Shown here: positions 1-64,000 of the stretch, piece after piece
How the letters are laid out: every line of letters starts with the position of its first letter
How positions within the stretch are numbered: the first letter of the stretch is position 1
Assembly: GCA_018970085.1 (NCBI GenBank)
Contig: JAGWXD010000007.1
Coordinates: 1-64,000, forward strand
Length of the DNA stretch: 64,000 bases
Direction of reading: 5' to 3'
Source: Cyanobacteria bacterium REEB459
GTDB taxonomy: Bacteria; Cyanobacteriota; Cyanobacteriia; Phormidesmidales; Phormidesmidaceae
Notes under the pieces: model-generated
Told to the model about the DNA's origin: nothing
Databases searched by the model: none
The model's input: only the letters and a program-made list of their open reading frames with translations
Program-made: the position numbers and the translations under genes

Positions 1-585
1 GTTGTTACACGAGAAGATTCTGCTAGCGGGGATTGCCCGGGCGACTGAGACCTCAGAGAGTTGGGTGCAAGGCCAGGCCAATGCAACCTATGCAGCCGTT
101 TCTAAAACCCCCGAGGTGTCACCCAAACCCCAAGGTCCCCTGAGGGTGCAGATGGATGAACTGTGGTCATTCGTCGACAACAAAAAGAATCAACAATGGG
201 CCTGGTTGGCCATGGATGCCGAGAACTGAGAAAATACTAGCCGTCACCTATTGGCTGTCACCTCGGAGATCGTTCTCGGGAATCGGCGATCGCCCTCTGG
301 CAGTCACTTCCACCGGTCTACCGACAATGCGCCAAGGTTTACACCGACTGTTGGGAAGCTTAGGTTACGGTAATTCCGAGTAGGCGGCATGAGGCTGTGG
401 GCAAAGACAGCGGCTTGACCAGTTACATCGAGCGGCTGAACAACACCCTGAGGCAGCGAGTGGTGCGACTGGTCAGGAAGACCTTGTCGTTTTCCAAGAA
501 GCTAGAAAACCCCATTGGGGCAATCTAGCTGTTCATCCATGATTACACCTACCGCATCCGGGAGAAGCTGGGAGAGGCCAGGTAA
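1..585 (+). pseudogene. IS1-type transposase, broken and cut by the window edge
   Basis: This is a decayed transposase of the IS1 type (InsA/InsB-like DDE enzyme). The first stretch, in frame 2, carries the family motif VQMDELWSFVDNKKNQQW and ends at a stop at 227-229. The reading then moves to frame 1, where GDRSRESAIALWQSLPPVYR and [14 protein letters not shown] are readable and end in [14 protein letters not shown]. Frame 1 is interrupted by stops at 238-240, 361-363 and 526-528. At least one frameshift and three stops therefore inactivate it. The 5' end lies outside the window. No terminal inverted repeat could be identified beyond about 585. The family is clear from the motifs and the inactivation is read directly. 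Confidence 0.85.
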
Positions 586-777
586 TCCGATTCTTTCCTC
601 CGTCCTGTACTAAAATCCACTACCGCCTTACCCATGGCTCTCATGATCTAGTTGATTTGCACTACTAGCCTATACCGTGTGAGCTTTTTTACGATTATCC
701 AACTTTTCAAACACCCTCTAAAGATTGCATGATTTTTATAGGAGCCTGGTTAACGTCAACTCCAGGTCGGCGCCCTG

Positions 778-1038
778 TTAGCCTTTTTCCATGCGCACTA
801 GATACCACTGCAGTCTAGCGCCAGAGTTCAGGGTGAATTCACAGGCAGTGTCGCACAAATGTTTAGCTTGATCGGCAATGGAAGCTTGCCGCTGCAAGTC
901 GGGGGGCAGGTTACTCTGGTAATCCACCAGCAGAGCGCTGAGGCGATCTAATAGCTCCTGGGGAGAGAGAAACTCCTCTGACTCTCCGGGGGTCAGCAAA
1001 ACATAGGCGTCGCCCTGGTACATAATCGCGTCAGGCAT
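778..1038 (-). CDS. CRR7-like protein (chlororespiratory reduction 7 family)
   Basis: A protein of 86 residues beginning MPDAIMYQGDAYVLL and ending LQWYLVRMEKG. The opening MYQ segment, the central LPPDLQ segment and the LQWY-V-R-EK end match what I recall of cyanobacterial CRR7-like proteins. In plants CRR7 is needed to assemble or stabilise the NDH complex; the cyanobacterial role is less clear. I chose the start at 1038 because GGAG lies six bases upstream; an in-frame ATG at 1089 would add 17 unlikely residues. It is divergent from sir. ndhB, an NDH-1 subunit gene, lies 5 kb away, which is suggestive only. The family assignment comes from memory of the pattern, not a search. Confidence 0.7.
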   Translation of the reverse strand: MPDAIMYQGDAYVLLTPGESEEFLSPQELLDRLSALLVDYQSNLPPDLQRQASIADQAKHLCDTACEFTLNSGARLQWYLVRMEKG

Positions 1039-1227
1039 AGAAGGCTCCGTTAACTTCTGTGGGGAAACCACCATTTCCCCTGGATCCAATGATAATATGA
1101 ATCAGATTTGGCCTTAATCCCGACCGACTTGCCGGAGATTTGAAGCTTTTTCCATTTCTCTGATATCTGGCGGTAGGGGGTTGGGGTTAATCCCTTGCCC
1201 TTGTATATGGTAGAACGTCTTGCTGCT

Positions 1228-3162
1228 ATGGTTCAAACTCCTCTGAAGCCTTCTCATTCTGCGCCTGAACCTGGTGAACAAAAACGCTCGAAGGTGGAAA
1301 CGATTAAGGAAAATAGCCACTTTCTGCGGGAACCCCTGGCTACTGAGCTGCTGACAGACACCACCTACTTTTCTGAGGCGGCGGTTCAAATCTTGAAGTT
1401 CCACGGGTCCTATCAGCAGGATAATCGGGACCACCGTACCCGGGGGGAGGAAAAGCAATACCAGATGATGCTCCGTACCCGTAATCCCGGTGGGTTTATT
1501 CCTCCGGAGCTTTACCTAACCCTCGATCGCCTGGCGGATCAGTATGGCAACCACACCCTGCGGGCTACGACCCGGCAGGGATTTCAGCTCCATGGCATTC
1601 TCAAGCAAGACCTCAAGGCAACCATTGCGGCGATTGTGCAAAGCCTGGGTTCTACCCTGGGAGCCTGTGGCGATCTAAATCGCAATATTATGGCTCCCCC
1701 GGCTACCTTTAAGAACCGGCCTGAATACCAATTGGCCCAGGACTACGCCAACCGCATTGCCGATCTATTGCGTCCCCAAACTGGAGCCTACTACGAAATC
1801 TGGCTGGACGGCGAAAAGTTTCTCTCGGTTGAAGAACATCCCGATGTGGTAGCGGCCCGGCAGCACAATAGCAACGGTACCCTGATTGCTAATAACGAGG
1901 AGCCCATCTATGGCACCTACTATATGCCCCGCAAGTTTAAGTGCGCCGTTACCGTACCTGGGGATAATTCTATTGATGCCTATACCCAGGATGTCACCCT
2001 GGTGGTAATCTGCGATCGCGCCGGCAAGCTCAAGGGATTTAACCTGCTAGCCGGTGGTGGGTTGGGTCGCACCCATAATAAGGAAGAAACCTTTGCCCGG
2101 GTCGCCGACGAGATTGGCTATGTCGATCGCGACGACGTGTTTGCCCTGATGAAAGCAATCGTCGCCACTCAGCGAGACTACGGCGATCGCTATAATCGCC
2201 GTCATGCCCGGATGAAATATCTAATCCATGATTGGGGCGTAGACCGGTTTCGCCAGCAAGTCGAAACCTACCTGGGTAAACCCCTGAAGCCCTTCAAAAA
2301 ACTGCCCAAATGGACGTTCTACGATTATCTGGGCTGGCATCAGCAGGGAGACGGCAACTGGTTCGTGGGGATTGCCATTGAAAATGGGCGAGTGCTAGAC
2401 CGCGGTACCCTGCAACTTAAAACCGCCCTTCGGGAAATCGTCGAAAGATTTAACCTGCCCATGCGGGTTACCCCCAACCAGAGTGTCCTTTTCTACGATA
2501 TCCAACCCCAGCACAGGGAGGCCATCGAGGCCATCTTGAGCCGTTGTGGCATTCAACGGGAAACAGACCTTGATCCCCTGGTGCGCTATGCTATGGCCTG
2601 CCCGGCCCTTCCCCTGTGTGGTCTGGCCATAACTGAGTCAGAGCGGGTCATCCCTACAATCCTGGAGCGCCTGCGAACCCTATTGACTCGCCTAGGGCTA
2701 GCAGACCAGCATTTTGTGGTGCGCATGACCGGTTGCCCCAATGGCTGCGCCCGCCCCTACATGGCAGAGCTAGGCTTTGTGGGCAGTGCCCCTGAGGCTT
2801 ATCAGGTTTGGTTAGGAGGCTCGCCCCACCAAACTCGTCTGGCCCAGCCCTACCTGGAACGCATGGCCGATGGAGCTCTAGAGGCCACTCTAGAACCCTT
2901 GTTTATTTTCTTTCGAGATGGTCGCAAGGGCAAGGAAAGTTTTGGCGACTTCTGCCACCGGGTGGGCTTCGAAGCCCTGCGCCAATTTGCCGCCATCTAC
3001 GACCCCGAGACTTACGTGCCCAGCCATACCCGAGAAGGACGACACCGTCTGAGTATTTCCCACGACCTGTTTATGACCCTACAGGCTACTGCCGATAAAG
3101 AGGGGCGTTCCCTGGGGCAAGTTATGGCCGAGGCTCTGGCGGTTTACCTGCAACAGTCCTGA
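1228..3162 (+). CDS. sir: Ferredoxin-dependent sulfite reductase with C-terminal RHH-like tail
   Basis: Assimilatory sulfite reductase, which reduces sulfite to sulfide with six electrons from ferredoxin. The protein has 644 residues and the duplicated sulfite/nitrite reductase fold. The four cysteines that hold the 4Fe-4S/siroheme centre are visible: Cys458 and Cys464 in ACPALPLCG, Cys503 and Cys507 in [11 protein letters not shown]. The start at 1228 (MVQTPLKPS) fits the usual cyanobacterial N-terminus; an upstream ATG at 1195 in the same frame would add 11 residues. The last 40 or so residues ([18 protein letters not shown] and the following helix ending EALAVYLQ) look like a ribbon-helix-helix DNA-binding fold, which is not part of the catalytic domain. 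topA follows tail to tail, 21 bases away. Confidence 0.95.
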
Positions 3163-3183
3163 CCCACTGAGAGACAACTCCCT

Positions 3184-5943
3184 CTAGCTTGCCGACCCAG
3201 GGTCTGGTCCGCTGGCGGGAGGGGTGGTCTTTGCCCGGGTAGATTTGGTCTTAGTTTTCTTGGCTATGGCCGTAGTCTTGCTGGTGGCCCCAGTCTTCTT
3301 AGTGGCAGCGGCGGTCCTGGTGGTCCGGCCAGATGGCTTGGCGGCAGCACCGCCTGGCTGCTTGGAACGATTGGCCCTGGCCTTGGAGGTTTTTGTACCC
3401 TGGCTGCTGGCTTTAGCCTTCAACCAACCCAGGGCTTGTTCCAGGGTAATAGTGGCAAGGTCGACGCCCTCTGGCACTGAGGCATTGACCTTGCCATGGT
3501 TAACGTAGAGGCCGTAGGGACCGTTAAATACCGCAATCGGGTCTTGATCTTCGGGATGGGGACCGAGAGTCTTGAGGGATTCAACCTTTTTGCGACCACG
3601 CCCGGTTTTGGGCTGGGCCAATAATTCTAAGGCCCGTTCCAGGGTAATGGTCAGGACATCATCATCACCCTTGAGGGAACGATAGTCCCGCCCCTCCTTG
3701 CCCTGATCGTGGACGATGTAGGGTCCAAATCTACCTTGACTAGCCTTGATAGCAGCTCCAGTCTCGGGATGGTATCCCAGTTGGCGGGGTAGGGCCAGCA
3801 AGCCCACCGCTAAATCTAGGGTTACCTGCCCGGCATCTAGCCCCTTGGGCAAAGAGGCCCGTTTAGGATTGGGGTTTTCGTCGCTACTATCCCCTAACTG
3901 CACGTAGGGACCATAGGGCCCTATGCGCAGATAAATGGGTTCACCTGTTTCTGGGTGGAGGCCCACTTTATCGGGGCCCTCAACCTTTTGCTTGATAATA
4001 CGCTCGATTTGATCATCGTCTAGATCGGCAGGGGGCACATCTGGAGGGATTGAGGCCCGCACCGATGCGCCGTCGCTATCGAGTTCAATGTAAGGACCAT
4101 AGCGGCCGATGCGAACCCTGGCAGCCAGGTCGTTGAGCAGGACGGTACGGGCTACGGTAGCGTCAATCTGAGTTTCCCGGGTCTGCACCTGGTGCTCCAG
4201 GCCCTGATCGCCAGCATAAAAGGAACGCAGGTAAGGCAGCCAATCAGCTTCACCGGTGGAAATATCGTCCAGGGTTTGTTCCATGCGGGCAGTAAAGTGG
4301 ACGTCCACCAGATCTGGAAAATTTTGTTCCAGCAGGGCGGTTACGGCAAAGGCAGTAAAGGTGGGAATCAGGCTATTACCAGACAGACGAACATAGCCGC
4401 GATCGATAATGGTGCCAATGACGGTGGCATAGGTGCTAGGGCGGCCAATACCTTCACTTTCTAACACCTTAACCAGGGTAGCTTCGGTGTAGCGGGCGGG
4501 CGGTTGGGTTTCATGGCCGATCGCCTCCAGGTTAGCGCAGCTTAGCCCATCTCCGGTGCGCAGGGGAGGGAGTAAAATCTCCTGGTCTTCAATAGCGGCT
4601 TCAGGATCATCGGATCCCTCTACGTAGGCCCGGAAAAACCCCGGAAAATCAATGCGCTTACCGGTAGCCCGAAACACTGCGGCCTCGACTTCAATAGAGG
4701 CGGTGACATGGGTTTGTCGGGCCTCTGCCATCTGACTGGCGATGGTCCGCTTCCAAATTAAATCGTAAACCGCTGCTTCCCGCCCGCTCAGGCCAGTTTC
4801 GTTGGGGCTTCTAAAGCTACTGCCAGCCGGGCGAATCGCTTCATGGGCTTCCTGGGCGCCCTTAGCCTTGGTGGCATACTGGCGCGGCTGGGGGCTTAAA
4901 TAGGCCTGACCATAGCGAGTCTCAACGCAGGACCGAGCCGCCTCGATCGCCTGTTGAGACAGATGTACGGAATCGGTTCGCATGTAGGTAATGTAACCCT
5001 GCTCATAGAGATTTTGGGCCACCCGCATAGTGTCACGGGCCGACAGGCGTAACTTACGATTAGCCTCCTGTTGCAGGGTTGAGGTCGTAAAAGGAGGAGC
5101 GGGCTTGCGGGTAGAGGGCCGTTCTTCCACATTGCTGACGGTCCAAACCCCACTCTGTAAACGGGTTTGGAGTTGTCGCGCCTGGGTTTCATCCAGCAAA
5201 ACCACGCTGCGACCGGCAGCAATTTGGCCGGTGGCTTCGTCAAAGTCACTGCCTGTGGCCAACCGTGTTCCCTCCAGACTATGGAGTCGGGCTTCAAAGC
5301 TGGCCTTTTGCTTTAAAAGGGTTGCCTTCAGGTCCCAGTAGTCTCCCTTGCGAAAGGCCCGCCGTTCCTTTTCCCGGGTCACAACTAACTTTACCGCTAC
5401 CGACTGCACCCTGCCGGCAGAAAGGCCGCCGGCGATTTTCTTCCACAATAGGGGAGACAGGGTATACCCCACCAGTCGGTCTAAAATTCGACGGGTTTCT
5501 TGGGCATGAACCAATTGATTGTCAATATCGCGACAATTTTCTAGGGCTGCATGGATGGCTTCCTCGGTAATCTCGTGGAAAACCATGCGCTTGGTAGGCA
5601 CCTTAGGATTTAGCACCTGCAGCAAATGCCAGCTGATACTTTCTCCCTCCCGGTCTTCGTCCGTGGCCAGGACCAATTCATCTGCCTGCTTGAGGGCATC
5701 CTTCAAGGTTTTTACAACTTTTTTCTTATCCCCCGGAATTACGTACAAAGGGGCAAAATCAGCCTCTGGGTTAACCCCAAGTTGAGCCCACTTCTCGCCT
5801 TTGACCCTGGCGGGAATTTCGCTGGCGGAACGGGGTAAATCCCGCACGTGACCCATGGAGGCCTCTACCCGATAACCACTTGGCAGGTAATTACGAATGG
5901 TTTTAGCTTTGGTGGGAGATTCAACAATAACAAGAGTTGACAT
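3184..5943 (-). CDS. topA: DNA topoisomerase I (type IA)
   Basis: Relaxes negative supercoils through a transient 5'-phosphotyrosine DNA link. The 919-residue protein opens with the Toprim signature [18 protein letters not shown] and carries the acidic metal site in [15 protein letters not shown]. The catalytic tyrosine is in [14 protein letters not shown]. The C-terminal third has no four-cysteine zinc fingers. It has repeated modules with [33 protein letters not shown] and [12 protein letters not shown], then a Lys/Thr/Ala-rich basic tail of about 80 residues that probably holds DNA non-specifically. This layout is usual for cyanobacterial TopA. It is divergent from ndhB. Confidence 0.96.
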
Positions 5944-6243
5944 AGGACTGGTGAGAAGGGCCTGGGCAATAGTCTAAAAATTAAGCCTTTACTTTTAGAG
6001 TACTAATCAATTTACCGCACCGGTACAACTCGTCAACCTTAAAGGGGCTAGAAAAACTGATCATGGCTGCGGATCAGGGCTATTCTTAAATATTTTTAAT
6101 GTTTTTCCAGGGAATTGGGGATGGAATAGTTACCTTTTGGTCAACCGGGTCAGTCGGCACCCATCAGTACCCTTTTCAAAGCGGCTCGCAAGCGTTAGGA
6201 TGCGTGTTAATGCCTATCGTGGAAGGATTAAGGGGACGCCCCT
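5944..6243. promoter_or_regulatory. Divergent topA/ndhB promoter region with hairpin over the ndhB ribosome site
   Basis: There is no gene in these 300 bases. An AT-rich stretch around 6085-6115 (TTAAATATTTTTAATG) is the most promoter-like part. An inverted repeat CTGATC (6057-6062) with GATCAG (6072-6077) could be a small operator. Directly before the ndhB ATG, AGGGG (6231-6235) and CCCCT (6239-6243) form a perfect five-pair stem with a three-base loop. This stem holds the only good Shine-Dalgarno-like sequence and touches the start codon. Function is inferred from position only. Confidence 0.45.
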
Positions 6244-7803
6244 ATGGATTTTGCAAGCCTTGGATCCCAATTTAATGCTGGCACTATCTGGCCAGAGGTC
6301 GTTTTAATTATCACCATCCTGGTAATTTTAGTCGGAGATATTATCCAGGGTCGATCCTCCTCCGCCTGGACCCCCTACGCCGCCATTGGGGGTTGTCTAG
6401 CGTCAGTAGTTGCACTGGCCTGGCAGTGGAACCAGGCAGATACGCTGGGTTTTTTAGGGGCCTTTGACGCAGATCGCCTAAGTGTGGTTTTTCGCGGCAT
6501 CATCGTTCTATCTGCCGCCGTCACCGTGCCCATGGCCATTCGCTACATTGAACAATCGGGAACGGCCCTGGCAGAATTTCTGGTGATCTTACTAACCGCT
6601 ACCCTGGGGGGCATGTTTCTCTCTGGGGCCAGTGAGTTGGTGATGATTTTTGTTGCTCTAGAAACCCTCAGTATTTCTTCCTATTTGCTGACTGGCTATA
6701 TGAAGCGGGACCCCCGCTCTAATGAGGCCGCCCTGAAATATTTATTGATTGGTGCAGCTAGCTCAGCCATCTTTCTGTACGGGTCTTCTCTGCTCTACGG
6801 GTTATCGGGGGGGCAAACGAGACTGGCGGCGATCGCCAGTCATCTGGCCGCCCAGGGAGACCAGGCTCCGATTGGGCTGGTGGTAGCCCTGGTGTTTGTA
6901 ATTGCCGGTATTGCCTTTAAGATTGCGGCGGTGCCTTTTCACCAGTGGACTCCGGACGTTTATGAAGGCTCCCCCACTCCTGTGGTTGCCTTTCTGTCAG
7001 TGGGGTCTAAGACCGCTGGCTTCGCCCTGGCGATTCGCCTGCTGGTGACCACCTTTCCCCTGGTGTCAGAGCAATGGCACTTTGTGTTCACAGCCCTGGC
7101 GATTTTGAGCATGGTGCTGGGCAATGTGGTTGCCCTCGCCCAAACCAGCATGAAGCGCCTGCTGGCCTACTCTTCCATTGGTCAAGCAGGGTTTTTGATG
7201 ATTGGGTTAGTGGTAGGTACAGATGCCGGCTACGCCAGCATGATTTATTACCTGCTGATCTACCTGTTTATGAATCTGGGAGGGTTCACCTGCGTTATTC
7301 TGTTTGCCCTACGTACCGGTACTGACCAGATTAGTGAGTACAGTGGTCTTTACCAAAAAGACCCCCTGCTGACCCTGGGATTAAGTATTTGTTTACTGTC
7401 TTTGGGTGGTATTCCTCCCCTGGCTGGGTTCTTTGGCAAGATTTATATCTTTTGGGCGGGCTGGCAGGCAGGGGCTTACGGCTTAGTTCTGGTGGGGTTG
7501 GTAACCAGCGTTATTTCTATTTACTACTACATTCGGGTAATTAAGATGATGGTCGTAAAAGAGCCCCAGGATATGTCCGAAGTGGTGAAAAATTACCCTA
7601 CCCCCCGATGGGATTTACCAGGGCTGCGCCCTATGCAGGTAAGTCTGATTTTGATGCTAGTGGCCACATCTCTGGCAGGGATTATCTCCAACCCCCTGTT
7701 TACCTTGGCCAACGATGCCGTCACCCAGACCCCTATACTGCAGAGCGCCTCTACCTTAAAAACAGCCATGGTTAATTCCCCCTCATCCCTGCCTGTTAGG
7801 TGA
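6244..7803 (+). CDS. ndhB: NAD(P)H-quinone oxidoreductase (NDH-1) subunit 2
   Basis: A proton-pumping, antiporter-like membrane subunit of the photosynthetic NDH-1 complex, used in respiration, cyclic electron flow and CO2 uptake. The 519-residue protein is almost entirely hydrophobic helices. It has the proton-channel motifs of the family, including [53 protein letters not shown] and [16 protein letters not shown], with the expected Lys and Glu residues. The ATG at 6244 is the obvious start and is preceded by AGGGG inside a small hairpin. The stop overlaps the 3' end of the convergent gene on the other strand by 21 bases (7783-7803). Confidence 0.97.
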
Positions 7804-9525
7804 GATGCAGGGCAATAAGAGGCGACTGTGGGTGCGGCCATCCTTGAGCAAATCAAAGCTGGCTTCACCTCCCAGCCGTTTAAGCAGGCGCTGACAGATG
7901 GATAATTCTAGCCCCGGGGCTTGGTCTAAATCGGAGGGCATCAGCCGGTCCCTGAGCTCCGGGTTCTGGAGTTGTTTGATTAACCTGGTGGAGCAGCGGC
8001 CATCGTCGGTGATGGAAAGTTCCAGACATTGAGAATTTACCATCCGGCACCAGATGTCCAGGCGGCCTCCCTGGGGAGATCGCTCACAGGCCAGCAATAG
8101 CAGTCGATAGATGATTAGCTCCAGCTTTACCGGGTCTCCCACCAGAGTGACATTGCCATCGTGATGGACCTTCGACCACAGTTGACGCCGTTCTAGTTCT
8201 GGAGTTAGGCGGTCAATAAGACGGTTTAATAGACCGATCAGGGGAAAGGGTTGGGAGTCGATCTGCACGTGCCATTGTTCCTGAATCCACCTCTGTTGAA
8301 TTTGTCCCAGCGCTTCTGACGGTGGTTCAATCCCCTGGTCAGCCAGGCCAGTCAGAGCCTCCCAGAGCCTATGCAGGCCATGATATTTGTACCAGTTGAG
8401 CTGTTCTAGGTGCTCTTGCTGCTGAGCCAGGCGGCTAACCAACTGGATATGGCGGCGAGACCAGGCCAGTTGTAGGCTGATGCCCTGCAACCTGATGCCC
8501 TGCTGATGGTCCCACTCTACCGGGGCAGACCTCCACAGCAGGGCAATCAGCCCGGTTACCTGATGGCTGGGGTGGGTTCTCAGGGCCATTAACACCAGCC
8601 CTCCCAACCGGGGTACCTGGAGCCAGCTAGGGGGTGTCTGGCCCAGGGAAGGCCCGGCTAGCAGCAGCGGGCCTTCGCTCTGTAGGGCCTGATTAATCAG
8701 CTCATCCCTGGCCAGGTCAATGACCGCCTGGCGATTAACCCAACCGCGAGCATCGGGACTGTCCAGGGCACTGATCTGGGCCTGACCAGAGCCCGGTTGC
8801 CAGCTAACCACCATAGCCAGATCGGCCTGAAATAGATCCTGGCAATAGGTCAAGGCCCTTTGCTCGAGCTGCTGAATGTGCTCTACCGGGTCGGTTTCCC
8901 TCTCTGGGTAAAGGGCGGCCAGGGGTAATTGTGCCCCATGGGCCTGGTGCTGGCTGGGTAGGGTCTGGTAGTCAGATGAGCCCTGCTCCTGCCGGCTAGG
9001 GGCCAGGCAGTGAAGCACCTGGGCCGCCAGATCGACCGCGATCGCCAGGTATGGGCGCTGCTCAGGCGGCAGCCCAACTCCCCGGCGGGGGGAGGCCAGA
9101 ATCACAACCCCCAAGCAGCGGTTGCAGCGGTGCAGGGGGTAGACCCATAGACTATGCAGGCCCAGCCCCTGGCAGACTTCTGCCAACTGCCCAATCCCTC
9201 CTGTCTGGCCGAGATCAGCCACCCCAAAGGGACGTCCCTGCCCCAGGGCCTGTCGCCATGGGTCGGTCGGGGCCAGGCTCAAGGTAGCCCCGGGCCAGCC
9301 GTGGTCAGGGGCTAGGCCCCGATAGCCCTGGAGCGCTAACTGGCCGGTATCTGAGTCATACAGGGCCAGCCAGACCACCTCAAAGCCAAACTGCGGATGG
9401 ATATACCCTAGGGTTAACTCTATAATGTGATCAATATTCTCCACATCCCGGGCGGCCCTGAACAAACTGGAGAGCAGCTTCATCGCCTGGGAGCTGGCGG
9501 CGGGGCTAGGCGGAGGTTGCACCAT
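7783..9525 (-). CDS. GAF-domain protein with degenerate histidine-kinase ATPase domain
   Basis: A cytoplasmic signalling-type protein of 580 residues. The N-terminal 170 or so residues look like a GAF domain, and a second GAF-like region follows a linker at about 220-360. A helical part with [10 protein letters not shown] stands where a kinase dimerisation domain would be, but there is no standard HELRTPL-like phosphoacceptor box. The C-terminus resembles a HATPase domain with damaged motifs: the N-box reads [11 protein letters not shown] with no Asn, the DxGxG box reads DDGRC, and the next reads [12 protein letters not shown]. It may be a pseudokinase or a divergent cyanobacterial kinase. 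The ligand and partner are unknown. It converges on ndhB with a 21-base overlap. Confidence 0.7.
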
Positions 9526-9636
9526 GGGTGTTAAAACGGCGGGCAGTAAATGGGCATTATCTATCCTTTAGAAAACCTCTGGGATGATTGACAGGGGCAC
9601 CTGGCTCATCCTCAGCAGCGTGTTCACCCCAATTCC

Positions 9637-10788
9637 TTGGCGTTCCTAGAAACTGTGAAAGATCCCTATCGTCAGTTCCTTCGACCAGTGCTATTTTCCG
9701 GCCTCAAGCTCGATGCGGAGTTGCTCCACGGCTATGCTATCAGAACCCTCAGCTATCTGGGCCGACTAGGGACTGAATCGAGCTGGCAAACGCAGTGGAT
9801 GCAGCAACAATTTTGTTTTACCAGTCCCCGGTTGAGCCAGTCCTGTTGGGGGTTAACCTTTCCCAACCCGGTCGGTTTAGCCGCTGGTTTTGATAAGGAT
9901 GGCGAGGCCGCCCTGGTGTGGCCCTGGCTGGGTTTTGGCCTGGCGGAATTGGGCACCGTCACCCGGCATGGCCAGCCTGGTAATCCTACCCCCCGCCTGT
10001 TCCGTTTAGTTGACGATGGGGCGGTGTTGAATCGTATGGGCTTTAACAACCAGGGGGCAACTGCCCTGGCCGGGCGCTTAGAGCAGTACTGGCGAGACCG
10101 GCCAGCCCGAATTCCGATGGGGATTAATCTGGGTAAGTCTAAGGTCACCCCCCTGGCGGAGGCCGCCGCTGACTACCAGGCTAGTTTTCAGCTGTTGCAG
10201 CCCTATGGGGACTATTTTGTCATTAATGTGTCTTCCCCCAACACCCCCGGGCTACGATCGCTGCAATCGGTGGAGCACCTGGGGGAAATCTTGACGGCCC
10301 TCAGGGCTGTGAACAACTCTGACAAACCCCTGCTGGTGAAAATTGCCCCCGACCTGGCCTGGGCCGACATTGATGCGATCGTAGACCTGGCTATTACCGG
10401 AGGACTGGCTGGCATTATTGCCACCAACACTACCATTGCTCGCCAGGGCCTAAAAACTCAGCGCCTGGCTCAAACTGGCAACCTGGTTGCAGCAGAAGCC
10501 GGGGGAATCAGCGGTCTACCCCTGCAGCAGCGGTCCACAGAAATTATCCGTCACATCTACAGTCGCACCCAGGGCACCCTGCCGATTATTGGGGTGGGGG
10601 GAATTTTCACCGCTGCCGATGCCTGGGAAAAAATTACTGCCGGAGCCAGTCTGGTACAAACCTACACTGGCTGGCTCTACGAAGGACCCTGGATGGTCCG
10701 TCGCCTATTAACCGGGTTGCTGACCTATTTAGATCAGGCCGACCTGGCCGGTATCGGAGATGCGGTTGGTCTGAGTCATCGCCGCTAG
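9637..10788 (+). CDS. pyrD: Dihydroorotate dehydrogenase (quinone), class 2
   Basis: Oxidises dihydroorotate to orotate in pyrimidine synthesis and passes electrons to membrane quinone. Class 2 is shown by the N-terminal extension ([20 protein letters not shown]) that forms the quinone tunnel and by the serine base in [20 protein letters not shown]-binding segments [20 protein letters not shown] and TNTTIAR are present, and the phosphate-binding [13 protein letters not shown] lies near the end. There is no ATG in a suitable place. Candidates are TTG at 9637, giving 383 residues, or GTG at 9655, giving 377. It faces rph tail to tail. Confidence 0.95.
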
Positions 10789-10825
10789 CCCCAGAGAGCG
10801 GCTCCAGCCTTGCCCAGGTCGCCTC

Positions 10826-11548
10826 TCAAAGCTCCACAAAGGCAGCCTGTTGAGCCGCCAGCAAAGTTTCAATACCCGACTCCCCCAGGGTTAGCATGGC
10901 ATCCATTTGCTGCCGACTAAAACTACCGGCTTCAGCCGTGCCCTGCACTTCAATCATGGCGAGGCGGTCGTTCATCACCAGATTAAAATCCACAGCGGCT
11001 GCCACGTCCTCTGCGTAGTTGAGGTCCAGGCAGACCTGGCCAGCCAGCAAGCCCACGGAGACCGCTGCCACTCGATTTACCAACGGGTTCTCTGTCAGTT
11101 GCCCCTGATCCATCAGCGTTTTGATAGCGTCTCTGAGGGCTACATAACCACCGGTGATAGAAGCCGTGCGGGTCCCGGCATCGGCCTGTAAAACATCGGC
11201 GTCAACGGTCAGGGTCCGTTCTCCCAGGCGGGTAAAGTCCAGGGTTGACCTCAGACTACGGCCAATCAAGCGTTGAATTTCCTGGGTTCTGCCTGACAGG
11301 GTAAGTACTTCCCTGGCATGGCGCTGGGGGGTTGCCCCTGGCAGCATACGGTATTCGGCGGTCAGCCAACCCCGACCCGACCCCTGCAGAAACCGGGGCA
11401 CCCCTGCTTCAATGGAAACGGTGCAGAGAACCTGGGTATCCCCGCACCGGGTCAGCACTGACCCGGCGGCAAATTTAGTAAACCGCCGTTCAAAGATAAC
11501 TGGACGCAGCTGGTCTGGTCGCCGACCGTCGGGACGTTGCCAGGTCAT
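10826..11548 (-). CDS. rph: Ribonuclease PH
   Basis: A phosphate-dependent 3'-5' exoribonuclease that trims the 3' ends of tRNA precursors; it works as a hexamer. The 240-residue length is standard. Family features include [13 protein letters not shown] at the start, [16 protein letters not shown], the arginine-rich ALTLSGR-like segment ([18 protein letters not shown]), and [19 protein letters not shown], which carries the phosphate and metal site. The C-terminal [15 protein letters not shown] is also typical. The ATG at 11548 gives the expected MTWQRPDGR start. It is divergent from the CobO-like gene. Confidence 0.96.
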
Positions 11549-11623
11549 AGGAGATTTGCTGAAGGAGCTTTCCTAGGATACCTTAAGATGGGATTTCCAC
11601 CGCCGGGGCTGTTTTCTAGAATT

Positions 11624-11642
11624 TATGTACTATGGTTACATA
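11624..11642. promoter_or_regulatory. Inverted repeat TATGTA-N7-TACATA, CRP/NtcA-like operator candidate
   Basis: A perfect six-base inverted repeat with a seven-base spacer. It includes TGT-N9-ACA, a form once described for NtcA boxes; the usual box is GTA-N8-TAC, so spacing is one base short. A TATATT hexamer at 11679-11684 could be the -10 of the CobO-like gene starting at 11718, which would put the repeat about 58 bases upstream of transcription. This is a placement typical of CRP-family activators. The site is seen directly; the regulator is a guess. Confidence 0.35.
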
Positions 11643-11717
11643 TGGAGTCATCCCCCTGCCTGAATAGAAAAAATACGCTATATTTAGCCCAGCCTCCCTA
11701 TACAGTGGTTTTTCCTG

Positions 11718-12272
11718 ATGGTTTTCCAACTCCAGGTTCCCAGCTTGCATCCGCCTTCGACTAGCGTAGTTCGCCATCCCCTACTGCAAACCATTGAGGG
11801 TAGCGTCCAGGTGTTTACCTCTTTGCATCGCAACTTTTTTACCGATGTGATGGTGCAATCCCTGCGCATCGCCGATCAAGGCAAGCTGGTCCTGGTGGTG
11901 CAGTTGCTGAAGGGGGGGATGCACCAAGGTCCAGATCAGCCGACTCAGTTGGGGCAGAACCTGGACTGGATTCGACCCGACATCCCCCGCTGCCTGGATG
12001 GTTCTATCCTGGCGGAGGAGGATCGCCAGGCGGTGCGTGATCTATGGAACCATACCAGAAATGCTGTGGCAAAAGGTCGCTATGGCTTGGTGGTGCTCGA
12101 TGAAGTCAGTCTGGCTCTGAATTACGGTTTAATTGCCATGGAGGACCTATTGGATCTGATTGAACAGCGTCCCCCTGAGGTAGACGTGATCTTAACCGGG
12201 CCGGCGATGCCAGCTGAACTCTTAAACCTGGCTGATCAGGTCACTCAGTTTCGCCGCAATTTTCTTACCTAG
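11718..12272 (+). CDS. CobO/CobA-like P-loop-fold protein lacking the Walker A motif
   Basis: A 184-residue protein whose order of segments follows corrinoid adenosyltransferases of the CobO/BtuR type: VLVVQLLKGG, then YGLVVLDEVSLALNYGLI (Walker B-like) and VDVILTGPAMPAELLNLAD near the end. In true CobO the N-terminus has a GKGKTT P-loop. Here the same place reads FTSLHRNFFTDVMVQSL, with no Gly-Lys-Thr. It should therefore not bind ATP in the normal way. I recall similar P-loop-less proteins in other cyanobacteria, where function is unknown. It is not in a cobalamin operon, though cobQ lies 50 kb away. It has its own promoter candidate and a strong terminator downstream. Confidence 0.65.
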   Translation: MVFQLQVPSLHPPSTSVVRHPLLQTIEGSVQVFTSLHRNFFTDVMVQSLRIADQGKLVLVVQLLKGGMHQGPDQPTQLGQNLDWIRPDIPRCLDGSILAEEDRQAVRDLWNHTRNAVAKGRYGLVVLDEVSLALNYGLIAMEDLLDLIEQRPPEVDVILTGPAMPAELLNLADQVTQFRRNFLT

Positions 12273-12322
12273 GCCGGTTCGGGTTGTTTTTTGGGGTCTG
12301 AAGGGCAGCCGTGTACCAGGGA

Positions 12323-12562
12323 TCAGGGCTGCATTTTAAGCTGGCCATTGCCGGACTCCTCCAGAGTGACTGGGGCAATAGATAAAAAAACAACCGGAAG
12401 AGGAGTAGCCCTTCCGGTTGTTTTGGGGTGGTTTTGATGTAACTGTTGCCGTAACCTTTGCTGTCGTTTTCGCAGTTGTCGCTGGCGGGCTGACCCGCCC
12501 CGGCCCTTTAGGTTACGACCGCAGTGGCGGGGGGATTCCCAGCGTTTAAGATGTTGGGCCAT
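12323..12562 (-). CDS. Possible small basic protein, doubtful
   Basis: An open frame of 79 codons starting MAQHLKRWESPRHCGRN and followed by an Arg/Gln-rich part (GSARQRQLRKRQQRLRQQL). The strongly basic N-terminal 45 residues could be a nucleic-acid-binding peptide. The frame then runs straight through the hairpin at 12387-12424, so a transcript would probably end before the stop codon. I do not recognise it. It lies downstream of sdhC on the same strand. It may be a real short gene with a poorly placed end, or chance. Confidence 0.25.
   Translation of the reverse strand: MAQHLKRWESPRHCGRNLKGRGGSARQRQLRKRQQRLRQQLHQNHPKTTGRATPLPVVFLSIAPVTLEESGNGQLKMQP
12387..12424. terminator. Strong bidirectional hairpin terminator
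   Basis: CAACCGGAAG and CTTCCGGTTG form a perfect ten-pair stem extended by AAAA/TTTT, with a ten-base loop. U-runs exist in both directions. It should end transcripts of the CobO-like gene (plus strand, ending 12272) and of the minus-strand genes upstream. Confidence 0.8.
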
Positions 12563-12625
12563 GGTTAGCGCTGAAGCTAGCCTTCAGAAAAATTTCCATA
12601 GTTCTATGGTAACAAGGAATCAAAG

Positions 12626-13345
12626 TTAGGCGATCGCCCCTAGATAAATTCCCCAGGGTAACACCAGAAACCCCAGCACTACTGCGATAGCCACCACCAG
12701 GCTGGCGGTATAGGCCAGGGAGCGGATCCCCCCCTGAAGGAGCCCCAGGGACTGCAATCCACTCCAAATGCCATGGCGCAGGTGCAGGCCCAGGCCCAGC
12801 AAGGCCAGGGAATAGGTAATCAGGTAGGGGGGCTGGCGAAACACCTGAATAACCAGACGGGCCAGGTCTCGTGCGGGTTCTCCCTGCACCTGAGTAGGGT
12901 AATGGGGACCCAGCTTAAAGGTGGCCAGATGGCTGACTAAAAACAGGCCCAGACCCACACCGGTGAGAATCATGGTGCGAGAACTAAGGGTTTGGTAACT
13001 GGGATGACCAACCGATTGGTATTGCTGGTAGCCCTGCGGCCGAGATCGCCATCGATTTAGGAAAATAGTGATCCCCACCGCGCCATGAAAGAGCAGGGCA
13101 ATCCCCAACCCCAACTCCAGGGTCCGCAGCGCCCAGCCCCAGCTTTCCAGATGGTGGGCGTAGGCGTTATAGGCCTGGGAACCAGCTAGAAACCATAGAT
13201 TACCCACCAGGTGAACCACCACAAAGGTGGTCAGGGTTAACCCCGTCAACCCAGAAATTAGCTTTTTGCCAATCGGCGACTGGTAAATCCCTAGTAGCCC
13301 AGAGACAGAGGGCTGCGGGGGAGGGGCTTGAAGAACATCGGTCAT
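12626..13345 (-). CDS. Succinate dehydrogenase-type cytochrome b subunit
   Basis: A membrane anchor of the SdhC/FrdC type B family, 239 residues with five predicted hydrophobic helices. Histidines suited to bind two hemes occur in TTFVVVHLVGNLWF, ALLFHGAVGI, LFLVSHLATF and LGLHLRHGIW. Such subunits anchor SdhA/SdhB to the membrane and pass electrons to quinone. No sdhA or sdhB is in the window, so this is a stand-alone gene. I chose the ATG at 13345 (MTDVLQAPP); the frame is open to 13441, but that would overlap the protease gene upstream. The protease gene ends 35 bases upstream on the same strand, so the two may be cotranscribed. Confidence 0.8.
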   Translation of the reverse strand: MTDVLQAPPPQPSVSGLLGIYQSPIGKKLISGLTGLTLTTFVVVHLVGNLWFLAGSQAYNAYAHHLESWGWALRTLELGLGIALLFHGAVGITIFLNRWRSRPQGYQQYQSVGHPSYQTLSSRTMILTGVGLGLFLVSHLATFKLGPHYPTQVQGEPARDLARLVIQVFRQPPYLITYSLALLGLGLHLRHGIWSGLQSLGLLQGGIRSLAYTASLVVAIAVVLGFLVLPWGIYLGAIA

Positions 13346-13379
13346 GGTAGTGGACAAGGGGGGTAGAGAATGGATGTGA

Positions 13380-15005
13380 TCAGGGCTGGGCGGCCACGGC
13401 CCACCAGGCCAGAGCGTAGGGTTGGAGGGGTGGCTGGGCACCGGGCCGGTGGTACACCACCCTTAGTTTATAGCGACCGGTTTTGGGAATTTGATGAAAA
13501 ATATGCTCAACATTATCTACCTGGCTCTCTGATGACCAGATGTTTTCCCGAATATCCTCTGCATCAATTGGCAGAAGATAGAGATCTAGATTATTCAGCC
13601 CTTTGTCTGTAAAGCTTTCTCCTTGATCGTAGAGACCATTGGCGTTGCTGTCGACCAATTCAACGGTGCGTTCCCAGGTCAGGGTGGCGGCCAGGTAGCT
13701 GCCGGCCTGCAAGGGGGTATTCAAGACGTAGTCCTGGCCAGCCTCTGCCAACTGGCTAAAGGTCCAGCCCATTACTGGGATGAGCCCCGGGGTAAAAGTG
13801 CCTGCCGCCAGTTGTTGATAGGCCCGGTAGGCATTCAGATGACCGGTTCCCTGGTCACGGTGTAGGGGAATGGCGCGATCGCTATAGGCATCGGACTCCA
13901 GCCAGGTTTGGTTGCGGATATCCAGCAGGGTACGGCTCATGCCCAATCGCAGTCCATCCCCCTGGTCTTGCAGTTTATCGGCGGAATTCAGCAGCACCGC
14001 CTTGATCACCATCGGGTGGCGACCCATTAGCGACCAGTGCTCTACCCCGGCCCGAAACTGCCGATCAACCAGTTGTTGCAGCAGGGCGATGGTGCCAACC
14101 ACATGGGGGGCGGCAAAACTGGTACCGCTGCCTACCTGTACCCGACCATCGGGCTCCAGTAGGGAAATTTGACTACCAGGGGCCACCAGGTTAATTGATC
14201 GACGCGGTCCGTCGTCCTTTTCGGGTTCAGGAAACCGGGGCGATCGCAGGGTTGGTTCACTGCCAAGGTTAGCAATGGCGACCTTGGTAAAGACCCCCCC
14301 TACCCGGCGAGAATAGGCCACATTGATGCCATTAAAGTTATCAGTGGGAATGGGAATACCTCCCTCGCCCTGGTTACCAGCAACAACAAAAAGGGTGTGG
14401 TGAACTCGAGATAGCCAGTCAATACATTGGGTCAACAGGGCATTGCCATCCAGCCGGGGCTGGGGACGGGGATCCTGGTTGAGGGGTTCGCCAAAGCTAA
14501 AATTAATGGCGCGCACATCTCCGCCGTTCTGCAGGGCCACAGCCTGGGCTGCCAGACATTCCTCCGGCTGAGCGTTGCCGTTATCCCTGGGGCCAACCGC
14601 GCTGGAGTACAGCATGGCGGCGGGGGCAATGCCAGGATAGCGCTTATCCTGACTGATCAGGATGGCGGCTACACTGGTAGCGTGGCTATCAACATCTTCG
14701 TCAGAGGGGGGCCAACGGTCTAACCGCAGTACCCGACGGACCACCACGGGCATACCCTCGTAGGCAATTTTATCTAGCCCAAATTGGTTGGGGCGGCCCA
14801 TTTCTACCTGGCCAATAGCAATTTTCTCTCCCCTTAAGTTGTAGGGTGCCTGGTGCAGGCGCAACGCATCAATGCCCTCCGGCCCCAGGGAACTGGATTG
14901 AGCCACCGCGGGGCTGCCCAGGGGTAAACCAGGGGTCAGAGCGATCGCCATCAGCCCGCCGATGGCCAACCATCCCCTAGTTACCGTTGCGATGTCCATG
15001 GCCAA
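13380..15005 (-). CDS. Secreted subtilisin-like (S8) serine protease, catalytic Asp replaced by Glu
   Basis: A protein of 541 residues with a signal peptide (hydrophobic GWLAIGGLMAIALTPG, cleavage likely after SPAVA), so exported. The S8 fold is shown by the His motif VDSHATSVAAIL, the oxyanion Asn motif FVVAGNQGEGG and the Ser motif GTSFAAPHVVGTIALL. The first triad segment, usually VAVIDTG, reads IAIGQVEMGRP, which puts Glu where Asp is expected. The last 150 residues are a beta-rich, pro-protein-domain-like region (LTWERTVELVDSNANGLYD). It may be a Glu-His-Ser protease or an inactive relative. Starts at 15005 or 14999 are both possible. Confidence 0.85.
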   Translation of the reverse strand: MAMDIATVTRGWLAIGGLMAIALTPGLPLGSPAVAQSSSLGPEGIDALRLHQAPYNLRGEKIAIGQVEMGRPNQFGLDKIAYEGMPVVVRRVLRLDRWPPSDEDVDSHATSVAAILISQDKRYPGIAPAAMLYSSAVGPRDNGNAQPEECLAAQAVALQNGGDVRAINFSFGEPLNQDPRPQPRLDGNALLTQCIDWLSRVHHTLFVVAGNQGEGGIPIPTDNFNGINVAYSRRVGGVFTKVAIANLGSEPTLRSPRFPEPEKDDGPRRSINLVAPGSQISLLEPDGRVQVGSGTSFAAPHVVGTIALLQQLVDRQFRAGVEHWSLMGRHPMVIKAVLLNSADKLQDQGDGLRLGMSRTLLDIRNQTWLESDAYSDRAIPLHRDQGTGHLNAYRAYQQLAAGTFTPGLIPVMGWTFSQLAEAGQDYVLNTPLQAGSYLAATLTWERTVELVDSNANGLYDQGESFTDKGLNNLDLYLLPIDAEDIRENIWSSESQVDNVEHIFHQIPKTGRYKLRVVYHRPGAQPPLQPYALAWWAVAAQP

Positions 15006-15193
15006 CCCCTCTATACCTGAGCAAACTCTAACGCAAAGTTCTGGGGTTTTCTCAGAGGGGTAGAAAATAGCTTTGTGTTAGTTGCTTGCAGCTTCAGCTC
15101 AAAAACCCTCAGCAGGGGGCACAATAAAGATAGGGAGCATGGTCGATGACCACTCCCACAGCGGTTCGCCCCCATCGGGCAGGAGGACTTTCT

Positions 15194-15325
15194 ATGCTGG
15201 CTCTAACCTTGACCTACCATGATGGTCTTTACCTCTGTACTGAACTGGGTGCCTTGGGGTTAGTTCTACTCTTTTACTGGCTAAGCCTTAACCACCCCAA
15301 TCGGAGATCGGGGCAGGGAACCTGA
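15194..15325 (+). CDS. 43-residue single-span membrane peptide, unknown
   Basis: A short open frame starting MLALTLTYHDGLYLCTELG, with one hydrophobic segment (LGALGLVLLFYWLSL) and a basic, polar end (NHPNRRSGQGT). The ATG is preceded by a full AGGAGG seven bases upstream, one of the best ribosome sites in the window, which is the main reason to call it a gene. Size and layout resemble the one-helix subunits of photosystems, cytochrome b6f or NDH-1, but I cannot match it to any of them. It lies alone in the 360-base gap between the protease and the carotenoid oxygenase, both on the other strand. Confidence 0.5.
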   Translation: MLALTLTYHDGLYLCTELGALGLVLLFYWLSLNHPNRRSGQGT

Positions 15326-15363
15326 TCAGGCTAGCCCCCCTCACTGTTAACCCGACAGATCGC

Positions 15364-16842
15364 TTAGAAAACCTGGGGCACAAAACTGCCGTGCAGACCG
15401 TAGGGAATATGGTGAGGTAATTTAAGCCTGGCCAGGGGACCAGCGGTGATCTCCCGACCATCCAGGATCACCACGTCGGAACAGCGGCGCTCGCCACTAT
15501 AGACCATGGCAATCACCCAGCCATCGTCCTCAGTTTGGGCCTGGGGCCGGGGGATGAATAGGGGTTCTCCCACAAAGCCACGGGGAGCAGCGCTCCACAG
15601 CTGACTCTGGCGGCTGTGGGTATCAAACTTCAGCAATGCCTGTAGAGGAGCATTGCCCAGGGGGGCATGGGCAGCTCCAATAAACAGGTAGCGATAGGAC
15701 TGACCCAGCCGGTCGGGATGGAGGACGGGAAACTCCACACAACGGGAAACCAGGGATTCTGACTGGGCGGTACCGGCGGCAAGGTCGATCTGGAAGCGCC
15801 ACAACTGCCCGTCCGGTAGCTGGTCAAAGTCTACGGCGGTGTAGTCGGTGCCGCCCTCCAGTCGAGGAAATTCCTTGTAGCAGACCGAATCGACCACCAC
15901 CCGCCCAGCCTCCTCAAAGGCGTTGCCGTGGTGAAAAACAAAGCAGGGATTAGTCTCAATCGTCTGCAGGGGGGCATTGCCCTGGCGCGGGATGAGAATA
16001 ATTCTGGTGGGCTGGTGGGGATTGAAGTCAATACATTCTGCCGCTCCCTTTAAACCCAGTAAAAAGGGCAGAGGCCCAAAGCTAACTGGATTTTGGAAAA
16101 AAATGGCGTAATTAGGGGTGAGGGCAAAGTCGTGGAGGAAGGCAAAGCCAGGGATACTATGGCTATGCTGAGTAATTAAGGACCCGGCGGTATCAAACTC
16201 ATAGAGAGTGATTTTAGTGGAGAGGCCGGGCTTGGCAGAAAAACCCACCAGTCGGGGTTGGCCGTGGTGACCAGGGTCAACTTTAGGGTGGGCGGTAAAG
16301 GAGCCCCCAGGAGGGATGAGTCCGTTGAGATCATCTAGACCCAGGGTCTCCAGGGTGGCCGGATGAAGTCGGTGGGGTTGGGCGGCTTCCCATAGGGCGA
16401 GGAGCTTGTCAGCCCAGTAGATGACATGGGTATTAGCGATATTTTTAAGCCGCAGATCAAAGGCATTAGCCAGCGGTCCCCCCGGTTTTTGACTACCAAA
16501 AACACCCCGGTACAGAGGTTTTTGGGCCTGTTGCTCAGCCAGGTAGGCAGCAGTGCGGACGTAACGATTACGGAAGTAGGCCTGACCCTGGTTAAAGCTA
16601 ATGCTGGAGATCATGCCGTCGCCATCGAAGGGATGTTTAACCGGCTGACCGTAGACCTCCAGCAGGCCCGGGCCATTGCGAAAAACAGTTCCCCTTAGAT
16701 CGGCAGGAATGGTGCCCTCAATATCGGTAATGGCGTAGCTAAACTCCTCAGGCTGAGACCGGTAGCCACTGCACCAATCTGCTAGGGAATAAGGAATTTG
16801 GGCCGATGGCATGGGGACTGGTGGAACTGGGGTGGTAGTCAT
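15364..16842 (-). CDS. Apocarotenoid/carotenoid cleavage oxygenase
   Basis: A non-heme Fe(II) oxygenase of the RPE65/CCD family, 492 residues, the size of cyanobacterial apocarotenal oxygenase. The four iron-binding histidines are recognisable in GGSFTAHPKVDP, GFAFLHDFALT, CFVFHHGNAFEE and YGLHGSFVPQVF. The conserved VFRNGPG and HPFDGDGM segments are also present. The likely activity is oxidative cleavage of an apocarotenal at the 15,15' bond to give retinal, but substrate choice cannot be read from motifs. The start at 16842 (MTTTPVPPVP) avoids overlap with the FBT transporter gene upstream, which ends 37 bases away on the same strand; the two are probably cotranscribed. Confidence 0.9.
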   Translation of the reverse strand: MTTTPVPPVPMPSAQIPYSLADWCSGYRSQPEEFSYAITDIEGTIPADLRGTVFRNGPGLLEVYGQPVKHPFDGDGMISSISFNQGQAYFRNRYVRTAAYLAEQQAQKPLYRGVFGSQKPGGPLANAFDLRLKNIANTHVIYWADKLLALWEAAQPHRLHPATLETLGLDDLNGLIPPGGSFTAHPKVDPGHHGQPRLVGFSAKPGLSTKITLYEFDTAGSLITQHSHSIPGFAFLHDFALTPNYAIFFQNPVSFGPLPFLLGLKGAAECIDFNPHQPTRIILIPRQGNAPLQTIETNPCFVFHHGNAFEEAGRVVVDSVCYKEFPRLEGGTDYTAVDFDQLPDGQLWRFQIDLAAGTAQSESLVSRCVEFPVLHPDRLGQSYRYLFIGAAHAPLGNAPLQALLKFDTHSRQSQLWSAAPRGFVGEPLFIPRPQAQTEDDGWVIAMVYSGERRCSDVVILDGREITAGPLARLKLPHHIPYGLHGSFVPQVF

Positions 16843-16879
16843 GGTGGCACATCTGGTTAAAACAGCAATGGGTATGGGC

Positions 16880-18343
16880 TTAGCAGTCGGAATCAACGGT
16901 GGGTAGAGCGATCGCCAGGGGGGCCAGGTGAGGGGCTGCCGGAGTGGTCTCTGCCTCCAGGTCGGCTGCCTGCGCCGGGAGGCCAGGCCCTGGCGCCAAG
17001 GGCTGATCTGCCGGAGTGGTCTCTGCCTCTAGGTCGGCTGCCTGGGCAGAGGCAGCCGGCAGTAAAAACAATAGGGGCAGAGGCAGCAGGGTGGTTAGGT
17101 TAGTAATCAACACCAGTTGCCAGAGATGGTCAAAGTTGTTTTCTGTTATGCCTAACCATCGGGTTAGCAGGGCACCCAATTCATGGGAGGTCAAGCCGGC
17201 CAGGTTAAGAACGGACATGAGCAAGGCAAACAGGGTCGCCTCCACCCCGGCAGGACAAAGGCGCGCCGAAAGCACCAGTACCGGCATAAAAGCAATTTGC
17301 CCCATCACCGTCAGCACCAGGCTATCTCCCAGGCTAAACCAGCGATCGTCAATGCCCAGGCTACGGTTGGCGTGGGTCACCAAAATCAGCATGGTCATAC
17401 CCAATAGGGCGGAAAGCACCGTAGACCAGCCAAAAATTTGCCGGAAGGGAACATCCCGCAAAAACCGCTGAAACACTCCAATGCCAATCAGGGCCGCCAA
17501 ACTACTGACCAGTCGTACCCGCCCTAGAAATTCTGGTTCAAAGCCCAGATCGTTAGTGGTGAAAAAAAAGAAGGCGGCCTCCCCACTGGGGGTTGCCTGC
17601 CAGAGAAACATAAATAGAGAAGGCATCCAGATGGGCCGCTGTCGCACCGCTCCCCAGAGCTCTCCTGCCTGGGTCCGCAGCACGGACCAGGTAGAGGAAT
17701 GGGGGCTGGGTGTTTCGCCGATCAGACCGGCTACCAGGGTAATCAATAGGGGAAAGCTGGCGGTAATGGCAAACACGGTGCGACTATCAAAGCGTTCTAA
17801 TAGCAATCCCCCAAGGTAGGCCGTAAATAGCCCCCCGACTGCCGTTGCTCCCCAGCATAGGGACTGTAGCGTACCGGCATCGGCCTGGGATTCTCCCCGG
17901 GCTCGCTCAACCACCATGGAATCGACAATGACATCACCCACGGCTACCGAAAGAGAGGTGCAGGTAATCGCCACGATCGCGGCCCAGGTAGAGTGAACCA
18001 CTGTAGCTAGAGCCAGCCAGGCCAGGACGCCCAGCAACCCCGATAAAATCAAATAGGGACGGCGCCGATAGCCCAGCACCGGCAGACCGTCGGACATCAT
18101 GCCAAATAGGGGTTTGATCGTCCAGGGCAGGGCGGCAATACCGGTCAGAGCCGCAACTGATGCCGGGCTCAGGCCCAAATCATCCTTGAGGAAAAAACTA
18201 ATAGCCAGCCGTGCCAGCCCTAACACCCCTTGAACAAAGTAGACCAGTAAAATCGCCAACAGTTCTGAGGTGAGGGGCTGACCCTGGAGTAGACGGGTTT
18301 CAATTAACCCCTTAATACGACTGGAGGAAGAGGACAGGGCCAT
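16880..18343 (-). CDS. FBT/BT1-family major facilitator transporter
   Basis: A 487-residue membrane protein with about twelve hydrophobic helices. The N-terminal part (VQGVLGLARLAISFFLKDDL, PWTIKPLFGMMSDGLP) matches the folate-biopterin transporter family found in cyanobacteria, plastids and kinetoplastids. Likely substrates are folates, pterins or related small anions; this is not certain. The C-terminal 60 residues are a soluble tail with a 24-residue tandem repeat (AQAADLEAETTPA twice). The gene sits directly upstream of the carotenoid oxygenase on the same strand. It is divergent from the substrate-binding protein gene. Confidence 0.85.
   Translation of the reverse strand: MALSSSSSRIKGLIETRLLQGQPLTSELLAILLVYFVQGVLGLARLAISFFLKDDLGLSPASVAALTGIAALPWTIKPLFGMMSDGLPVLGYRRRPYLILSGLLGVLAWLALATVVHSTWAAIVAITCTSLSVAVGDVIVDSMVVERARGESQADAGTLQSLCWGATAVGGLFTAYLGGLLLERFDSRTVFAITASFPLLITLVAGLIGETPSPHSSTWSVLRTQAGELWGAVRQRPIWMPSLFMFLWQATPSGEAAFFFFTTNDLGFEPEFLGRVRLVSSLAALIGIGVFQRFLRDVPFRQIFGWSTVLSALLGMTMLILVTHANRSLGIDDRWFSLGDSLVLTVMGQIAFMPVLVLSARLCPAGVEATLFALLMSVLNLAGLTSHELGALLTRWLGITENNFDHLWQLVLITNLTTLLPLPLLFLLPAASAQAADLEAETTPADQPLAPGPGLPAQAADLEAETTPAAPHLAPLAIALPTVDSDC
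16937..17044. repeat. 72-base in-frame tandem repeat in the transporter tail
   Basis: Two copies of a 36-base core (16937-16972 and 17009-17044) differ at one base and are offset by 72 bases, exactly 24 codons. They encode the repeated AQAADLEAETTPA segment of the FBT-family transporter. The near identity suggests a recent duplication. Confidence 0.85.
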
Positions 18344-18425
18344 AGACCGGCAAAGACAGATTTGTTAAGAAATATCAATTGGTTTCTATCATAGCTTCTC
18401 GCCGCCATGGAAGCCAGGACCATCG

Positions 18426-18469
18426 CCCCAGTTACTGGGGTTGACAGACGGGCGGCAAAGGGTGATACA
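18426..18469 (+). promoter_or_regulatory. Promoter of the substrate-binding protein gene with adjoining palindrome
   Basis: A perfect -35 box TTGACA (18441-18446) is followed after 17 bases by GATACA (18464-18469), a fair -10. Directly abutting the -35 box is the palindrome CCCCAG-TTA-CTGGGG (18426-18440), well placed for a regulator. The start codon of the downstream gene is about 60 bases away. Confidence 0.5.
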
Positions 18470-18529
18470 ACTATGCAAACCCTTGATTCCGGTTAATAGC
18501 AAGGGGTTACTGTTGTTGTGGAAATTTCA

Positions 18530-20197
18530 ATGGCTTTGGTGTCCTGGCTTGATGCCCTTAAGCAGACCTGGCGGGGTCTGCAGCGGCGGCGACTGTTACA
18601 GTTTTTGAGCTTGTTTACGGTCTGTCTGATGGTGGTCACCGCTTGCGCTAGCAAGCCTGGTTCCCAAACTAAGGCTCCTAGTGGGGCTGAGGCTGGCCGG
18701 ATCTCCCTGGGTACTACCCTGACGGCCCGCACCCTTGACCCTGCCGATGCCTACGAAACCTTTCCGGGGATTTTACTCTACAACCTGGGCGATCGCCTCT
18801 ACACCTATAGCCCTGGCACCACCCAACTGGTTCCCCAGCTAGCCACCGCCCTACCCCAGGTCAGCCGTGATGGCCTCACCTACACCATTAACCTGAGGCA
18901 GGGGGTTAAACTTCACGATGGCACCGCCTTCAACGCCGAGGTGATGGCCTTTTCCCTGCGACGATTTATGGAAAACGGCGGGCGTCCAGCCTTTTTGCTG
19001 GCAGAAAAAATTAAGTCCGTCAAGGCCACCGGCACCAACCAGCTCACCATTGTCTTAAAGACCCCCTTTGCCGCCTTTCCTGCCCTACTTAGTTTTTCAG
19101 GCGTTACCCCAGTGTCTCCTGCCAGTTACGCCATTGGTACAGGCAAGTTTAAGCCCAATACCTTTGTTGGTACTGGTCCCTACAAGCTGGCTAGTTTTAG
19201 CAGTGATGCGATTAAATTAGATCCCAATCCTGACTACTGGGGTAAGGCGGCCGCTAATCAGGGTATTGATATTCAAATTTTCACCAGTCCTGCCAATCTC
19301 TACAACAGTTTTAAAGCTGGCCGCCTCGATATTGCTTACCAGACCCTTGATCCAGACCAGATCGCCAGCCTCGAGCGAGACAGCCAAAAGGGGGGCTGGC
19401 AGGCGATTGAAGCCGGTACCAATGTGATTAATTACATGTCCCTCAATCGCACCAGCAAACCTCTAGATGATGTCAGGGTGCGCCAGGCAATCGCGGCCAT
19501 GGTGGATCGGCCTTTGCTCAATCAACGGGTCTTTAAGGGCCAGGCCGAACCACTCTACAGCCTGATTCCCCCCAGTTTTGATGTAGCCCGACCGGGATTC
19601 AAACAGGCCTATGGCGATGGTAACTTCGACAAAGCCAGAACCCTATTAAAGCAGGCTGGTTTTTCTGAGAGTCAGCCCCTTACCGTTGAAATCTGGTATC
19701 CCTCTGCCTCCACCACCCGCAGTGTGGTCGCCAATACCCTCAAAGAATCCATCGAAAAGGGTCTGCCAGGGCTGGTGACGGTAAGTGTTCAGAACACCGA
19801 GGGGGCAACCCTCTGGAATAATGTTGGCAAAGGGATTTATCCCATCGTGCTCTCCAACTGGTATCCCGACTACAACGATCCTGACACCTTTATTCAGCCC
19901 TTTTTAAGTTGTGAAACAGGCGACGGGGCGACGGGCTGTAAGAAAGGGGCCTCCCAGGCGAATGGCTCTTTTTACTACAACCCCCAGGCCAACACCCTGG
20001 TGACTCAGCAGCAGGGCCAGCAGGACCCCGCTGCTCGAGCTCGACTGCTGAGCCAGCTTCAGGACCTGGCAGTCAAGGATGTGCCCTATATTCCGCTTTG
20101 GCAAAATAAGGATTATGTGTTTGCCAAAACCGGGCTCAAGCAGGTAAAAATCGAACCTACCCAGCAGTTTCTATTCTGGCAAATTGCCCGATCCTAA
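18530..20197 (+). CDS. Family 5 ABC-type substrate-binding lipoprotein (peptide/nickel type)
   Basis: The extracytoplasmic solute receptor of an oligopeptide/nickel-type ABC importer, about 555 residues. The N-terminus has a basic stretch (RGLQRRRLLQF), a hydrophobic core (LSLFTVCLMVV) and a lipobox ending VTAC, so it should be a membrane-anchored lipoprotein. Family 5 features include DPADAYET near the start, YTINLRQGVKLHDGTAFNA and GTGPYKLASF. ATG at 18530 is preferred; GTG at 18518 in the same frame is an alternative. No permease or ATPase of the same system lies nearby, so its partners are elsewhere. It faces the CAP-domain gene tail to tail. Confidence 0.88.
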   Translation: MALVSWLDALKQTWRGLQRRRLLQFLSLFTVCLMVVTACASKPGSQTKAPSGAEAGRISLGTTLTARTLDPADAYETFPGILLYNLGDRLYTYSPGTTQLVPQLATALPQVSRDGLTYTINLRQGVKLHDGTAFNAEVMAFSLRRFMENGGRPAFLLAEKIKSVKATGTNQLTIVLKTPFAAFPALLSFSGVTPVSPASYAIGTGKFKPNTFVGTGPYKLASFSSDAIKLDPNPDYWGKAAANQGIDIQIFTSPANLYNSFKAGRLDIAYQTLDPDQIASLERDSQKGGWQAIEAGTNVINYMSLNRTSKPLDDVRVRQAIAAMVDRPLLNQRVFKGQAEPLYSLIPPSFDVARPGFKQAYGDGNFDKARTLLKQAGFSESQPLTVEIWYPSASTTRSVVANTLKESIEKGLPGLVTVSVQNTEGATLWNNVGKGIYPIVLSNWYPDYNDPDTFIQPFLSCETGDGATGCKKGASQANGSFYYNPQANTLVTQQQGQQDPAARARLLSQLQDLAVKDVPYIPLWQNKDYVFAKTGLKQVKIEPTQQFLFWQIARS

Positions 20198-20213
20198 GCC
20201 CCCGGGGGAGCAC

Positions 20214-21161
20214 TCAATAGCTAACGGTTAGTCCCAACTCACCGGTAAGGCTTAGCTTAGCTCCACAAAGGTTGAGACTGGGTAAATCTAGGGGCAGATA
20301 GCCCGGGCCCAGATCTACCCGCACCGGAGCCTGGCATTGCCCTGCCTCCAGGTTAATTTGACGAGTCTGGCCAGGGGGTAGGGCGGTACCTAGGATATTA
20401 CGGCCCGCCACCTGCAGTGACTGGAGGGCCACCCTACCCTGGTTAATGACCTGTAGCTGTTGGGAGATGTGGGCATAGTTAATCACACAGACACTACCAT
20501 AGTTGCGATGGGGGCCGCAGCCTGCCCCGGTGTGGCTCCAGGCCGGGGAAAAGATGGCGGTGCGATGACCCCGGTTGGGTACCCCGTCATCCACGATCAA
20601 ATCCAGCAACACCTGCTGGCCGGTGCGGGAACCATAGGCGATGTTCTCCCCCGCCCGGGTGTAGGGCACCCCGGCCCGGGTCAGCCGTTGGCCCGGGTCA
20701 CTGCCATCGGAGCCCTGGTGCCCCACCCGCCCCTGGGCCTGATCCTGGGCGTGGGCCTGGGCCGCCTGGGCCACCGCCGTTGAGAATTGCAGGGGCGCAG
20801 CGGCGGGTTGACGGGCTAGGGCTGAGATCGCCTCTCGCACCGCCATCGGTCCTTCCTGGGTAATAATTCGGCAATTGGGGCCACAGCCCTGGCTAATCTG
20901 GCCCTGGCTATCCATGCTGGCCAAACGGGCCTGCAGCAAGGGAATGTAGCTGGCGGGATTTTGTCGCACCCGGTTTTGTTCCAACAAAATATCCTGGGCC
21001 AACCGCCGCCAGTCGGGTGCGGCGGCAGAGGCCTGAGGCAGGCTGGGGCGATTGCCGATCGGAGTCAGGGGTCGGCAGCTCCAGGGGAGGAGGCCCAGGG
21101 TGACGACCACCAGCCCCCACGGAAATAGTATTGAGCTGGCCATAGCCCTTTGCTTCACCAT
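20214..21161 (-). CDS. CAP-domain (SCP/PR1-like) exported protein
   Basis: A protein of 315 residues with an N-terminal hydrophobic export segment (ILFPWGLVVVTLGLLPW) followed by Cys; the LLPWSC sequence is a poor lipobox, so the choice between lipoprotein and ordinary secretion is open. Residues about 50-230 form a CAP domain: LLEQNRVRQNPASYIPLL, the GHQGSDGSDPGQRL histidine segment, AGENIAYG and GHRTAIFSPAWSHTGAGC. The C-terminal 80 residues are a beta-rich extra part of unknown role. Bacterial CAP proteins are exported and mostly uncharacterised. It converges on the substrate-binding protein gene. Confidence 0.85.
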   Translation of the reverse strand: MVKQRAMASSILFPWGLVVVTLGLLPWSCRPLTPIGNRPSLPQASAAAPDWRRLAQDILLEQNRVRQNPASYIPLLQARLASMDSQGQISQGCGPNCRIITQEGPMAVREAISALARQPAAAPLQFSTAVAQAAQAHAQDQAQGRVGHQGSDGSDPGQRLTRAGVPYTRAGENIAYGSRTGQQVLLDLIVDDGVPNRGHRTAIFSPAWSHTGAGCGPHRNYGSVCVINYAHISQQLQVINQGRVALQSLQVAGRNILGTALPPGQTRQINLEAGQCQAPVRVDLGPGYLPLDLPSLNLCGAKLSLTGELGLTVSY

Positions 21162-21190
21162 GCAACAGCCTAGAATGCAACAGCGTCGGC

Positions 21191-22846
21191 CTAGGATACC
21201 AACGTTGCCACTAATTTAGCTTCAAATACCTGTTCAAAATACTCCTTTTTATAGCCCAGGTTCCAGAGTTCCGAGGCACAATCTTCCCCTGGGTGGGAGG
21301 GCTGAATATCCAAATAGAGTACCTGGGACTCGGGTTCAAACCGACAATGAATGGTTTTAACCGCTCCCATCCCCCGCCGATCAAGGGCTACAGCCAGGCG
21401 CAGCAAGGCGCTCAACTGCAGCACTAACTGACGATGGTAGCGGGTGGGCAGGGCCCGGAAATTTTCATGCTTTTTCTTAGGCCCACTTTTACGGTGGTAG
21501 CGGGCGATATTGGCAATCACCTCTAGTTCGGTTTCGGTATAACCCAGCAGTTCACCATGGCGAATTAGATAGTAGGAATGCTTGTGATGGGCGGAATGAC
21601 TGACGAAATGACCGCAGTTATGGAGAATAGCCGCCGCCCACATCAGTTCCTGTTCTGGGCTATTCCAGGTGTGTAGACTCCCCCAGGTTTGCTCAAACAA
21701 GGTCATGGCAAAGCGGGCCACCCGCTCCGATCGCTCCAGATGCACCTTGTACTTGTGGGCAGTTTTCAATACATGACGCTGCCGTACCGATTTCTGAAAC
21801 TGCATTCGGTCTTCAATCAGACCGTGGGTTAGCATCCAATCGACGATAACTCCCTCCCGCAGGGCCCGCTCACAGATGGTGAGGGAGTGGGCCTCCAGTA
21901 GCCCCATGGCTTCGTGCAGAATCACCGCCCCCGCCAGGATAATTTCGGCCCGCCGGGGCACCATGTCGGGTAGGGTCAGACGTTCGGCGTAGGTGGATCG
22001 TCGTAACTCCTCCAGGAGTTGTGAGAGTTCTTCGTAGGTAAACTGAAAGCCGTTCAGGGGTGTGGGCACCACCTCCAGACGGCGGTAGGCAATCAGGGTG
22101 GCTAGACACTCGATCGTGCCGGAGGTGCCAATTAGTTGCATTGACTCCCCCGGCCCTAGTTTTTGCCGCAGTTCCTGGGTGGGGTTTTCCAACATCCCCC
22201 GAACGTAGGACCGCAGGGCCAGAAACTCACTATCGTTAATGGGGTTTGAGCTAATAAACTGGGCGGTAAGACGCACAGCCCCGACCTTGTTACTACTCAG
22301 GTAGCGATGGGGCTCTCCGGTACCCAGAACTAATTCCGTCGATCCGCCGCCGATATCGATGATGGCATGGGGTTGACCGTGGAACTCGACGCCAGAGAGT
22401 ACCCCCAGATAGATCCGTCGGGCTTCCTCAGGACCGGAGATCAGATTAACCGCCAGGCCGACTTCTGCGTAAATGCGGTCTAGAAACGCTTGCCCGTTAT
22501 GGGCTTCCCGCACCGCACTGGTGGCTACCGCCAGCACTTCCTCGGCCTGGAAGCTAGTGGCAATGGCATAGCACCGTTTTAGGGCGGCCACGGCCCGGTC
22601 CATGGCAGCGGTGGTGAGCTCCTTGGTGGTCTCATTAAAGTTGCCCAGCCGGACGGTTTCCTTTTCCCGATCGATGATGCTAAAGGCGGGCAGGTCAGGC
22701 TGGATCTTGACCACCACCATATGAATGGAGTTGGTGCCCACATCAATGGCGGCCAGAATTCGATCGCCCTTAACGGTGGCTGGGGTAAAGTCTGAAAAAT
22801 AGCTCAGCCGCTTGATCGTTTCCCCCACAGGAGCCGCATTTACCAC
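21191..22846 (-). CDS. ppx: Exopolyphosphatase / pppGpp phosphatase family
   Basis: A member of the Ppx/GppA family of the actin-like ATPase superfamily; it would hydrolyse inorganic polyphosphate and possibly pppGpp. The 551-residue protein shows ILAAIDVGTNSIHMVVVKI (phosphate 1 loop), AIIDIGGGSTELVLG (phosphate 2) and LIGTSGTIECLATL (adenosine-like loop). A C-terminal HD-like domain carries LHNCGHFVSHSAHHKHSYY. The start is a GTG with a very strong ribosome site, GGAGG, six bases upstream. The HIT gene lies 106 bases upstream on the same strand. Confidence 0.93.
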   Translation of the reverse strand: MVNAAPVGETIKRLSYFSDFTPATVKGDRILAAIDVGTNSIHMVVVKIQPDLPAFSIIDREKETVRLGNFNETTKELTTAAMDRAVAALKRCYAIATSFQAEEVLAVATSAVREAHNGQAFLDRIYAEVGLAVNLISGPEEARRIYLGVLSGVEFHGQPHAIIDIGGGSTELVLGTGEPHRYLSSNKVGAVRLTAQFISSNPINDSEFLALRSYVRGMLENPTQELRQKLGPGESMQLIGTSGTIECLATLIAYRRLEVVPTPLNGFQFTYEELSQLLEELRRSTYAERLTLPDMVPRRAEIILAGAVILHEAMGLLEAHSLTICERALREGVIVDWMLTHGLIEDRMQFQKSVRQRHVLKTAHKYKVHLERSERVARFAMTLFEQTWGSLHTWNSPEQELMWAAAILHNCGHFVSHSAHHKHSYYLIRHGELLGYTETELEVIANIARYHRKSGPKKKHENFRALPTRYHRQLVLQLSALLRLAVALDRRGMGAVKTIHCRFEPESQVLYLDIQPSHPGEDCASELWNLGYKKEYFEQVFEAKLVATLVS

Positions 22847-22952
22847 AGGTCACCTCCAACCATGCCTGTTTCAGATTTTACCCAGTCCCGTGGTTGGCAA
22901 GGATGGATTCGAAAAACTTTATCTTGTCAAGCCAGACTGTGTATCGATCCAA

Positions 22953-23399
<447 letters not shown>

Positions 23400-23413
23400 T
23401 TAAACAGTTGTCC

Positions 23414-24772
23414 ATGACTCAGTTTGCTTCCCTTTTCGACCTGGCCGGGGTGATCGGGGCTCCCCTGGATGGGGTGCCTGGCGATCGCCAGCCCAGGCTG
23501 GTACGGCAGATCACCACCGACAGTCGCGACCTGGAGACAGACGCCCTGTTTGTGGCCCTACCCGGCGATCGCTTCGATGGCCACGACTTTGTGGCCCGGG
23601 CCATCGCCCAGGGATCTCTGGCGGCGGTGGTACAGCGCCATCGCTGGGAGTCCAATCCCAACCTTTCCTCCCTCCCCTGTCTGCCGGTGGCCGATACCCT
23701 GGTGGCCTACCAGACCCTGGGCCAATGGTGGCGACAGCAGCAGCGAGCGATCGTGGTAGCGGTGACCGGATCGGTAGGAAAAACCACCACGAAGGAACTG
23801 ATTGCGGCGGCTCTAGGCACCCAGGGCAAGGTGCTCAAAACCCAGGCTAACTACAACAATGAAATTGGCGTGCCCAAAACCCTGCTGCAACTCCAACCAG
23901 ACCACCGCTTCGCCGTCGTTGAAATGGGTATGCGGGGACCGGGGGAAATTGCCCTCCTAGCCCGCATCGCCAACCCCGATGTGGCGGTGATTACCAACGT
24001 GGGTACGGCCCATATTGGTCGGTTGGGTTCCGAGCAGGCGATCGCCGCCGCCAAGTGTGAACTATTGACCCAGTTGTCTCCCCAGGGCATCGCTATCCTC
24101 AACCACGACAACCGCCGCCTCATGGACACCGCCCAGGGGGTTTGGTCGGGGCGCACCCTCAGCTTCGGTCTGGAGGGGGGAGACATTCGGGGGGACTGGT
24201 TAGATGATCACACCCTGGTGGTGCAGGGCATTCCCCTGCCCCTACCCCTACCGGGCCGCCACAATGCCCTGAATTTTTTAGCGGCGATCGCCGTGATGAC
24301 CGCCCTCGATCTAGATTGGTCAGGCCTCAGCCAGGGCCTACGGGTAGACCTGCCCACCGGTCGGGCTCGCCAGATTCATCTGCCGGAGGACATTGTGTTA
24401 CTGGATGAGACCTACAACGCTGGCTTTGAGTCCATGGCCGCCGCCTTGCAACTCCTGGCCCAAACCCCTGGTCAGCGCCGCATTGCCGTCCTCGGCACCA
24501 TGAAGGAACTGGGGGACCACTCCCTGGATCTTCACCACCGCATCGGCGCGACGGTCAAACAGTTGGGTATTGACCGGCTCTTGATTCTGGCGGATGCCGA
24601 GGAAGCTGAGGCCCTCACCCAGGGGGGCGATGGGGTAGAGAGCCAGGCCTTTGCTGACTACCCGGCCCTGGTTGAGGCCTTGCAGGCCACCCTACGGGCA
24701 GGCGATCGGGTGTTATTGAAGGCCTCCCGATCGGTGGGTCTGGATCGGGTGGTCACGGCTCTCACGTCCTAA
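23414..24772 (+). CDS. murF: UDP-MurNAc-tripeptide D-Ala-D-Ala ligase
   Basis: Adds D-Ala-D-Ala to UDP-MurNAc-tripeptide, the last cytoplasmic step of the peptidoglycan precursor. The protein has 452 residues. It carries the Mur ligase P-loop VAVTGSVGKTTTKELIAAAL, NYNNEIGVPKTLLQL, AVVEMGMRGPGEIALLARI, and the C-terminal DETYNAGFESMAAAL region of the third domain. I placed the start at ATG 23414 (MTQFASLFDLAG); the frame is open further upstream to 23336. It overlaps the HIT promoter region, so the two genes are divergently controlled. Confidence 0.95.
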   Translation: MTQFASLFDLAGVIGAPLDGVPGDRQPRLVRQITTDSRDLETDALFVALPGDRFDGHDFVARAIAQGSLAAVVQRHRWESNPNLSSLPCLPVADTLVAYQTLGQWWRQQQRAIVVAVTGSVGKTTTKELIAAALGTQGKVLKTQANYNNEIGVPKTLLQLQPDHRFAVVEMGMRGPGEIALLARIANPDVAVITNVGTAHIGRLGSEQAIAAAKCELLTQLSPQGIAILNHDNRRLMDTAQGVWSGRTLSFGLEGGDIRGDWLDDHTLVVQGIPLPLPLPGRHNALNFLAAIAVMTALDLDWSGLSQGLRVDLPTGRARQIHLPEDIVLLDETYNAGFESMAAALQLLAQTPGQRRIAVLGTMKELGDHSLDLHHRIGATVKQLGIDRLLILADAEEAEALTQGGDGVESQAFADYPALVEALQATLRAGDRVLLKASRSVGLDRVVTALTS

Positions 24773-24854
24773 CCCTTGCTCTCTTTTGCGGGCACGACCC
24801 GGGGTGTCCCAGAGCCCATCGTCCAGGTTAGGGCAGCGGTAATTAGGAGAAACT

Positions 24855-25655
24855 ATGGCTGAGTCTTTGGTTTTAATTGGAGTCGGGATACTGGCGGGCA
24901 TATTGGCCGGTTTCCTGGGCATTGGCGGCGGCACCATTATGGTGCCGGTCATGGTGGCCCTGGGCCTATCGGCCGTTAAGGCTGTAGGCACCAGTACCCT
25001 GGCCATTCTAGTGATTGCCCTGGGCGGTAGTGTTCAAAACTGGCGCATGGGTCTTTTAAATCTCAACAATGCCCTGCTGTTGGGCCTACCGGCCATAGTG
25101 ACCGCCTTTCTGGGCACCGCCTTAGCCGCCTCCTTCCCTGAATATGTCCTACTCGGGGTCTTTGGCCTGTTCATGTTGTTCAATATTTACCTGATTCGGG
25201 TTAAGCAGCAGGCCGTCTCTGCAGCCCAGCCTCAGTGGCGATCAGCGCCAGAGTCGGCATCCCAAGCTCCAAATCCAATCCAGTCTCGTCTACTGATCGG
25301 CGGCACGGCGGGGTTTATGGCAGGGCTATTTGGCGTAGGCGGCGGAGTAATCATGGTGCCCTTACAGATTTTTTTACTTCAGGAAGACATTAAACCGGCT
25401 ATTCAGACCAGCCTCGGGGCGATTGTTGTTACTGCCCTTTCTGCCTTAACCTGGCACACCAGAGCCGGCACCGTCGAGGGCTGGGTGGGGCTTTTATTGG
25501 GCCTGGGGGGGCTGGCGGGGGTGCAGATCGGTACTCGCTACCTACCGCGCCTACCCAATCAAGTCGTCACTCTAATGTTTAGAGGCGTGCTGGCCTTGTT
25601 TTCAGTATTTTTCTTTTATAAAGCCTGGCAAAGCTTTGTAGCCTTGGGTCGATAA
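24855..25655 (+). CDS. TauE/SafE-family (TSUP) permease
   Basis: A membrane protein of 266 residues with about eight helices and the two repeated halves of the TSUP family. The halves show LGIGGGTIMVPVMVALGLS and FGVGGGVIMVPLQIFLLQ, each followed by a conserved T/S-S-L segment (GTSTLAIL and QTSLGAIV). Family members export sulfite, sulfoacetate or other small organosulfur anions, but substrates vary and none is shown here. The ATG is preceded by AGGAGA. It follows murF by 82 bases on the same strand and may share its transcript. Confidence 0.9.
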   Translation: MAESLVLIGVGILAGILAGFLGIGGGTIMVPVMVALGLSAVKAVGTSTLAILVIALGGSVQNWRMGLLNLNNALLLGLPAIVTAFLGTALAASFPEYVLLGVFGLFMLFNIYLIRVKQQAVSAAQPQWRSAPESASQAPNPIQSRLLIGGTAGFMAGLFGVGGGVIMVPLQIFLLQEDIKPAIQTSLGAIVVTALSALTWHTRAGTVEGWVGLLLGLGGLAGVQIGTRYLPRLPNQVVTLMFRGVLALFSVFFFYKAWQSFVALGR

Positions 25656-25967
25656 TCAACCAGTGTGGGCCCAAGTTTCTCGAAACAATCGGGTGCCCCC
25701 TACTGCGCTGAGCAGTCCGATGCCACCCATAGGTCGCCTGTGCCTGCTCCATCATGGTCTCCCGAAGCCAAGTGCGATCGCCTCTCTCGGTCTACCATGC
25801 ACTCAGCAGTGATGACCTATGGATAGGACTAAACCTTAGATTTATAGGCCCTACAGGACCAGTTACAGGTTCAACAGGTGGTTAATTCTACTTAACTCCG
25901 CCCTCGGTTAGACCTGGCCAAAGTCGGGGGGTAGAAGCCAGCAAGGAGTGAGACCGGTTCAGCTTGG
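25656..25967. other. No gene seen
   Basis: About 310 bases between the TSUP permease and the IS1-type remnant. There is no frame with a credible start or family match and no clear hairpin. A gcgatcgc copy lies near 25785. It is probably part of an insertion and decay scar. Confidence 0.5.
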
Positions 25968-26270
25968 TTACGCTGCTGGCCTATAGGGTTTCCATCTAAC
26001 CACCAACATCAAGCAGATCACCAGTTGGGCCAGGGTCGCTATCAGATTAGGCAGAATAGCCTGACGGGAAAAGGCCACCATCAGACCAAAATGAGGAGTA
26101 AAATCAGTCCGCCGCCAGCGGCTACAACCTGGTTTCGGTCGCCATTGGGGATCTTCCAGGAATTGACGTCCACAGTCTCGGCACTTGTAATTTTGCTTTC
26201 CTTGGTGGCTGGTGCCGTTCTTAGAGATATCGTCAAACCCACAGGTCGGACAGGTCATCTCAATGGTCAT
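25968..26270 (-). pseudogene. IS1-type transposase N-terminal zinc-finger remnant
   Basis: The first 38 residues are the InsA-type zinc finger: CPTCGFDDISKNG, then GKQNYKCRDCGRQFLEDPQW. The four cysteines are intact. After DPQWRPKP the family match stops abruptly, and 60 unrelated residues follow. Their hydrophobic part (ILPNLIATLAQLVICLMLVV) does not belong to a transposase. This looks like a truncated insertion sequence fused by deletion to other DNA. The remnant at the start of the window carries the complementary C-terminal part of the same family. An upstream ATG in frame exists at 26303. Confidence 0.75.
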
Positions 26271-26303
26271 GAGCTTGTCTCCCTTGTGATGCCAGTGGCG
26301 CAA

Positions 26304-26823
26304 CCTGATTTTCCTCTTTCCCGTGCATTAATGGACTACCGACTCAGTTTGTTTTACGCATGTCAAGGACACTCAACCGGCGATCGCATCTCGAAAGCAA
26401 CATGATGAACGCACCTATCAATTGAGTTCAAAATACACACCTACCAGTATGCCTCTGGCTAAGTTTTGTCAGTCAAGCAGCTTCACCCCAGTGAAATCCG
26501 CCATATCTTCTAGAAAATTTCTACCCTAATATCCCGACAAAAGTTAACATAGATATTAATAAAACTTAGCCATGCCTGGTCTTGTTTTCCCTCGAGGAAG
26601 GCAAATTTCCGGGCCAGGTGGTCTAACCAGGCAGTCTAAATAGTAAGCCAATAAATTAGAGCGGTGCTTTTTTGGGGTCCTTTGTTTGACCTAATAAGTC
26701 GTTCTGATTTAGCTAGCTCGTGGGTTACTGGCTTTTTGGCTAATTTCTTCAGCCGATGGCTCTGGCTATGGGGCTGAACCTGGCTGACTTCATTTCTTTT
26801 CCTTAGTTAACACAGGAGTTATC
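26304..26823 (+). promoter_or_regulatory. Long AT-rich leader region without a gene
   Basis: About 520 bases lie before the next gene. The region is less GC-rich than its surroundings. A promoter-like patch TTAACATAGATATTAATAAA lies near 26546-26565, and TTTGACCTAATAAG near 26686-26699 is another candidate. AGGAG at 26814-26818 is the ribosome site of the gene that follows. No small frame with a good ribosome site stands out. A long 5' untranslated leader is possible. Confidence 0.4.
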
Positions 26824-27237
26824 ATGACTGGATTTATTCGTGGACTGTTAGGCGGCAAGGCCAGGAACCCAGGCGAATCCGATCGCCCCGTTGCCAATGA
26901 GGCTCCTGCCATTGAGCGGGCTCGGGATGCCTTCTTCCTTGACGCTGACGATGCCAAGACCTACGGTAATATCGATTATATGCGTGCCAGCAAAACCGTA
27001 CGGCGCACCTTTGCCAAGCAGCGGGGAGAAACGGCAGAAAAGGAAAGCATTAAAAAAGTCTCTGCCCTGGAGTCGGTAAAACTGGGGGAAAAGGAAAATC
27101 TGGAACCTAAAATCAGCCAGCCTACCTTCAGTCAGCCTAGCTTTGAGACCACTGCCGCCCCTAATTTTGAGCGGCGCAAGGTGGATACTAATCTAGATAT
27201 GTTTCGTAAGATGGCGAAGGATATTAAGAAAAAGTAG
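26824..27237 (+). CDS. Conserved cyanobacterial protein of unknown function
   Basis: A polar, basic protein of 137 residues. It begins MTGFIRGLLGGKARN, has a central segment FLDADDAKTYGNIDYMRASK followed by TVRRTFAK, and ends in a lysine-rich helix (MFRKMAKDIKKK). I recall the AKTYGNIDYMR and TVRRTF segments from other cyanobacteria, without any known role. There are no membrane spans or signal peptide; the short amphipathic start could touch membranes. The middle and end are low-complexity and probably disordered. It has an AGGAG ribosome site and its own terminator at 27262-27288, so it is a single-gene unit with a long leader. Confidence 0.75.
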   Translation: MTGFIRGLLGGKARNPGESDRPVANEAPAIERARDAFFLDADDAKTYGNIDYMRASKTVRRTFAKQRGETAEKESIKKVSALESVKLGEKENLEPKISQPTFSQPSFETTAAPNFERRKVDTNLDMFRKMAKDIKKK

Positions 27238-27261
27238 CTGGGTTCCCTAGACAGTTAATCG

Positions 27262-27288
27262 GGACGTGGCCTGGGCCCGTCCTTTTTT
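27262..27288 (+). terminator. Rho-independent terminator
   Basis: GGACG (27262-27266) pairs with CGTCC (27278-27282) around an eleven-base GC-rich loop, followed by six T. It sits 25 bases after the stop of the 137-residue unknown protein. Confidence 0.75.
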
Positions 27289-27320
27289 ATCGACCGATAC
27301 GTTCTATCTGGAGCCTGTTC

Positions 27321-29027
27321 ATGCTGCGCCTAGAGCACATCAGTAAAATCTATCCTACCGGTGAGGTCCTGAAGGACGTTAATTGGGAAGTAAAACCTGG
27401 CGATCGCATTGGCCTGGTGGGGGTAAATGGAGCCGGCAAGTCTACCCAATTAAAGATTATTGCGGGTCAGGTAGAACCCACCAGTGGGGCGGTAGTGCGT
27501 TCCTCCAGCTTGAAGATTGCCTACCTGTCCCAGGAGTTTGAGGTCAATCTAGAGCACCAGGTGCGCGATGAGTTCTGGACCGTCTTTGCAGAGGCTAACC
27601 AGGTACAGGCCAAATTACACCATATTCCAGCCCAGATGGAGGGGGCTGATGCCGAGGAGTTAGACCGGCTAATCCATGAGTTAGATCGACAGCAGCGTCG
27701 CTTCGAAGCCCTGGGAGGTTATGGACTGGAAGCCCGCATCGAAAAAATCTTACCCGAGTTAGGTTTTTCTAGCGCCGATGGCGATCGCCGGGTGAGTGAG
27801 TTTAGTGGCGGCTGGCAAATGCGTATGGGGCTGGGCAAGATTTTGTTGCAGGAACCAGATGTGCTGCTGCTGGACGAACCGACCAACCACCTGGACCTCG
27901 ATACCATTGAATGGTTGGAGGGTTATCTGAAGAACCTGACCACACCGATTGTGATTGTTTCCCACGATCGAGAATTTCTAGACCGTCTCTGTACTCAGAT
28001 TGTGGAGACTGAGCGGGGGGTATCGACGACCTACCTGGGTAATTACAGTGCCTACCTGCTGCAAAAGCAGGAAAGCCTGGCGGCCCAACTCAGTACCTTT
28101 GAACGACAACAAAAGGAACTGGCTAAACAACAGGCCTTTGTAGATCGCTTCCGGGCCAGTGCCACCCGCAGTACTCAAGCCAAAAGCCGAGAAAAACAAT
28201 TGGATAAAGTCGAAAGACTGGAAGCCCCTGAAGCCGGTGTCCGCACCTTACATTTTCGGTTTCCCCCCGCTCCCCGTAGCGGTCGAGAGGTGGTCACCAT
28301 TGCCGATCTGACCCACAGCTACGATGAAAAAATTTTGTTCTTGGGGGCTAACTTACTGGTGGAACGGGGCGATCGCATTGCCTTTCTGGGCCATAACGGC
28401 ACAGGTAAATCAACCCTGCTACGCCTGATCACCGGTCTAGAAGTCCCTAGCGATGGCCTGGTCAGCCTGGGCCAGCACAATGTGATTCCCAGTTACTTTG
28501 AGCAAAATCAAGCTGAGGCCCTCGATCTCGACAAGCTGGTACTTGACACCATCCACGACGAAGTTCCTGACTGGAGTAACGAAGAAGTCCGCACACTGCT
28601 GGGTCGTTTTCTATTTACCGGGGATATGGTTTTTAAGGCGGTTAAGGCCCTCAGCGGGGGCGAAAAAGCCCGCTTGGCCCTGGCTAAAATGTTACTGCGC
28701 CCTGCCAACCTGATGATTTTAGACGAGCCCACCAACCACTTAGATATTCCTGCTAAGGAAATGCTCGAAGAGGCCCTGCAAAACTACGACGGGACGGTGT
28801 TATTGGTTTCCCACGACCGCTACTTCATTTCCCAGGTTGCTACTAAAATCGTAGAGATTCGCGATGGGGAATTGCGGCTCTATCGCGGTGACTACTCCTA
28901 CTACCTGGATAAGATTGCAGAGGAGAAGGCTATTCTACAGCAGCTTACCCTGGCGGCAGAACAAAAGGCTCAGGCCCGGCAGCAAAAGCAAAAAGCTAAG
29001 CAAAGGGCCAAAGCTGCTAAAGGCTGA
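27321..29027 (+). CDS. ABC-F family ATPase (ribosome-associated)
   Basis: A soluble protein of 568 residues with two ABC ATPase domains and no membrane part. Domain 1 has GVNGAGKST, SGGWQMRMG and LLLDEPTNHLD; domain 2 has GHNGTGKST, SGGEKARLAL and LMILDEPTNHLD. A charged linker helix lies between them. ABC-F proteins act on the ribosome, as in EttA or Uup, and govern translation or resolve stalls. The C-terminal end is Lys/Gln/Ala-rich (AEQKAQARQQKQKAKQRAK), usual for Uup-like members that touch nucleic acid. Which ABC-F subgroup it belongs to cannot be settled by eye. Confidence 0.92.
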   Translation: MLRLEHISKIYPTGEVLKDVNWEVKPGDRIGLVGVNGAGKSTQLKIIAGQVEPTSGAVVRSSSLKIAYLSQEFEVNLEHQVRDEFWTVFAEANQVQAKLHHIPAQMEGADAEELDRLIHELDRQQRRFEALGGYGLEARIEKILPELGFSSADGDRRVSEFSGGWQMRMGLGKILLQEPDVLLLDEPTNHLDLDTIEWLEGYLKNLTTPIVIVSHDREFLDRLCTQIVETERGVSTTYLGNYSAYLLQKQESLAAQLSTFERQQKELAKQQAFVDRFRASATRSTQAKSREKQLDKVERLEAPEAGVRTLHFRFPPAPRSGREVVTIADLTHSYDEKILFLGANLLVERGDRIAFLGHNGTGKSTLLRLITGLEVPSDGLVSLGQHNVIPSYFEQNQAEALDLDKLVLDTIHDEVPDWSNEEVRTLLGRFLFTGDMVFKAVKALSGGEKARLALAKMLLRPANLMILDEPTNHLDIPAKEMLEEALQNYDGTVLLVSHDRYFISQVATKIVEIRDGELRLYRGDYSYYLDKIAEEKAILQQLTLAAEQKAQARQQKQKAKQRAKAAKG

Positions 29028-29076
29028 TTAACCTCAGCCAAGGCTGCGAGATTCTAATCGCCGGCTGAAGTTCATA

Positions 29077-29097
29077 GTCAAAGCGTCCCGCTTTGAC
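29077..29097. terminator. Perfect nine-pair hairpin after the ABC-F gene
   Basis: GTCAAAGCG-TCC-CGCTTTGAC forms a perfect stem with a three-base loop 50 bases after the ABC-F stop. A T-run appears only about 20 bases further on, so it is either a weak terminator or an RNA end-protecting hairpin. Confidence 0.5.
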
Positions 29098-29440
29098 GTA
29101 AAATTTAGCGTATGATTTTTTTAAAACACTAAACTCCTTTTAGGCTGATTTATTCTTCAGTCCCAGGGTTATATAACTGTAACCTTGAGCAGCAGCCAAA
29201 TTCTTTGGCTTTAAGCTTGCTCGGCTTAAGGTTGATTTGAGCCCTTAAACTATTGTTTCCGCTCCGCAAAACTCGCAGCTCTGGTTCTCCTGGCAATTGC
29301 ACTACAGGGGGAAAGGCTTATATCATCGCTGCTTCAGCGTTGTGCCCTGCGATCTGTGGTGCTTGCCCCTTTTGGGGCAGAAAAATTTCAGGTGCTATGA
29401 TGGCTGACACGCTAGTCAAAATCCCAAGGATGGTTAACCC
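29098..29440 (+). promoter_or_regulatory. gpmI upstream region with structured RNA candidate
   Basis: No protein gene is credible in this 340-base stretch. At 29181-29233 three nested stems can form one long hairpin: AACCTT/AAGGTT, GAGCA/TGCTC and AGCCAAA/TTTGGCT. A second hairpin TGCCCC-TTTT-GGGGCA lies near 29363-29378. The region could be the gpmI leader or hold a small RNA gene. I cannot match it to 6S RNA, SRP RNA or a known riboswitch. Confidence 0.35.
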
Positions 29441-31039
29441 ATGAGTCAACTGCCTGTACCGCCCATGGTACTCGTTATCCTTGATGGCTGGGGATACCGC
29501 GATGCAACGGATGGTAATGCTGTAGCGGCCGCCAAAACCCCGGTAATGGATAGTTTATGGGCGGCTTATCCCCACACTTTAGTGCATACCTCTGGTAAAG
29601 ACGTAGGTCTTCCAGAGGGTCAGATGGGCAATTCGGAAGTAGGTCACCTCAACATCGGCGCTGGTCGCATCGTTCCCCAAGAGCTAGTGAGAATCACCGA
29701 TGCCGTGGAAGACGGCATTCTGCAAGAAAATCAAGCCCTCCTGGAACTTTGCCAAACGGTGCGCTACCGCCGCAGTAAGTTGCATCTGTTGGGTCTTTGT
29801 TCTGAAGGGGGGGTGCATTCCCATCTCAGCCATCTATTTGGCCTGTTAGCCATGGCAAAGGCTGAAGATATTGAAGATGTCTGTCTACACGTTATCACCG
29901 ACGGACGGGATACCAAGCCTACTGAGGGCAGGGCGGCGGTGCAAAAGATTCAAGACTACATTGGGGCACTTGGGCTGGGTCGTGTGGTGACCCTCAGCGG
30001 TCGTTACTACGCTATGGATCGAGATAACCGTTGGGACCGGGTAGAAAAGGCCTACCAGGTCATGGTAGACGAGGGCGAGGGCACGGGCCAATCCGCCGAC
30101 GCAATTCTAGAGTTTTCCTATGCCCAGGATATTAACGATGAATTTATTGAACCGGTGCGGTTGGCCCCCGGGGCGATCGCACCAGGAGATGGAGTCATTT
30201 TCTTTAACTTTCGCCCTGACCGGGCCCGACAACTCACCCAGGCGCTGGTGGATCCCCACTTCAAGGGCTTTAACCGTCCCCTGATTACGCCCCTTTCCCT
30301 GGTGACTATGACCCAGTACGACCCTGAGCTACCGGTCAAAGTCGCCTTTCAGCCCCAAAACCTCACCAACATTCTTGGTCAGGTGCTGGCCAGCCGCGGT
30401 CTCAAGCAATTTCGCACCGCCGAAACTGAAAAATACGCCCATGTCACCTATTTTTTTAATGGTGGTTTAGAAGAAGCCCTGGAGGGGGAAGATCGAGAGC
30501 TGGTACCCAGTCCCATGGTATCTACCTACGACAAGGCCCCGGCCATGTCAGCTGAAGCTGTGACCAATACGGCTGTGCGAGCCATCACCCAGGGGATTTA
30601 TTCTCTGGTGGTGATTAACTATGCCAATCCGGATATGGTGGGTCATACTGGCAAGATGGAACCGGCGGTAGCCGCCATTGAGGCGGTTGATACAAATTTA
30701 GGCCGGCTGCTGGATGCCATTGGTAAGGCCGGTGGCACCGCTATGATCATTGCTGACCACGGCAACGCCGAACTGATGTGGGACGAGAACGGCAAGCCCT
30801 GGACGGCCCACACCACTAATCCGGTTCCCTTTATCCTGGTGGAGGGAGAGCGTCTGAAGGTGCCTGGCTATGGAGGGGAGGTGACCTTACGGCAGGATGG
30901 TCGTCTTGCCGATGTGGCCCCCACCATTCTGCAAATTCTTAATTTACCCCAACCTGCAGAAATGACTGGCCGGTCGATGTTTTTACCTGCTGATGTCGAT
31001 GTTCGTAGTAACCGCACGCCGGTACGGCTGTCGCTGTAA
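29441..31039 (+). CDS. gpmI: Cofactor-independent phosphoglycerate mutase
   Basis: Interconverts 3- and 2-phosphoglycerate in glycolysis and carbon export from the Calvin cycle, using two Mn ions and no 2,3-bisphosphoglycerate. The 532-residue length is normal. The phosphoserine motif GQMGNSEVGHLNIGAGR and metal-site segments VLVILDGWGY, ITDGRDTKP and MIIADHGNAELM are intact. The ATG at 29441 gives MSQLPVPPMVLVILDGWG, the family start. It converges on recN across a shared terminator hairpin. Confidence 0.97.
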   Translation: MSQLPVPPMVLVILDGWGYRDATDGNAVAAAKTPVMDSLWAAYPHTLVHTSGKDVGLPEGQMGNSEVGHLNIGAGRIVPQELVRITDAVEDGILQENQALLELCQTVRYRRSKLHLLGLCSEGGVHSHLSHLFGLLAMAKAEDIEDVCLHVITDGRDTKPTEGRAAVQKIQDYIGALGLGRVVTLSGRYYAMDRDNRWDRVEKAYQVMVDEGEGTGQSADAILEFSYAQDINDEFIEPVRLAPGAIAPGDGVIFFNFRPDRARQLTQALVDPHFKGFNRPLITPLSLVTMTQYDPELPVKVAFQPQNLTNILGQVLASRGLKQFRTAETEKYAHVTYFFNGGLEEALEGEDRELVPSPMVSTYDKAPAMSAEAVTNTAVRAITQGIYSLVVINYANPDMVGHTGKMEPAVAAIEAVDTNLGRLLDAIGKAGGTAMIIADHGNAELMWDENGKPWTAHTTNPVPFILVEGERLKVPGYGGEVTLRQDGRLADVAPTILQILNLPQPAEMTGRSMFLPADVDVRSNRTPVRLSL

Positions 31040-31045
31040 GGAAAT

Positions 31046-31080
31046 CCTGACAATCCGGCAGATGGGCTGCCCCCGTCAGG
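31046..31080. terminator. Shared terminator between gpmI and recN
   Basis: CCTGAC (31046-31051) pairs with GTCAGG (31075-31080), and inside it GGCAG (31057-31061) pairs with CTGCC (31067-31071). Three T follow on the plus strand. It lies between two convergent stops. Confidence 0.55.
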
Positions 31081-31082
31081 TT

Positions 31083-32825
31083 TCAGGTCATCACTCCAGA
31101 GGATTGCCGCAGAGACTTAGCCTGAGACAACAGTGACTCAGCAAAGGCCAGAGCCTCTTGATGGGTTGCTCCCCCTGCCAGTTGAGCGAGTTCTTCGCGC
31201 CGTTCTGGTCGAGAAAGGGTAGCGATGCGCACAACGGTCCGGACCGCGGCCTCTGCCCCAGCACTGGAGGCAGCTGGGGTCTGCTGCTTACCCACCCGCC
31301 AGTGGACATCTGCCAGGGCCGCCACCATCGGTTGGTGGGTAACACAAAGAACCTGATGACGACGACCCAGTTGCCAGAGTTTTTCGGCGATCGCCTGGGC
31401 CACCCGCCCCGACACCCCCACATCAATTTCATCAAACACCAGGGTACCGACCCCCTCCTCCTGGGAAAAACAGGTTTTAAGGGCCAGTAGAAAACGGCTC
31501 ATTTCTCCCCCAGAGGCGGTAGCCGCCAGGGGTTGGAGGGGTTCGCCGGGGTTGGGACTAAAGTAAAACTGGACCCGGTCTGCCCCGCTAGGACCAGGGG
31601 GCAGGGCCGCCAGTTGAACTTGAAACTGCACCCGGTCCATGGCCAGAGGTTTTAGCTCGGCAATCAGCCGCTCCTCCAGGGCTCGGGCACTGGCCTGGCG
31701 GAGCTGGCTAAGACTGGCACAAAGGGCTTGGAGATCAGCCTGGCAGCGCTGGGCTTCGGTTTCCAGGGCAGCTATAGAGTGATCCTGGTCGCTCAGGGCA
31801 GCCAAATCGACCTCCAATTGATCCCGGTAGGTGATGAGTTCAAGGAGCGATCGCCCGTAGCGCCGCACCAGTCCCTTCAGATGTCGCAACCGCTCCTCTA
31901 CCTGCTCTAAGCGTTCGGGGTCGGCCTCCACGCCAGCGGCATAGGTATTAATCCCCCGACCCGCTTCCTGAACCTGGGTGAGGGCCTCGCTGACCAGGGT
32001 TAAAATCGGCGTCAGGGCACTATCGTAGGCCTCCATAGCCCCTAAAATAGTTTCTACTTGACCGAGCAAATCGGCACAGGCTACTCCTCCATCGCCGTCA
32101 TTTTCGTAAAGCATCTGGTAAACCTGGTAGCTCTGTTGCTGCAGGTCCACGCTATGGGTGAGGCGATGCTGCTCCTGGATCAGCTGCTCTAACTCCAGGG
32201 GATCCTCCAGGCGAGCCTGACTCAGTTCTTCGTAGTGGCGTTGCCAGAGGTCCAGGTTGTGTCGCCGTTCCTGTTCTAGCTGCTGGCGTTGCTGCAACCG
32301 TTTCTGGGCTTCACTGGCTGCCTGATAGGCCTGGACTACTTGCTGTCGCAGGCTCAGCAGGGGGGCACCGCCAAAGCCATCCAACCAGTCCCGCTGGCGA
32401 TCTCCAGAACCCACCTGTAGAGTCTGGCCCTGGGCAGTAATTTCCACTAAACGCTGACGCAGAGCCTCTAACTGTAAGCGGGTGATGGGGCGATCGTTAA
32501 GAAAGCAGCGGCTACGCACCGAGGCCTTAGCTAGACTGATTTCTCGTTTACAGACCAGGCTCCCCCCAGGATCGGGTAGGTTTTGCTGCTCCAACCAGGT
32601 GAGCAATTCAGAGGTGATGGTAAAGTGGGCCTCCAGGCAGGCCTTACTAGCCCCAGAGCGGACCAGTCGGGGGCTAACCTTGCCCCCCAGGACCGCATCC
32701 AGGGCGTCAAGAATAATCGATTTACCCGCTCCAGTTTCTCCAGTGAGTACGGTCAACCCCTGGTCCAGTTGCAGTTCAAGGCAGTCAATCAGAGCAAAGT
32801 TCTCGATCCGCAAGGCCGTTAGCAT
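31083..32825 (-). CDS. recN: DNA repair protein RecN
   Basis: An SMC-like ATPase that acts early in double-strand break repair, tethering DNA ends. The 580-residue protein has the Walker A VLTGETGAGKSIILDAL at the N-terminus. A long coiled-coil middle carries many Gln/Leu/Glu residues, for example QKRLQQRQQLEQERRH. The C-terminal ABC signature TASGGEMSRFLLALK is followed by Walker B TLVFDEIDVGVSGRVA. ATG 32825 (MLTALRIENFALID) is the family start; the frame is open to 32915. It is divergent from the ABC1-kinase gene. Confidence 0.95.
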   Translation of the reverse strand: MLTALRIENFALIDCLELQLDQGLTVLTGETGAGKSIILDALDAVLGGKVSPRLVRSGASKACLEAHFTITSELLTWLEQQNLPDPGGSLVCKREISLAKASVRSRCFLNDRPITRLQLEALRQRLVEITAQGQTLQVGSGDRQRDWLDGFGGAPLLSLRQQVVQAYQAASEAQKRLQQRQQLEQERRHNLDLWQRHYEELSQARLEDPLELEQLIQEQHRLTHSVDLQQQSYQVYQMLYENDGDGGVACADLLGQVETILGAMEAYDSALTPILTLVSEALTQVQEAGRGINTYAAGVEADPERLEQVEERLRHLKGLVRRYGRSLLELITYRDQLEVDLAALSDQDHSIAALETEAQRCQADLQALCASLSQLRQASARALEERLIAELKPLAMDRVQFQVQLAALPPGPSGADRVQFYFSPNPGEPLQPLAATASGGEMSRFLLALKTCFSQEEGVGTLVFDEIDVGVSGRVAQAIAEKLWQLGRRHQVLCVTHQPMVAALADVHWRVGKQQTPAASSAGAEAAVRTVVRIATLSRPERREELAQLAGGATHQEALAFAESLLSQAKSLRQSSGVMT

Positions 32826-32951
32826 AGGAATAGGCTCTAACCAGAGCGGGCTGAGGGAGCGATGGGAGCAAGGCCCCCGGGCTGATTTTAGTACAGACGC
32901 ACAGAAATTATCCACAAGTCACTCAGGCGATACCTCAGACTGGAACCCCCT

Positions 32952-32975
32952 CCCGTTACAATATCCCGTTACAAT
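32952..32975 (+). promoter_or_regulatory. Tandem CCCGTTACAAT repeats in the recN/ABC1 divergent promoter
   Basis: Two perfect 11-base copies (32952-32962 and 32965-32975) are spaced 13 bases apart. Each ends in a TACAAT hexamer that resembles a -10 box. They lie 33-56 bases before the ABC1-kinase start codon, so they could be tandem promoters or a double regulator site. Confidence 0.35.
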
Positions 32976-33007
32976 AATTTACAGGATTACGTTTTCTGAA
33001 CTTAAGC

Positions 33008-34999
33008 ATGGTGGCTAACTTGGTAGCAGATGTCAGACAATCCATTGATACCGGTTTGGACTCCGCAGTGATTACCGTTAGCAGCGAAGTGGTAGCACCA
33101 TCAGAGCCCAGCCTGCCCCAATTGCCTCAGCAGCGACGCCAGGACCCCTTCGAAGACATGGGCTACGACCCGACGGCGATCTCCGCCCATTACCGTAGTC
33201 GCCCTCTGCAGGTGATTGCTCGCCTGTTCGCCATCTGCTTTCCTCTGATGGGATTTTACTGCCAACTCTGGCTCGATCAACGCCTGGGTAGAACCACCCA
33301 TCAACAGCAGCGAGCCCTGCAACTGCGACAACTACTCACTAACCTGGGGCCGGCCTACATCAAAATTGGTCAGGCCCTGTCCACCCGTCCTGATCTGGTG
33401 CCGCCTCTGTACCTGGAAGAATTAACCCGTTTACAGGACCAGTTGCCCCCCTTCTCTAACGATCTGGCTTTCCACTTTATTGAAGTAGAGCTGGGGGCAT
33501 CCCCCGCTGAAATCTACGCCGAGCTGTCGGATCATCCCGTGGCGGCTGCTTCCCTGGGCCAGGTGTACAAAGGTAAACTCAAAACCGGTGAAACGGTGGC
33601 GGTTAAGGTGCAACGCCCCGGTCTGGCTAATTTAATTGCCCTCGATCTCTACATTTTGAGAGGGCTGGCGGCCTTTGCTAACCGCCATATTGGCCGCATT
33701 CGTAGCGACCTGGTGGCAATTATGGATGAGTTTGGCGAGCGCATCTTTGAGGAAATGGACTATACCCAGGAAGGGCGAAATGCCCAGCGCTTTGCCGATC
33801 TCTACGGCCATAATCCCGATATTTACGTGCCCCATATCTATCCCCAATATACGGCCCGACGAGTGCTGACTATGGAGTGGATTGAGGGCATTAAACTAAC
33901 TCGCCTGGAGGATCTCAATCGGCTGGGCATCGATGCCACCCAACTGATTGAGGTAGGGGTGCAATGCTCCCTTCGACAATTGTTAGAGCATGGCTTTTTC
34001 CATGCCGATCCCCACCCCGGTAACCTGTTGGCCATGGCAGATGGTCGTCTTGCCTACCTGGACTTTGGCATGATGAGTCAAGTTAAACCGCAGCAGCGCT
34101 ACGGCTTAATTGAGGCGATCGTGCATATGGTTAACCGAGATTTTGAGGGGTTAGCCAATGACTATGTGAAGCTAGAGTTTCTCACCCCCGATACCGATTT
34201 GAGTCCGATTATTCCGGCTCTGGCAGAGGTGTTTAATAATGTGTTGGGGGCTAGTGTCGCTGAACTCAACTTTAAGAGTATTACCGACGAGTTTTCTGCG
34301 CTGATGTACGAGTATCCCTTTCGAGTACCCGCCTACTATGCCCTGATTATCAGGTCCCTGGTTACTCTAGAGGGCATTGCCATTAATGTAGACCCTAACT
34401 TTAAGGTGCTGAGCAAGGCTTACCCCTACGTCGCTAAGCGGCTACTTACCGATCCAGCTCCCCAATTGCGATCCTCCCTGCAGGATTTATTATTCAAAAA
34501 TGGAAGCTTTCGCTGGAATCGGCTCGAAAACCTCCTGCGTAATGCTCGAGACAATAGTGATTACGACCTAGACCAGGTGCTGGATCAAACCCTGGAGTTT
34601 ATATTTTCTGATCGCGGTCTATTTTTGCGAGATCGCATTGTTTCAGAACTGGTCAATAGCCTCGACCACCTGGGCCAGAATACTCTGCGTTCAGCTACTA
34701 GCTGGTTTCAGAATGATCTAGGACCGCGCAGCGACGAGCCTATCACCCCTGGTAGCGACCTGACCCACCTGATTAGAATTCTAACTATCATTAAAGATAC
34801 CCCGGGATTCGATGGCCTCAAGCTAGCCAGTCGCCTACCGCCCCTTTTGTTTAAACCAGAAACCCAAACTATGGGACAACAGGTACTCTCAGGGCTAGTT
34901 CAACGGGGTCTGGCCCGGCTGATTCGCACCGTGCTGATGGCAGAAGGCTCCATACCTGTGAGGCGTCTGCCAGCGCCTATCCCAGCACTTAATCTCTGA
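33008..34999 (+). CDS. ABC1/UbiB (AarF/ADCK) family atypical kinase
   Basis: A protein of 663 residues of the UbiB/ADCK family, which supports quinone or prenyl-lipid synthesis in membranes through an atypical kinase fold. The characteristic KIGQALSTRPDLVPPLY (KxGQ motif), PVAAASLGQVYKGKL (alanine-rich loop), VAVKVQRPG (catalytic Lys), HADPHPGNLL and LAYLDFGMMS (metal site) are all present. Hydrophobic segments near residues 75-95 suggest membrane association. In cyanobacteria and plastids these proteins affect plastoquinone, tocopherol and stress responses; which role applies is unknown. It converges on rplL with a strong shared terminator. Confidence 0.92.
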   Translation: MVANLVADVRQSIDTGLDSAVITVSSEVVAPSEPSLPQLPQQRRQDPFEDMGYDPTAISAHYRSRPLQVIARLFAICFPLMGFYCQLWLDQRLGRTTHQQQRALQLRQLLTNLGPAYIKIGQALSTRPDLVPPLYLEELTRLQDQLPPFSNDLAFHFIEVELGASPAEIYAELSDHPVAAASLGQVYKGKLKTGETVAVKVQRPGLANLIALDLYILRGLAAFANRHIGRIRSDLVAIMDEFGERIFEEMDYTQEGRNAQRFADLYGHNPDIYVPHIYPQYTARRVLTMEWIEGIKLTRLEDLNRLGIDATQLIEVGVQCSLRQLLEHGFFHADPHPGNLLAMADGRLAYLDFGMMSQVKPQQRYGLIEAIVHMVNRDFEGLANDYVKLEFLTPDTDLSPIIPALAEVFNNVLGASVAELNFKSITDEFSALMYEYPFRVPAYYALIIRSLVTLEGIAINVDPNFKVLSKAYPYVAKRLLTDPAPQLRSSLQDLLFKNGSFRWNRLENLLRNARDNSDYDLDQVLDQTLEFIFSDRGLFLRDRIVSELVNSLDHLGQNTLRSATSWFQNDLGPRSDEPITPGSDLTHLIRILTIIKDTPGFDGLKLASRLPPLLFKPETQTMGQQVLSGLVQRGLARLIRTVLMAEGSIPVRRLPAPIPALNL

Positions 35000-35018
35000 C
35001 ACTGGCGCTGAAACCGAT

Positions 35019-35060
35019 AAAAAGCCCTCTGGTGGAAAACCTATCACCAGAGGGCTTTTT
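35019..35060. terminator. Strong bidirectional terminator between the ABC1 kinase and rplL
   Basis: AAAAAGCCCTCTGGTG (35019-35034) pairs without mismatch with CACCAGAGGGCTTTTT (35045-35060), leaving a ten-base loop. It has T-runs for both strands and ends both the ABC1-kinase gene and the rplL operon. Confidence 0.9.
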
Positions 35061-35079
35061 GTCAACGGTAGGAGATCGC

Positions 35080-35490
35080 CTACTTCACAGCCACCTTAGC
35101 ACCAGCCTCCTCCAGTTCCTTCTTGGCAGCCTCAGCATCATCCTTGGCCACTCCTTCCTTAACGGGCTTGGGGGCAGCTTCGACTAATTCCTTAGCTTCC
35201 TTCAGCCCCAGACCCGTCAAACTACGGACCACCTTAAGGACAGCGATCTTCTTATCGGCAGGGACATCTTCGAGAATGACGTCGAATTCAGTTTTCTCTT
35301 CCTCCGGTTCGGCCGCAGCACCACCGCCAGCTCCGGGCATCAGACCCGGAGCCATCATCATCATGCCACCACCACCAGCGGCAGAGGCATCTACGCCAAA
35401 GGCTTCTTCAATTTGTTTGACCAGCTCAGACGCTTCTAACAAAGACAATGACTTGAGCTGTTCAAGAATTTCATCGGTTTTAGCAGACAT
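35080..35490 (-). CDS. rplL: 50S ribosomal protein L7/L12
   Basis: The stalk protein that recruits translation factors to the ribosome; it binds L10 as dimers. At 136 residues it is slightly longer than usual because the hinge is extended by a Gly/Met/Ala-rich stretch ([19 protein letters not shown]). The N-terminal dimerisation part ([20 protein letters not shown]) and the C-terminal domain ([20 protein letters not shown]) are standard. It is the last gene of the ribosomal cluster, 75 bases after rplJ. Confidence 0.98.
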
Positions 35491-35565
35491 GGCTTAATCC
35501 TTAAGTTGGGGAATAAATTAACAAAACAAACTCAATCAGTTGAACACCAGGGTCGTCATAGCAGC

Positions 35566-36132
35566 CTAAGCTGCATCAGCCCCCTGTTCGGAGACGGCTT
35601 TAATCGCCCGGGACAAAGAAGCAGGGACCTCTTTAATACCCACTGCCAGTTGAGTCGGCACCGCATTGATACCTGCTGCCACTCGAGTCGGCACCGCCTT
35701 GATCGCCCCGGCCAGACGAGCCATCAGCTCTTCCCTGGAAGGCAATTCGGTAATTGCCTTAACCTGGTCTTCGTTGAGAGCCTGGCCTTCCATCACTCCA
35801 CCCCGCAGGATGGTCTTTTTAGAATCTTTCTGGAAAGCCTGGTATTCCTTAATGGCCCCTCCCAGGTCTTCTTCCACCAGCACAAAGGCCGAGGTTCCCT
35901 GCAGAAACTCGGTCATCGGTTGCCAGGCCTGATCACCCTCAATGGCAATCCGCATCAGGGTGTTCTTGGTGATCTTACACACAGCCCCCTTGGGGCGCAG
36001 GCGGTTACGCAGGTCGGTAATTTCAGCTACGGTCAAGCCCTGATAATCAATTACCAGGGCTAACTGGGTTTGCTTCAAAAGGGCTTGAAGTTCCCCCACA
36101 ATCGCCTGTTTATTCTCTAGGGTTCTCCCCAT
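35566..36132 (-). CDS. rplJ: 50S ribosomal protein L10 with four 11-residue tail repeats
   Basis: Anchors L7/L12 dimers to 23S rRNA. The first 140 residues are the normal rRNA-binding domain (MGRTLENKQAIVGELQAL, LVIDYQGLTVAEITDLRNRL). The C-terminal L12-binding helix is extended by an 11-residue repeat: IKAVPTRVAAG, INAVPTQLAVG, IKEVPASLSRA and IKAVSEQ. Four units would offer room for four L12 dimers. At DNA level the repeat is visible with a 33-base period (35652-35664 and 35685-35697). At 188 residues it is longer than the usual 165. The ribosome site AGGAGGTGAGA is excellent. Confidence 0.97.
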   Translation of the reverse strand: MGRTLENKQAIVGELQALLKQTQLALVIDYQGLTVAEITDLRNRLRPKGAVCKITKNTLMRIAIEGDQAWQPMTEFLQGTSAFVLVEEDLGGAIKEYQAFQKDSKKTILRGGVMEGQALNEDQVKAITELPSREELMARLAGAIKAVPTRVAAGINAVPTQLAVGIKEVPASLSRAIKAVSEQGADAA

Positions 36133-36419
36133 ATCAATCTCACCTCCTTGTTAGCGGGGATAGAAAACATTTGACTTACCCGGTCTCAGCCTGAAAAAAC
36201 AAAACCCCGGCAGCAGAGCCGGGGTAAGAGCGAAGAAAGGCGCCCTAACAAAATGAGGACAACCTATCAGCCACCCAACCTCGGCAGGACTTATGCATTT
36301 TTAACTATGCACCTGCTGTCTACAGTCGTTTATGCAGTTGTGAAACGCTTAAAATCGATAGATAGATTTCTCCGGGTGTAATCTTAAACTGGTTTGAAAC
36401 TCTGCTGTAGAGGGCATCC
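36133..36419 (-). promoter_or_regulatory. rplJ leader with attenuator-like terminator
   Basis: The 287-base gap between rplA and rplJ, read on the minus strand. First comes a stem at 36284-36316 (GCAGG/CCTGC enclosing TGCAT/ATGCA). Then comes a GC-rich hairpin ACCCCGGC/GCCGGGGT (36204-36230) followed by TTTTGTTTTTT, a textbook intrinsic terminator. Since transcription must continue into rplJ-rplL, this is either partial termination that sets the rplKA/rplJL ratio, or L10-L12 feedback control as known for L10 leaders. A promoter for rplJL downstream of the terminator is also possible. Confidence 0.65.
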
Positions 36420-37136
36420 CTACAGATCGTCTACCAACTTGAGGTCTCGTAGGGCACTAACATCAAGGCGAATCGCTGGACCCATGGTGGCAGAAACCGC
36501 AACTGTACGCCAGTAACGACCCTTGGCCCCTGATGGACGATTGCGATCAATACATTCTTGCAGTGCCTTTAAATTGGCCAGCAAATCTTCGACAGCAAAA
36601 CCAGCCTTGCCAAACATAACATGAACAATGCCGGTTTTGTCAGCCCGAAACTCTAATTTACCAGCTTTAAATTCAGCGATCGCCTGGGGCAGGTCAAAGG
36701 TTACAGTTCCCCCCTTGGGAGAAGGCATCAAACCACGGGGACCCAACTGACGACCCAGCTTTGCCACCTGAGGCATAACATCAGGGGTAGCAATCAGGAT
36801 ATCAAAGTCCATCATGCCCTTTTGAATTTCATCAATTAACTCTTCTGAGCCCACCAGATCAGCCCCGGCAGCGGTCGCCTCGGCCACCTTTTCGCCTTTA
36901 GCAATCACCGCCACCCGAATGGTTTGCCCCGTTCCTTTGGGCAAAATCACCGTAGTCCGCAATTGCTGATCGGTATACTTAGGATCAATACCCAAGCGAA
37001 TATGGGCCTCAGCCGATTCTGGAAACTTAGCGGTCGCAGTTTCCCTCAATAAATTCAAGGCTTCCAGGGGTTCGTATAGGCGGTCCTCCACCTTTGCCTG
37101 GGCAGCTTGTAGTCGTTTTGAAACGTTCCTAGTCAT
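36420..37136 (-). CDS. rplA: 50S ribosomal protein L1
   Basis: Forms the mobile L1 stalk near the ribosomal E site. The 238-residue length and motifs are standard: [53 protein letters not shown] and [16 protein letters not shown]. It lies third from the end of the cluster, 143 bases after rplK and before the attenuator-like leader. Confidence 0.98.
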
Positions 37137-37279
37137 TTTTTCTCCTCGGGGTAATAGCGAAGCTAAGCCTCTTCCCCAAACGTGAATGGTTTACAAAAAA
37201 ACTTTAATTCGAGCATTAAAGTTAGCTAATCGGTGCAGCCCTGTAGCTCCCTAACCAGTCTAGCGGATTATTCCAACCC

Positions 37280-37705
37280 TTAGTCTGCAATAGTCACCCC
37301 CATATTACGAGCTGTTCCTTCCACTATTCGCATGGCCGCCTCAACATCGTTGGCGTTGAGATCGGGCAGCTTGGTTTCAGCAATCTCTCGTAATTGGGAG
37401 CGAGTGATAGAACCCACTTTTTTAGACTTAGGTTCCCCCGATCCAGTTTCAATACCAGCCGCCTTCTTAATCAGCACTGAAGCAGGGGGTGTCTTGAGAA
37501 TAAAGGTAAAACTACGGTCTTCAAAAACAGAGATTTCCACTGGCACCACCAGGCCAACCTTATCCTGGGTGCGGGCGTTATACTCCTTACAAAAGGCCAT
37601 AATATTGACCCCATGCTGGCCCAGGGCCGGCCCAATCGGCGGAGCAGGGTTAGCCTTACCAGCAGGAATTGCCAGCTTAATCAATGCAACAACTTTTTTG
37701 GCCAT
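37280..37705 (-). CDS. rplK: 50S ribosomal protein L11
   Basis: Binds the GTPase centre of 23S rRNA together with the L10-L12 stalk. The 141-residue protein has the proline-rich loop [20 protein letters not shown] and the C-terminal rRNA-binding part ([20 protein letters not shown]). It begins three bases after the nusG stop, so the two are surely cotranscribed. Confidence 0.98.
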
Positions 37706-37708
37706 TAT

Positions 37709-38401
37709 CTAACTCTCTTTTTCCACTTGATTAAATTCCAATTCCACGGGGGTGTCTCGCCCAAAAATTGATAACAGGGCTTTGAGTTTACTCCGTTCTG
37801 GGCTAACTTCTACCACCTCGCCTTCAAAATCTTTAAAGGGACCCGATAGCACCGTAATTTTATCCCCTGGGGCCATATCAATTTTGACCACAGGTTTTTG
37901 TTCTTCGGTACGCTTAAAGATGCGCTTAACCTCGCCAGGACTGAGGGGCATAGGTTTGACGTGACCCCGTCCCCGACCATAGGCTCGTCGTTGTTCAGCA
38001 CCTACAAAATTAATCACATGGGGGGTATTTTTTACCACAGACCAGGTTTCATCGTCCATGTACATTTTCACTAGCACATAGCCTGGAAAAACCTTTTCTT
38101 CTATGTTTTGCCGACTGCCGTCCTTACGCAGCTTAATAGCGGGGGTTTGGGGAATCTCAATCTGAAAGATACGATTAATAACATCCAGGGTGCCCGACCG
38201 CTGTTCTAGATCCAGTTTGACTCGTTTCTCGCAACCCGATGCCACCTGTACGGCATACCAGTGAGCTCGACGCTGAAAGAAACCGGCAGCCTGGTCCTCA
38301 TTGTCTGGGACCACCGTCTCGAGCGTCTGGTCAAGATCTCCATCTCCAGAAGGGTCAGAGGCAGCTGTATCCTCTCCAAAATTATCAACGCTCACCACCA
38401 T
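37709..38401 (-). CDS. nusG: Transcription antitermination/elongation factor NusG
   Basis: Binds RNA polymerase and couples it to Rho or the ribosome. The protein is 230 residues: an acidic N-terminal extension of about 45 residues (SGDGDLDQTLETVVPDNED), then the NGN domain (WYAVQVASGCEKRVKLDLEQ) and a C-terminal KOW domain (GDKITVLSGPFKDFEGEVVE). I chose the start at 38401 because it overlaps the secE stop as TAATG, an arrangement that couples translation; the frame is open 24 bases further upstream. Confidence 0.96.
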   Translation of the reverse strand: MVVSVDNFGEDTAASDPSGDGDLDQTLETVVPDNEDQAAGFFQRRAHWYAVQVASGCEKRVKLDLEQRSGTLDVINRIFQIEIPQTPAIKLRKDGSRQNIEEKVFPGYVLVKMYMDDETWSVVKNTPHVINFVGAEQRRAYGRGRGHVKPMPLSPGEVKRIFKRTEEQKPVVKIDMAPGDKITVLSGPFKDFEGEVVEVSPERSKLKALLSIFGRDTPVELEFNQVEKES

Positions 38402-38676
38402 TAGAACACCTGCCTTGAAACCCATCCAAACAGTTGATCGACCAGATAAATAAGAATCGTAGACAGGCTCACCATCAGAATCACTGCCAGGGACTCACTG
38501 ATAAGTTGCTGACGACCAGGCCACACAACCTTACCCAGCTCTTCTCTGGTTTCCTGCAAAAAAGTACCTGGGTTAAACCCGTCACCGGTCTCCTTGACTT
38601 CTATAGCCTTGCGAGTAGGCTCGGCAATCCCATCTTTTTTAGCCACTGGTTTAGCTCCTGCTGAACTGGAGTGCAT
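38401..38676 (-). CDS. secE: Preprotein translocase subunit SecE
   Basis: A small membrane subunit of the SecYEG channel. The 91-residue protein has a hydrophilic start, the conserved amphipathic segment FLQETREELGKVVWPGRQQL and one transmembrane helix (LAVILMVSLSTILIYLVDQL). The stop codon shares one base with the nusG start (TAATG). The tRNA-Trp gene lies about 130 bases upstream, the same order as in many bacteria. Confidence 0.97.
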   Translation of the reverse strand: MHSSSAGAKPVAKKDGIAEPTRKAIEVKETGDGFNPGTFLQETREELGKVVWPGRQQLISESLAVILMVSLSTILIYLVDQLFGWVSRQVF

Positions 38677-38805
38677 ACCCTGGGGGTATTGACCTGATAA
38701 ATAGGCTGCCCAACTACGATGGAGACAGGGCTAGCCACCCTACAACAGTAGCTTAGAACCAAAAAACTGGAAATAAGCCCCTGGGGGTGGCTAGCATCGG
38801 CTCAG

Positions 38806-38878
38806 CGCGCCCTGGAGGACTCGAACCCCCGACATCGGGTTTTGGAGACCCGCGTTCTACCAACTGAACTAAGGACGC
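38806..38878 (-). tRNA. trnW: tRNA-Trp (anticodon CCA)
   Basis: A cloverleaf of 73 bases without encoded CCA. The acceptor stem GCGTCCT pairs with AGGGCGC with one T-G pair, followed by G as discriminator. The anticodon stem-loop is GCGGGTCTCCAAAACCCGA region with CCA in the loop. The T arm is GGGGG-TTCGAGT-CCTCC. It lies between rplS and secE on the same strand. Confidence 0.95.
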
Positions 38879-38934
38879 CTGGGATCGTAATTGCACAGCG
38901 AACTAACTGAGTAAGAACCCGGTATATACCCAGT

Positions 38935-39300
38935 TTACTTGATCGGACGATCGAATCGCTGCTTTAGGCGAGTTGCCTTACCGACTCGATCGCGCAGGTA
39001 GTAAAGCTTAGCCCGACGAGCCTTACCACGCCTGAGCACAGTGATATCAGCAACCTTGGGAGCATGGAGCAGAAATACCCGCTCTACCCCAACCCCTTGA
39101 AAAATTTTGCGAACCGTGATGGTCCGATTGATACCGCCATGGCGCATAGCTATGACCGTACCCTCGTAGGGCTGAATCCGCTCCTTTCCACCTTCCTGAA
39201 TACGTACGCCAACACGAATGGTGTCGCCCACATAAATATCAGGCAGGTCTTGTTTTAAGTGTTCCGCCTCAATGGAGCGGATAATCTGTTCTGCGTTCAT
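38935..39300 (-). CDS. rplS: 50S ribosomal protein L19
   Basis: A protein at the 30S-50S subunit interface. It has 121 residues, with the family motifs [36 protein letters not shown] and [20 protein letters not shown] placed the start at 39300 ([15 protein letters not shown]), which is the normal N-terminus; the frame is open to 39357. It is the first gene of the expression cluster on the minus strand, followed by tRNA-Trp. Confidence 0.97.
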
Positions 39301-39384
39301 AGAACCTGCAAATGTGCACGGTCTTTGATTATAGGTGATCGATCTAGACAAACACAAGAGTTGGCGGCCAGAGGCGGGGGCTTT

Positions 39385-41454
39385 TCAAACATTGCCGCGC
39401 TCGATTAAAACCACCACTGAGCGAGGCTGGACCCGGTAGGTAGCCTCGCTCCAGGCTAAGGCTTGGTCAGGATGGCAAAAGTCACCAGGGGGCAGCAGGG
39501 CTGTATCAACAATGCGACCCCAACATTGGTGGCTAGCCAGAGGGGGAACCTCAAAAACCAGCTCCTCCCAGTAGGCGTTGATCATGGCGTGGAGTTGCTC
39601 CCCAGCGTCAGGATAGCGCAGGGTAAAGGCCAGGCTGTGGGATTGATCGGACCAGTCGGGTTGCCCCAGGCGACACCCATGCCAGACCAGATGGGGTTCG
39701 TGGTGCCAGGTGGGGGTTACCCGCAGTCGATGTTCGAGCCGAAATACCTTGAGGGTTTGGATGACGTGAATCAATCCCCGGGTAAATCGCAGCAAATATT
39801 TTTCCCGTTCTAGGGCCGTCCAATCAAACCAGCTGATGTCGTTATTTTGACAGTAGGCGTTGTTATTACCCCCTTGAGAACGGCGAACCTCATCCCCCAT
39901 TAAAAGCATGGGAGTCCCCTGGGAAATCAGCAGCAGGGTGAGAAAGTTTTTAATCTGTTGGCACCGTAAATGGGTCACGGCGGAGTCATGGCTGGGTCCC
40001 TCTACACCACAGTTCCAACTGTGGTTGAAGTCGCTGCCATCGTGATTGAAATGGCCATTGGCACTATTGTCTTTGTGGTTGTAGGAAACCAGGTCGTTGA
40101 GGGTAAAGCCATCATGGCAGGTAATAAAGTGAATACTGCGGTTGGGCTCCCGGTTAGGTTGGGGGTAAATGTCAGGGCTACCCAACAACCGGTTCGATAG
40201 GGCTGGCACCATGCCCCTGTCACCTTTGACAAACTGTCTGAGGTGGTCCCGGTAGGGGCCGTTCCATTCGGCGAAGCGATCGCCAATAAAGCTACCCACC
40301 TGGTACAGTCCTGCCGCATCCCAGGCTTCGGCAATCAACTTGGTGCCTGCCAAAACGGGGTCAGACTCAATGCTCCAGAGGATCGGGGGATCGGCCAGGG
40401 GCTGACCCGCCATATCCCGCGATAGGACAGAGGCCAGGTCAAAGCGAAACCCATCTACATGCATCTGGGCCACCCAGTAGCGCAAACTATCTAGAATCAA
40501 GCGCCCCACCACGGCATGGCTGGCCTTGAGGGTATTGCCGCAGCCACTGTAGTTAGAGTAATAAATCGGATTCTCCTCAAGGAGATAGTAGGTCGCGTTG
40601 TCAATACCTCTAAAGCTAAGGATGGGGCCTTCGTGGTTGCCCTCCGCTGAGTGGTTAAACACCACATCTAAAATCACCTCAATGCCAGCCCGGTGAAGCA
40701 TCTTCACCAGGTCACGAAACTCGGTCATCGGCCCCAGGGGATCTTTGCGGGAACTATAGGCTCGATGGGGCGTGAAAAAGCCCAGGGTGCTGTAACCCCA
40801 ATAGTTTTCCAAGCCAGGATGACTATCCTGGGGATCAAACTGATGCACCGGCAACAACTCTACGGCGGTTATACCCAGGGATTTCAGGTAGGGAATCTTG
40901 TCGATAATACCGGCGAAGGTGCCTCGTTTTTCTGGTGCCAGACCCGAGGAGGGATGGCGGGTAAACCCCCCCACGTGCATTTCGTAGATGACGCTGGCAG
41001 CATAGGGAATGTGTAGCGGGCGATCGCCTTCCCAATCGTAGCTGCGATCATCCACGACCACCGCCTTTAGGGCGGTAGCACAGTTATCACCGGGCTCCAG
41101 AGCCGCCTGGCGATCGTAGTCTTCCTGGCCAACAATGGCCCGGGCGTAGGGATCCAGCACTACCTTAGAGGCATCAAAGCGATGGCCCTGTGCCGGGGCC
41201 CAGGGCCCATGGACACGAAAGCCATAGACTTGGCCTGCCCGCACCCCCGGCACAAACCCATGCCAATAATAGGAGGTGCGATGCTTTTGACTATCGAGAC
41301 CAATGACCCGACTGGGCTGGCGGATATTTTCAGAATTAAATAGCAGTAGATCAACCCCGGTCGCATGTTTAGAATAAAGACAAAAGTTTGCACCGGTGGC
41401 ATAGAGGGTCGCCCCTAGGGGATAGCTTTGACCGGGCAGTACTTGACAATCCAT
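39385..41454 (-). CDS. glgX: Glycogen debranching enzyme (isoamylase type, GH13)
   Basis: Cuts alpha-1,6 branches of glycogen during breakdown. The 689-residue protein has an N-terminal CBM48-like part (YPLGATLYATGANFCLYSKH) and a GH13 barrel. The catalytic Asp is in MHVDGFRFDLASVLSRD, the acid/base Glu in LIAEAWDAAGLYQVG, and the transition-state His-Asp in FITCHDGFTLNDLV. MLLMGDEVRRSQGGNNNAYC near the end is typical of GlgX. I prefer the start at 41454 (MDCQVLPGQSYPLGA); the frame continues upstream to 41550. It follows no obvious partner gene. Confidence 0.95.
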   Translation of the reverse strand: MDCQVLPGQSYPLGATLYATGANFCLYSKHATGVDLLLFNSENIRQPSRVIGLDSQKHRTSYYWHGFVPGVRAGQVYGFRVHGPWAPAQGHRFDASKVVLDPYARAIVGQEDYDRQAALEPGDNCATALKAVVVDDRSYDWEGDRPLHIPYAASVIYEMHVGGFTRHPSSGLAPEKRGTFAGIIDKIPYLKSLGITAVELLPVHQFDPQDSHPGLENYWGYSTLGFFTPHRAYSSRKDPLGPMTEFRDLVKMLHRAGIEVILDVVFNHSAEGNHEGPILSFRGIDNATYYLLEENPIYYSNYSGCGNTLKASHAVVGRLILDSLRYWVAQMHVDGFRFDLASVLSRDMAGQPLADPPILWSIESDPVLAGTKLIAEAWDAAGLYQVGSFIGDRFAEWNGPYRDHLRQFVKGDRGMVPALSNRLLGSPDIYPQPNREPNRSIHFITCHDGFTLNDLVSYNHKDNSANGHFNHDGSDFNHSWNCGVEGPSHDSAVTHLRCQQIKNFLTLLLISQGTPMLLMGDEVRRSQGGNNNAYCQNNDISWFDWTALEREKYLLRFTRGLIHVIQTLKVFRLEHRLRVTPTWHHEPHLVWHGCRLGQPDWSDQSHSLAFTLRYPDAGEQLHAMINAYWEELVFEVPPLASHQCWGRIVDTALLPPGDFCHPDQALAWSEATYRVQPRSVVVLIERGNV

Positions 41455-41725
41455 AGAGCCGTGACAATGTAAAGATGACCTGGGTAAGGATGACCTGGGG
41501 ATTGGGCAACCCCCTCCGCAGGGGCTATCTCTTCCATTATGGAACCCCATGGCGGAACCCTATGATGGACATCTACAGGGGCAGATGGATTAGATTAAGT
41601 CCATAGCGGCGCTGGCGCGATGCTACCCCTGTAATCCTTACCCATGGCTACCAGCACCCTAGCCCGCTTTGGTATTGTTATGCCTAGTGTTGCCAGCCAT
41701 TTTCAAGATTCTTAAGCGATCTCCT

Positions 41726-42829
41726 ATGGATAGCCCGATTCGACCCCATACCCATCTCCGCCCTGGCGACCAGGTGGTTTATCGGATTTTAGATGCCAAT
41801 CTGGATCGCAGTCGCGAAGCGCTGAGAATTATTGAAGAATGGTGCCGCTTTGGCCTTAATCACCCTGGCTATACCGACCAGCTCAAGCATCTGCGCCAAA
41901 CCCTGGGACAGTGGCATAGCGCCGATCTGCGACTAGCCCGCGATACGCCTAACGATCCGGGCACCCAGATCACCCATCCCCAGGAAGTAGCACGACCCAA
42001 CCTCCAGGCCGTGCTTCAGGCTAACTTTTGCCGTCTGCAGGAATCCCTGCGGGTGCTGGAGGAATACGGCAAACTCTACCAGACCGAGTTCGCCCTGGCT
42101 TGCAAAGCGGTGCGCTATCAAGTCTATACCCTGGAAAGTCAGTTACTTGGTAGCTATCGTCACCAACGCCTGCACCAAGCCCTCACCTACCTGGTTACCT
42201 CGCCCCAGGACAATCTGCTGGCGGTGGTAGAGGCCGCCTTGCAAGGAGGCATTGCCATGGTTCAGTACCGCGATAAGCGCAGCGAAGATTGTCTGCGTTT
42301 GGAGTTAGCCCAGCAACTAAAACAGCTCTGCCATCACTATCAGGCCTTATTTCTGGTTAACGACCGGGTCGATTTGGCTCTGGCGGTGGAGGCGGACGGC
42401 GTCCACCTGGGGCAAACTGATTTGCCCATTGCCGTAGCTCGCCAGTTGCTGGGTAGTCAACGAATTATTGGCCGATCGACCACCAACCCGGAGGAAATGG
42501 AACGGGCCCTGGAGGAGGGGGCTGACTATATCGGGGTGGGGCCCGTCTATAGCACCCCCACTAAACCCGGTAAGGCAGCAGCCGGTTTAGAGTACCTCCG
42601 TTATGCCAGTAGTCATGCCCCGGTGCCCTGGTTTGCGATCGGGGGCATTGATGTTGATAACCTGGGGCAGGTACTGGCGGCGGGGGCTCAGCGGGTAGCG
42701 GTGGTCCGGGCGGTAATGGCAGCGGCAAACCCCACCCTGATTGCCCAGTATTTTGTAACCCAAACAGACTACTCTCAACGGTTCCATCGCTCCCCCGGGT
42801 TGCCAGGGGAGCAGGGCGACCAGGGCTGA
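41726..42829 (+). CDS. thiE: Thiamine phosphate synthase with N-terminal ThiD2-like domain
   Basis: Joins HMP-PP and thiazole phosphate to form thiamine phosphate. The C-terminal 200 residues are ThiE (MVQYRDKRSEDCLRLELAQQ, LFLVNDRVDLALAVEADGVH, GVGPVYSTPTKPGKAAAG). The N-terminal 150 residues (RILDANLDRSREALRIIEEW) are the ThiD2-like domain seen in cyanobacterial ThiE; in some bacteria ThiD2 has HMP-phosphate kinase activity. ATG 41726 (MDSPIRPHTHLR) is preferred over the open frame to 41669. thiS lies 67 bases downstream, so the two form a thiamine operon. Confidence 0.95.
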   Translation: MDSPIRPHTHLRPGDQVVYRILDANLDRSREALRIIEEWCRFGLNHPGYTDQLKHLRQTLGQWHSADLRLARDTPNDPGTQITHPQEVARPNLQAVLQANFCRLQESLRVLEEYGKLYQTEFALACKAVRYQVYTLESQLLGSYRHQRLHQALTYLVTSPQDNLLAVVEAALQGGIAMVQYRDKRSEDCLRLELAQQLKQLCHHYQALFLVNDRVDLALAVEADGVHLGQTDLPIAVARQLLGSQRIIGRSTTNPEEMERALEEGADYIGVGPVYSTPTKPGKAAAGLEYLRYASSHAPVPWFAIGGIDVDNLGQVLAAGAQRVAVVRAVMAAANPTLIAQYFVTQTDYSQRFHRSPGLPGEQGDQG

Positions 42830-42896
42830 GCTGGCTTTGTCCTGGCTGACCAATACCTTTCAATACCTTGCTTCTGCTGATTTTGCCCCTACTGCT

Positions 42897-43121
42897 ATGG
42901 TTGACTCCAGTTTTGATAGGTTTTCTGTTTTGGTTAATGGTGAGAGCCAAATCTGTCGGTCTGGCACCCTCTTGCCTGCCTTTATAGAGTCTCTTGGCCT
43001 GAATCTGCGGTTAATCGCCATAGAGTACAATGGCGAAATATTGCCTCGCCAGCTATGGGCCACCACCCATCTCCACCCCCACGACAGGCTGGAAATTGTC
43101 ACCATTGTTGGCGGTGGCTGA
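42897..43121 (+). CDS. thiS: Sulfur carrier protein ThiS
   Basis: A ubiquitin-like sulfur carrier for the thiazole ring of thiamine. The 74-residue protein ends in VTIVGGG, the C-terminal glycines that are adenylated and thiocarboxylated. FSVLVNGESQICRSGTLLPA and IAIEYNGEILPRQLW fit the family. I placed the start at ATG 42897; the frame is open to a TTG at 42837. It follows thiE. thiG is not nearby. Confidence 0.92.
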   Translation: MVDSSFDRFSVLVNGESQICRSGTLLPAFIESLGLNLRLIAIEYNGEILPRQLWATTHLHPHDRLEIVTIVGGG

Positions 43122-43272
43122 GGTAGCCTAAGCGCTAGCCTGGCTTTAGGGGTTCGGTTTTCCCCTAGGAAATTGCCCCTCCCAGGGTCGGTGAGGAACG
43201 CGTTACAGTTATAGTCAGAACCCAAACTAGGGTTTATTTACCTCCCTTGTACGATTGAAGGCAGCATACCCA

Positions 43273-44220
43273 ATGTGGAAGACAATGAGTGGACGACTTC
43301 AACTCCCGATTAAACCTCTGATTGCCCTGGGATTAGTCGTGCTGTTATGGTTCGCTAACGCGGATGGAGCCTGGGCCGCCAGATCGGGGGGACGCATGGG
43401 GGGCGGTAGTTTTCGTTCTCCCAGTCGATCCAGCATGCCCTCTCGCGGTGCCTATGGCCCCAGCGGCGGTGGCTACTACCCGGGTGGGGGGATGGGGTTT
43501 CCCTTTTTGTTTCCCCTGTTCGGCTTTGGCGGCGGCTTTGGCGGTCTGTTTACCCTGCTGGTGTTTATTGCCATTGCCAATTTTTTAATGCGTAGTTTGC
43601 GATCGCTAAAGGGTGACAGCGACTATAGCGATGGCCCCCCCTCTAGCAATCCACCGGTAACCGTGGCCAAATTACAGGTGGGGCTGCTGGCCAATGCCCG
43701 CGGTCTCCAAGAGGACCTTAACCGAATTGCCCTGGAGGCCAATACCGGCAACTCAGAGGGGCTGGTCAGGCTATTACAGGAAACCACCCTAGCCCTGCTG
43801 CGCCATCCTGACTACTGGATGTACGGAGCTGTGGACAACAAACAGACCCGACTGTTGAATGCCGAGCAAGAATTCAACCGGTTTACCCTGTCTACTCGCA
43901 GTCGCTTCACCCAGGAAACCCTTTCCAATGTGAACCATCAATTGCTGCAGACCAAACCGGCAGAATTAATCGCCGCCGCCGATGACCACCAGGTTCCGGG
44001 AGAATACATTATGGCCACCCTGGTGGTGGCGGTCCAGGGGCAGCTTGATTTGCCCAATATTACTGACCCTGGCAATCTGCGCCAGGCCCTCAATCAGATT
44101 GGGGCTATTGCCCAAGACCGGCTGCTGGCAGTTGAAGTGCTCTGGACCCCCCAGCAACCCGGGGAGACTCTGAGTGCCGATGAGATGGTGGCCGAGTATC
44201 CAGACCTGACGCTGCTGTAG
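43273..44220 (+). CDS. DUF1517 family membrane protein
   Basis: A protein of about 315 residues found in cyanobacteria and plastids. It has a signal peptide (LIALGLVVLLWFANADGAWA), then a Gly/Ser/Arg-rich stretch (RSGGRMGGGSFRSPSRSS), a second hydrophobic span (FGGLFTLLVFIAIANFLMRS) and a 200-residue soluble domain that contains LQVGLLANARGLQEDLNRIA and ALLRHPDYWMYGAVD. The molecular role is not known to me; it probably sits in the thylakoid or plasma membrane. ATG 43273 is preferred over a TTG at 43255. It follows thiS by 150 bases, so it probably has its own promoter. Confidence 0.8.
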   Translation: MWKTMSGRLQLPIKPLIALGLVVLLWFANADGAWAARSGGRMGGGSFRSPSRSSMPSRGAYGPSGGGYYPGGGMGFPFLFPLFGFGGGFGGLFTLLVFIAIANFLMRSLRSLKGDSDYSDGPPSSNPPVTVAKLQVGLLANARGLQEDLNRIALEANTGNSEGLVRLLQETTLALLRHPDYWMYGAVDNKQTRLLNAEQEFNRFTLSTRSRFTQETLSNVNHQLLQTKPAELIAAADDHQVPGEYIMATLVVAVQGQLDLPNITDPGNLRQALNQIGAIAQDRLLAVEVLWTPQQPGETLSADEMVAEYPDLTLL

Positions 44221-44324
44221 GTAGGCCGGGCCGGAGCGGTTTTTGGGTGGCAAAGCGGCCAATTCTCTATATTATCAAGGGGGCATTTGCGATCGCGCCC
44301 GATTTTTCCCCTTGATCTCTGGCC

Positions 44325-45467
44325 ATGGATATCTTGAATCTGCTCACTCGCCTTCTACTATGGCTCCTGATTGGCTATTTGCTCTGGTGGGTGCTGAAGA
44401 AGTTCATTCCTGTCGGGTTTCTCACCTGGCTGGGGGGAGCGATTTTACTGCTGATGGTGGCTTCAGTCTTTATTGCCCCCGGCAACAAACCCCTTAGCCC
44501 CCTCTGGCAGGTGGTAGACACCTTTTGGCAGGTAGCGTCTTTCCCCCTCAAACCTCTGGGGACAACCATTACTCTGCTAATCGTAGCCCTGGCCAATGGC
44601 ATTAAAAAAGTCGAGGGGCGGCTGGTCCTGATTGCCCTGGCAATTTTACTGGTGACCAGTACGCCCCTGGTTGCCCGAACCCTGGTGAATCAATCAGAGG
44701 GTGCCGTACAAAGAGCCTACCAGAGTCAGAAAAAACTTTGCAGCGATATTTGCAGCGTTGATCAAGTGCCCCTAAACCTGGCCAGATCCATGGTAATTCT
44801 GGGAAATAATGCCGATGAGGGGGCCAGCAGTACCCTCCCCAGTCAGATCGACGCTGAGGTTCAACTAGATCCCATGCTGGTTTCCCGATTGAATAGTGCA
44901 GCAGAGGTTTACCGGCGGATAGGGGCCGGCCAAGCCCTGGTGACCGTCACCGCAGGAGCCCTGGACAGCACTAGCGATGCCGGCAAACGAATCGATCAGC
45001 TGATTCGGCAGCGGTTAATTGGTGCAGGGATTCCGGCGGGCAACATTCAGATCAACAGCACGGGTATGGATATTCGGCAGGTGGTTCAAAGTCAAAAAAA
45101 CTACTTGAAGGACCAGGGACTCTTCATCCCACTATCTGGTAAGGTTGGGCGTCAGACGGAGCGCAACAATCGAGAGGCCAATCGGGTAGTTTTGGTAGCC
45201 CCGGCTATGACCATGCGGCGGGCTGCTCTGGCCTTTGAAAACGAGGGACTACAGGTGGTTGCCTGGCCCACCGAGCTCTACAGCACCCCTGGTCTTAAGC
45301 GGGCTAGTAAGCTGGCCCGGCTGGTGGATCTGGTGCCCAATGTGGCCGCCCTCAGGTTAACGACCCGCTATTGGGATGAACTGCTCACCTCGGTCTACTA
45401 CTATCTGAGGGGCTGGCTACCATCCTTTAGTGTGCAGTGGGACCAGGTGGTGGAAACCCTGAGCTAG
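44325..45467 (+). CDS. YdcF/ElyC-like (DUF218) membrane protein
   Basis: A protein of 380 residues with four N-terminal hydrophobic helices (LLTRLLLWLLIGYLLWWVLK, LGGAILLLMVASVFIA and two more). A soluble C-terminal domain follows that includes NREANRVVLVAPAMTMRRAA and FENEGLQVVAWPTELYSTPG. These resemble the conserved end of DUF218, whose better known members ElyC and SanA act in envelope biogenesis. The acidic motifs of typical DUF218 are poorly kept, so activity is uncertain. It lies between the DUF1517 gene and the ABC exporter gene on the same strand, about 100 and 70 bases from them. Confidence 0.7.
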   Translation: MDILNLLTRLLLWLLIGYLLWWVLKKFIPVGFLTWLGGAILLLMVASVFIAPGNKPLSPLWQVVDTFWQVASFPLKPLGTTITLLIVALANGIKKVEGRLVLIALAILLVTSTPLVARTLVNQSEGAVQRAYQSQKKLCSDICSVDQVPLNLARSMVILGNNADEGASSTLPSQIDAEVQLDPMLVSRLNSAAEVYRRIGAGQALVTVTAGALDSTSDAGKRIDQLIRQRLIGAGIPAGNIQINSTGMDIRQVVQSQKNYLKDQGLFIPLSGKVGRQTERNNREANRVVLVAPAMTMRRAALAFENEGLQVVAWPTELYSTPGLKRASKLARLVDLVPNVAALRLTTRYWDELLTSVYYYLRGWLPSFSVQWDQVVETLS

Positions 45468-45537
45468 GGTAGGGGGGGTGACACCTTAGCCAATCGGTCA
45501 CTAGGGATGGGAAATTTTTGTATTCAGGGCAAGGGCT

Positions 45538-47289
45538 ATGGCGCGATCGCAATTTCAAAAACTGGCTACTTACCTCAGTCCTCACTGGTCCACCGTGGCC
45601 TTGGGGGTCGGTGCCTTGCTGATGGTCAACCTGCTGGGGGTGTGGATTCCCCTGTTAATTCGAGACGGCATTGATGAGCTACAGGTAACCTTTAGTTATC
45701 AGCGGGTGATCTATTACGCCGCCATCGTACTGGTGCTGGCATCGATCATGTGGGTCATTCGCATGGTTTCCAGAATCAGCTTGTTTGGGGTAGGGCGCCA
45801 GGTGGAGTTTGATCTTAAGCAACGCATCTTTGAGCATTTGTTGCAGATGGAACCAGCCTACTTTAGCCGCAACACCCCCGGAGAATTGATTAGCCGCGCC
45901 ACCAGTGATGTAGATAATATCCGGCGGCTGGTGGGCTTTGCCATTCTCAGCTTAGCCAATACTTTATTTGCCTATGCCCTCACTGTACCGGTGATGATCA
46001 GCATTAACCTGCGGTTGACCTTTCTGGCCTTGATGGTCTACCCCCTGATGTTGATTCTGGTCCAGATGTTTAGCGATCGCCTGCGCCGGCAACAGCTGAA
46101 GGTACAGGAGCGCCTGGCAGACCTGTCGGACCTGGTGCAAGAGGATATGAGTGGCATTGCCCTAATTAAAATCTATGGCCAGGAGGTCAACGAAGCCCGG
46201 GCCTTTGATCAGCTTAACCAGCATCTGCTGCGGGCCAACCTGGCCCTGGCCAGTACCCGTAGTACCCTGTTTCCCCTCCTAGGAGGACTGGCCAGCATTA
46301 GTCTGCTGGTGGTTTTGGCCACCGGCGCTGGGGCGATCGCCGCTGGCTACCTGACCATTGGTGACTTTGTCGCCCTGCTCATTTACGTAGAGCGATTGGT
46401 GTTTCCGACCGCTTTGCTGGGTTTTACCATTACCGCCTACCAGCGAGGAGAAGTCAGTATTGATCGGGTGCAGGCGATTCTAGAGGCTGAACCGGCAATT
46501 GAAGATGATCCCACTGCCCTAGCCCTTCCCCGGGAGCAGGTAAAGGGCACAATCACCGCCCGCCACCTCACCTACACCTACCCTGGTCATCGGGTACCGG
46601 CCCTGGCTGGGGTAACCTTTACCATCCAGGCAGGGGAACGGGTAGCTATTGTGGGGCCGATTGGTTCAGGTAAGTCAACCCTGGCCAATGCCCTGCCGCG
46701 TCTACTAGAGGTGGAACCGGGGCAACTCTGGCTAGATGGCCTAGACATCACCCAGATCAAACTCCACGATCTGCGTCAGGCGATCGCCTACGTGCCTCAA
46801 GATAGCTTCCTCTTCAGCACCACCATCAATAACAACATTCGCTACGGCCTACCCCAGCTAGAACCAGTCAACGTCCACCATGCCGCTCACCAGGCCCAGA
46901 TCGACAGTGAAATTGAAAACTTTCCCCAACAATATGAAACCCTGGTAGGAGAGCGGGGTATTACCCTATCGGGGGGACAACGGCAGCGCACCGCCCTGGC
47001 CCGGGCCCTGGTGATCGATGCCCCCATTCTGGTGCTTGACGATGCCCTCTCCAGTGTCGACAACCGCACCGCTACAGCTATCTTAGATGCCCTATCTGCT
47101 GGCACCCAGCAAAAAACCGTGGTGTTTATCTCCCATCAAATGTCAGCGGCCGCCACCGCCGATCGCATCCTGGTCATGGACCAGGGGCAAATTGTCCAAA
47201 TCGGCACCCATGCCGAGCTTGTAGCCATCCCGGGCCTCTACCGGCAACTGTGGGACCAGCACCATCTGGAGGCGGTACTGGAGTCCTAG
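45538..47289 (+). CDS. ABC exporter, fused permease and ATPase
   Basis: A half-transporter of 583 residues of the MsbA/LmrA/MdlB type. Residues 1-310 hold six membrane helices with the coupling segment NTPGELISRATSDVDNIRRL. The ATPase has Walker A GPIGSGKST, the signature TLSGGQRQRTALARAL, Walker B APILVLDDALSSVD and the switch His in FISHQMSAAATADRI. It should export a lipid, peptide or drug as a homodimer or with a second half-transporter; the substrate is unknown. The Walker A is unusual only in having Ile for Asn. Downstream lies an insertion scar. Confidence 0.92.
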   Translation: MARSQFQKLATYLSPHWSTVALGVGALLMVNLLGVWIPLLIRDGIDELQVTFSYQRVIYYAAIVLVLASIMWVIRMVSRISLFGVGRQVEFDLKQRIFEHLLQMEPAYFSRNTPGELISRATSDVDNIRRLVGFAILSLANTLFAYALTVPVMISINLRLTFLALMVYPLMLILVQMFSDRLRRQQLKVQERLADLSDLVQEDMSGIALIKIYGQEVNEARAFDQLNQHLLRANLALASTRSTLFPLLGGLASISLLVVLATGAGAIAAGYLTIGDFVALLIYVERLVFPTALLGFTITAYQRGEVSIDRVQAILEAEPAIEDDPTALALPREQVKGTITARHLTYTYPGHRVPALAGVTFTIQAGERVAIVGPIGSGKSTLANALPRLLEVEPGQLWLDGLDITQIKLHDLRQAIAYVPQDSFLFSTTINNNIRYGLPQLEPVNVHHAAHQAQIDSEIENFPQQYETLVGERGITLSGGQRQRTALARALVIDAPILVLDDALSSVDNRTATAILDALSAGTQQKTVVFISHQMSAAATADRILVMDQGQIVQIGTHAELVAIPGLYRQLWDQHHLEAVLES

Positions 47290-47866
47290 GGGCAGATCAA
47301 AAGCGACGTCTATAATTAACTTGGCAATTAATTTGGCGTTCATATCGCAATTCCTGCATCAGTGCAGTGCAGCCGAGGCCCCAGAACAAGGGGCTTAAGC
47401 CCTTTGCCTGTCGTGGACTGATCTAAAAACCGCTGTCAATTGCGGTGTAACAGCCAGGGCTTTATCTGACCCTACGCCTCAAGGTGTGAGGAAACCGGTC
47501 GTGAGTTGGCCTTACCGCAGATTGATCGTCCTCAAGCCTGGGTCAAGTCCATTTATAAGGGTTTTCACCGCACCACCCTGAAGGAGCTTAATCAGATCAC
47601 CTTTGGCCAGAACCCCTGAGGCAGTATTGGGAACTACAAAAAGATATCGATGGGTAGCTGGGGTTTTATAATCAGGAGCGACCCACTCAAGAGGCGACTG
47701 CTAGGGCCAGCCAGCCATGCAACCATCTAGCCACGGCGAAACAGTTTGATCAACCCGTAGGCCCAAAGGATAACTATCAAACCGGGCCTGACGCCCTTCC
47801 ACCTGTCTGACATGGCCGATCTGTCAGGTCAGGTTTGACCCACTACATTTTTTTGGCATCTCGCCT
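47290..47866 (+). pseudogene. Intergenic region with decayed IS481-type transposase end
   Basis: A 577-base gap between the ABC exporter and egtD. From about 47515 to 47790 the plus strand still reads as the C-terminus of an IS481-type DDE transposase. One frame gives PQAWVKSIYKGFHRTTLKEL before a stop, and a shifted frame gives LQKDID, a stop, then LGFYNQERPTQ. The family has FHRT-L-E-F and YN-ERPHQG in these places. At least one frameshift and two stops inactivate it. The first 200 bases (47290-47500) hold no gene. The egtD promoter must lie in or after this scar. Confidence 0.6.
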
Positions 47867-48886
47867 ATGATCTCTACCCCACCCCTCTCTGCGGGACAAT
47901 TCTTTAATACATCGGATGGACGTTTTCAATCGGTCTACCTGGACTCCCCGCATTCTTTTAGCGGCCTGGAGGGACAGGACGTGATCGAGGGATTGACCCA
48001 AGCGCCCAAGGTATTGCCACCGAAATACTTTTACGACGATCGCGGTTCCCAACTATTTGAGCAGATCTGTGGCTTACCGGAGTACTACCCGACCCGGACC
48101 GAAGCCTGGATTTTACAGCACTATGCCCCGGAGATCGCCGAAATCACTGGCCCCTGCCAGCTAATTGAACTGGGCAGTGGCAGTTCCACCAAAACCCGGC
48201 TGCTGCTAGACGCCTACCAGGCCCAGGGCTATCCTCTCTATTACCAACCCATTGACGTAAGTGCGGGAATGCTAGCGGACAGCGCCGCCCAATTACTCAC
48301 CGACTACCCCACCCTGCAGGTGCAGGCCCTGGTGGGTACCTACGATCAGGCCCTAACCGCCTTGCCGCCGGCTTCTGCCCCTCGACTGCTGTTATTTCTA
48401 GGCAGCAGCCTGGGCAACTTTACCCCCCTGGAGTGCGACCAGTTTTTTGCTCAGGTCACCACCGTGCTGGAGCCGGGCGATTATTTTTTGTTAGGCATTG
48501 ACCTGCAAAAGGATAGGGCCATTCTGGAGGCGGCCTATAACGATCACCAGGGGGTGACGGCGGCCTTTAATGTGAATATGCTGGCCCATCTTAATTACCG
48601 CTTTGCCGGCAACTTTAACCTAGAGGCCTTTCACCACCAGGCTATTTATAACCCTGGTGACTGCCAGATTGAGATGTATTTGCACTGTCGGCAACCCCAG
48701 TCAGTGCGACTCAAAGCGCTGGATCTGAGTCTTGATCTAGCTAGGGGGGACAGCATCCGTACGGAGATTTCGCGTAAATTTAACCTGGAACACATGCAGG
48801 GGTACTTGCAAGCCCAGGGACTCTCTCCCTTACTAACCTGGGTTGATTCCCAGCACTGGTTTGGGATGATTCTTTGCCGCCTGTAG
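47867..48886 (+). CDS. egtD: L-histidine N-alpha-methyltransferase
   Basis: Methylates histidine three times with S-adenosylmethionine to give hercynine, the first step of ergothioneine synthesis. The 339-residue protein has the EgtD-family start PKYFYDDRGSQLFEQICGLP and EYYPTRTEAWIL, the SAM motif LIELGSGSSTKTRLLL, and FLGSSLGNFTPLECDQFF. The C-terminal part (IYNPGDCQIEMYLHCR) is also family-typical. It is followed after 64 bases by the sulfoxide synthase gene on the same strand, which strongly supports the pathway. Confidence 0.93.
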   Translation: MISTPPLSAGQFFNTSDGRFQSVYLDSPHSFSGLEGQDVIEGLTQAPKVLPPKYFYDDRGSQLFEQICGLPEYYPTRTEAWILQHYAPEIAEITGPCQLIELGSGSSTKTRLLLDAYQAQGYPLYYQPIDVSAGMLADSAAQLLTDYPTLQVQALVGTYDQALTALPPASAPRLLLFLGSSLGNFTPLECDQFFAQVTTVLEPGDYFLLGIDLQKDRAILEAAYNDHQGVTAAFNVNMLAHLNYRFAGNFNLEAFHHQAIYNPGDCQIEMYLHCRQPQSVRLKALDLSLDLARGDSIRTEISRKFNLEHMQGYLQAQGLSPLLTWVDSQHWFGMILCRL

Positions 48887-48950
48887 CCTGACTCATGGAA
48901 CTGACTTTAGGATCGCCTGCGGATAGTCCAGACCTGTCATCGGAGACATC

Positions 48951-50306
48951 ATGATCCAGACCACCCTGGCCCCGCCACTCCGCCTCGATCGCTGCGATCC
49001 TCATGCGCTCTTGGCCTATTACCAGCGAGCCTGGGCCCTGGAGGACCGGCTATGGCAAAGCCTGGTGGGGGATGAGCCCTTCTACCTCAATCCTGACCCC
49101 CTGCGCAATCTGCTGATTTTCTACCTGGGCCATACCGCGGTCTTTTACATCAACAAACTCCAGCGGGTGGGCCTCCTCCAGCAGGCTCTGCAACCAGCCT
49201 ATGAAGAGCTCTTTGCCGTGGGGGTTGACCCGGAAAAACCCGAGGACATTGCCGGCAAGGTCGCCCAACTGCGCCGCGCCCCCCTGCAGGGTGTCTGGGG
49301 CTATCGCCAAACCGTCTACCACAGCATCACCGATCTGATTTACCAGAGCGATTTCACCGCTCCCGTCACTCCTGGTCACCCCCTCTGGGCCCTGATCATG
49401 GCGATCGAGCATCAGTACATCCACATCGAAACCTCCTCCGTGCTGATTCGACAGTTGCCGGTGGCGATGGTCCGCCGCCCGGCCGATTGGGTGTACCTGC
49501 CGGGCAACGGTGAGGCGCGCCCCAACCCCCTGGTGGGGGTGCCAGCCGGGCCCGTGCGGCTGGGCAAACCCCAGGATGCCCCCAGCTACGGGTGGGATAT
49601 TGACTACGGCGATCTCCCCCTGCAGGTGGCCCCCTTTCGGATCAGTCAATACCAGATTACCAACGCAGAATTTCTCGCCTTTGTCCAGGCGGGGGGCTAC
49701 CAGACCCCCACCTACTGGTGCGCCGCCGCCTGGGGGTGGAAAACCCAGCCGGCCGTCACCCACCCCAAATTCTGGCTGGCGGATCCGCTAGCGCCGGGGG
49801 GCTATCGATACCGGGCCCTGTTTGATGAAATCCCCATGCCCTGGCAGTACCCGGTGGAGGTTAACTACCACGAGGCGGTGGCCTACTGTCGCTGGTACAA
49901 CGACGCTACCGGAGACTGCACCCGCCTGATGGGGGAGACGGAGTGGCAACGGGCGCTCTGGGGCGAGTCCCAACCGGTGACGGACTACAACCTGGACAGC
50001 CAGGTTGGCTCTCCCCACGCGGTGGGGTCCAGGCCCACCGCCCAAACCGCGATGGGCCTCTACGACCTGCGCGGCAATATCTGGGAGTGGCTGCGGGATC
50101 CCCTCACCCCCCTGCCCGGTTATCGGCCCCATCCCCTCTACGAAGACTACTCCGCCGGCTATTTTGATCAGCACCACCGCATGATGGCGGGCGGCTCCTG
50201 GATCACCTCTGGGGCCGGGGCCCTGCCCGACTATCGCAACTGGTTTCGGCCCAACTTCTATCAACACGCAGGCTTTCGCCTGGCGGCAGACTCTCCGCCC
50301 CCCTGA
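48951..50306 (+). CDS. egtB: EgtB/OvoA-type sulfoxide synthase, without methyltransferase domain
   Basis: A non-heme iron enzyme that links cysteine (or gamma-Glu-Cys) sulfur to the histidine ring with O2. The 451-residue protein has a DinB-like N-terminal half and an FGE-type C-terminal half. The three iron histidines are His61 in FYLGHTAVFYINKL and His154 and His158 in EHQYIHIETSS (HX3HXE). The FGE half ends at NWFRPNFYQHAGFRL. FYLGHTAVFYINKL and ETSSVLIRQLP are closer to OvoA than to actinobacterial EgtB. The C-terminal methyltransferase of OvoA is missing, and egtD lies directly upstream, so the substrate is probably hercynine and the product ergothioneine. Confidence 0.88.
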   Translation: MIQTTLAPPLRLDRCDPHALLAYYQRAWALEDRLWQSLVGDEPFYLNPDPLRNLLIFYLGHTAVFYINKLQRVGLLQQALQPAYEELFAVGVDPEKPEDIAGKVAQLRRAPLQGVWGYRQTVYHSITDLIYQSDFTAPVTPGHPLWALIMAIEHQYIHIETSSVLIRQLPVAMVRRPADWVYLPGNGEARPNPLVGVPAGPVRLGKPQDAPSYGWDIDYGDLPLQVAPFRISQYQITNAEFLAFVQAGGYQTPTYWCAAAWGWKTQPAVTHPKFWLADPLAPGGYRYRALFDEIPMPWQYPVEVNYHEAVAYCRWYNDATGDCTRLMGETEWQRALWGESQPVTDYNLDSQVGSPHAVGSRPTAQTAMGLYDLRGNIWEWLRDPLTPLPGYRPHPLYEDYSAGYFDQHHRMMAGGSWITSGAGALPDYRNWFRPNFYQHAGFRLAADSPPP

Positions 50307-50369
50307 CCCTAAGGGATCAGGCCCTGCTGACCCGACAGCACCATTTAACCTATAGCCTGGCTGTTTGCC

Positions 50370-51320
50370 CTAGCCCGACCCCGGAGCTGGCTTGGGAGTC
50401 AAGGTCAGGGACGGCAGATCCACCCCTAGGTTCTCGGGCACCTGGGGATGGACCCGTAAAATATACACCGCCTGTTCTGGTAGAGAAGCGGTGGTGTGGC
50501 TGGGGCTGAGGATGGGGTACCAATCCAGGGGGAAGCAGTCCCGGCTGTAAAGACTAAAGTAAAGGCGATGGGTCTGGAGTAGACCGGCGGGTAAATCCAG
50601 GGTGAGCCGTTCGCCCCGGTCTAAGGCACCGTAGAAAAAGTGGGTTTCGGGGTTGGGAACGGGCAGAAACACCCGCTTTACCCAAGCCTGGGGCAACCCC
50701 TGGCCCCAGCGCAGCAGGGGGTAGACGTAGAAGTTGAGGGCACTGTAAAGCCACCCCCGGCGGGCCGGGAGCTGGCGGTAGAACTGGTTAAAGTCCGGCG
50801 GGGCGTTAAGACTTTGGCTGGCCAGGGCTGGTTTGCCATCGACGCCAATGGCCGGTAACTGTACCGGGTCTCGCCAATTGTAGTGGCGCACCCCCACCAG
50901 GTAACGCCCGGCGGGCAGGGGAATGGTTACCTTGGTTTGATAGCGGGGGGTGGCCAGGGAACCGACGCTGGTTACCGTCTGATAACCCTGCAAGGTGTAG
51001 ACCACCGCAGTCCAACTGGGGGCCGATTGCCATAGGGACTCCAGATCTAGGCTGAGCTGGTGAGTAACGGTGAAGGGGCCAGCGATGGCAATTAGGGCAT
51101 GCAGGTTCCAGCGGGCCCGACTCATCACCCAAAGGAGCTTTAGGGGCGATCGCAGAAAGTCGGCATTGGTGACCTGCCACTCGGGTTGGGCCCGGCGATC
51201 GTTGGGATTGTAGTAGCGACTCACCAGGGTGAGAGTAGCCCTGACCAGCCTGGAAAACCCGAAGGAGAGTAGCCCCAGGGGTACCTCCCAGAGCAGGGTC
51301 AGCTTAGCCGGTAGGGCCAT
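50370..51320 (-). CDS. DUF6208-like protein of unknown function, olefin operon member
   Basis: A protein of 316 residues. It starts with a hydrophobic segment (LTLLWEVPLGLLSFGFSRLV) that may anchor it to a membrane; the rest is soluble and beta-rich (WTAVVYTLQGYQTVTSV, YLVGVRHYNWRDPVQLPAI, GALDRGERLTLDLPAGLL). The pattern fits what I recall of the cyanobacterial DUF6208 family; no function is known to me. Its ATG lies 17 bases inside the end of the polyketide synthase gene, so the two should be translated together. The position suggests a role in making, handling or exporting the alkene. There is no catalytic motif I can name. Confidence 0.7.
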   Translation of the reverse strand: MALPAKLTLLWEVPLGLLSFGFSRLVRATLTLVSRYYNPNDRRAQPEWQVTNADFLRSPLKLLWVMSRARWNLHALIAIAGPFTVTHQLSLDLESLWQSAPSWTAVVYTLQGYQTVTSVGSLATPRYQTKVTIPLPAGRYLVGVRHYNWRDPVQLPAIGVDGKPALASQSLNAPPDFNQFYRQLPARRGWLYSALNFYVYPLLRWGQGLPQAWVKRVFLPVPNPETHFFYGALDRGERLTLDLPAGLLQTHRLYFSLYSRDCFPLDWYPILSPSHTTASLPEQAVYILRVHPQVPENLGVDLPSLTLTPKPAPGSG

Positions 51321-54300
51321 GGGAACAGGTCTCCAGCATCATAGTTTGAATAATCCGGGCCAGGGCCAGGGGGGTTTCGGTGGGTAGGTCATGCCCCCCC
51401 GCCAGGGTCAGGGCTTGGGCCTGGGGCAGGTGGGTAGCTAGAAAGGCTAGATCCTCTGGTCGATTAAACTGGCTCTGCTGGCCTAATACCAGGGTGATGG
51501 GTAGGGTAATCTGGTCCAGCATCTGACCGTAGCTCTGGCGATCCAGCCAACCGGCCCCCAGGCTAAAGGGGGTGCGGGCCTGGAGACGTGGATCCCAGCG
51601 CCAGATCAGGCCCTGACCCTGGGGGGCAGGACAGGTGAGCCGTTCAGCTAGTTTCTCAGTTGCCAGGGTAGGGAGATGGGGTTTGAGGCTCTGGAGCCGC
51701 TGCACAGCGGCGGCCAGATTCTCCATTACCACCGGATTCACCGGAGTCGCCAGGTAATCCAGGTGGGTCACCAACTGGCTGGCGGTGGCGGGGGATGAGT
51801 CGGGAGCAGGCACCACCGGTTCCACCAGTACCAGGCCCCTAAACCGCTGGGGGCGCAGACTGGCCAACACGGCACTGAGTACGGCACCCATGGAATGGCC
51901 CACCAGTACCAGGGGGCGATCGCGGGCCAGTAGTTGACTCAACTGGTCGATGTCGGCGAGAAAATCCAGCAGTTGGTAGCCGCCGTCTGGCCCGGCATGG
52001 GCGGAACGACCATGGCCCCGGAGGTCGGGAGCGATCACATGGAAGCCCTGGGCCGCCAGGGAATCGGCGGTACCATCCCAACTGGCGCCCTGCTCTAGAA
52101 TGCCGTGCAGGCAGAGAATGGCCTCACCCTCCGCCGGTCCCCAGTGGCAGAGACAGGTATCTCGCCCCCGCAGGTGTAGACTCTCTTCCCGCAGGTTGGC
52201 CAGGGGCTGGTGGGTAGGGGCCGTATCGGGGCGATCGGAGGTTTCCTGGGGGAGGGGGTAGGCAAACTGGCGGGCGATCGCCTGGGTGCTAGAGGTTAGG
52301 GGCCGGGGTAACTGAAGAGTCTGCCACACCTGGGCCAGATTGACCTCGATGCGATCGCGCTGGCGAAAGTTAGGGTCATCCACCGCCAGGGACCTGGCCC
52401 GCACCCCATCGGTCATGCGCCGGCCTTCATAGGGGCTCAGCAGGGCGGCATTAAAGGGCAGTTCCAGGAAGGTGCAGAGGCGCTCCATCACTGCTTTAGG
52501 GTCGGCAACTAGATCTTCGTAGCGCATCACCTGATAACGACTGGAATCCACACCCTGCAAAAAGGTGGTAATGTTGCGGTTGCTGGTTTGCCACACCTGC
52601 TCCGCCAACCCGTAGGGATCGGCGCTAGTCAGATCAAAGATTTTGTGCATGCGATTGCGCACAAAGGAATCAATCACAGCGTAGGGGTGGCGCACTAGGT
52701 GAATGTACCTGGCTCCAGCAAAAATTTGCTCCGCCCGCTTCAAGGTCTCCAGGCTCAGGCTGTAGGTGGGCGATTTATCCACAAGGCACCGAGGAGCGGC
52801 GGTCTGCTGGAGCTTGCCGTAGACCTCTGCAATGGTCAGATGGTGCTGACTCCACTCTGACAGTAAGGTCTCCGCCTGGTCGGCGTCCAGGTGTAACAGT
52901 TCCATCACCGCTCGCTGTAATCCTTCCTGCAGGTAGCTGCTACCCAGAGCCTGTTGTTGGGCCTCCAGGGTATTGAAGGGCAGCAGGTGTAGTTCGGGCG
53001 GGCAGAACAGGTCAGGGTGGCCAGCTAGCATGACCCGCAGTAGGGTAGACCCTGAGCGAGGGGCAGACAGCAGAAAAATCATACTGTCGTTGCGCCGACT
53101 GGGGAGCGGATCTAAAGGAGCCAGGGCTTGCCAGGGGTGGGTAGGCAGGGTGTCGGCCCCCTCTGGGGGAGCCAGTTGCCCGGCGCCGGGCCGATCGGGC
53201 TGGAGGGATTCAACCCGGTGTTGGTCTGGGGGGAGAGTGGGCTCCAGCTCCCGGGCCAGGTATTGGGCCAGCTCTGCCAGGGTGGGGTGGGCCAGCACCT
53301 CTCGGGGATACAGTAGTAGTTGCAGGTCCTGTTTGCACAGGGCCAGTAAGTCCATGGTCATCAGGGAATCCAGACCCAGTTCCAGCAGGGGCCGATCCAT
53401 TGGTAAGGGGGTTTGGCTACCCATTACCTCCCCTACCTGGGTTTGCAGATACTGCTCCAGGGCCTGGATTCGCTCTCCCTCTGGCAGGGCCACCAGGCGC
53501 TGGCGGATGGGGGGTGGCTCGGTCCCCAAGCTGGTTAGGGCCGCCTCAGCCGATGGCTCTGGCCCCGTCGCCACCAGACTGAACACCGGCGGCAGAGTGG
53601 GCAGGTAGCGCTGTAGTCGGGACCAATCCAGGCTGGCGATGCCCACCTGGGAATAGGTCGGGGGAGTAGACAACAGTGTCCCTAACCAGGCCAGACCCTG
53701 GGCCGCTGGCATCAAGGCCATTCCTCGCTGCTGCCAGGCGATTTCAGACTGGGCCTGGGCGACCGCCATCCCCGCCCCCTGCCAGGCACCCCAACTGATG
53801 CTGAGGGCCGGTAGGTGCTGTTGCGATCGCCACTGGGCTAACCCATCTAAGCCCGCATTGCTGGCACTGTAATTACCCTGGCCCGGAGACCCCAAAAGGC
53901 CCGCCATGGAGGAAAACAAGACAAACCAATCCAGATCCAGGGACTGGGTAAGCTGGTGAAGATGCCAGGCCCCCAGCAGTTTAGGCGATAGGACTGCCTC
54001 AAAAGCCGCGGGGGTTTGACCAACCAGAAACCCATCCGCCAGCACCCCGGCGGCGTGAAAAATCCCCTTCAGGGGCGGGCCTTGGGTCTGGAGGCGAGCC
54101 AGCACAGCGGCCAGGGCACTACTGTCTGCCACATCCACAGCTTCTACAACAACCCTGGCCCCCCGGTCAGCTAGGACTGTCAACAGGGATTCCAGGTCGG
54201 TGGATGGGCCCCGTCGACTGAGGAGCACCAGATGACGAGCCCCCTGGTCAACCAACCAGCGGGCCAGTTGCTGGCCCAGGGCGCCGCTGCCGCCGGTAAT

Positions 54301-57300
54301 CAAGTAGGTGGCAGTGGCGTTAATGCCAGGCCGGGGCGATCGCCCGGGGTTCAACTCAGGCAACAGCCGTAGCCGCGGCACCCAGCCCTGGCCAGCCCGC
54401 AGGGCAATTTCATCCTCACCGGTTTGCCCCTGGATATGGGTGATTAAATCAACCAGGGCAGGGGTGGACTGGGGGCAAAGCCCCAGGTCCACCAGACCGC
54501 CCCAGAGTTCGGGATGCTCTAGCCGCAGGGTTCGTCCCAAGCCCCACAGAACCGTCTGCAGGGGAGCCCTGACCGGGTCCTGGGGGCCGATGGACTGGGC
54601 TCCCGTGGTGACCAGCCAGATTTTGGCGCTCCGGGACCCCTGGGCCAGGGCTTGAACCAGGCTGAGGACGGGTACTACGAGATCGGCCGCTGCCGCCGGG
54701 GGGCGATCGGGGGCCAGGTAGATCACCTGCCAGCTCAGCTCAGGGGCTGGCAGGGTGGATAACCAGGGGCCCCAGGGCTGGTCTGCCTGAGGGTGTAGGG
54801 GGCGATCAGGAAATGGCTGCGGCTGACCATCCTCTCTCCAGCCAACCCGTACTACTGTTGCCCCTGAGGCAGTCAAAACCTGCTCCAGGGCTGCTCCCAG
54901 AGCCTCTGCCCCCCCCACGATCAACCACTGGGCCGGGACGGCAGAGTCTGGCGACTGGGGGGGACAGGGTTGCCATTCCATCCGGTAGGCCTGGCCTGGC
55001 CCAGGGCTGACCGGGGAGGGGGGCAGCCGATCGATCCAGTAGCGCTGACGTTGAAAGGGATAGGTGGGCAGGGCCAATTTATGGCGGCCATAGGGTCGCT
55101 CAAACCCCTGCCAATCAATGGCCACTCCCTCTAGATATAACTGACTCAGGCTTTGGCCCAGAACAGTCCAGTCCTGGCGCTGTCGAGCCAGGGAGATATG
55201 CCAGTAACCATCATCCTGGGGCAGACATTGGGGTGCCAGGCCAGATAGTACCGGATGGGGGCCAATTTCTAGAAAGTGGCGATAACCCTGCTGGTAAAGG
55301 CTGGCGATACCCTCAGCGAAACGGACTGGTCGCCGGGCCTGGTGCCGCCAGTAGGTAGCATCGGGAATGGCTCCGGTGGCGAAAAACTGGCCGGTAAGAT
55401 TGGCTACCAGGGGGATTTGAGGGGGGTGAAAGTCCACCTGGCGGGCCAGATGCTCAAATAGATTAAGAATGGGATCCATTTGAGGTGAGTGAAAACCGTG
55501 GGAAACGGTCAGGGGAGTTACCCCCATCTGGCGGCCCTGGCAAACCTCCAGCAGGTCCTGGATGGCGGCCTGTTCTCCGGCCACCACCGTGTTGTTGGGG
55601 CCATTTAGGGTGGCGATCGCCACCGTCTCAGCGTAGGGGGCAATCAGGGCGGCCACCGTTTCGCCATCCGCCATGATCGCCGCCATCATGCCCTTGGCTG
55701 GCAAGGACTGCATCAACCGCCCCCGCTCAGCAATCAGTTTGAGGCCCGACTCCAGGTCAAACACCCCGGCCACGCAGGCTGCCACGTATTCCCCCAGGCT
55801 ATGGCCCAGAACTGCCGCCGGTTTTACCCCCCAGGACTGCCACAACTCCGCCAGGGCGTACTCCAGGGCAAACAGGGCGGGCTGGGTATAGGCAGTTTGG
55901 TGTAGGCGCGAGTCCTCCGGGGTATCGGGGTAAATTATCTGCAGTAGGGAATCCTGCAGGTAGGGCCGGAGAATTTCGTCACACTGCTCCAGGGTGGCCC
56001 GAAATTGGGGGTGGGTCTCGAACAGTTGGCGCCCCATGCCGGTATACTGACTGCCCTGGCCGGTGAACAGCCACACCAGGGGAGGAGCCTCAGGGCGACT
56101 GCTATGGCCGATCGCCAACCCCGGGGGAGAGGTTCCCGCTGCCACCGCCGCCAGGGACTCCACCAGGCTATCAGGCTGTTCGACCCAGGTGGCTAGGCGA
56201 TGGGCAAAGGCCGTACGGCCACTGTTGGCGGTGTGGCAGAGATCCCCCAGGGCCGCTGCCGGCAACGTCTTGAGCAGTTCACTATAGCGCCCAGCGAGCT
56301 GGCGCAGGGCGCCTTCGCTCCGGGCTGAGAGGGTGAACACATGGCCGGGGCGGTCGTCGCGGTGATCGCCCCTATCCGCATCTAACTGAGGTCCAGCCTG
56401 TAGCACCAGGTGGGCATTGGTGCCGCCAAAACCAAAGGAACTAACCCCGGCGATCGTCTGGGGAGAAAAGTCGGGCCAGGGCTCTAGCCCGGTTTGCACC
56501 CGCAGGGGCAACTGGTCAAAGGGAATATAGGGATTGGGTTGGTGAAAATGGAGACTGGGGACCCAGCTCTGGTGCTGTAGACACAGGGCTACCTTAATTA
56601 GGCCCGCCATGCCAGCGGCGGCCTCGGTGTGACCGATGTTGGTTTTAACCGAGCCAATCCGTAGGGGCTTAGAGTTCCCATGGCTGGCACCAAAGACCTG
56701 ACCCAGAGCCATAGCTTCAATCGGATCCCCCAGCAGGGTGCCGGTACCATGGGCCTCGATGTAACTGACCTGGGCCAGGGGCACCCGGGCTTGGCGGTAG
56801 GCCCGACGCAGTACAGCCGCCTGGGAGTCGCGGTTAGGGGCGGTGAGGCCATTGCTGCGGCCATCCTGATTAATTGCCCCGCCCCGAATCAGGGCATAGA
56901 TGCGATCGCCCTGGGCCAGGGCCTGGCTTAGGGGTTTTAGCACTACTACCCCGGCTCCCTCAGAGCGCACAAACCCGTTAGCATCAGCAGCAAAGGCCTT
57001 ACAGCGCCCCTCTGGAGAGAGGGCAGTGAGCTTGCTAAAGCCAATGGTGAGGGAAGGGGTGAGAATCAGGTTGACTCCAGCCGCCAAGGCCAGGGTGGAT
57101 TCCTTTTGCCACAGGCTCTGACAGGCCAGGTGCACCGCCACCAGGCTAGAAGAACAGGCTGTATCCACCGTTAGACTGGGACCCTGGAAGTTGAGCAGGT
57201 AGGAAATGCGATTAGCCAGCATGGTAGAAGCCAGACCGGTGGTGGTGTAGGGCCCGATTTGATCATCGCACTGGAGTAAAATCTGGCCATAGTCGAGGGT

Positions 57301-57777
57301 GGAAGCCCCAACAAATACCCCAGTTTGACTACCACTCAAGGCTTGGGGCAAAAGGGCACTATCCTCCAGTGCTTCCCACATTACCTCCAGTAACAGGCGC
57401 TGTTGGGGGTCCATATAGGGAGCTTCCCGGGGGGCAATGCCAAAAAATTCTGGATCAAACTGGTCAATATGCTCGAGAAAGCCCCCCTGTCGGCAATAGT
57501 GTTTGCCGGCCTGGTTGGGGTCGGCATCAAAAAACTCTTGCAAGGACCAGCGATCTCCCGGAATCTGTCCAACCCTATCTTCCCCCTGGCGCAGTAGTTG
57601 CCAATAGGCCGATAGACTGCTTGCCCCGGGAAACCGGCAGGCCATCCCCACAATGGCAATGGGTTCAAGCACGCCTTTGCGCTCCCCCAGTCGTACCTCT
57701 AACAGGCACCTTTGCTGGGGCGAAAGCTCCGAAATCCGTCGGGCCAGATCGTTCACAGGCCTACTCCCTAGTTCCAT
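51304..57777 (-). CDS. Olefin synthase, extension and off-loading protein (KS-AT-KR-ACP-ST-TE)
   Basis: A modular polyketide synthase of 2157 residues. Domains in order: ketosynthase (about 38-460; active Cys208 in VDTACSSS, EAHGTGTLLGDP, NIGHTEAA), acyltransferase (about 565-860; FTGQGSQYTGMG, Ser660 in GHSLGEY, HGFH suggesting malonyl), ketoreductase (about 1155-1400; TYLITGGSGALG), carrier protein (Ser1471 in LGLDSLMTMD), PAPS sulfotransferase (about 1564-1830; FLLSAPRSGSTLLRVML) and alpha/beta hydrolase thioesterase (about 1860-2150; GHSMGAVLSAVL). This is the CurM-like off-loading set of the Ols pathway, in which a sulfated 3-hydroxy acid loses CO2 and sulfate to leave a 1-alkene. Its gene overlaps both neighbours. 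Confidence 0.92.
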   Translation of the reverse strand: MELGSRPVNDLARRISELSPQQRCLLEVRLGERKGVLEPIAIVGMACRFPGASSLSAYWQLLRQGEDRVGQIPGDRWSLQEFFDADPNQAGKHYCRQGGFLEHIDQFDPEFFGIAPREAPYMDPQQRLLLEVMWEALEDSALLPQALSGSQTGVFVGASTLDYGQILLQCDDQIGPYTTTGLASTMLANRISYLLNFQGPSLTVDTACSSSLVAVHLACQSLWQKESTLALAAGVNLILTPSLTIGFSKLTALSPEGRCKAFAADANGFVRSEGAGVVVLKPLSQALAQGDRIYALIRGGAINQDGRSNGLTAPNRDSQAAVLRRAYRQARVPLAQVSYIEAHGTGTLLGDPIEAMALGQVFGASHGNSKPLRIGSVKTNIGHTEAAAGMAGLIKVALCLQHQSWVPSLHFHQPNPYIPFDQLPLRVQTGLEPWPDFSPQTIAGVSSFGFGGTNAHLVLQAGPQLDADRGDHRDDRPGHVFTLSARSEGALRQLAGRYSELLKTLPAAALGDLCHTANSGRTAFAHRLATWVEQPDSLVESLAAVAAGTSPPGLAIGHSSRPEAPPLVWLFTGQGSQYTGMGRQLFETHPQFRATLEQCDEILRPYLQDSLLQIIYPDTPEDSRLHQTAYTQPALFALEYALAELWQSWGVKPAAVLGHSLGEYVAACVAGVFDLESGLKLIAERGRLMQSLPAKGMMAAIMADGETVAALIAPYAETVAIATLNGPNNTVVAGEQAAIQDLLEVCQGRQMGVTPLTVSHGFHSPQMDPILNLFEHLARQVDFHPPQIPLVANLTGQFFATGAIPDATYWRHQARRPVRFAEGIASLYQQGYRHFLEIGPHPVLSGLAPQCLPQDDGYWHISLARQRQDWTVLGQSLSQLYLEGVAIDWQGFERPYGRHKLALPTYPFQRQRYWIDRLPPSPVSPGPGQAYRMEWQPCPPQSPDSAVPAQWLIVGGAEALGAALEQVLTASGATVVRVGWREDGQPQPFPDRPLHPQADQPWGPWLSTLPAPELSWQVIYLAPDRPPAAAADLVVPVLSLVQALAQGSRSAKIWLVTTGAQSIGPQDPVRAPLQTVLWGLGRTLRLEHPELWGGLVDLGLCPQSTPALVDLITHIQGQTGEDEIALRAGQGWVPRLRLLPELNPGRSPRPGINATATYLITGGSGALGQQLARWLVDQGARHLVLLSRRGPSTDLESLLTVLADRGARVVVEAVDVADSSALAAVLARLQTQGPPLKGIFHAAGVLADGFLVGQTPAAFEAVLSPKLLGAWHLHQLTQSLDLDWFVLFSSMAGLLGSPGQGNYSASNAGLDGLAQWRSQQHLPALSISWGAWQGAGMAVAQAQSEIAWQQRGMALMPAAQGLAWLGTLLSTPPTYSQVGIASLDWSRLQRYLPTLPPVFSLVATGPEPSAEAALTSLGTEPPPIRQRLVALPEGERIQALEQYLQTQVGEVMGSQTPLPMDRPLLELGLDSLMTMDLLALCKQDLQLLLYPREVLAHPTLAELAQYLARELEPTLPPDQHRVESLQPDRPGAGQLAPPEGADTLPTHPWQALAPLDPLPSRRNDSMIFLLSAPRSGSTLLRVMLAGHPDLFCPPELHLLPFNTLEAQQQALGSSYLQEGLQRAVMELLHLDADQAETLLSEWSQHHLTIAEVYGKLQQTAAPRCLVDKSPTYSLSLETLKRAEQIFAGARYIHLVRHPYAVIDSFVRNRMHKIFDLTSADPYGLAEQVWQTSNRNITTFLQGVDSSRYQVMRYEDLVADPKAVMERLCTFLELPFNAALLSPYEGRRMTDGVRARSLAVDDPNFRQRDRIEVNLAQVWQTLQLPRPLTSSTQAIARQFAYPLPQETSDRPDTAPTHQPLANLREESLHLRGRDTCLCHWGPAEGEAILCLHGILEQGASWDGTADSLAAQGFHVIAPDLRGHGRSAHAGPDGGYQLLDFLADIDQLSQLLARDRPLVLVGHSMGAVLSAVLASLRPQRFRGLVLVEPVVPAPDSSPATASQLVTHLDYLATPVNPVVMENLAAAVQRLQSLKPHLPTLATEKLAERLTCPAPQGQGLIWRWDPRLQARTPFSLGAGWLDRQSYGQMLDQITLPITLVLGQQSQFNRPEDLAFLATHLPQAQALTLAGGHDLPTETPLALARIIQTMMLETCSHGPTG

Positions 57778-60014
57778 TGAATGCTTGATGTGCCCAGCAG
57801 GGCTTGAATTTCCGCCGCTGAAAGCTGGGCGAGCTGATCGACTAATTGCTCTACCCGATCATCCCGGGCAGCCTCGGCCAGGTCCTCCGGCCAAGTGCCG
57901 GCGGGTTGGGCCTGGGCTTTAGCCAGGTAGGTAGAGAGGGCCTCAATGGTGGGATATTCGTAGGCCAGGGTAGGAGACAGGGGGATGCCCAGGGAGGATT
58001 GCAAGGCCTCCGCTAGTTCCACCGCCTTGAGGGAATCTAACCCGTAGTCCGCTAACGGCCGCTGCACATCAATGGCGGTGGTCGGCAGTTGCAGGGTTTG
58101 GGCTAACCAATCTACCATCCACCCCATCAGCCCTTGACGAGAGGGTTGGGGCTGGCTTGGGGCCGGGCCAGCCGGCTCGAGCGACTCTGGGGCTACCACT
58201 CCAGCCCCGCTATCGCCAGCCTGCCAGTGGTGTAGCACCTCCAGCTCACCGGCCAAAAAATCAGCCTTGCACTGATGGCGCTGAATTTTACCACTAGAGG
58301 TTTTGGCAATGGCGTTGGGCCGCAGCAGGGCGATCGCCCCAATCTGCACCTCGTGCTGCTCTGCCACCTGCCGCCGAATTGCGGCAAATACCGCGGCGCT
58401 ATCCACGGTACGCAGGGCGCTACGCTCCAGCTCTTGCACAATCACCAGTTGTTCCTGGTGGTCCAGGTTCAGCGCAAAGGCTGCACAGGCCCCTGGCCGC
58501 AAGGCAGGATGAGCTTGTGCCACCGTGGCTTCGATATCTTGAGGGTAGTGATTGCGCCCCCGGATAATAATTAAATCCTTGAGCCGGCCCGTGACATAGA
58601 GGTTGCCCTGATGCAGAAAGCCCAGGTCACCGGTACGCAGAAAGGGTCCCCCTGACCCCTCTGCTAGTACCCCATGGAAACTGTCTTGGGTGGCAGACTG
58701 ACGCTGCCAGTAGCCCTGGGCGATGCTGGGGGAGGGGCCTACCCAGATTTCTCCCACCCGGTGGGCGGGACAGGGGTGGTGAGTCTGGGGATCGACAATC
58801 CAAACCTGACCGGCAAGGGCCGGTTGACCACAGCTGACAACCTTGACCTGCCGGGCCGAAACCGCTGGGTCTAGATCGGGACTAGGCTGAGTCTGGCTGG
58901 GGGCATCGGCGGTAACCACCACCACTTGATTTTGCTCCAGTTTGGAGGCCTCCAGGAGCAGATGGGTAGGTGCCTGTCCCGGAGCCATGCCCGTCACCAT
59001 TAAGGTGGTTTCCGCCATTCCGTAGCAGGGGTAGAAAGCTTGTAGACGAAAGCCACTGGGGGCAAAGGCAGAGGCAAAGGCAGTGAGGGTGTCTTGGTGA
59101 ATGGGCTCGGCTCCGGTAAAGGCCAACTGCCAACTACTCAGATCTAGAGCCTGGCGTTGGTCAGGGGTAGTTTTGTGGATACAGAGGTCGTAGGCAAAGT
59201 TGGGCCCACCGCTGGTGGTGGCTCGATAGTGGGCGATCGCCTCTAACCAGCGGAGCGGCCGTTGCAAAAAGCTGACCGGTGACATCAGGGTCATTTCAGC
59301 CCCTACATAGAGGGGTTGCAGGATCCCCCCCACCAGTCCCATATCGTGGTACGGCGGTAGCCAGCAAACTCCCCGGCTGCTAGGGGTATTCCCAAAACAT
59401 CGACTGATTAAGTCTGAGTTGTGAAGCAGGTTGCCATGGCTAATCATGACGCCCTTAGGGGCGGCGGTGGAACCGGAGGTATATTGCAACAGGGCCAGGG
59501 TCTCTGCCGCCAGGGTAGGCGGTCGCCAATTAGCCCCCAGGGTGACCTCAATCCCGTCGGTATTGAGGCAGTAGAGGGGTTTTAATGGGGCTGACTGGGC
59601 CAGCTGACTGTGTAACTTGGGGAAGCTGCTGCCATCGGTAAGGGCAACCCGGGCACCGGTATCGGTGACAATCGCCTCAATTCGCTGCACTGACCGATTG
59701 GGGCGGGGGGGATAGGCGGGTACGGCGATCGCCCCGGCGTAGAGGCAGCCAAAGAAAGCGGCAATATAGCTCAGCCCTGGGGCGTAGAGCAGCAACACGG
59801 GCTGTTGTTGACAGCCCAGGTCCTGCAGTAGAGCAGCGATCGCCTGAGCTTGCTGGTGCAGGTCCAGGTAGGTGCAGGTTTGCTCACAGGAGGGCATACC
59901 CTCGGGTAGAAACCGGTAGATCAGACGGTGGGGACTTTGTTCAGTCCTCCAGCTCAGCAGATCTACGAGGGTTTGAGGCGAATTGATAGATTGGGGCATC
60001 TCCTGATTGACCAT
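57768..60014 (-). CDS. Olefin synthase, loading protein (FAAL-ACP)
   Basis: A fatty acyl-AMP ligase fused to an acyl carrier protein, 748 residues. The ligase (about 15-590) activates a free fatty acid; motifs are LLQYTSGSTAAPKGVMISHG, ACYPCYGMAETTLMV-like FYPCYGMAETTLMV, and LRTGDLGFLHQGNLYVTGRL. The carrier serine is in YGLDSLKAVELAEAL at about residue 660. A helical tail (RVEQLVDQLAQLSAAEIQAL) probably docks onto the partner synthase. In Synechococcus PCC 7002 the same domains are the N-terminus of one Ols chain; here they are a separate gene whose stop overlaps the next start by 10 bases. An ATG at 59999 is an alternative start. Confidence 0.9.
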   Translation of the reverse strand: MVNQEMPQSINSPQTLVDLLSWRTEQSPHRLIYRFLPEGMPSCEQTCTYLDLHQQAQAIAALLQDLGCQQQPVLLLYAPGLSYIAAFFGCLYAGAIAVPAYPPRPNRSVQRIEAIVTDTGARVALTDGSSFPKLHSQLAQSAPLKPLYCLNTDGIEVTLGANWRPPTLAAETLALLQYTSGSTAAPKGVMISHGNLLHNSDLISRCFGNTPSSRGVCWLPPYHDMGLVGGILQPLYVGAEMTLMSPVSFLQRPLRWLEAIAHYRATTSGGPNFAYDLCIHKTTPDQRQALDLSSWQLAFTGAEPIHQDTLTAFASAFAPSGFRLQAFYPCYGMAETTLMVTGMAPGQAPTHLLLEASKLEQNQVVVVTADAPSQTQPSPDLDPAVSARQVKVVSCGQPALAGQVWIVDPQTHHPCPAHRVGEIWVGPSPSIAQGYWQRQSATQDSFHGVLAEGSGGPFLRTGDLGFLHQGNLYVTGRLKDLIIIRGRNHYPQDIEATVAQAHPALRPGACAAFALNLDHQEQLVIVQELERSALRTVDSAAVFAAIRRQVAEQHEVQIGAIALLRPNAIAKTSSGKIQRHQCKADFLAGELEVLHHWQAGDSGAGVVAPESLEPAGPAPSQPQPSRQGLMGWMVDWLAQTLQLPTTAIDVQRPLADYGLDSLKAVELAEALQSSLGIPLSPTLAYEYPTIEALSTYLAKAQAQPAGTWPEDLAEAARDDRVEQLVDQLAQLSAAEIQALLGTSSIQWN

Positions 60015-60393
60015 ACCTATAGCCTGACGAGAGTTGGCCTAAAGCCACTGAAAAAAGCCGACACTGGCCCAAAGCACCACTTACATAATAAGAAGTAAAC
60101 CGGGAGCATTGATCTAAAGTACCAGTAGTGGGAAAGCATCGGCACCAGGGAATCGGGAATGGGTCGCAAAGTATAGTTGCAAACAGCTAGCCAGGGGTCG
60201 CCAAACGTACACAGGGATGATCTAGACCTTCAGGGCCGATGGTTCAACAGCGCCCCTGGGACTCTGGCAAAGCCTGGAAGAGTGGCCTGGTAGGGATATC
60301 AGATAGTAGCCAGGGCTTCTCAATAGGCTTTCTGCCGATTAATTGGGCTAAGCCCAGGACTGCACAGTAGTTCCTAGCGGTAGCCAGGGCTCC
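60015..60393 (-). promoter_or_regulatory. Upstream region of the olefin operon
   Basis: No gene is visible in these 380 bases. Read on the minus strand, the segment around 60083-60110 contains TTATTATGTAAG, a fair -10-like sequence about 75 bases before the start codon of the loading protein. The part nearer 60393 is the 3' flank of the small membrane protein gene. No clear hairpin terminator was found. Confidence 0.35.
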
Positions 60394-60576
60394 CTAACCC
60401 CGATTCAGCAGATTCTCCCATAAACTGGCTGATAACCACTCAGCCGGCTGCATGGAGAGGGGAGCTGGGACCATATCACCCCGAAAATCTAAAATTTGCA
60501 CCAGCAGCAGATAGCCCAGAGCTAAGGCCAGGGAGATAACTCCGGTAATCAGCGCCACAAGTTTAGAGCGGTCCAT
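60394..60576 (-). CDS. Small one-span membrane protein, conserved in cyanobacteria
   Basis: A 60-residue protein starting MDRSKLVALITGVISLALALG. One transmembrane helix (VALITGVISLALALGYLLLV) is followed by QILDFRGDMVPAPLSM and a short polar end. I recall similar short cyanobacterial proteins of unknown function with the LDFRG-M-PAP segment. ATG 60576 is preferred over an open frame to 60624. It lies upstream of the olefin operon on the same strand, 380 bases away, so a link is possible but weak. It is divergent from the ABC ATPase gene. Confidence 0.6.
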   Translation of the reverse strand: MDRSKLVALITGVISLALALGYLLLVQILDFRGDMVPAPLSMQPAEWLSASLWENLLNRG

Positions 60577-60748
60577 AGGATGTTCAGGGGTGGAGGAGGT
60601 CGAAAAGACCAGGGAACAGATCAACAGGTGATTAGCCTACTTTTAGATTCTACCCTGGTCGGCTGACAGACCACCGTTCTAGGAGGCGGGTCAGGATTAG
60701 TTGACGTAACCCCGGAGCTTTGCCTAGGCTAGGAAGACCACAATGTTG

Positions 60749-60776
60749 CTTTAGACCTTAGTTACTTTAGACCTTA
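60749..60776 (+). repeat. Perfect 12-base direct repeats before the ABC ATPase gene
   Basis: CTTTAGACCTTA occurs at 60749-60760 and again at 60765-60776, separated by four bases. The second copy ends nine bases before the ATG at 60786. The period of 16 does not match the 10.5-base helix turn, so this may be a duplication, or a leader element, rather than a regulator site. Confidence 0.6.
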
Positions 60777-60785
60777 CCGCTGACG

Positions 60786-61766
60786 ATGGGGCAGGTATTA
60801 CTCACTCCACTATCCCCAAGCTCTCCAGGCTCAGACTGGGCTGTGCAAACCACCGACCTGGGCAAGGTGTATCGCAGCGGTTTTTGGCTGAACCAGCGGG
60901 TTATGGCCTTGCAACCCTGTAGCTTAAGGGTGGGTACTGGCGAAACCTTTGGGCTTTTGGGGCCTAACGGAGCCGGTAAAACTACCCTGCTAAAAATCTT
61001 GCTGGGCATCATTCGTCCCAGCTGTGGCAGCGGCACTGTGCTGGGCCATGCTATCGGCGATCGCGCCATCAAACACCGGTTGGGGTATTTGCCCGAACAG
61101 CCCAACTTCTACGACTTTCTGACCGGGTGGGAATTTTTGCGCTATGCCGCCGGGTTATGTGGCCTCGACCCCGCTCGTCAGCCTGGACGGATGCGTGAAC
61201 TATTCGATCTAGTCGGGCTGTCCCAGGCCCAGATGCAAAAAAAACAACTACGTCAGTACTCAAAGGGGATGTTGCAGCGCATTGGTATTGCCCAGGCGCT
61301 AATCAATGACCCTGACCTGGTGTTTTTAGATGAACCCATGGGAGGGCTAGACCCGATTGGACGATTTCAGGTCCGGGAAATTATTCTGGCCTTGAAACAA
61401 CAGGGCAAAACTATTTTCTTTAACAGTCATATATTGGCTGATGTAGAGGTTATTTGCGATCGCATTGCCATTCTCAACCAGGGCGAATTAGTTTGCATTG
61501 GTCGGCTTGAGGACCTGCTAGGCAGTGCCGATCGCTACGTTGCCAGAGGACAGGGAGGAACAGCGGATGACCTGAAGGCCTGGTTGGAGCCTCTACGGCT
61601 GGAGGGCGATCGCTGGCAGGGCACCCTCAAGGGTGATCCCTACAGCTTTGTTCAGCATCTGGCGACCCAGGGAGTGCAACTAACCAGCCTGCAGCAGGCT
61701 CGCCCCACGCTGGAGGCATTCTTCATCGAGCAAATCGATCCACCAGGGTACCTTGACCGATCTTAG
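60786..61766 (+). CDS. ABC-2 type transporter ATPase, orphan
   Basis: An ATPase of 326 residues of the CcmA/NatA type. It shows Walker A GLLGPNGAGKTTLLK, a signature with QYSKGMLQRIGIAQAL in place of LSGGQ, as is common in this group, Walker B LVFLDEPMGGLDPIGR and the switch His in FFNSHILADVE. The last 80 residues form the regulatory domain typical of the group. It should drive export with a separate ABC-2 membrane protein, but the next gene (cobQ) is on the other strand and no permease is present here. Confidence 0.9.
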   Translation: MGQVLLTPLSPSSPGSDWAVQTTDLGKVYRSGFWLNQRVMALQPCSLRVGTGETFGLLGPNGAGKTTLLKILLGIIRPSCGSGTVLGHAIGDRAIKHRLGYLPEQPNFYDFLTGWEFLRYAAGLCGLDPARQPGRMRELFDLVGLSQAQMQKKQLRQYSKGMLQRIGIAQALINDPDLVFLDEPMGGLDPIGRFQVREIILALKQQGKTIFFNSHILADVEVICDRIAILNQGELVCIGRLEDLLGSADRYVARGQGGTADDLKAWLEPLRLEGDRWQGTLKGDPYSFVQHLATQGVQLTSLQQARPTLEAFFIEQIDPPGYLDRS

Positions 61767-61784
61767 GGATGGCCAATCGATGGG

Positions 61785-63281
61785 TCAGGAGGTCCCCAAC
61801 AGGGGAGCCAGGTTGAGATGGGCCCCCACCTCATCGGCCAGGGAATTGAGCAGAGCTTCCCGCTGTTCGCGGTAGTTCGGAATACCAGTCGGCAAGGACC
61901 CCAGGCCCCGCTGCTGCCGTAGGCGATTGAGCCAGGCCCGTCGCCAGGGACCATTGTCAAAAATGCCATGCAGATAGGTACCCCAGAGGGACTGGGTGCT
62001 ATCAACCACCCCTAAACTACGATCTTCAAACAGAAACTCAAACTTGCCTCCAGTTTGGGCCTCGGCCTCAGAAAGCACTAACTGGGTACGACCCTGGTGC
62101 AACTCATAGCCCGACACCGGCAGTCCATCCTGGGGATAGTAGGAACTCACAGTTCGCTGGCGAGCAATCTTTTGTCGGGTAATGACCGTTCGCATGGGGA
62201 ATAAATTCATCGCGGGGAAGCGACCTTCCTGCCCTTCAATGCCTTCTGGGTCGGCCAAAAACTCTCCCATCATTTGAAAACCTCCGCAGATGCCCATAAC
62301 AGTGCCGCCAGCGGCAACATAATTACGAATCGCCTCCGCCATGCCACTGCGTTGCAAAACCAGCAAATCGGTGATGGTGGTTTTGCTGCCTGGAATCACT
62401 ACCGCATCAGGATACCCCAGGTCTTCCTTAGGATTTACATACACCACCCGCACATTGGGCTCTGCCTCCAGGGGATCAAAGTCTGTAAAGTTAGAGATGC
62501 GGGGCAGTCGAATCACGGCGATGGTAATGTCGGTGTGCCGTTGACTGCGGGACTGACGATCAGTCAAACTAAGGGAGTCTTCGGCCGGCAGGGCCTGGGT
62601 TAGCCAGGGCACTACCCCCAGCACCGGTAGCCCGGTGCGCTCCGTTAACCAGGCCAACCCTGGTTCCAGCACCTCGACTTGACCACGAAACTTGTTGATA
62701 ATGATTCCTTTCATCAAGGTTCGCTCTTCTGGGCTCATCAGCTCCAGGGTGCCGACGATGTGGGCAAACACTCCACCGCGCTCGATGTCTGCCACCAGCA
62801 CAGTGGCAGCCTGTAGTTGTTGAGCCACGCGCATATTGGCCAGGTCGCGATGTTTGAGGTTGATCTCAACCGGACTCCCAGCCCCTTCGCAGACCAGTAG
62901 ATCATACTCCTGACTAAGGCGACCGAGGCTTTCTTGAATGGCTTGCCAGCCCTGATCGAAAAAGGTTTCGTAGTAGGCAGTCGAGTTCAGGGTGGCGACT
63001 GCCTTGCCTTGAAGAATGACCTGGGAGGTCATATCGCCCTGGGGTTTGAGCAAAATTGGATTCATATCTGTCTGGGGAGAGACCCCCGCTGCCCAGGCTT
63101 GCACCGCCTGAGCGTAACCAATTTCTCCGCCATTGGCGGTGACGTAGGCGTTAAGGGCCATATTCTGCCCCTTAAAGGGAGCCACCCGCCAGTCCCGACG
63201 GCTCAATAATCGACACAGGGCAGTAGTAATCAGAGATTTACCGACATGGGAGGCGGTTCCCACTACCATGATTGCTCTCAT
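61785..63281 (-). CDS. cobQ: Cobyric acid synthase
   Basis: Amidates adenosylcobyrinic a,c-diamide at four side chains with glutamine and ATP in (pseudo)cobalamin synthesis. The 498-residue protein has the N-terminal dethiobiotin-synthase-like ATP domain (MVVGTASHVGKSLITTALCR, KPQGDMTSQVILQGK). The C-terminal class I glutaminase domain has Cys in MGICGGFQMMGEFLADPEG and His in LWGTYLHGIFDNG. It has no B12 riboswitch upstream. It converges on the ABC ATPase gene. Confidence 0.95.
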   Translation of the reverse strand: MRAIMVVGTASHVGKSLITTALCRLLSRRDWRVAPFKGQNMALNAYVTANGGEIGYAQAVQAWAAGVSPQTDMNPILLKPQGDMTSQVILQGKAVATLNSTAYYETFFDQGWQAIQESLGRLSQEYDLLVCEGAGSPVEINLKHRDLANMRVAQQLQAATVLVADIERGGVFAHIVGTLELMSPEERTLMKGIIINKFRGQVEVLEPGLAWLTERTGLPVLGVVPWLTQALPAEDSLSLTDRQSRSQRHTDITIAVIRLPRISNFTDFDPLEAEPNVRVVYVNPKEDLGYPDAVVIPGSKTTITDLLVLQRSGMAEAIRNYVAAGGTVMGICGGFQMMGEFLADPEGIEGQEGRFPAMNLFPMRTVITRQKIARQRTVSSYYPQDGLPVSGYELHQGRTQLVLSEAEAQTGGKFEFLFEDRSLGVVDSTQSLWGTYLHGIFDNGPWRRAWLNRLRQQRGLGSLPTGIPNYREQREALLNSLADEVGAHLNLAPLLGTS

Positions 63282-63415
63282 GGAACCTCTCGAGAAAAGA
63301 ACAGGGATGGCGTCGTCAACGGTAGACTAGTGAGGCATATCGCCGCCGACTGGCTGGGTAGACGCCTAGGCAGAATTCACTATACAGAATGTCCTGAAAA
63401 TGCTAGCTGCTGCCG

Positions 63416-63838
63416 CTAGCTCTGTAACCATCCCGGTAATCGGAACCACCGGCACCATGCATTATATAGTCGATCTCGCAGGCGCGGATGGAATTGGCTG
63501 GCAGATAGCCTCTCTAAGTTATCGGCTACTTGACGACCCAAGGGGGTCAACCTGAAACCGTCGGTTAACCCCTGGCCGTCTACTTCTCGCCTCAAGAGGC
63601 CAACCGCAATCAACCACAGAAGTTCTGCTTCGGCCCTCAATTCCGAGAGCGATCGCCGGGTATACCCCCGCCTGACTCCCTCCTGGTCACAGATCTGGCG
63701 TAATAGCACATGTCCCGATCGCATCGCCAGCAGCACCTCTAACCGTAGAGGAGAACAGCGAAAAGCCCGTTCTGCTCGCTGTAAAGACTGGGGAAAATAG
63801 TAGCTGGTGATCGAGGCAGAGGAGGTTACTCGGGTCAT
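63416..63838 (-). CDS. Npun_F0494-family protein, unknown function
   Basis: A 140-residue protein starting MTRVTSSASITSYYFPQSL, with a central RGYTRRSLSELRAEAELLWL and the strongly patterned VGLLRREVDGQGLTDGFRL, followed by TPLGRQV. The layout resembles a winged helix-turn-helix, and the segment LLRREVDGQGLTD fits a wing. I recall the family as cyanobacteria-specific and named after Npun_F0494. I chose the start at 63838; the frame is open to 63934. It lies upstream of cobQ on the same strand, with a 134-base gap. Confidence 0.65.
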   Translation of the reverse strand: MTRVTSSASITSYYFPQSLQRAERAFRCSPLRLEVLLAMRSGHVLLRQICDQEGVRRGYTRRSLSELRAEAELLWLIAVGLLRREVDGQGLTDGFRLTPLGRQVADNLERLSASQFHPRLRDRLYNAWCRWFRLPGWLQS

Positions 63839-64000
63839 AGCATCGGACCGGCATAGCAAAACGATATGGTTACTATTGTAGGGTGGGGTCCTTCGGCCTA
63901 TCAAGGTTAAACCCATCAAGTTCAAGTGATCCACAAGTGATCCAATAGCTGGTACCAGGGTCTACAGGCAAGCCCGTCGGTGGTCTTGAGAATGCCGCTC
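63839..64000. other. Window end, with tandem CAAGTGATCC repeat
   Basis: A non-coding stretch before the Npun_F0494-family gene. CAAGTGATCC is repeated at 63923-63932 and 63934-63943. The last 60 bases may belong to a feature outside the window and cannot be judged. Confidence 0.5.

Follow-up and report, generated by a model that had tools for sequence, protein, structure and literature searches.

The production of ergothioneine in cyanobacteria by EgtD together with a type IV EgtB (EgtB-IV) was reportedly described by Liao and Seebeck in 2017 (ChemBioChem 18:2115). In the literature that was searched, the term 'EgtB-IV' itself gave no match. The published cyanobacterial case is summarized in the available parts of PMC9516567, PMC10295655 and PMC11993508, and the accessible text of PMC9516567 words it as a recruitment from a different process. 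The initial annotation of the DNA analyzed here had linked the locus to published cyanobacterial work, a link that the portions of PMC9516567 and PMC10295655 at hand support.

The window, which is the whole stretch of 64,000 nucleotides that was analyzed, belongs to a genome of 3.24 Mb in 102 contigs with a completeness of 99.84 and a contamination of 3.16. It carries egtD (47867..48886, + strand), predicted to encode an L-histidine N-alpha-trimethyltransferase of 339 amino acids, followed head to tail on the same strand and after a gap of 64 bp by egtB-IV (48951..50306, +), predicted to encode a type IV iron-dependent sulfoxide synthase of 451 amino acids without a methyltransferase domain; both open reading frames lie where the initial annotation had placed them. 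Very probably the two genes form an ergothioneine operon of the type already published for cyanobacteria. The basis for this reading is the family identity, the tree position, the conserved ligands, the acceptor-pocket residues, and the co-occurrence and complementarity involving EgtD, while the substrates, the product and the lyase step of the pathway are what we infer. The two genes are presumably transcribed together; a promoter and terminator scan near the pair gave no signal above shuffles, which counts against the operon. The same window contains frames that were read by eye as the ribosomal proteins L7/L12, L10, L1 and L11 and as NusG, together with an L10 leader, which makes the surroundings of the pair ordinary chromosomal DNA. 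A gene for a DUF6208 protein (249 bits; 50370-51320, -) is convergent with egtB-IV and separates it from a polyketide synthase gene (51304-57777, -) whose product has a KS-AT-KR-ACP-sulfotransferase-hydrolase layout and whose neighbor (57768-60014, -) encodes an AMP-ligase-ACP protein. We take this layout to resemble a two-gene olefin synthase, possibly for terminal alkenes.

The first protein of the pair is EgtD, as had been claimed from the letters alone. It scores 397 bits with TIGR03438 (cut-off 290.9) and 392 bits with Pfam Methyltransf_33, and it matches the PDB EgtD entry 4uy6 with an E value of 2e-76. In a hand-counted alignment its N184, M270, E300 and S302 fall on Asn166, Met252, Glu282 and Ser284 of M. 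smegmatis EgtD, residues that we assume to have functional roles. A second EgtD-like gene in the source genome (L129) reaches 62-65 bits, below the cut-off, and was left uncounted.

The second protein is, judged by its sequence, a type IV EgtB. Its nearest PDB entries are 8vih and 8vig, both named 'Sulfoxide synthase EgtB-IV' (E 6e-150 and 3e-140; identity 51.3% and 46.8%), ahead of the OvoA entry 8khq (3e-90; 36.6%), and its two other matches in its own genome are weak (E 5e-6 and 6e-5), so that this genome combines EgtD with no EgtB of another type. It stays under the cut-offs of the EgtB model TIGR03440 (169 bits against 360) and of the SenA model NF041186 (165 against 420). TIGR04344, the model for the N-terminal part of OvoA, gives it 498 bits, which is over the cut-off of 400. 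This last score is a point against our reading, and on the family database alone the protein would be named an ovothiol enzyme. The description as an OvoA-like synthase holds for the sequence segments quoted in its favor and for the TIGR04344 match, but the best PDB matches are EgtB-IV, and in the best trees the protein falls in the EgtB-IV clade beside OvoA. The Pfam match to the FGE domain covers residues 194-445 of 451 and the protein ends after this domain, as the initial annotation had stated. The C-terminal 4-mercaptohistidine methyltransferase of OvoA is absent from it; a tblastn search with four OvoA C-termini (E<=0.01) found no remnant of this domain in the window, and the methyltransferase model TIGR04345 had no match over cut-off in the genome (best 21 bits against 170). 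In the comparison OvoA proteins the methyltransferase model matched five of five, four of them over cut-off and the one from Streptomyces with 135 bits against 170.

The position of the protein among EgtB and OvoA was examined with IQ-TREE on 60 hand-picked rows (26 of the 63 EgtB-IV, 13 OvoA, 5 intermediate and 16 other EgtB), from which SenA (L140) and a 789-aa Streptomyces ORF (L220) were omitted. EgtB-IV forms one clade (26 rows, UFBoot/SH-aLRT 100/99) that contains the window protein and both PDB EgtB-IV chains and is sister to OvoA (13 rows, 100/98). Outside the two there is a single-domain group, here called 'mid' (5 rows, 94/79), and then the other EgtB (16 rows, 100/99). A quick tree of 102 rows, retained from 117 at an identity under 93%, gave the same grouping. 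The row nearest to the window protein comes from an uncultured Synechococcales MAG (L004, 65%), followed by Pseudanabaena-type rows, and the window protein and L004 make up their own branch within EgtB-IV. A place inside actinobacterial EgtB, which the initial annotation had named as a refuting result, is not what the tree gives; actinobacterial EgtB is represented in it by one row (Nonomuraea). The 'mid' group consists of L106, L107 and L125 (from G041, G053 and G044) and of L137 and L218 (Caballeronia), lies between EgtB and EgtB-IV/OvoA and has the Asn-Trp pair described below; L106, L107 and L137, the members that were tested, are below both family cut-offs. Among the Cyanobacteriota that carry it, EgtD is a direct neighbor in G053, lies at a distance of 2.8 kb in G044 and sits on another contig in G041.

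Residues of the active site were compared in an alignment of 63 EgtB-IV rows, including the window protein and two PDB chains, with OvoA, 'mid' and 42 other rows (41 EgtB and one SenA). The first predicted iron ligand is His61 (codon 49131..49133, +, in GHTAV), a role that we assume from alignment with known EgtB; this position is His in 63/63 EgtB-IV, 8/8 OvoA, 4/4 'mid' and 42/42 other rows. The other two predicted ligands, His154 and His158 of an H-X3-H motif (HQYIH, codons 49410..49424, +), are both His in all 63 EgtB-IV rows and in every OvoA, 'mid' and other row. Tyr397 (codon 50139..50141, +), Tyr in 63/63 EgtB-IV rows, aligns with Y378 of the 4x8b chain, which is Tyr377 if a one-residue offset is assumed, and is predicted to correspond to the catalytic tyrosines Tyr377 (M. 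thermoresistibile EgtB) and Tyr417 (E. tasmaniensis OvoA) given in the available part of PMC10903977. Asn430-Trp431 (codons 50238..50243, +), aligned with N415/W416 of the 4x8b chain, is the predicted hercynine-binding pair. The site is Asn-Trp in 63/63 EgtB-IV and 4/4 'mid' rows and Asn followed by Trp (20) or Phe (21) in 41 of the 42 other rows, 41 being the number that cover it. In OvoA it is Tyr/Phe followed by Ala/His in 13/13, read from 13 rows since four of the eight OvoA rows in the large alignment are too short there. The corresponding Asn414 and Trp415 of M. thermoresistibile EgtB are taken here as the hercynine contacts, and its Asp416 and Arg420 as the contacts to gamma-Glu-Cys. 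At the latter two positions EgtB-IV and OvoA both have phenylalanine (Phe432 and Phe436). With an acceptor side that is EgtB-like and a donor side that is OvoA-like, hercynine and cysteine are the predicted substrates, and sulfoxidation of hercynine at C2 by EgtB-IV would agree with these residues. OvoA itself couples hercynine and cysteine at C2, according to the accessible part of PMC9103826, so little change would be needed in either direction.

In the proposed pathway EgtD would trimethylate histidine to hercynine. EgtB-IV, acting as an Fe(II)/three-His enzyme with O2, would then couple a thiol, which is most likely free cysteine, through its sulfur to the imidazole C2 of hercynine and give a hercynyl-cysteine sulfoxide, from which an unlinked putative PLP C-S lyase would release ergothioneine. 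The likely product is ergothioneine, from hercynine and probably cysteine; this product had been suggested in the initial annotation and is supported by the EgtB-IV PDB matches, the tree and the complementarity around EgtD.

This complementarity was seen in a survey of 292 Cyanobacteriota genomes, drawn evenly and with the window's own among them. TIGR04344 was passed in 47 of these genomes, by 44 single-domain frames (441-505 aa) and by three frames of 816-819 aa outside the window's class, so this model does not discriminate OvoA from EgtB-IV. All 44 single-domain proteins are over its ovoA_Nterm equivalog cut-off, and automatic annotation could call them ovothiol enzymes. EgtD is over cut-off in 44/44 of the single-domain EgtB-IV genomes; it lies less than 2 kb from EgtB-IV on the same strand in 31 (egtB-IV first in 17, egtD first in 14), at 3.1 to 19.3 kb in three, and unlinked in ten. 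Among 19 related loci egtD is directly upstream in 18/18 that are full relatives, with L022, the nineteenth, excluded for a match over 28 residues only. When the 119 genomes with EgtD are sorted by their sulfoxide synthase (G030 counted as having EgtD though the gene is cut by a stop codon), 43 have EgtB-IV only, 75 another EgtB only, one has both and none has neither. The single genome with both is G048 (L028, L056), an assembly of ~530 contigs. The 77 genomes counted as having 'other EgtB' were picked manually by a best non-EgtB-IV match of ~230 bits or more, with the addition of five that have a split match (G085, G241, G089, G179 and G044), and they include G111, which is without EgtD and outside the 119. 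The own cut-off of TIGR03440 (360 bits) is passed in only 33/292 genomes, so many of the 77 were called below it; in the 102-row tree the 39 non-EgtB-IV rows (38 EgtB, one SenA), which likewise include many sub-cut-off matches, fall on one side of a branch (99). In the window's own family both sampled genomes (G170 and G215) carry another EgtB type. The share of EgtB-IV in this survey is 44/119 EgtD genomes, compared with 'a small group of cyanobacteria' in the wording found in the available text of PMC9516567.

Another explanation for the locus is that an OvoA-like enzyme without a methyltransferase joins cysteine to histidine at C5 and makes 5-thiohistidine, with EgtD serving some other step. 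The match to TIGR04344, the sister position of OvoA and the shared Phe432 and Phe436 would fit such an enzyme, but it is very improbable given that EgtD accompanies EgtB-IV in 44/44 genomes and that the complementarity with other EgtB is near-perfect; the Asn430-Trp431 pair in 63/63 EgtB-IV rows and the lack of an ovoA_Cterm match over cut-off in the genome speak against it as well.

Full-length OvoA with the methyltransferase was found in 3/18 genomes of another Cyanobacteriota class (L023, L024 and L100, in G053, G021 and G026), a class that we guess to be non-photosynthetic; EgtD is under cut-off or absent in two of these three genomes and unlinked in one. In Bacteroidota 2/345 genomes have a frame over the TIGR04344 cut-off, each of them long (705-706 aa), and no match to OvoA was found in viral contigs or phages. 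In Sulfurovum mangrovi (L217, 2995-6253) ovoA is directly followed by a gene for a PatB family C-S lyase, its likely OvoB partner.

With ergothioneine as the likely product, the thiol donor and the lyase have to be considered. The statement that EgtC and EgtE are not present stands for EgtE, for which the best match in the whole genome reaches 65 bits against a cut-off of 400, and fails for EgtC, because the genome has an EgtC-family gene on a different contig (C63; TIGR03442 283 bits, cut-off 218.65). This gene counts against our reading of the donor: it would suit a gamma-glutamyl donor, and direct use of cysteine, which had been proposed and is plausible on the donor-side residues, is on this account only likely. 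Synechocystis PCC 6803 presumably has another EgtB type. A variant that is compatible with the ergothioneine operon is that the sulfur comes from gamma-glutamylcysteine or glutathione and that the unlinked EgtC-family amidohydrolase trims the product; the TIGR03442 score agrees with it, and so does the accessible part of PMC10295655, which reports that cyanobacteria producing ergothioneine have egtC and that Synechocystis PCC 6803 takes glutathione as its donor. We find it unlikely, since the positions of Asp416 and Arg420 are Phe and Phe as in the cysteine-using OvoA (PMC10903977, in the part available), the EgtC-family protein matches 3mdn, another class II amidotransferase, with 128 bits and EgtC 4zfj with only 68 bits, and no ergothioneine gene was recognized by eye beside it.

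The suggested look for a PLP lyase elsewhere in the genome gave a homologue of the L-cysteine/cystine C-S lyase C-DES (L144, G000:C55:30532-31752; 1elq, 422 bits), which is no more than a candidate for the lyase of the pathway. Neither EgtE nor a PatB-type lyase is over cut-off in the genome (best PatB-type match 142 bits against 340), and this too weighs against the proposed pathway. The best match to the EgtE model (L141) was rejected as EgtE as it passes the SufS model. The L144 type occurs at E<=1e-40 in 137/292 genomes, some of them small (1.6-1.9 Mb, G107 and G114 for example) and lacking any match to EgtD, so the profile evidence does not single L144 out as the lyase.

One may ask whether EgtD and EgtB-IV were inherited together. 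An initial EgtD tree, in which linked genes predominated, was near-clean in this respect, and the pattern broke down when 10 EgtDs from EgtB-IV genomes and 10 from other genomes were added. In the resulting 59-row quick tree, many branches of which are weak, seven of the ten unlinked EgtDs of EgtB-IV genomes (G125, G068, G167, G255, G262, G195 and G118) sit among EgtDs whose genomes carry other EgtB, and strict co-inheritance was therefore rejected. The other three (G119, G056 and G151) group with linked EgtDs, one linked EgtD (G213) also lies outside, and the starred branches force at least three partner changes. From this quick tree and its many weak branches it would appear that EgtB-IV displaced other EgtB more than once, with the resident EgtD staying.

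A further question is whether EgtB-IV lost a methyltransferase domain or OvoA gained one. The loss, which the initial annotation had asserted, is not borne out by the best tree, in which EgtB-IV and OvoA are sister clades and not nested; with single-domain groups outside them, OvoA may have gained the domain. Counted by hand on this tree, a gain by OvoA together with a pocket change makes two events and an OvoA-like ancestor makes four (the domain gained and lost again, the pocket changed and restored). In a strict polarity test of 11 differing columns the outgroups match EgtB-IV in five, OvoA in two and neither in three, and in one only the 'mid' group matches OvoA; a looser test gave 8 EgtB-IV-like, 8 OvoA-like and 14 neither. 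Overall these columns have no clear lean, and the Asn-Trp pair speaks for an EgtB-like ancestor. One possible history, which we advance tentatively at slightly short of even chances, is that the common ancestor was a single-domain hercynine enzyme, that EgtB-IV keeps this state, that OvoA exchanged the Asn-Trp of its pocket for Tyr/Phe-Ala/His and acquired a methyltransferase by fusion, and that EgtB-IV later displaced other EgtB in several lineages beside the resident EgtD. If so, the published reading of a recruitment from another pathway would be turned round. The opposite history derives EgtB-IV from an OvoA through loss of the methyltransferase domain and recovery of the hercynine pocket; it concerns the origin and not the function, and we consider it possible, though somewhat less likely than not. 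OvoA is the nearest relative of EgtB-IV, full-length OvoA exists in the same phylum, and a position of EgtB-IV inside OvoA, beside the OvoA of Streptomyces and of the other Cyanobacteriota class, has an AU p value of 0.11 in the 60-row setting and of 0.108 with 'mid' as the only outgroup (32 of the 60 rows) and is not rejected. However, OvoA is monophyletic in the best trees (100/98; 97/96 with 'mid' only), nesting with the remaining OvoA gives p 0.042 and 0.0625 in the same two settings, which falls short of a firm rejection, four events are required, and no methyltransferase remnant is seen in the window. The AU values are weakened by both OvoA subgroups having been chosen after the tree was seen, and OvoA sampling is thin (13 rows, no eukaryote). 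The present trees and AU tests do not settle this direction of evolution, which can be tested.

By comparison with known systems, the window protein belongs to the same superfamily as SenA (selenoneine synthase) and OvsA (selenoxide synthase) and differs from them in its low NF041186 score and in PDB matches weaker than those to EgtB-IV and OvoA. With EgtB of the other types (4x8b, 6qki) it shares the sequence family, the His ligands, the acceptor-pocket Asn and the EgtD partner, yet the identity is 21-28% in the sampled rows, the clade is separate (100/99) and the TIGR03440 cut-off is missed. The 119 EgtD genomes, of which one has two types, suggest that one type of sulfoxide synthase can stand in for another across cyanobacteria. 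OvoA (5-histidylcysteine sulfoxide synthase, 8khq) is the sister clade with the same ligands, catalytic Tyr and Phe432/Phe436, but has the C-terminal methyltransferase and Tyr/Phe-Ala/His instead of Asn-Trp; a curated family model nevertheless labels EgtB-IV enzymes as ovothiol synthase. The closest system is cyanobacterial EgtB-IV with EgtD (PDB 8vig-8vil), with which the pair shares the clade, the single-domain length, the conserved residues and the EgtD partner. The window protein differs from it in its 51% identity to 8vih and its own branch with L004, and no functional difference was seen. EgtB-IV thereby gains one divergent member, and the pair in the window is a somewhat divergent addition to the already published cyanobacterial EgtD/EgtB-IV ergothioneine pathway.
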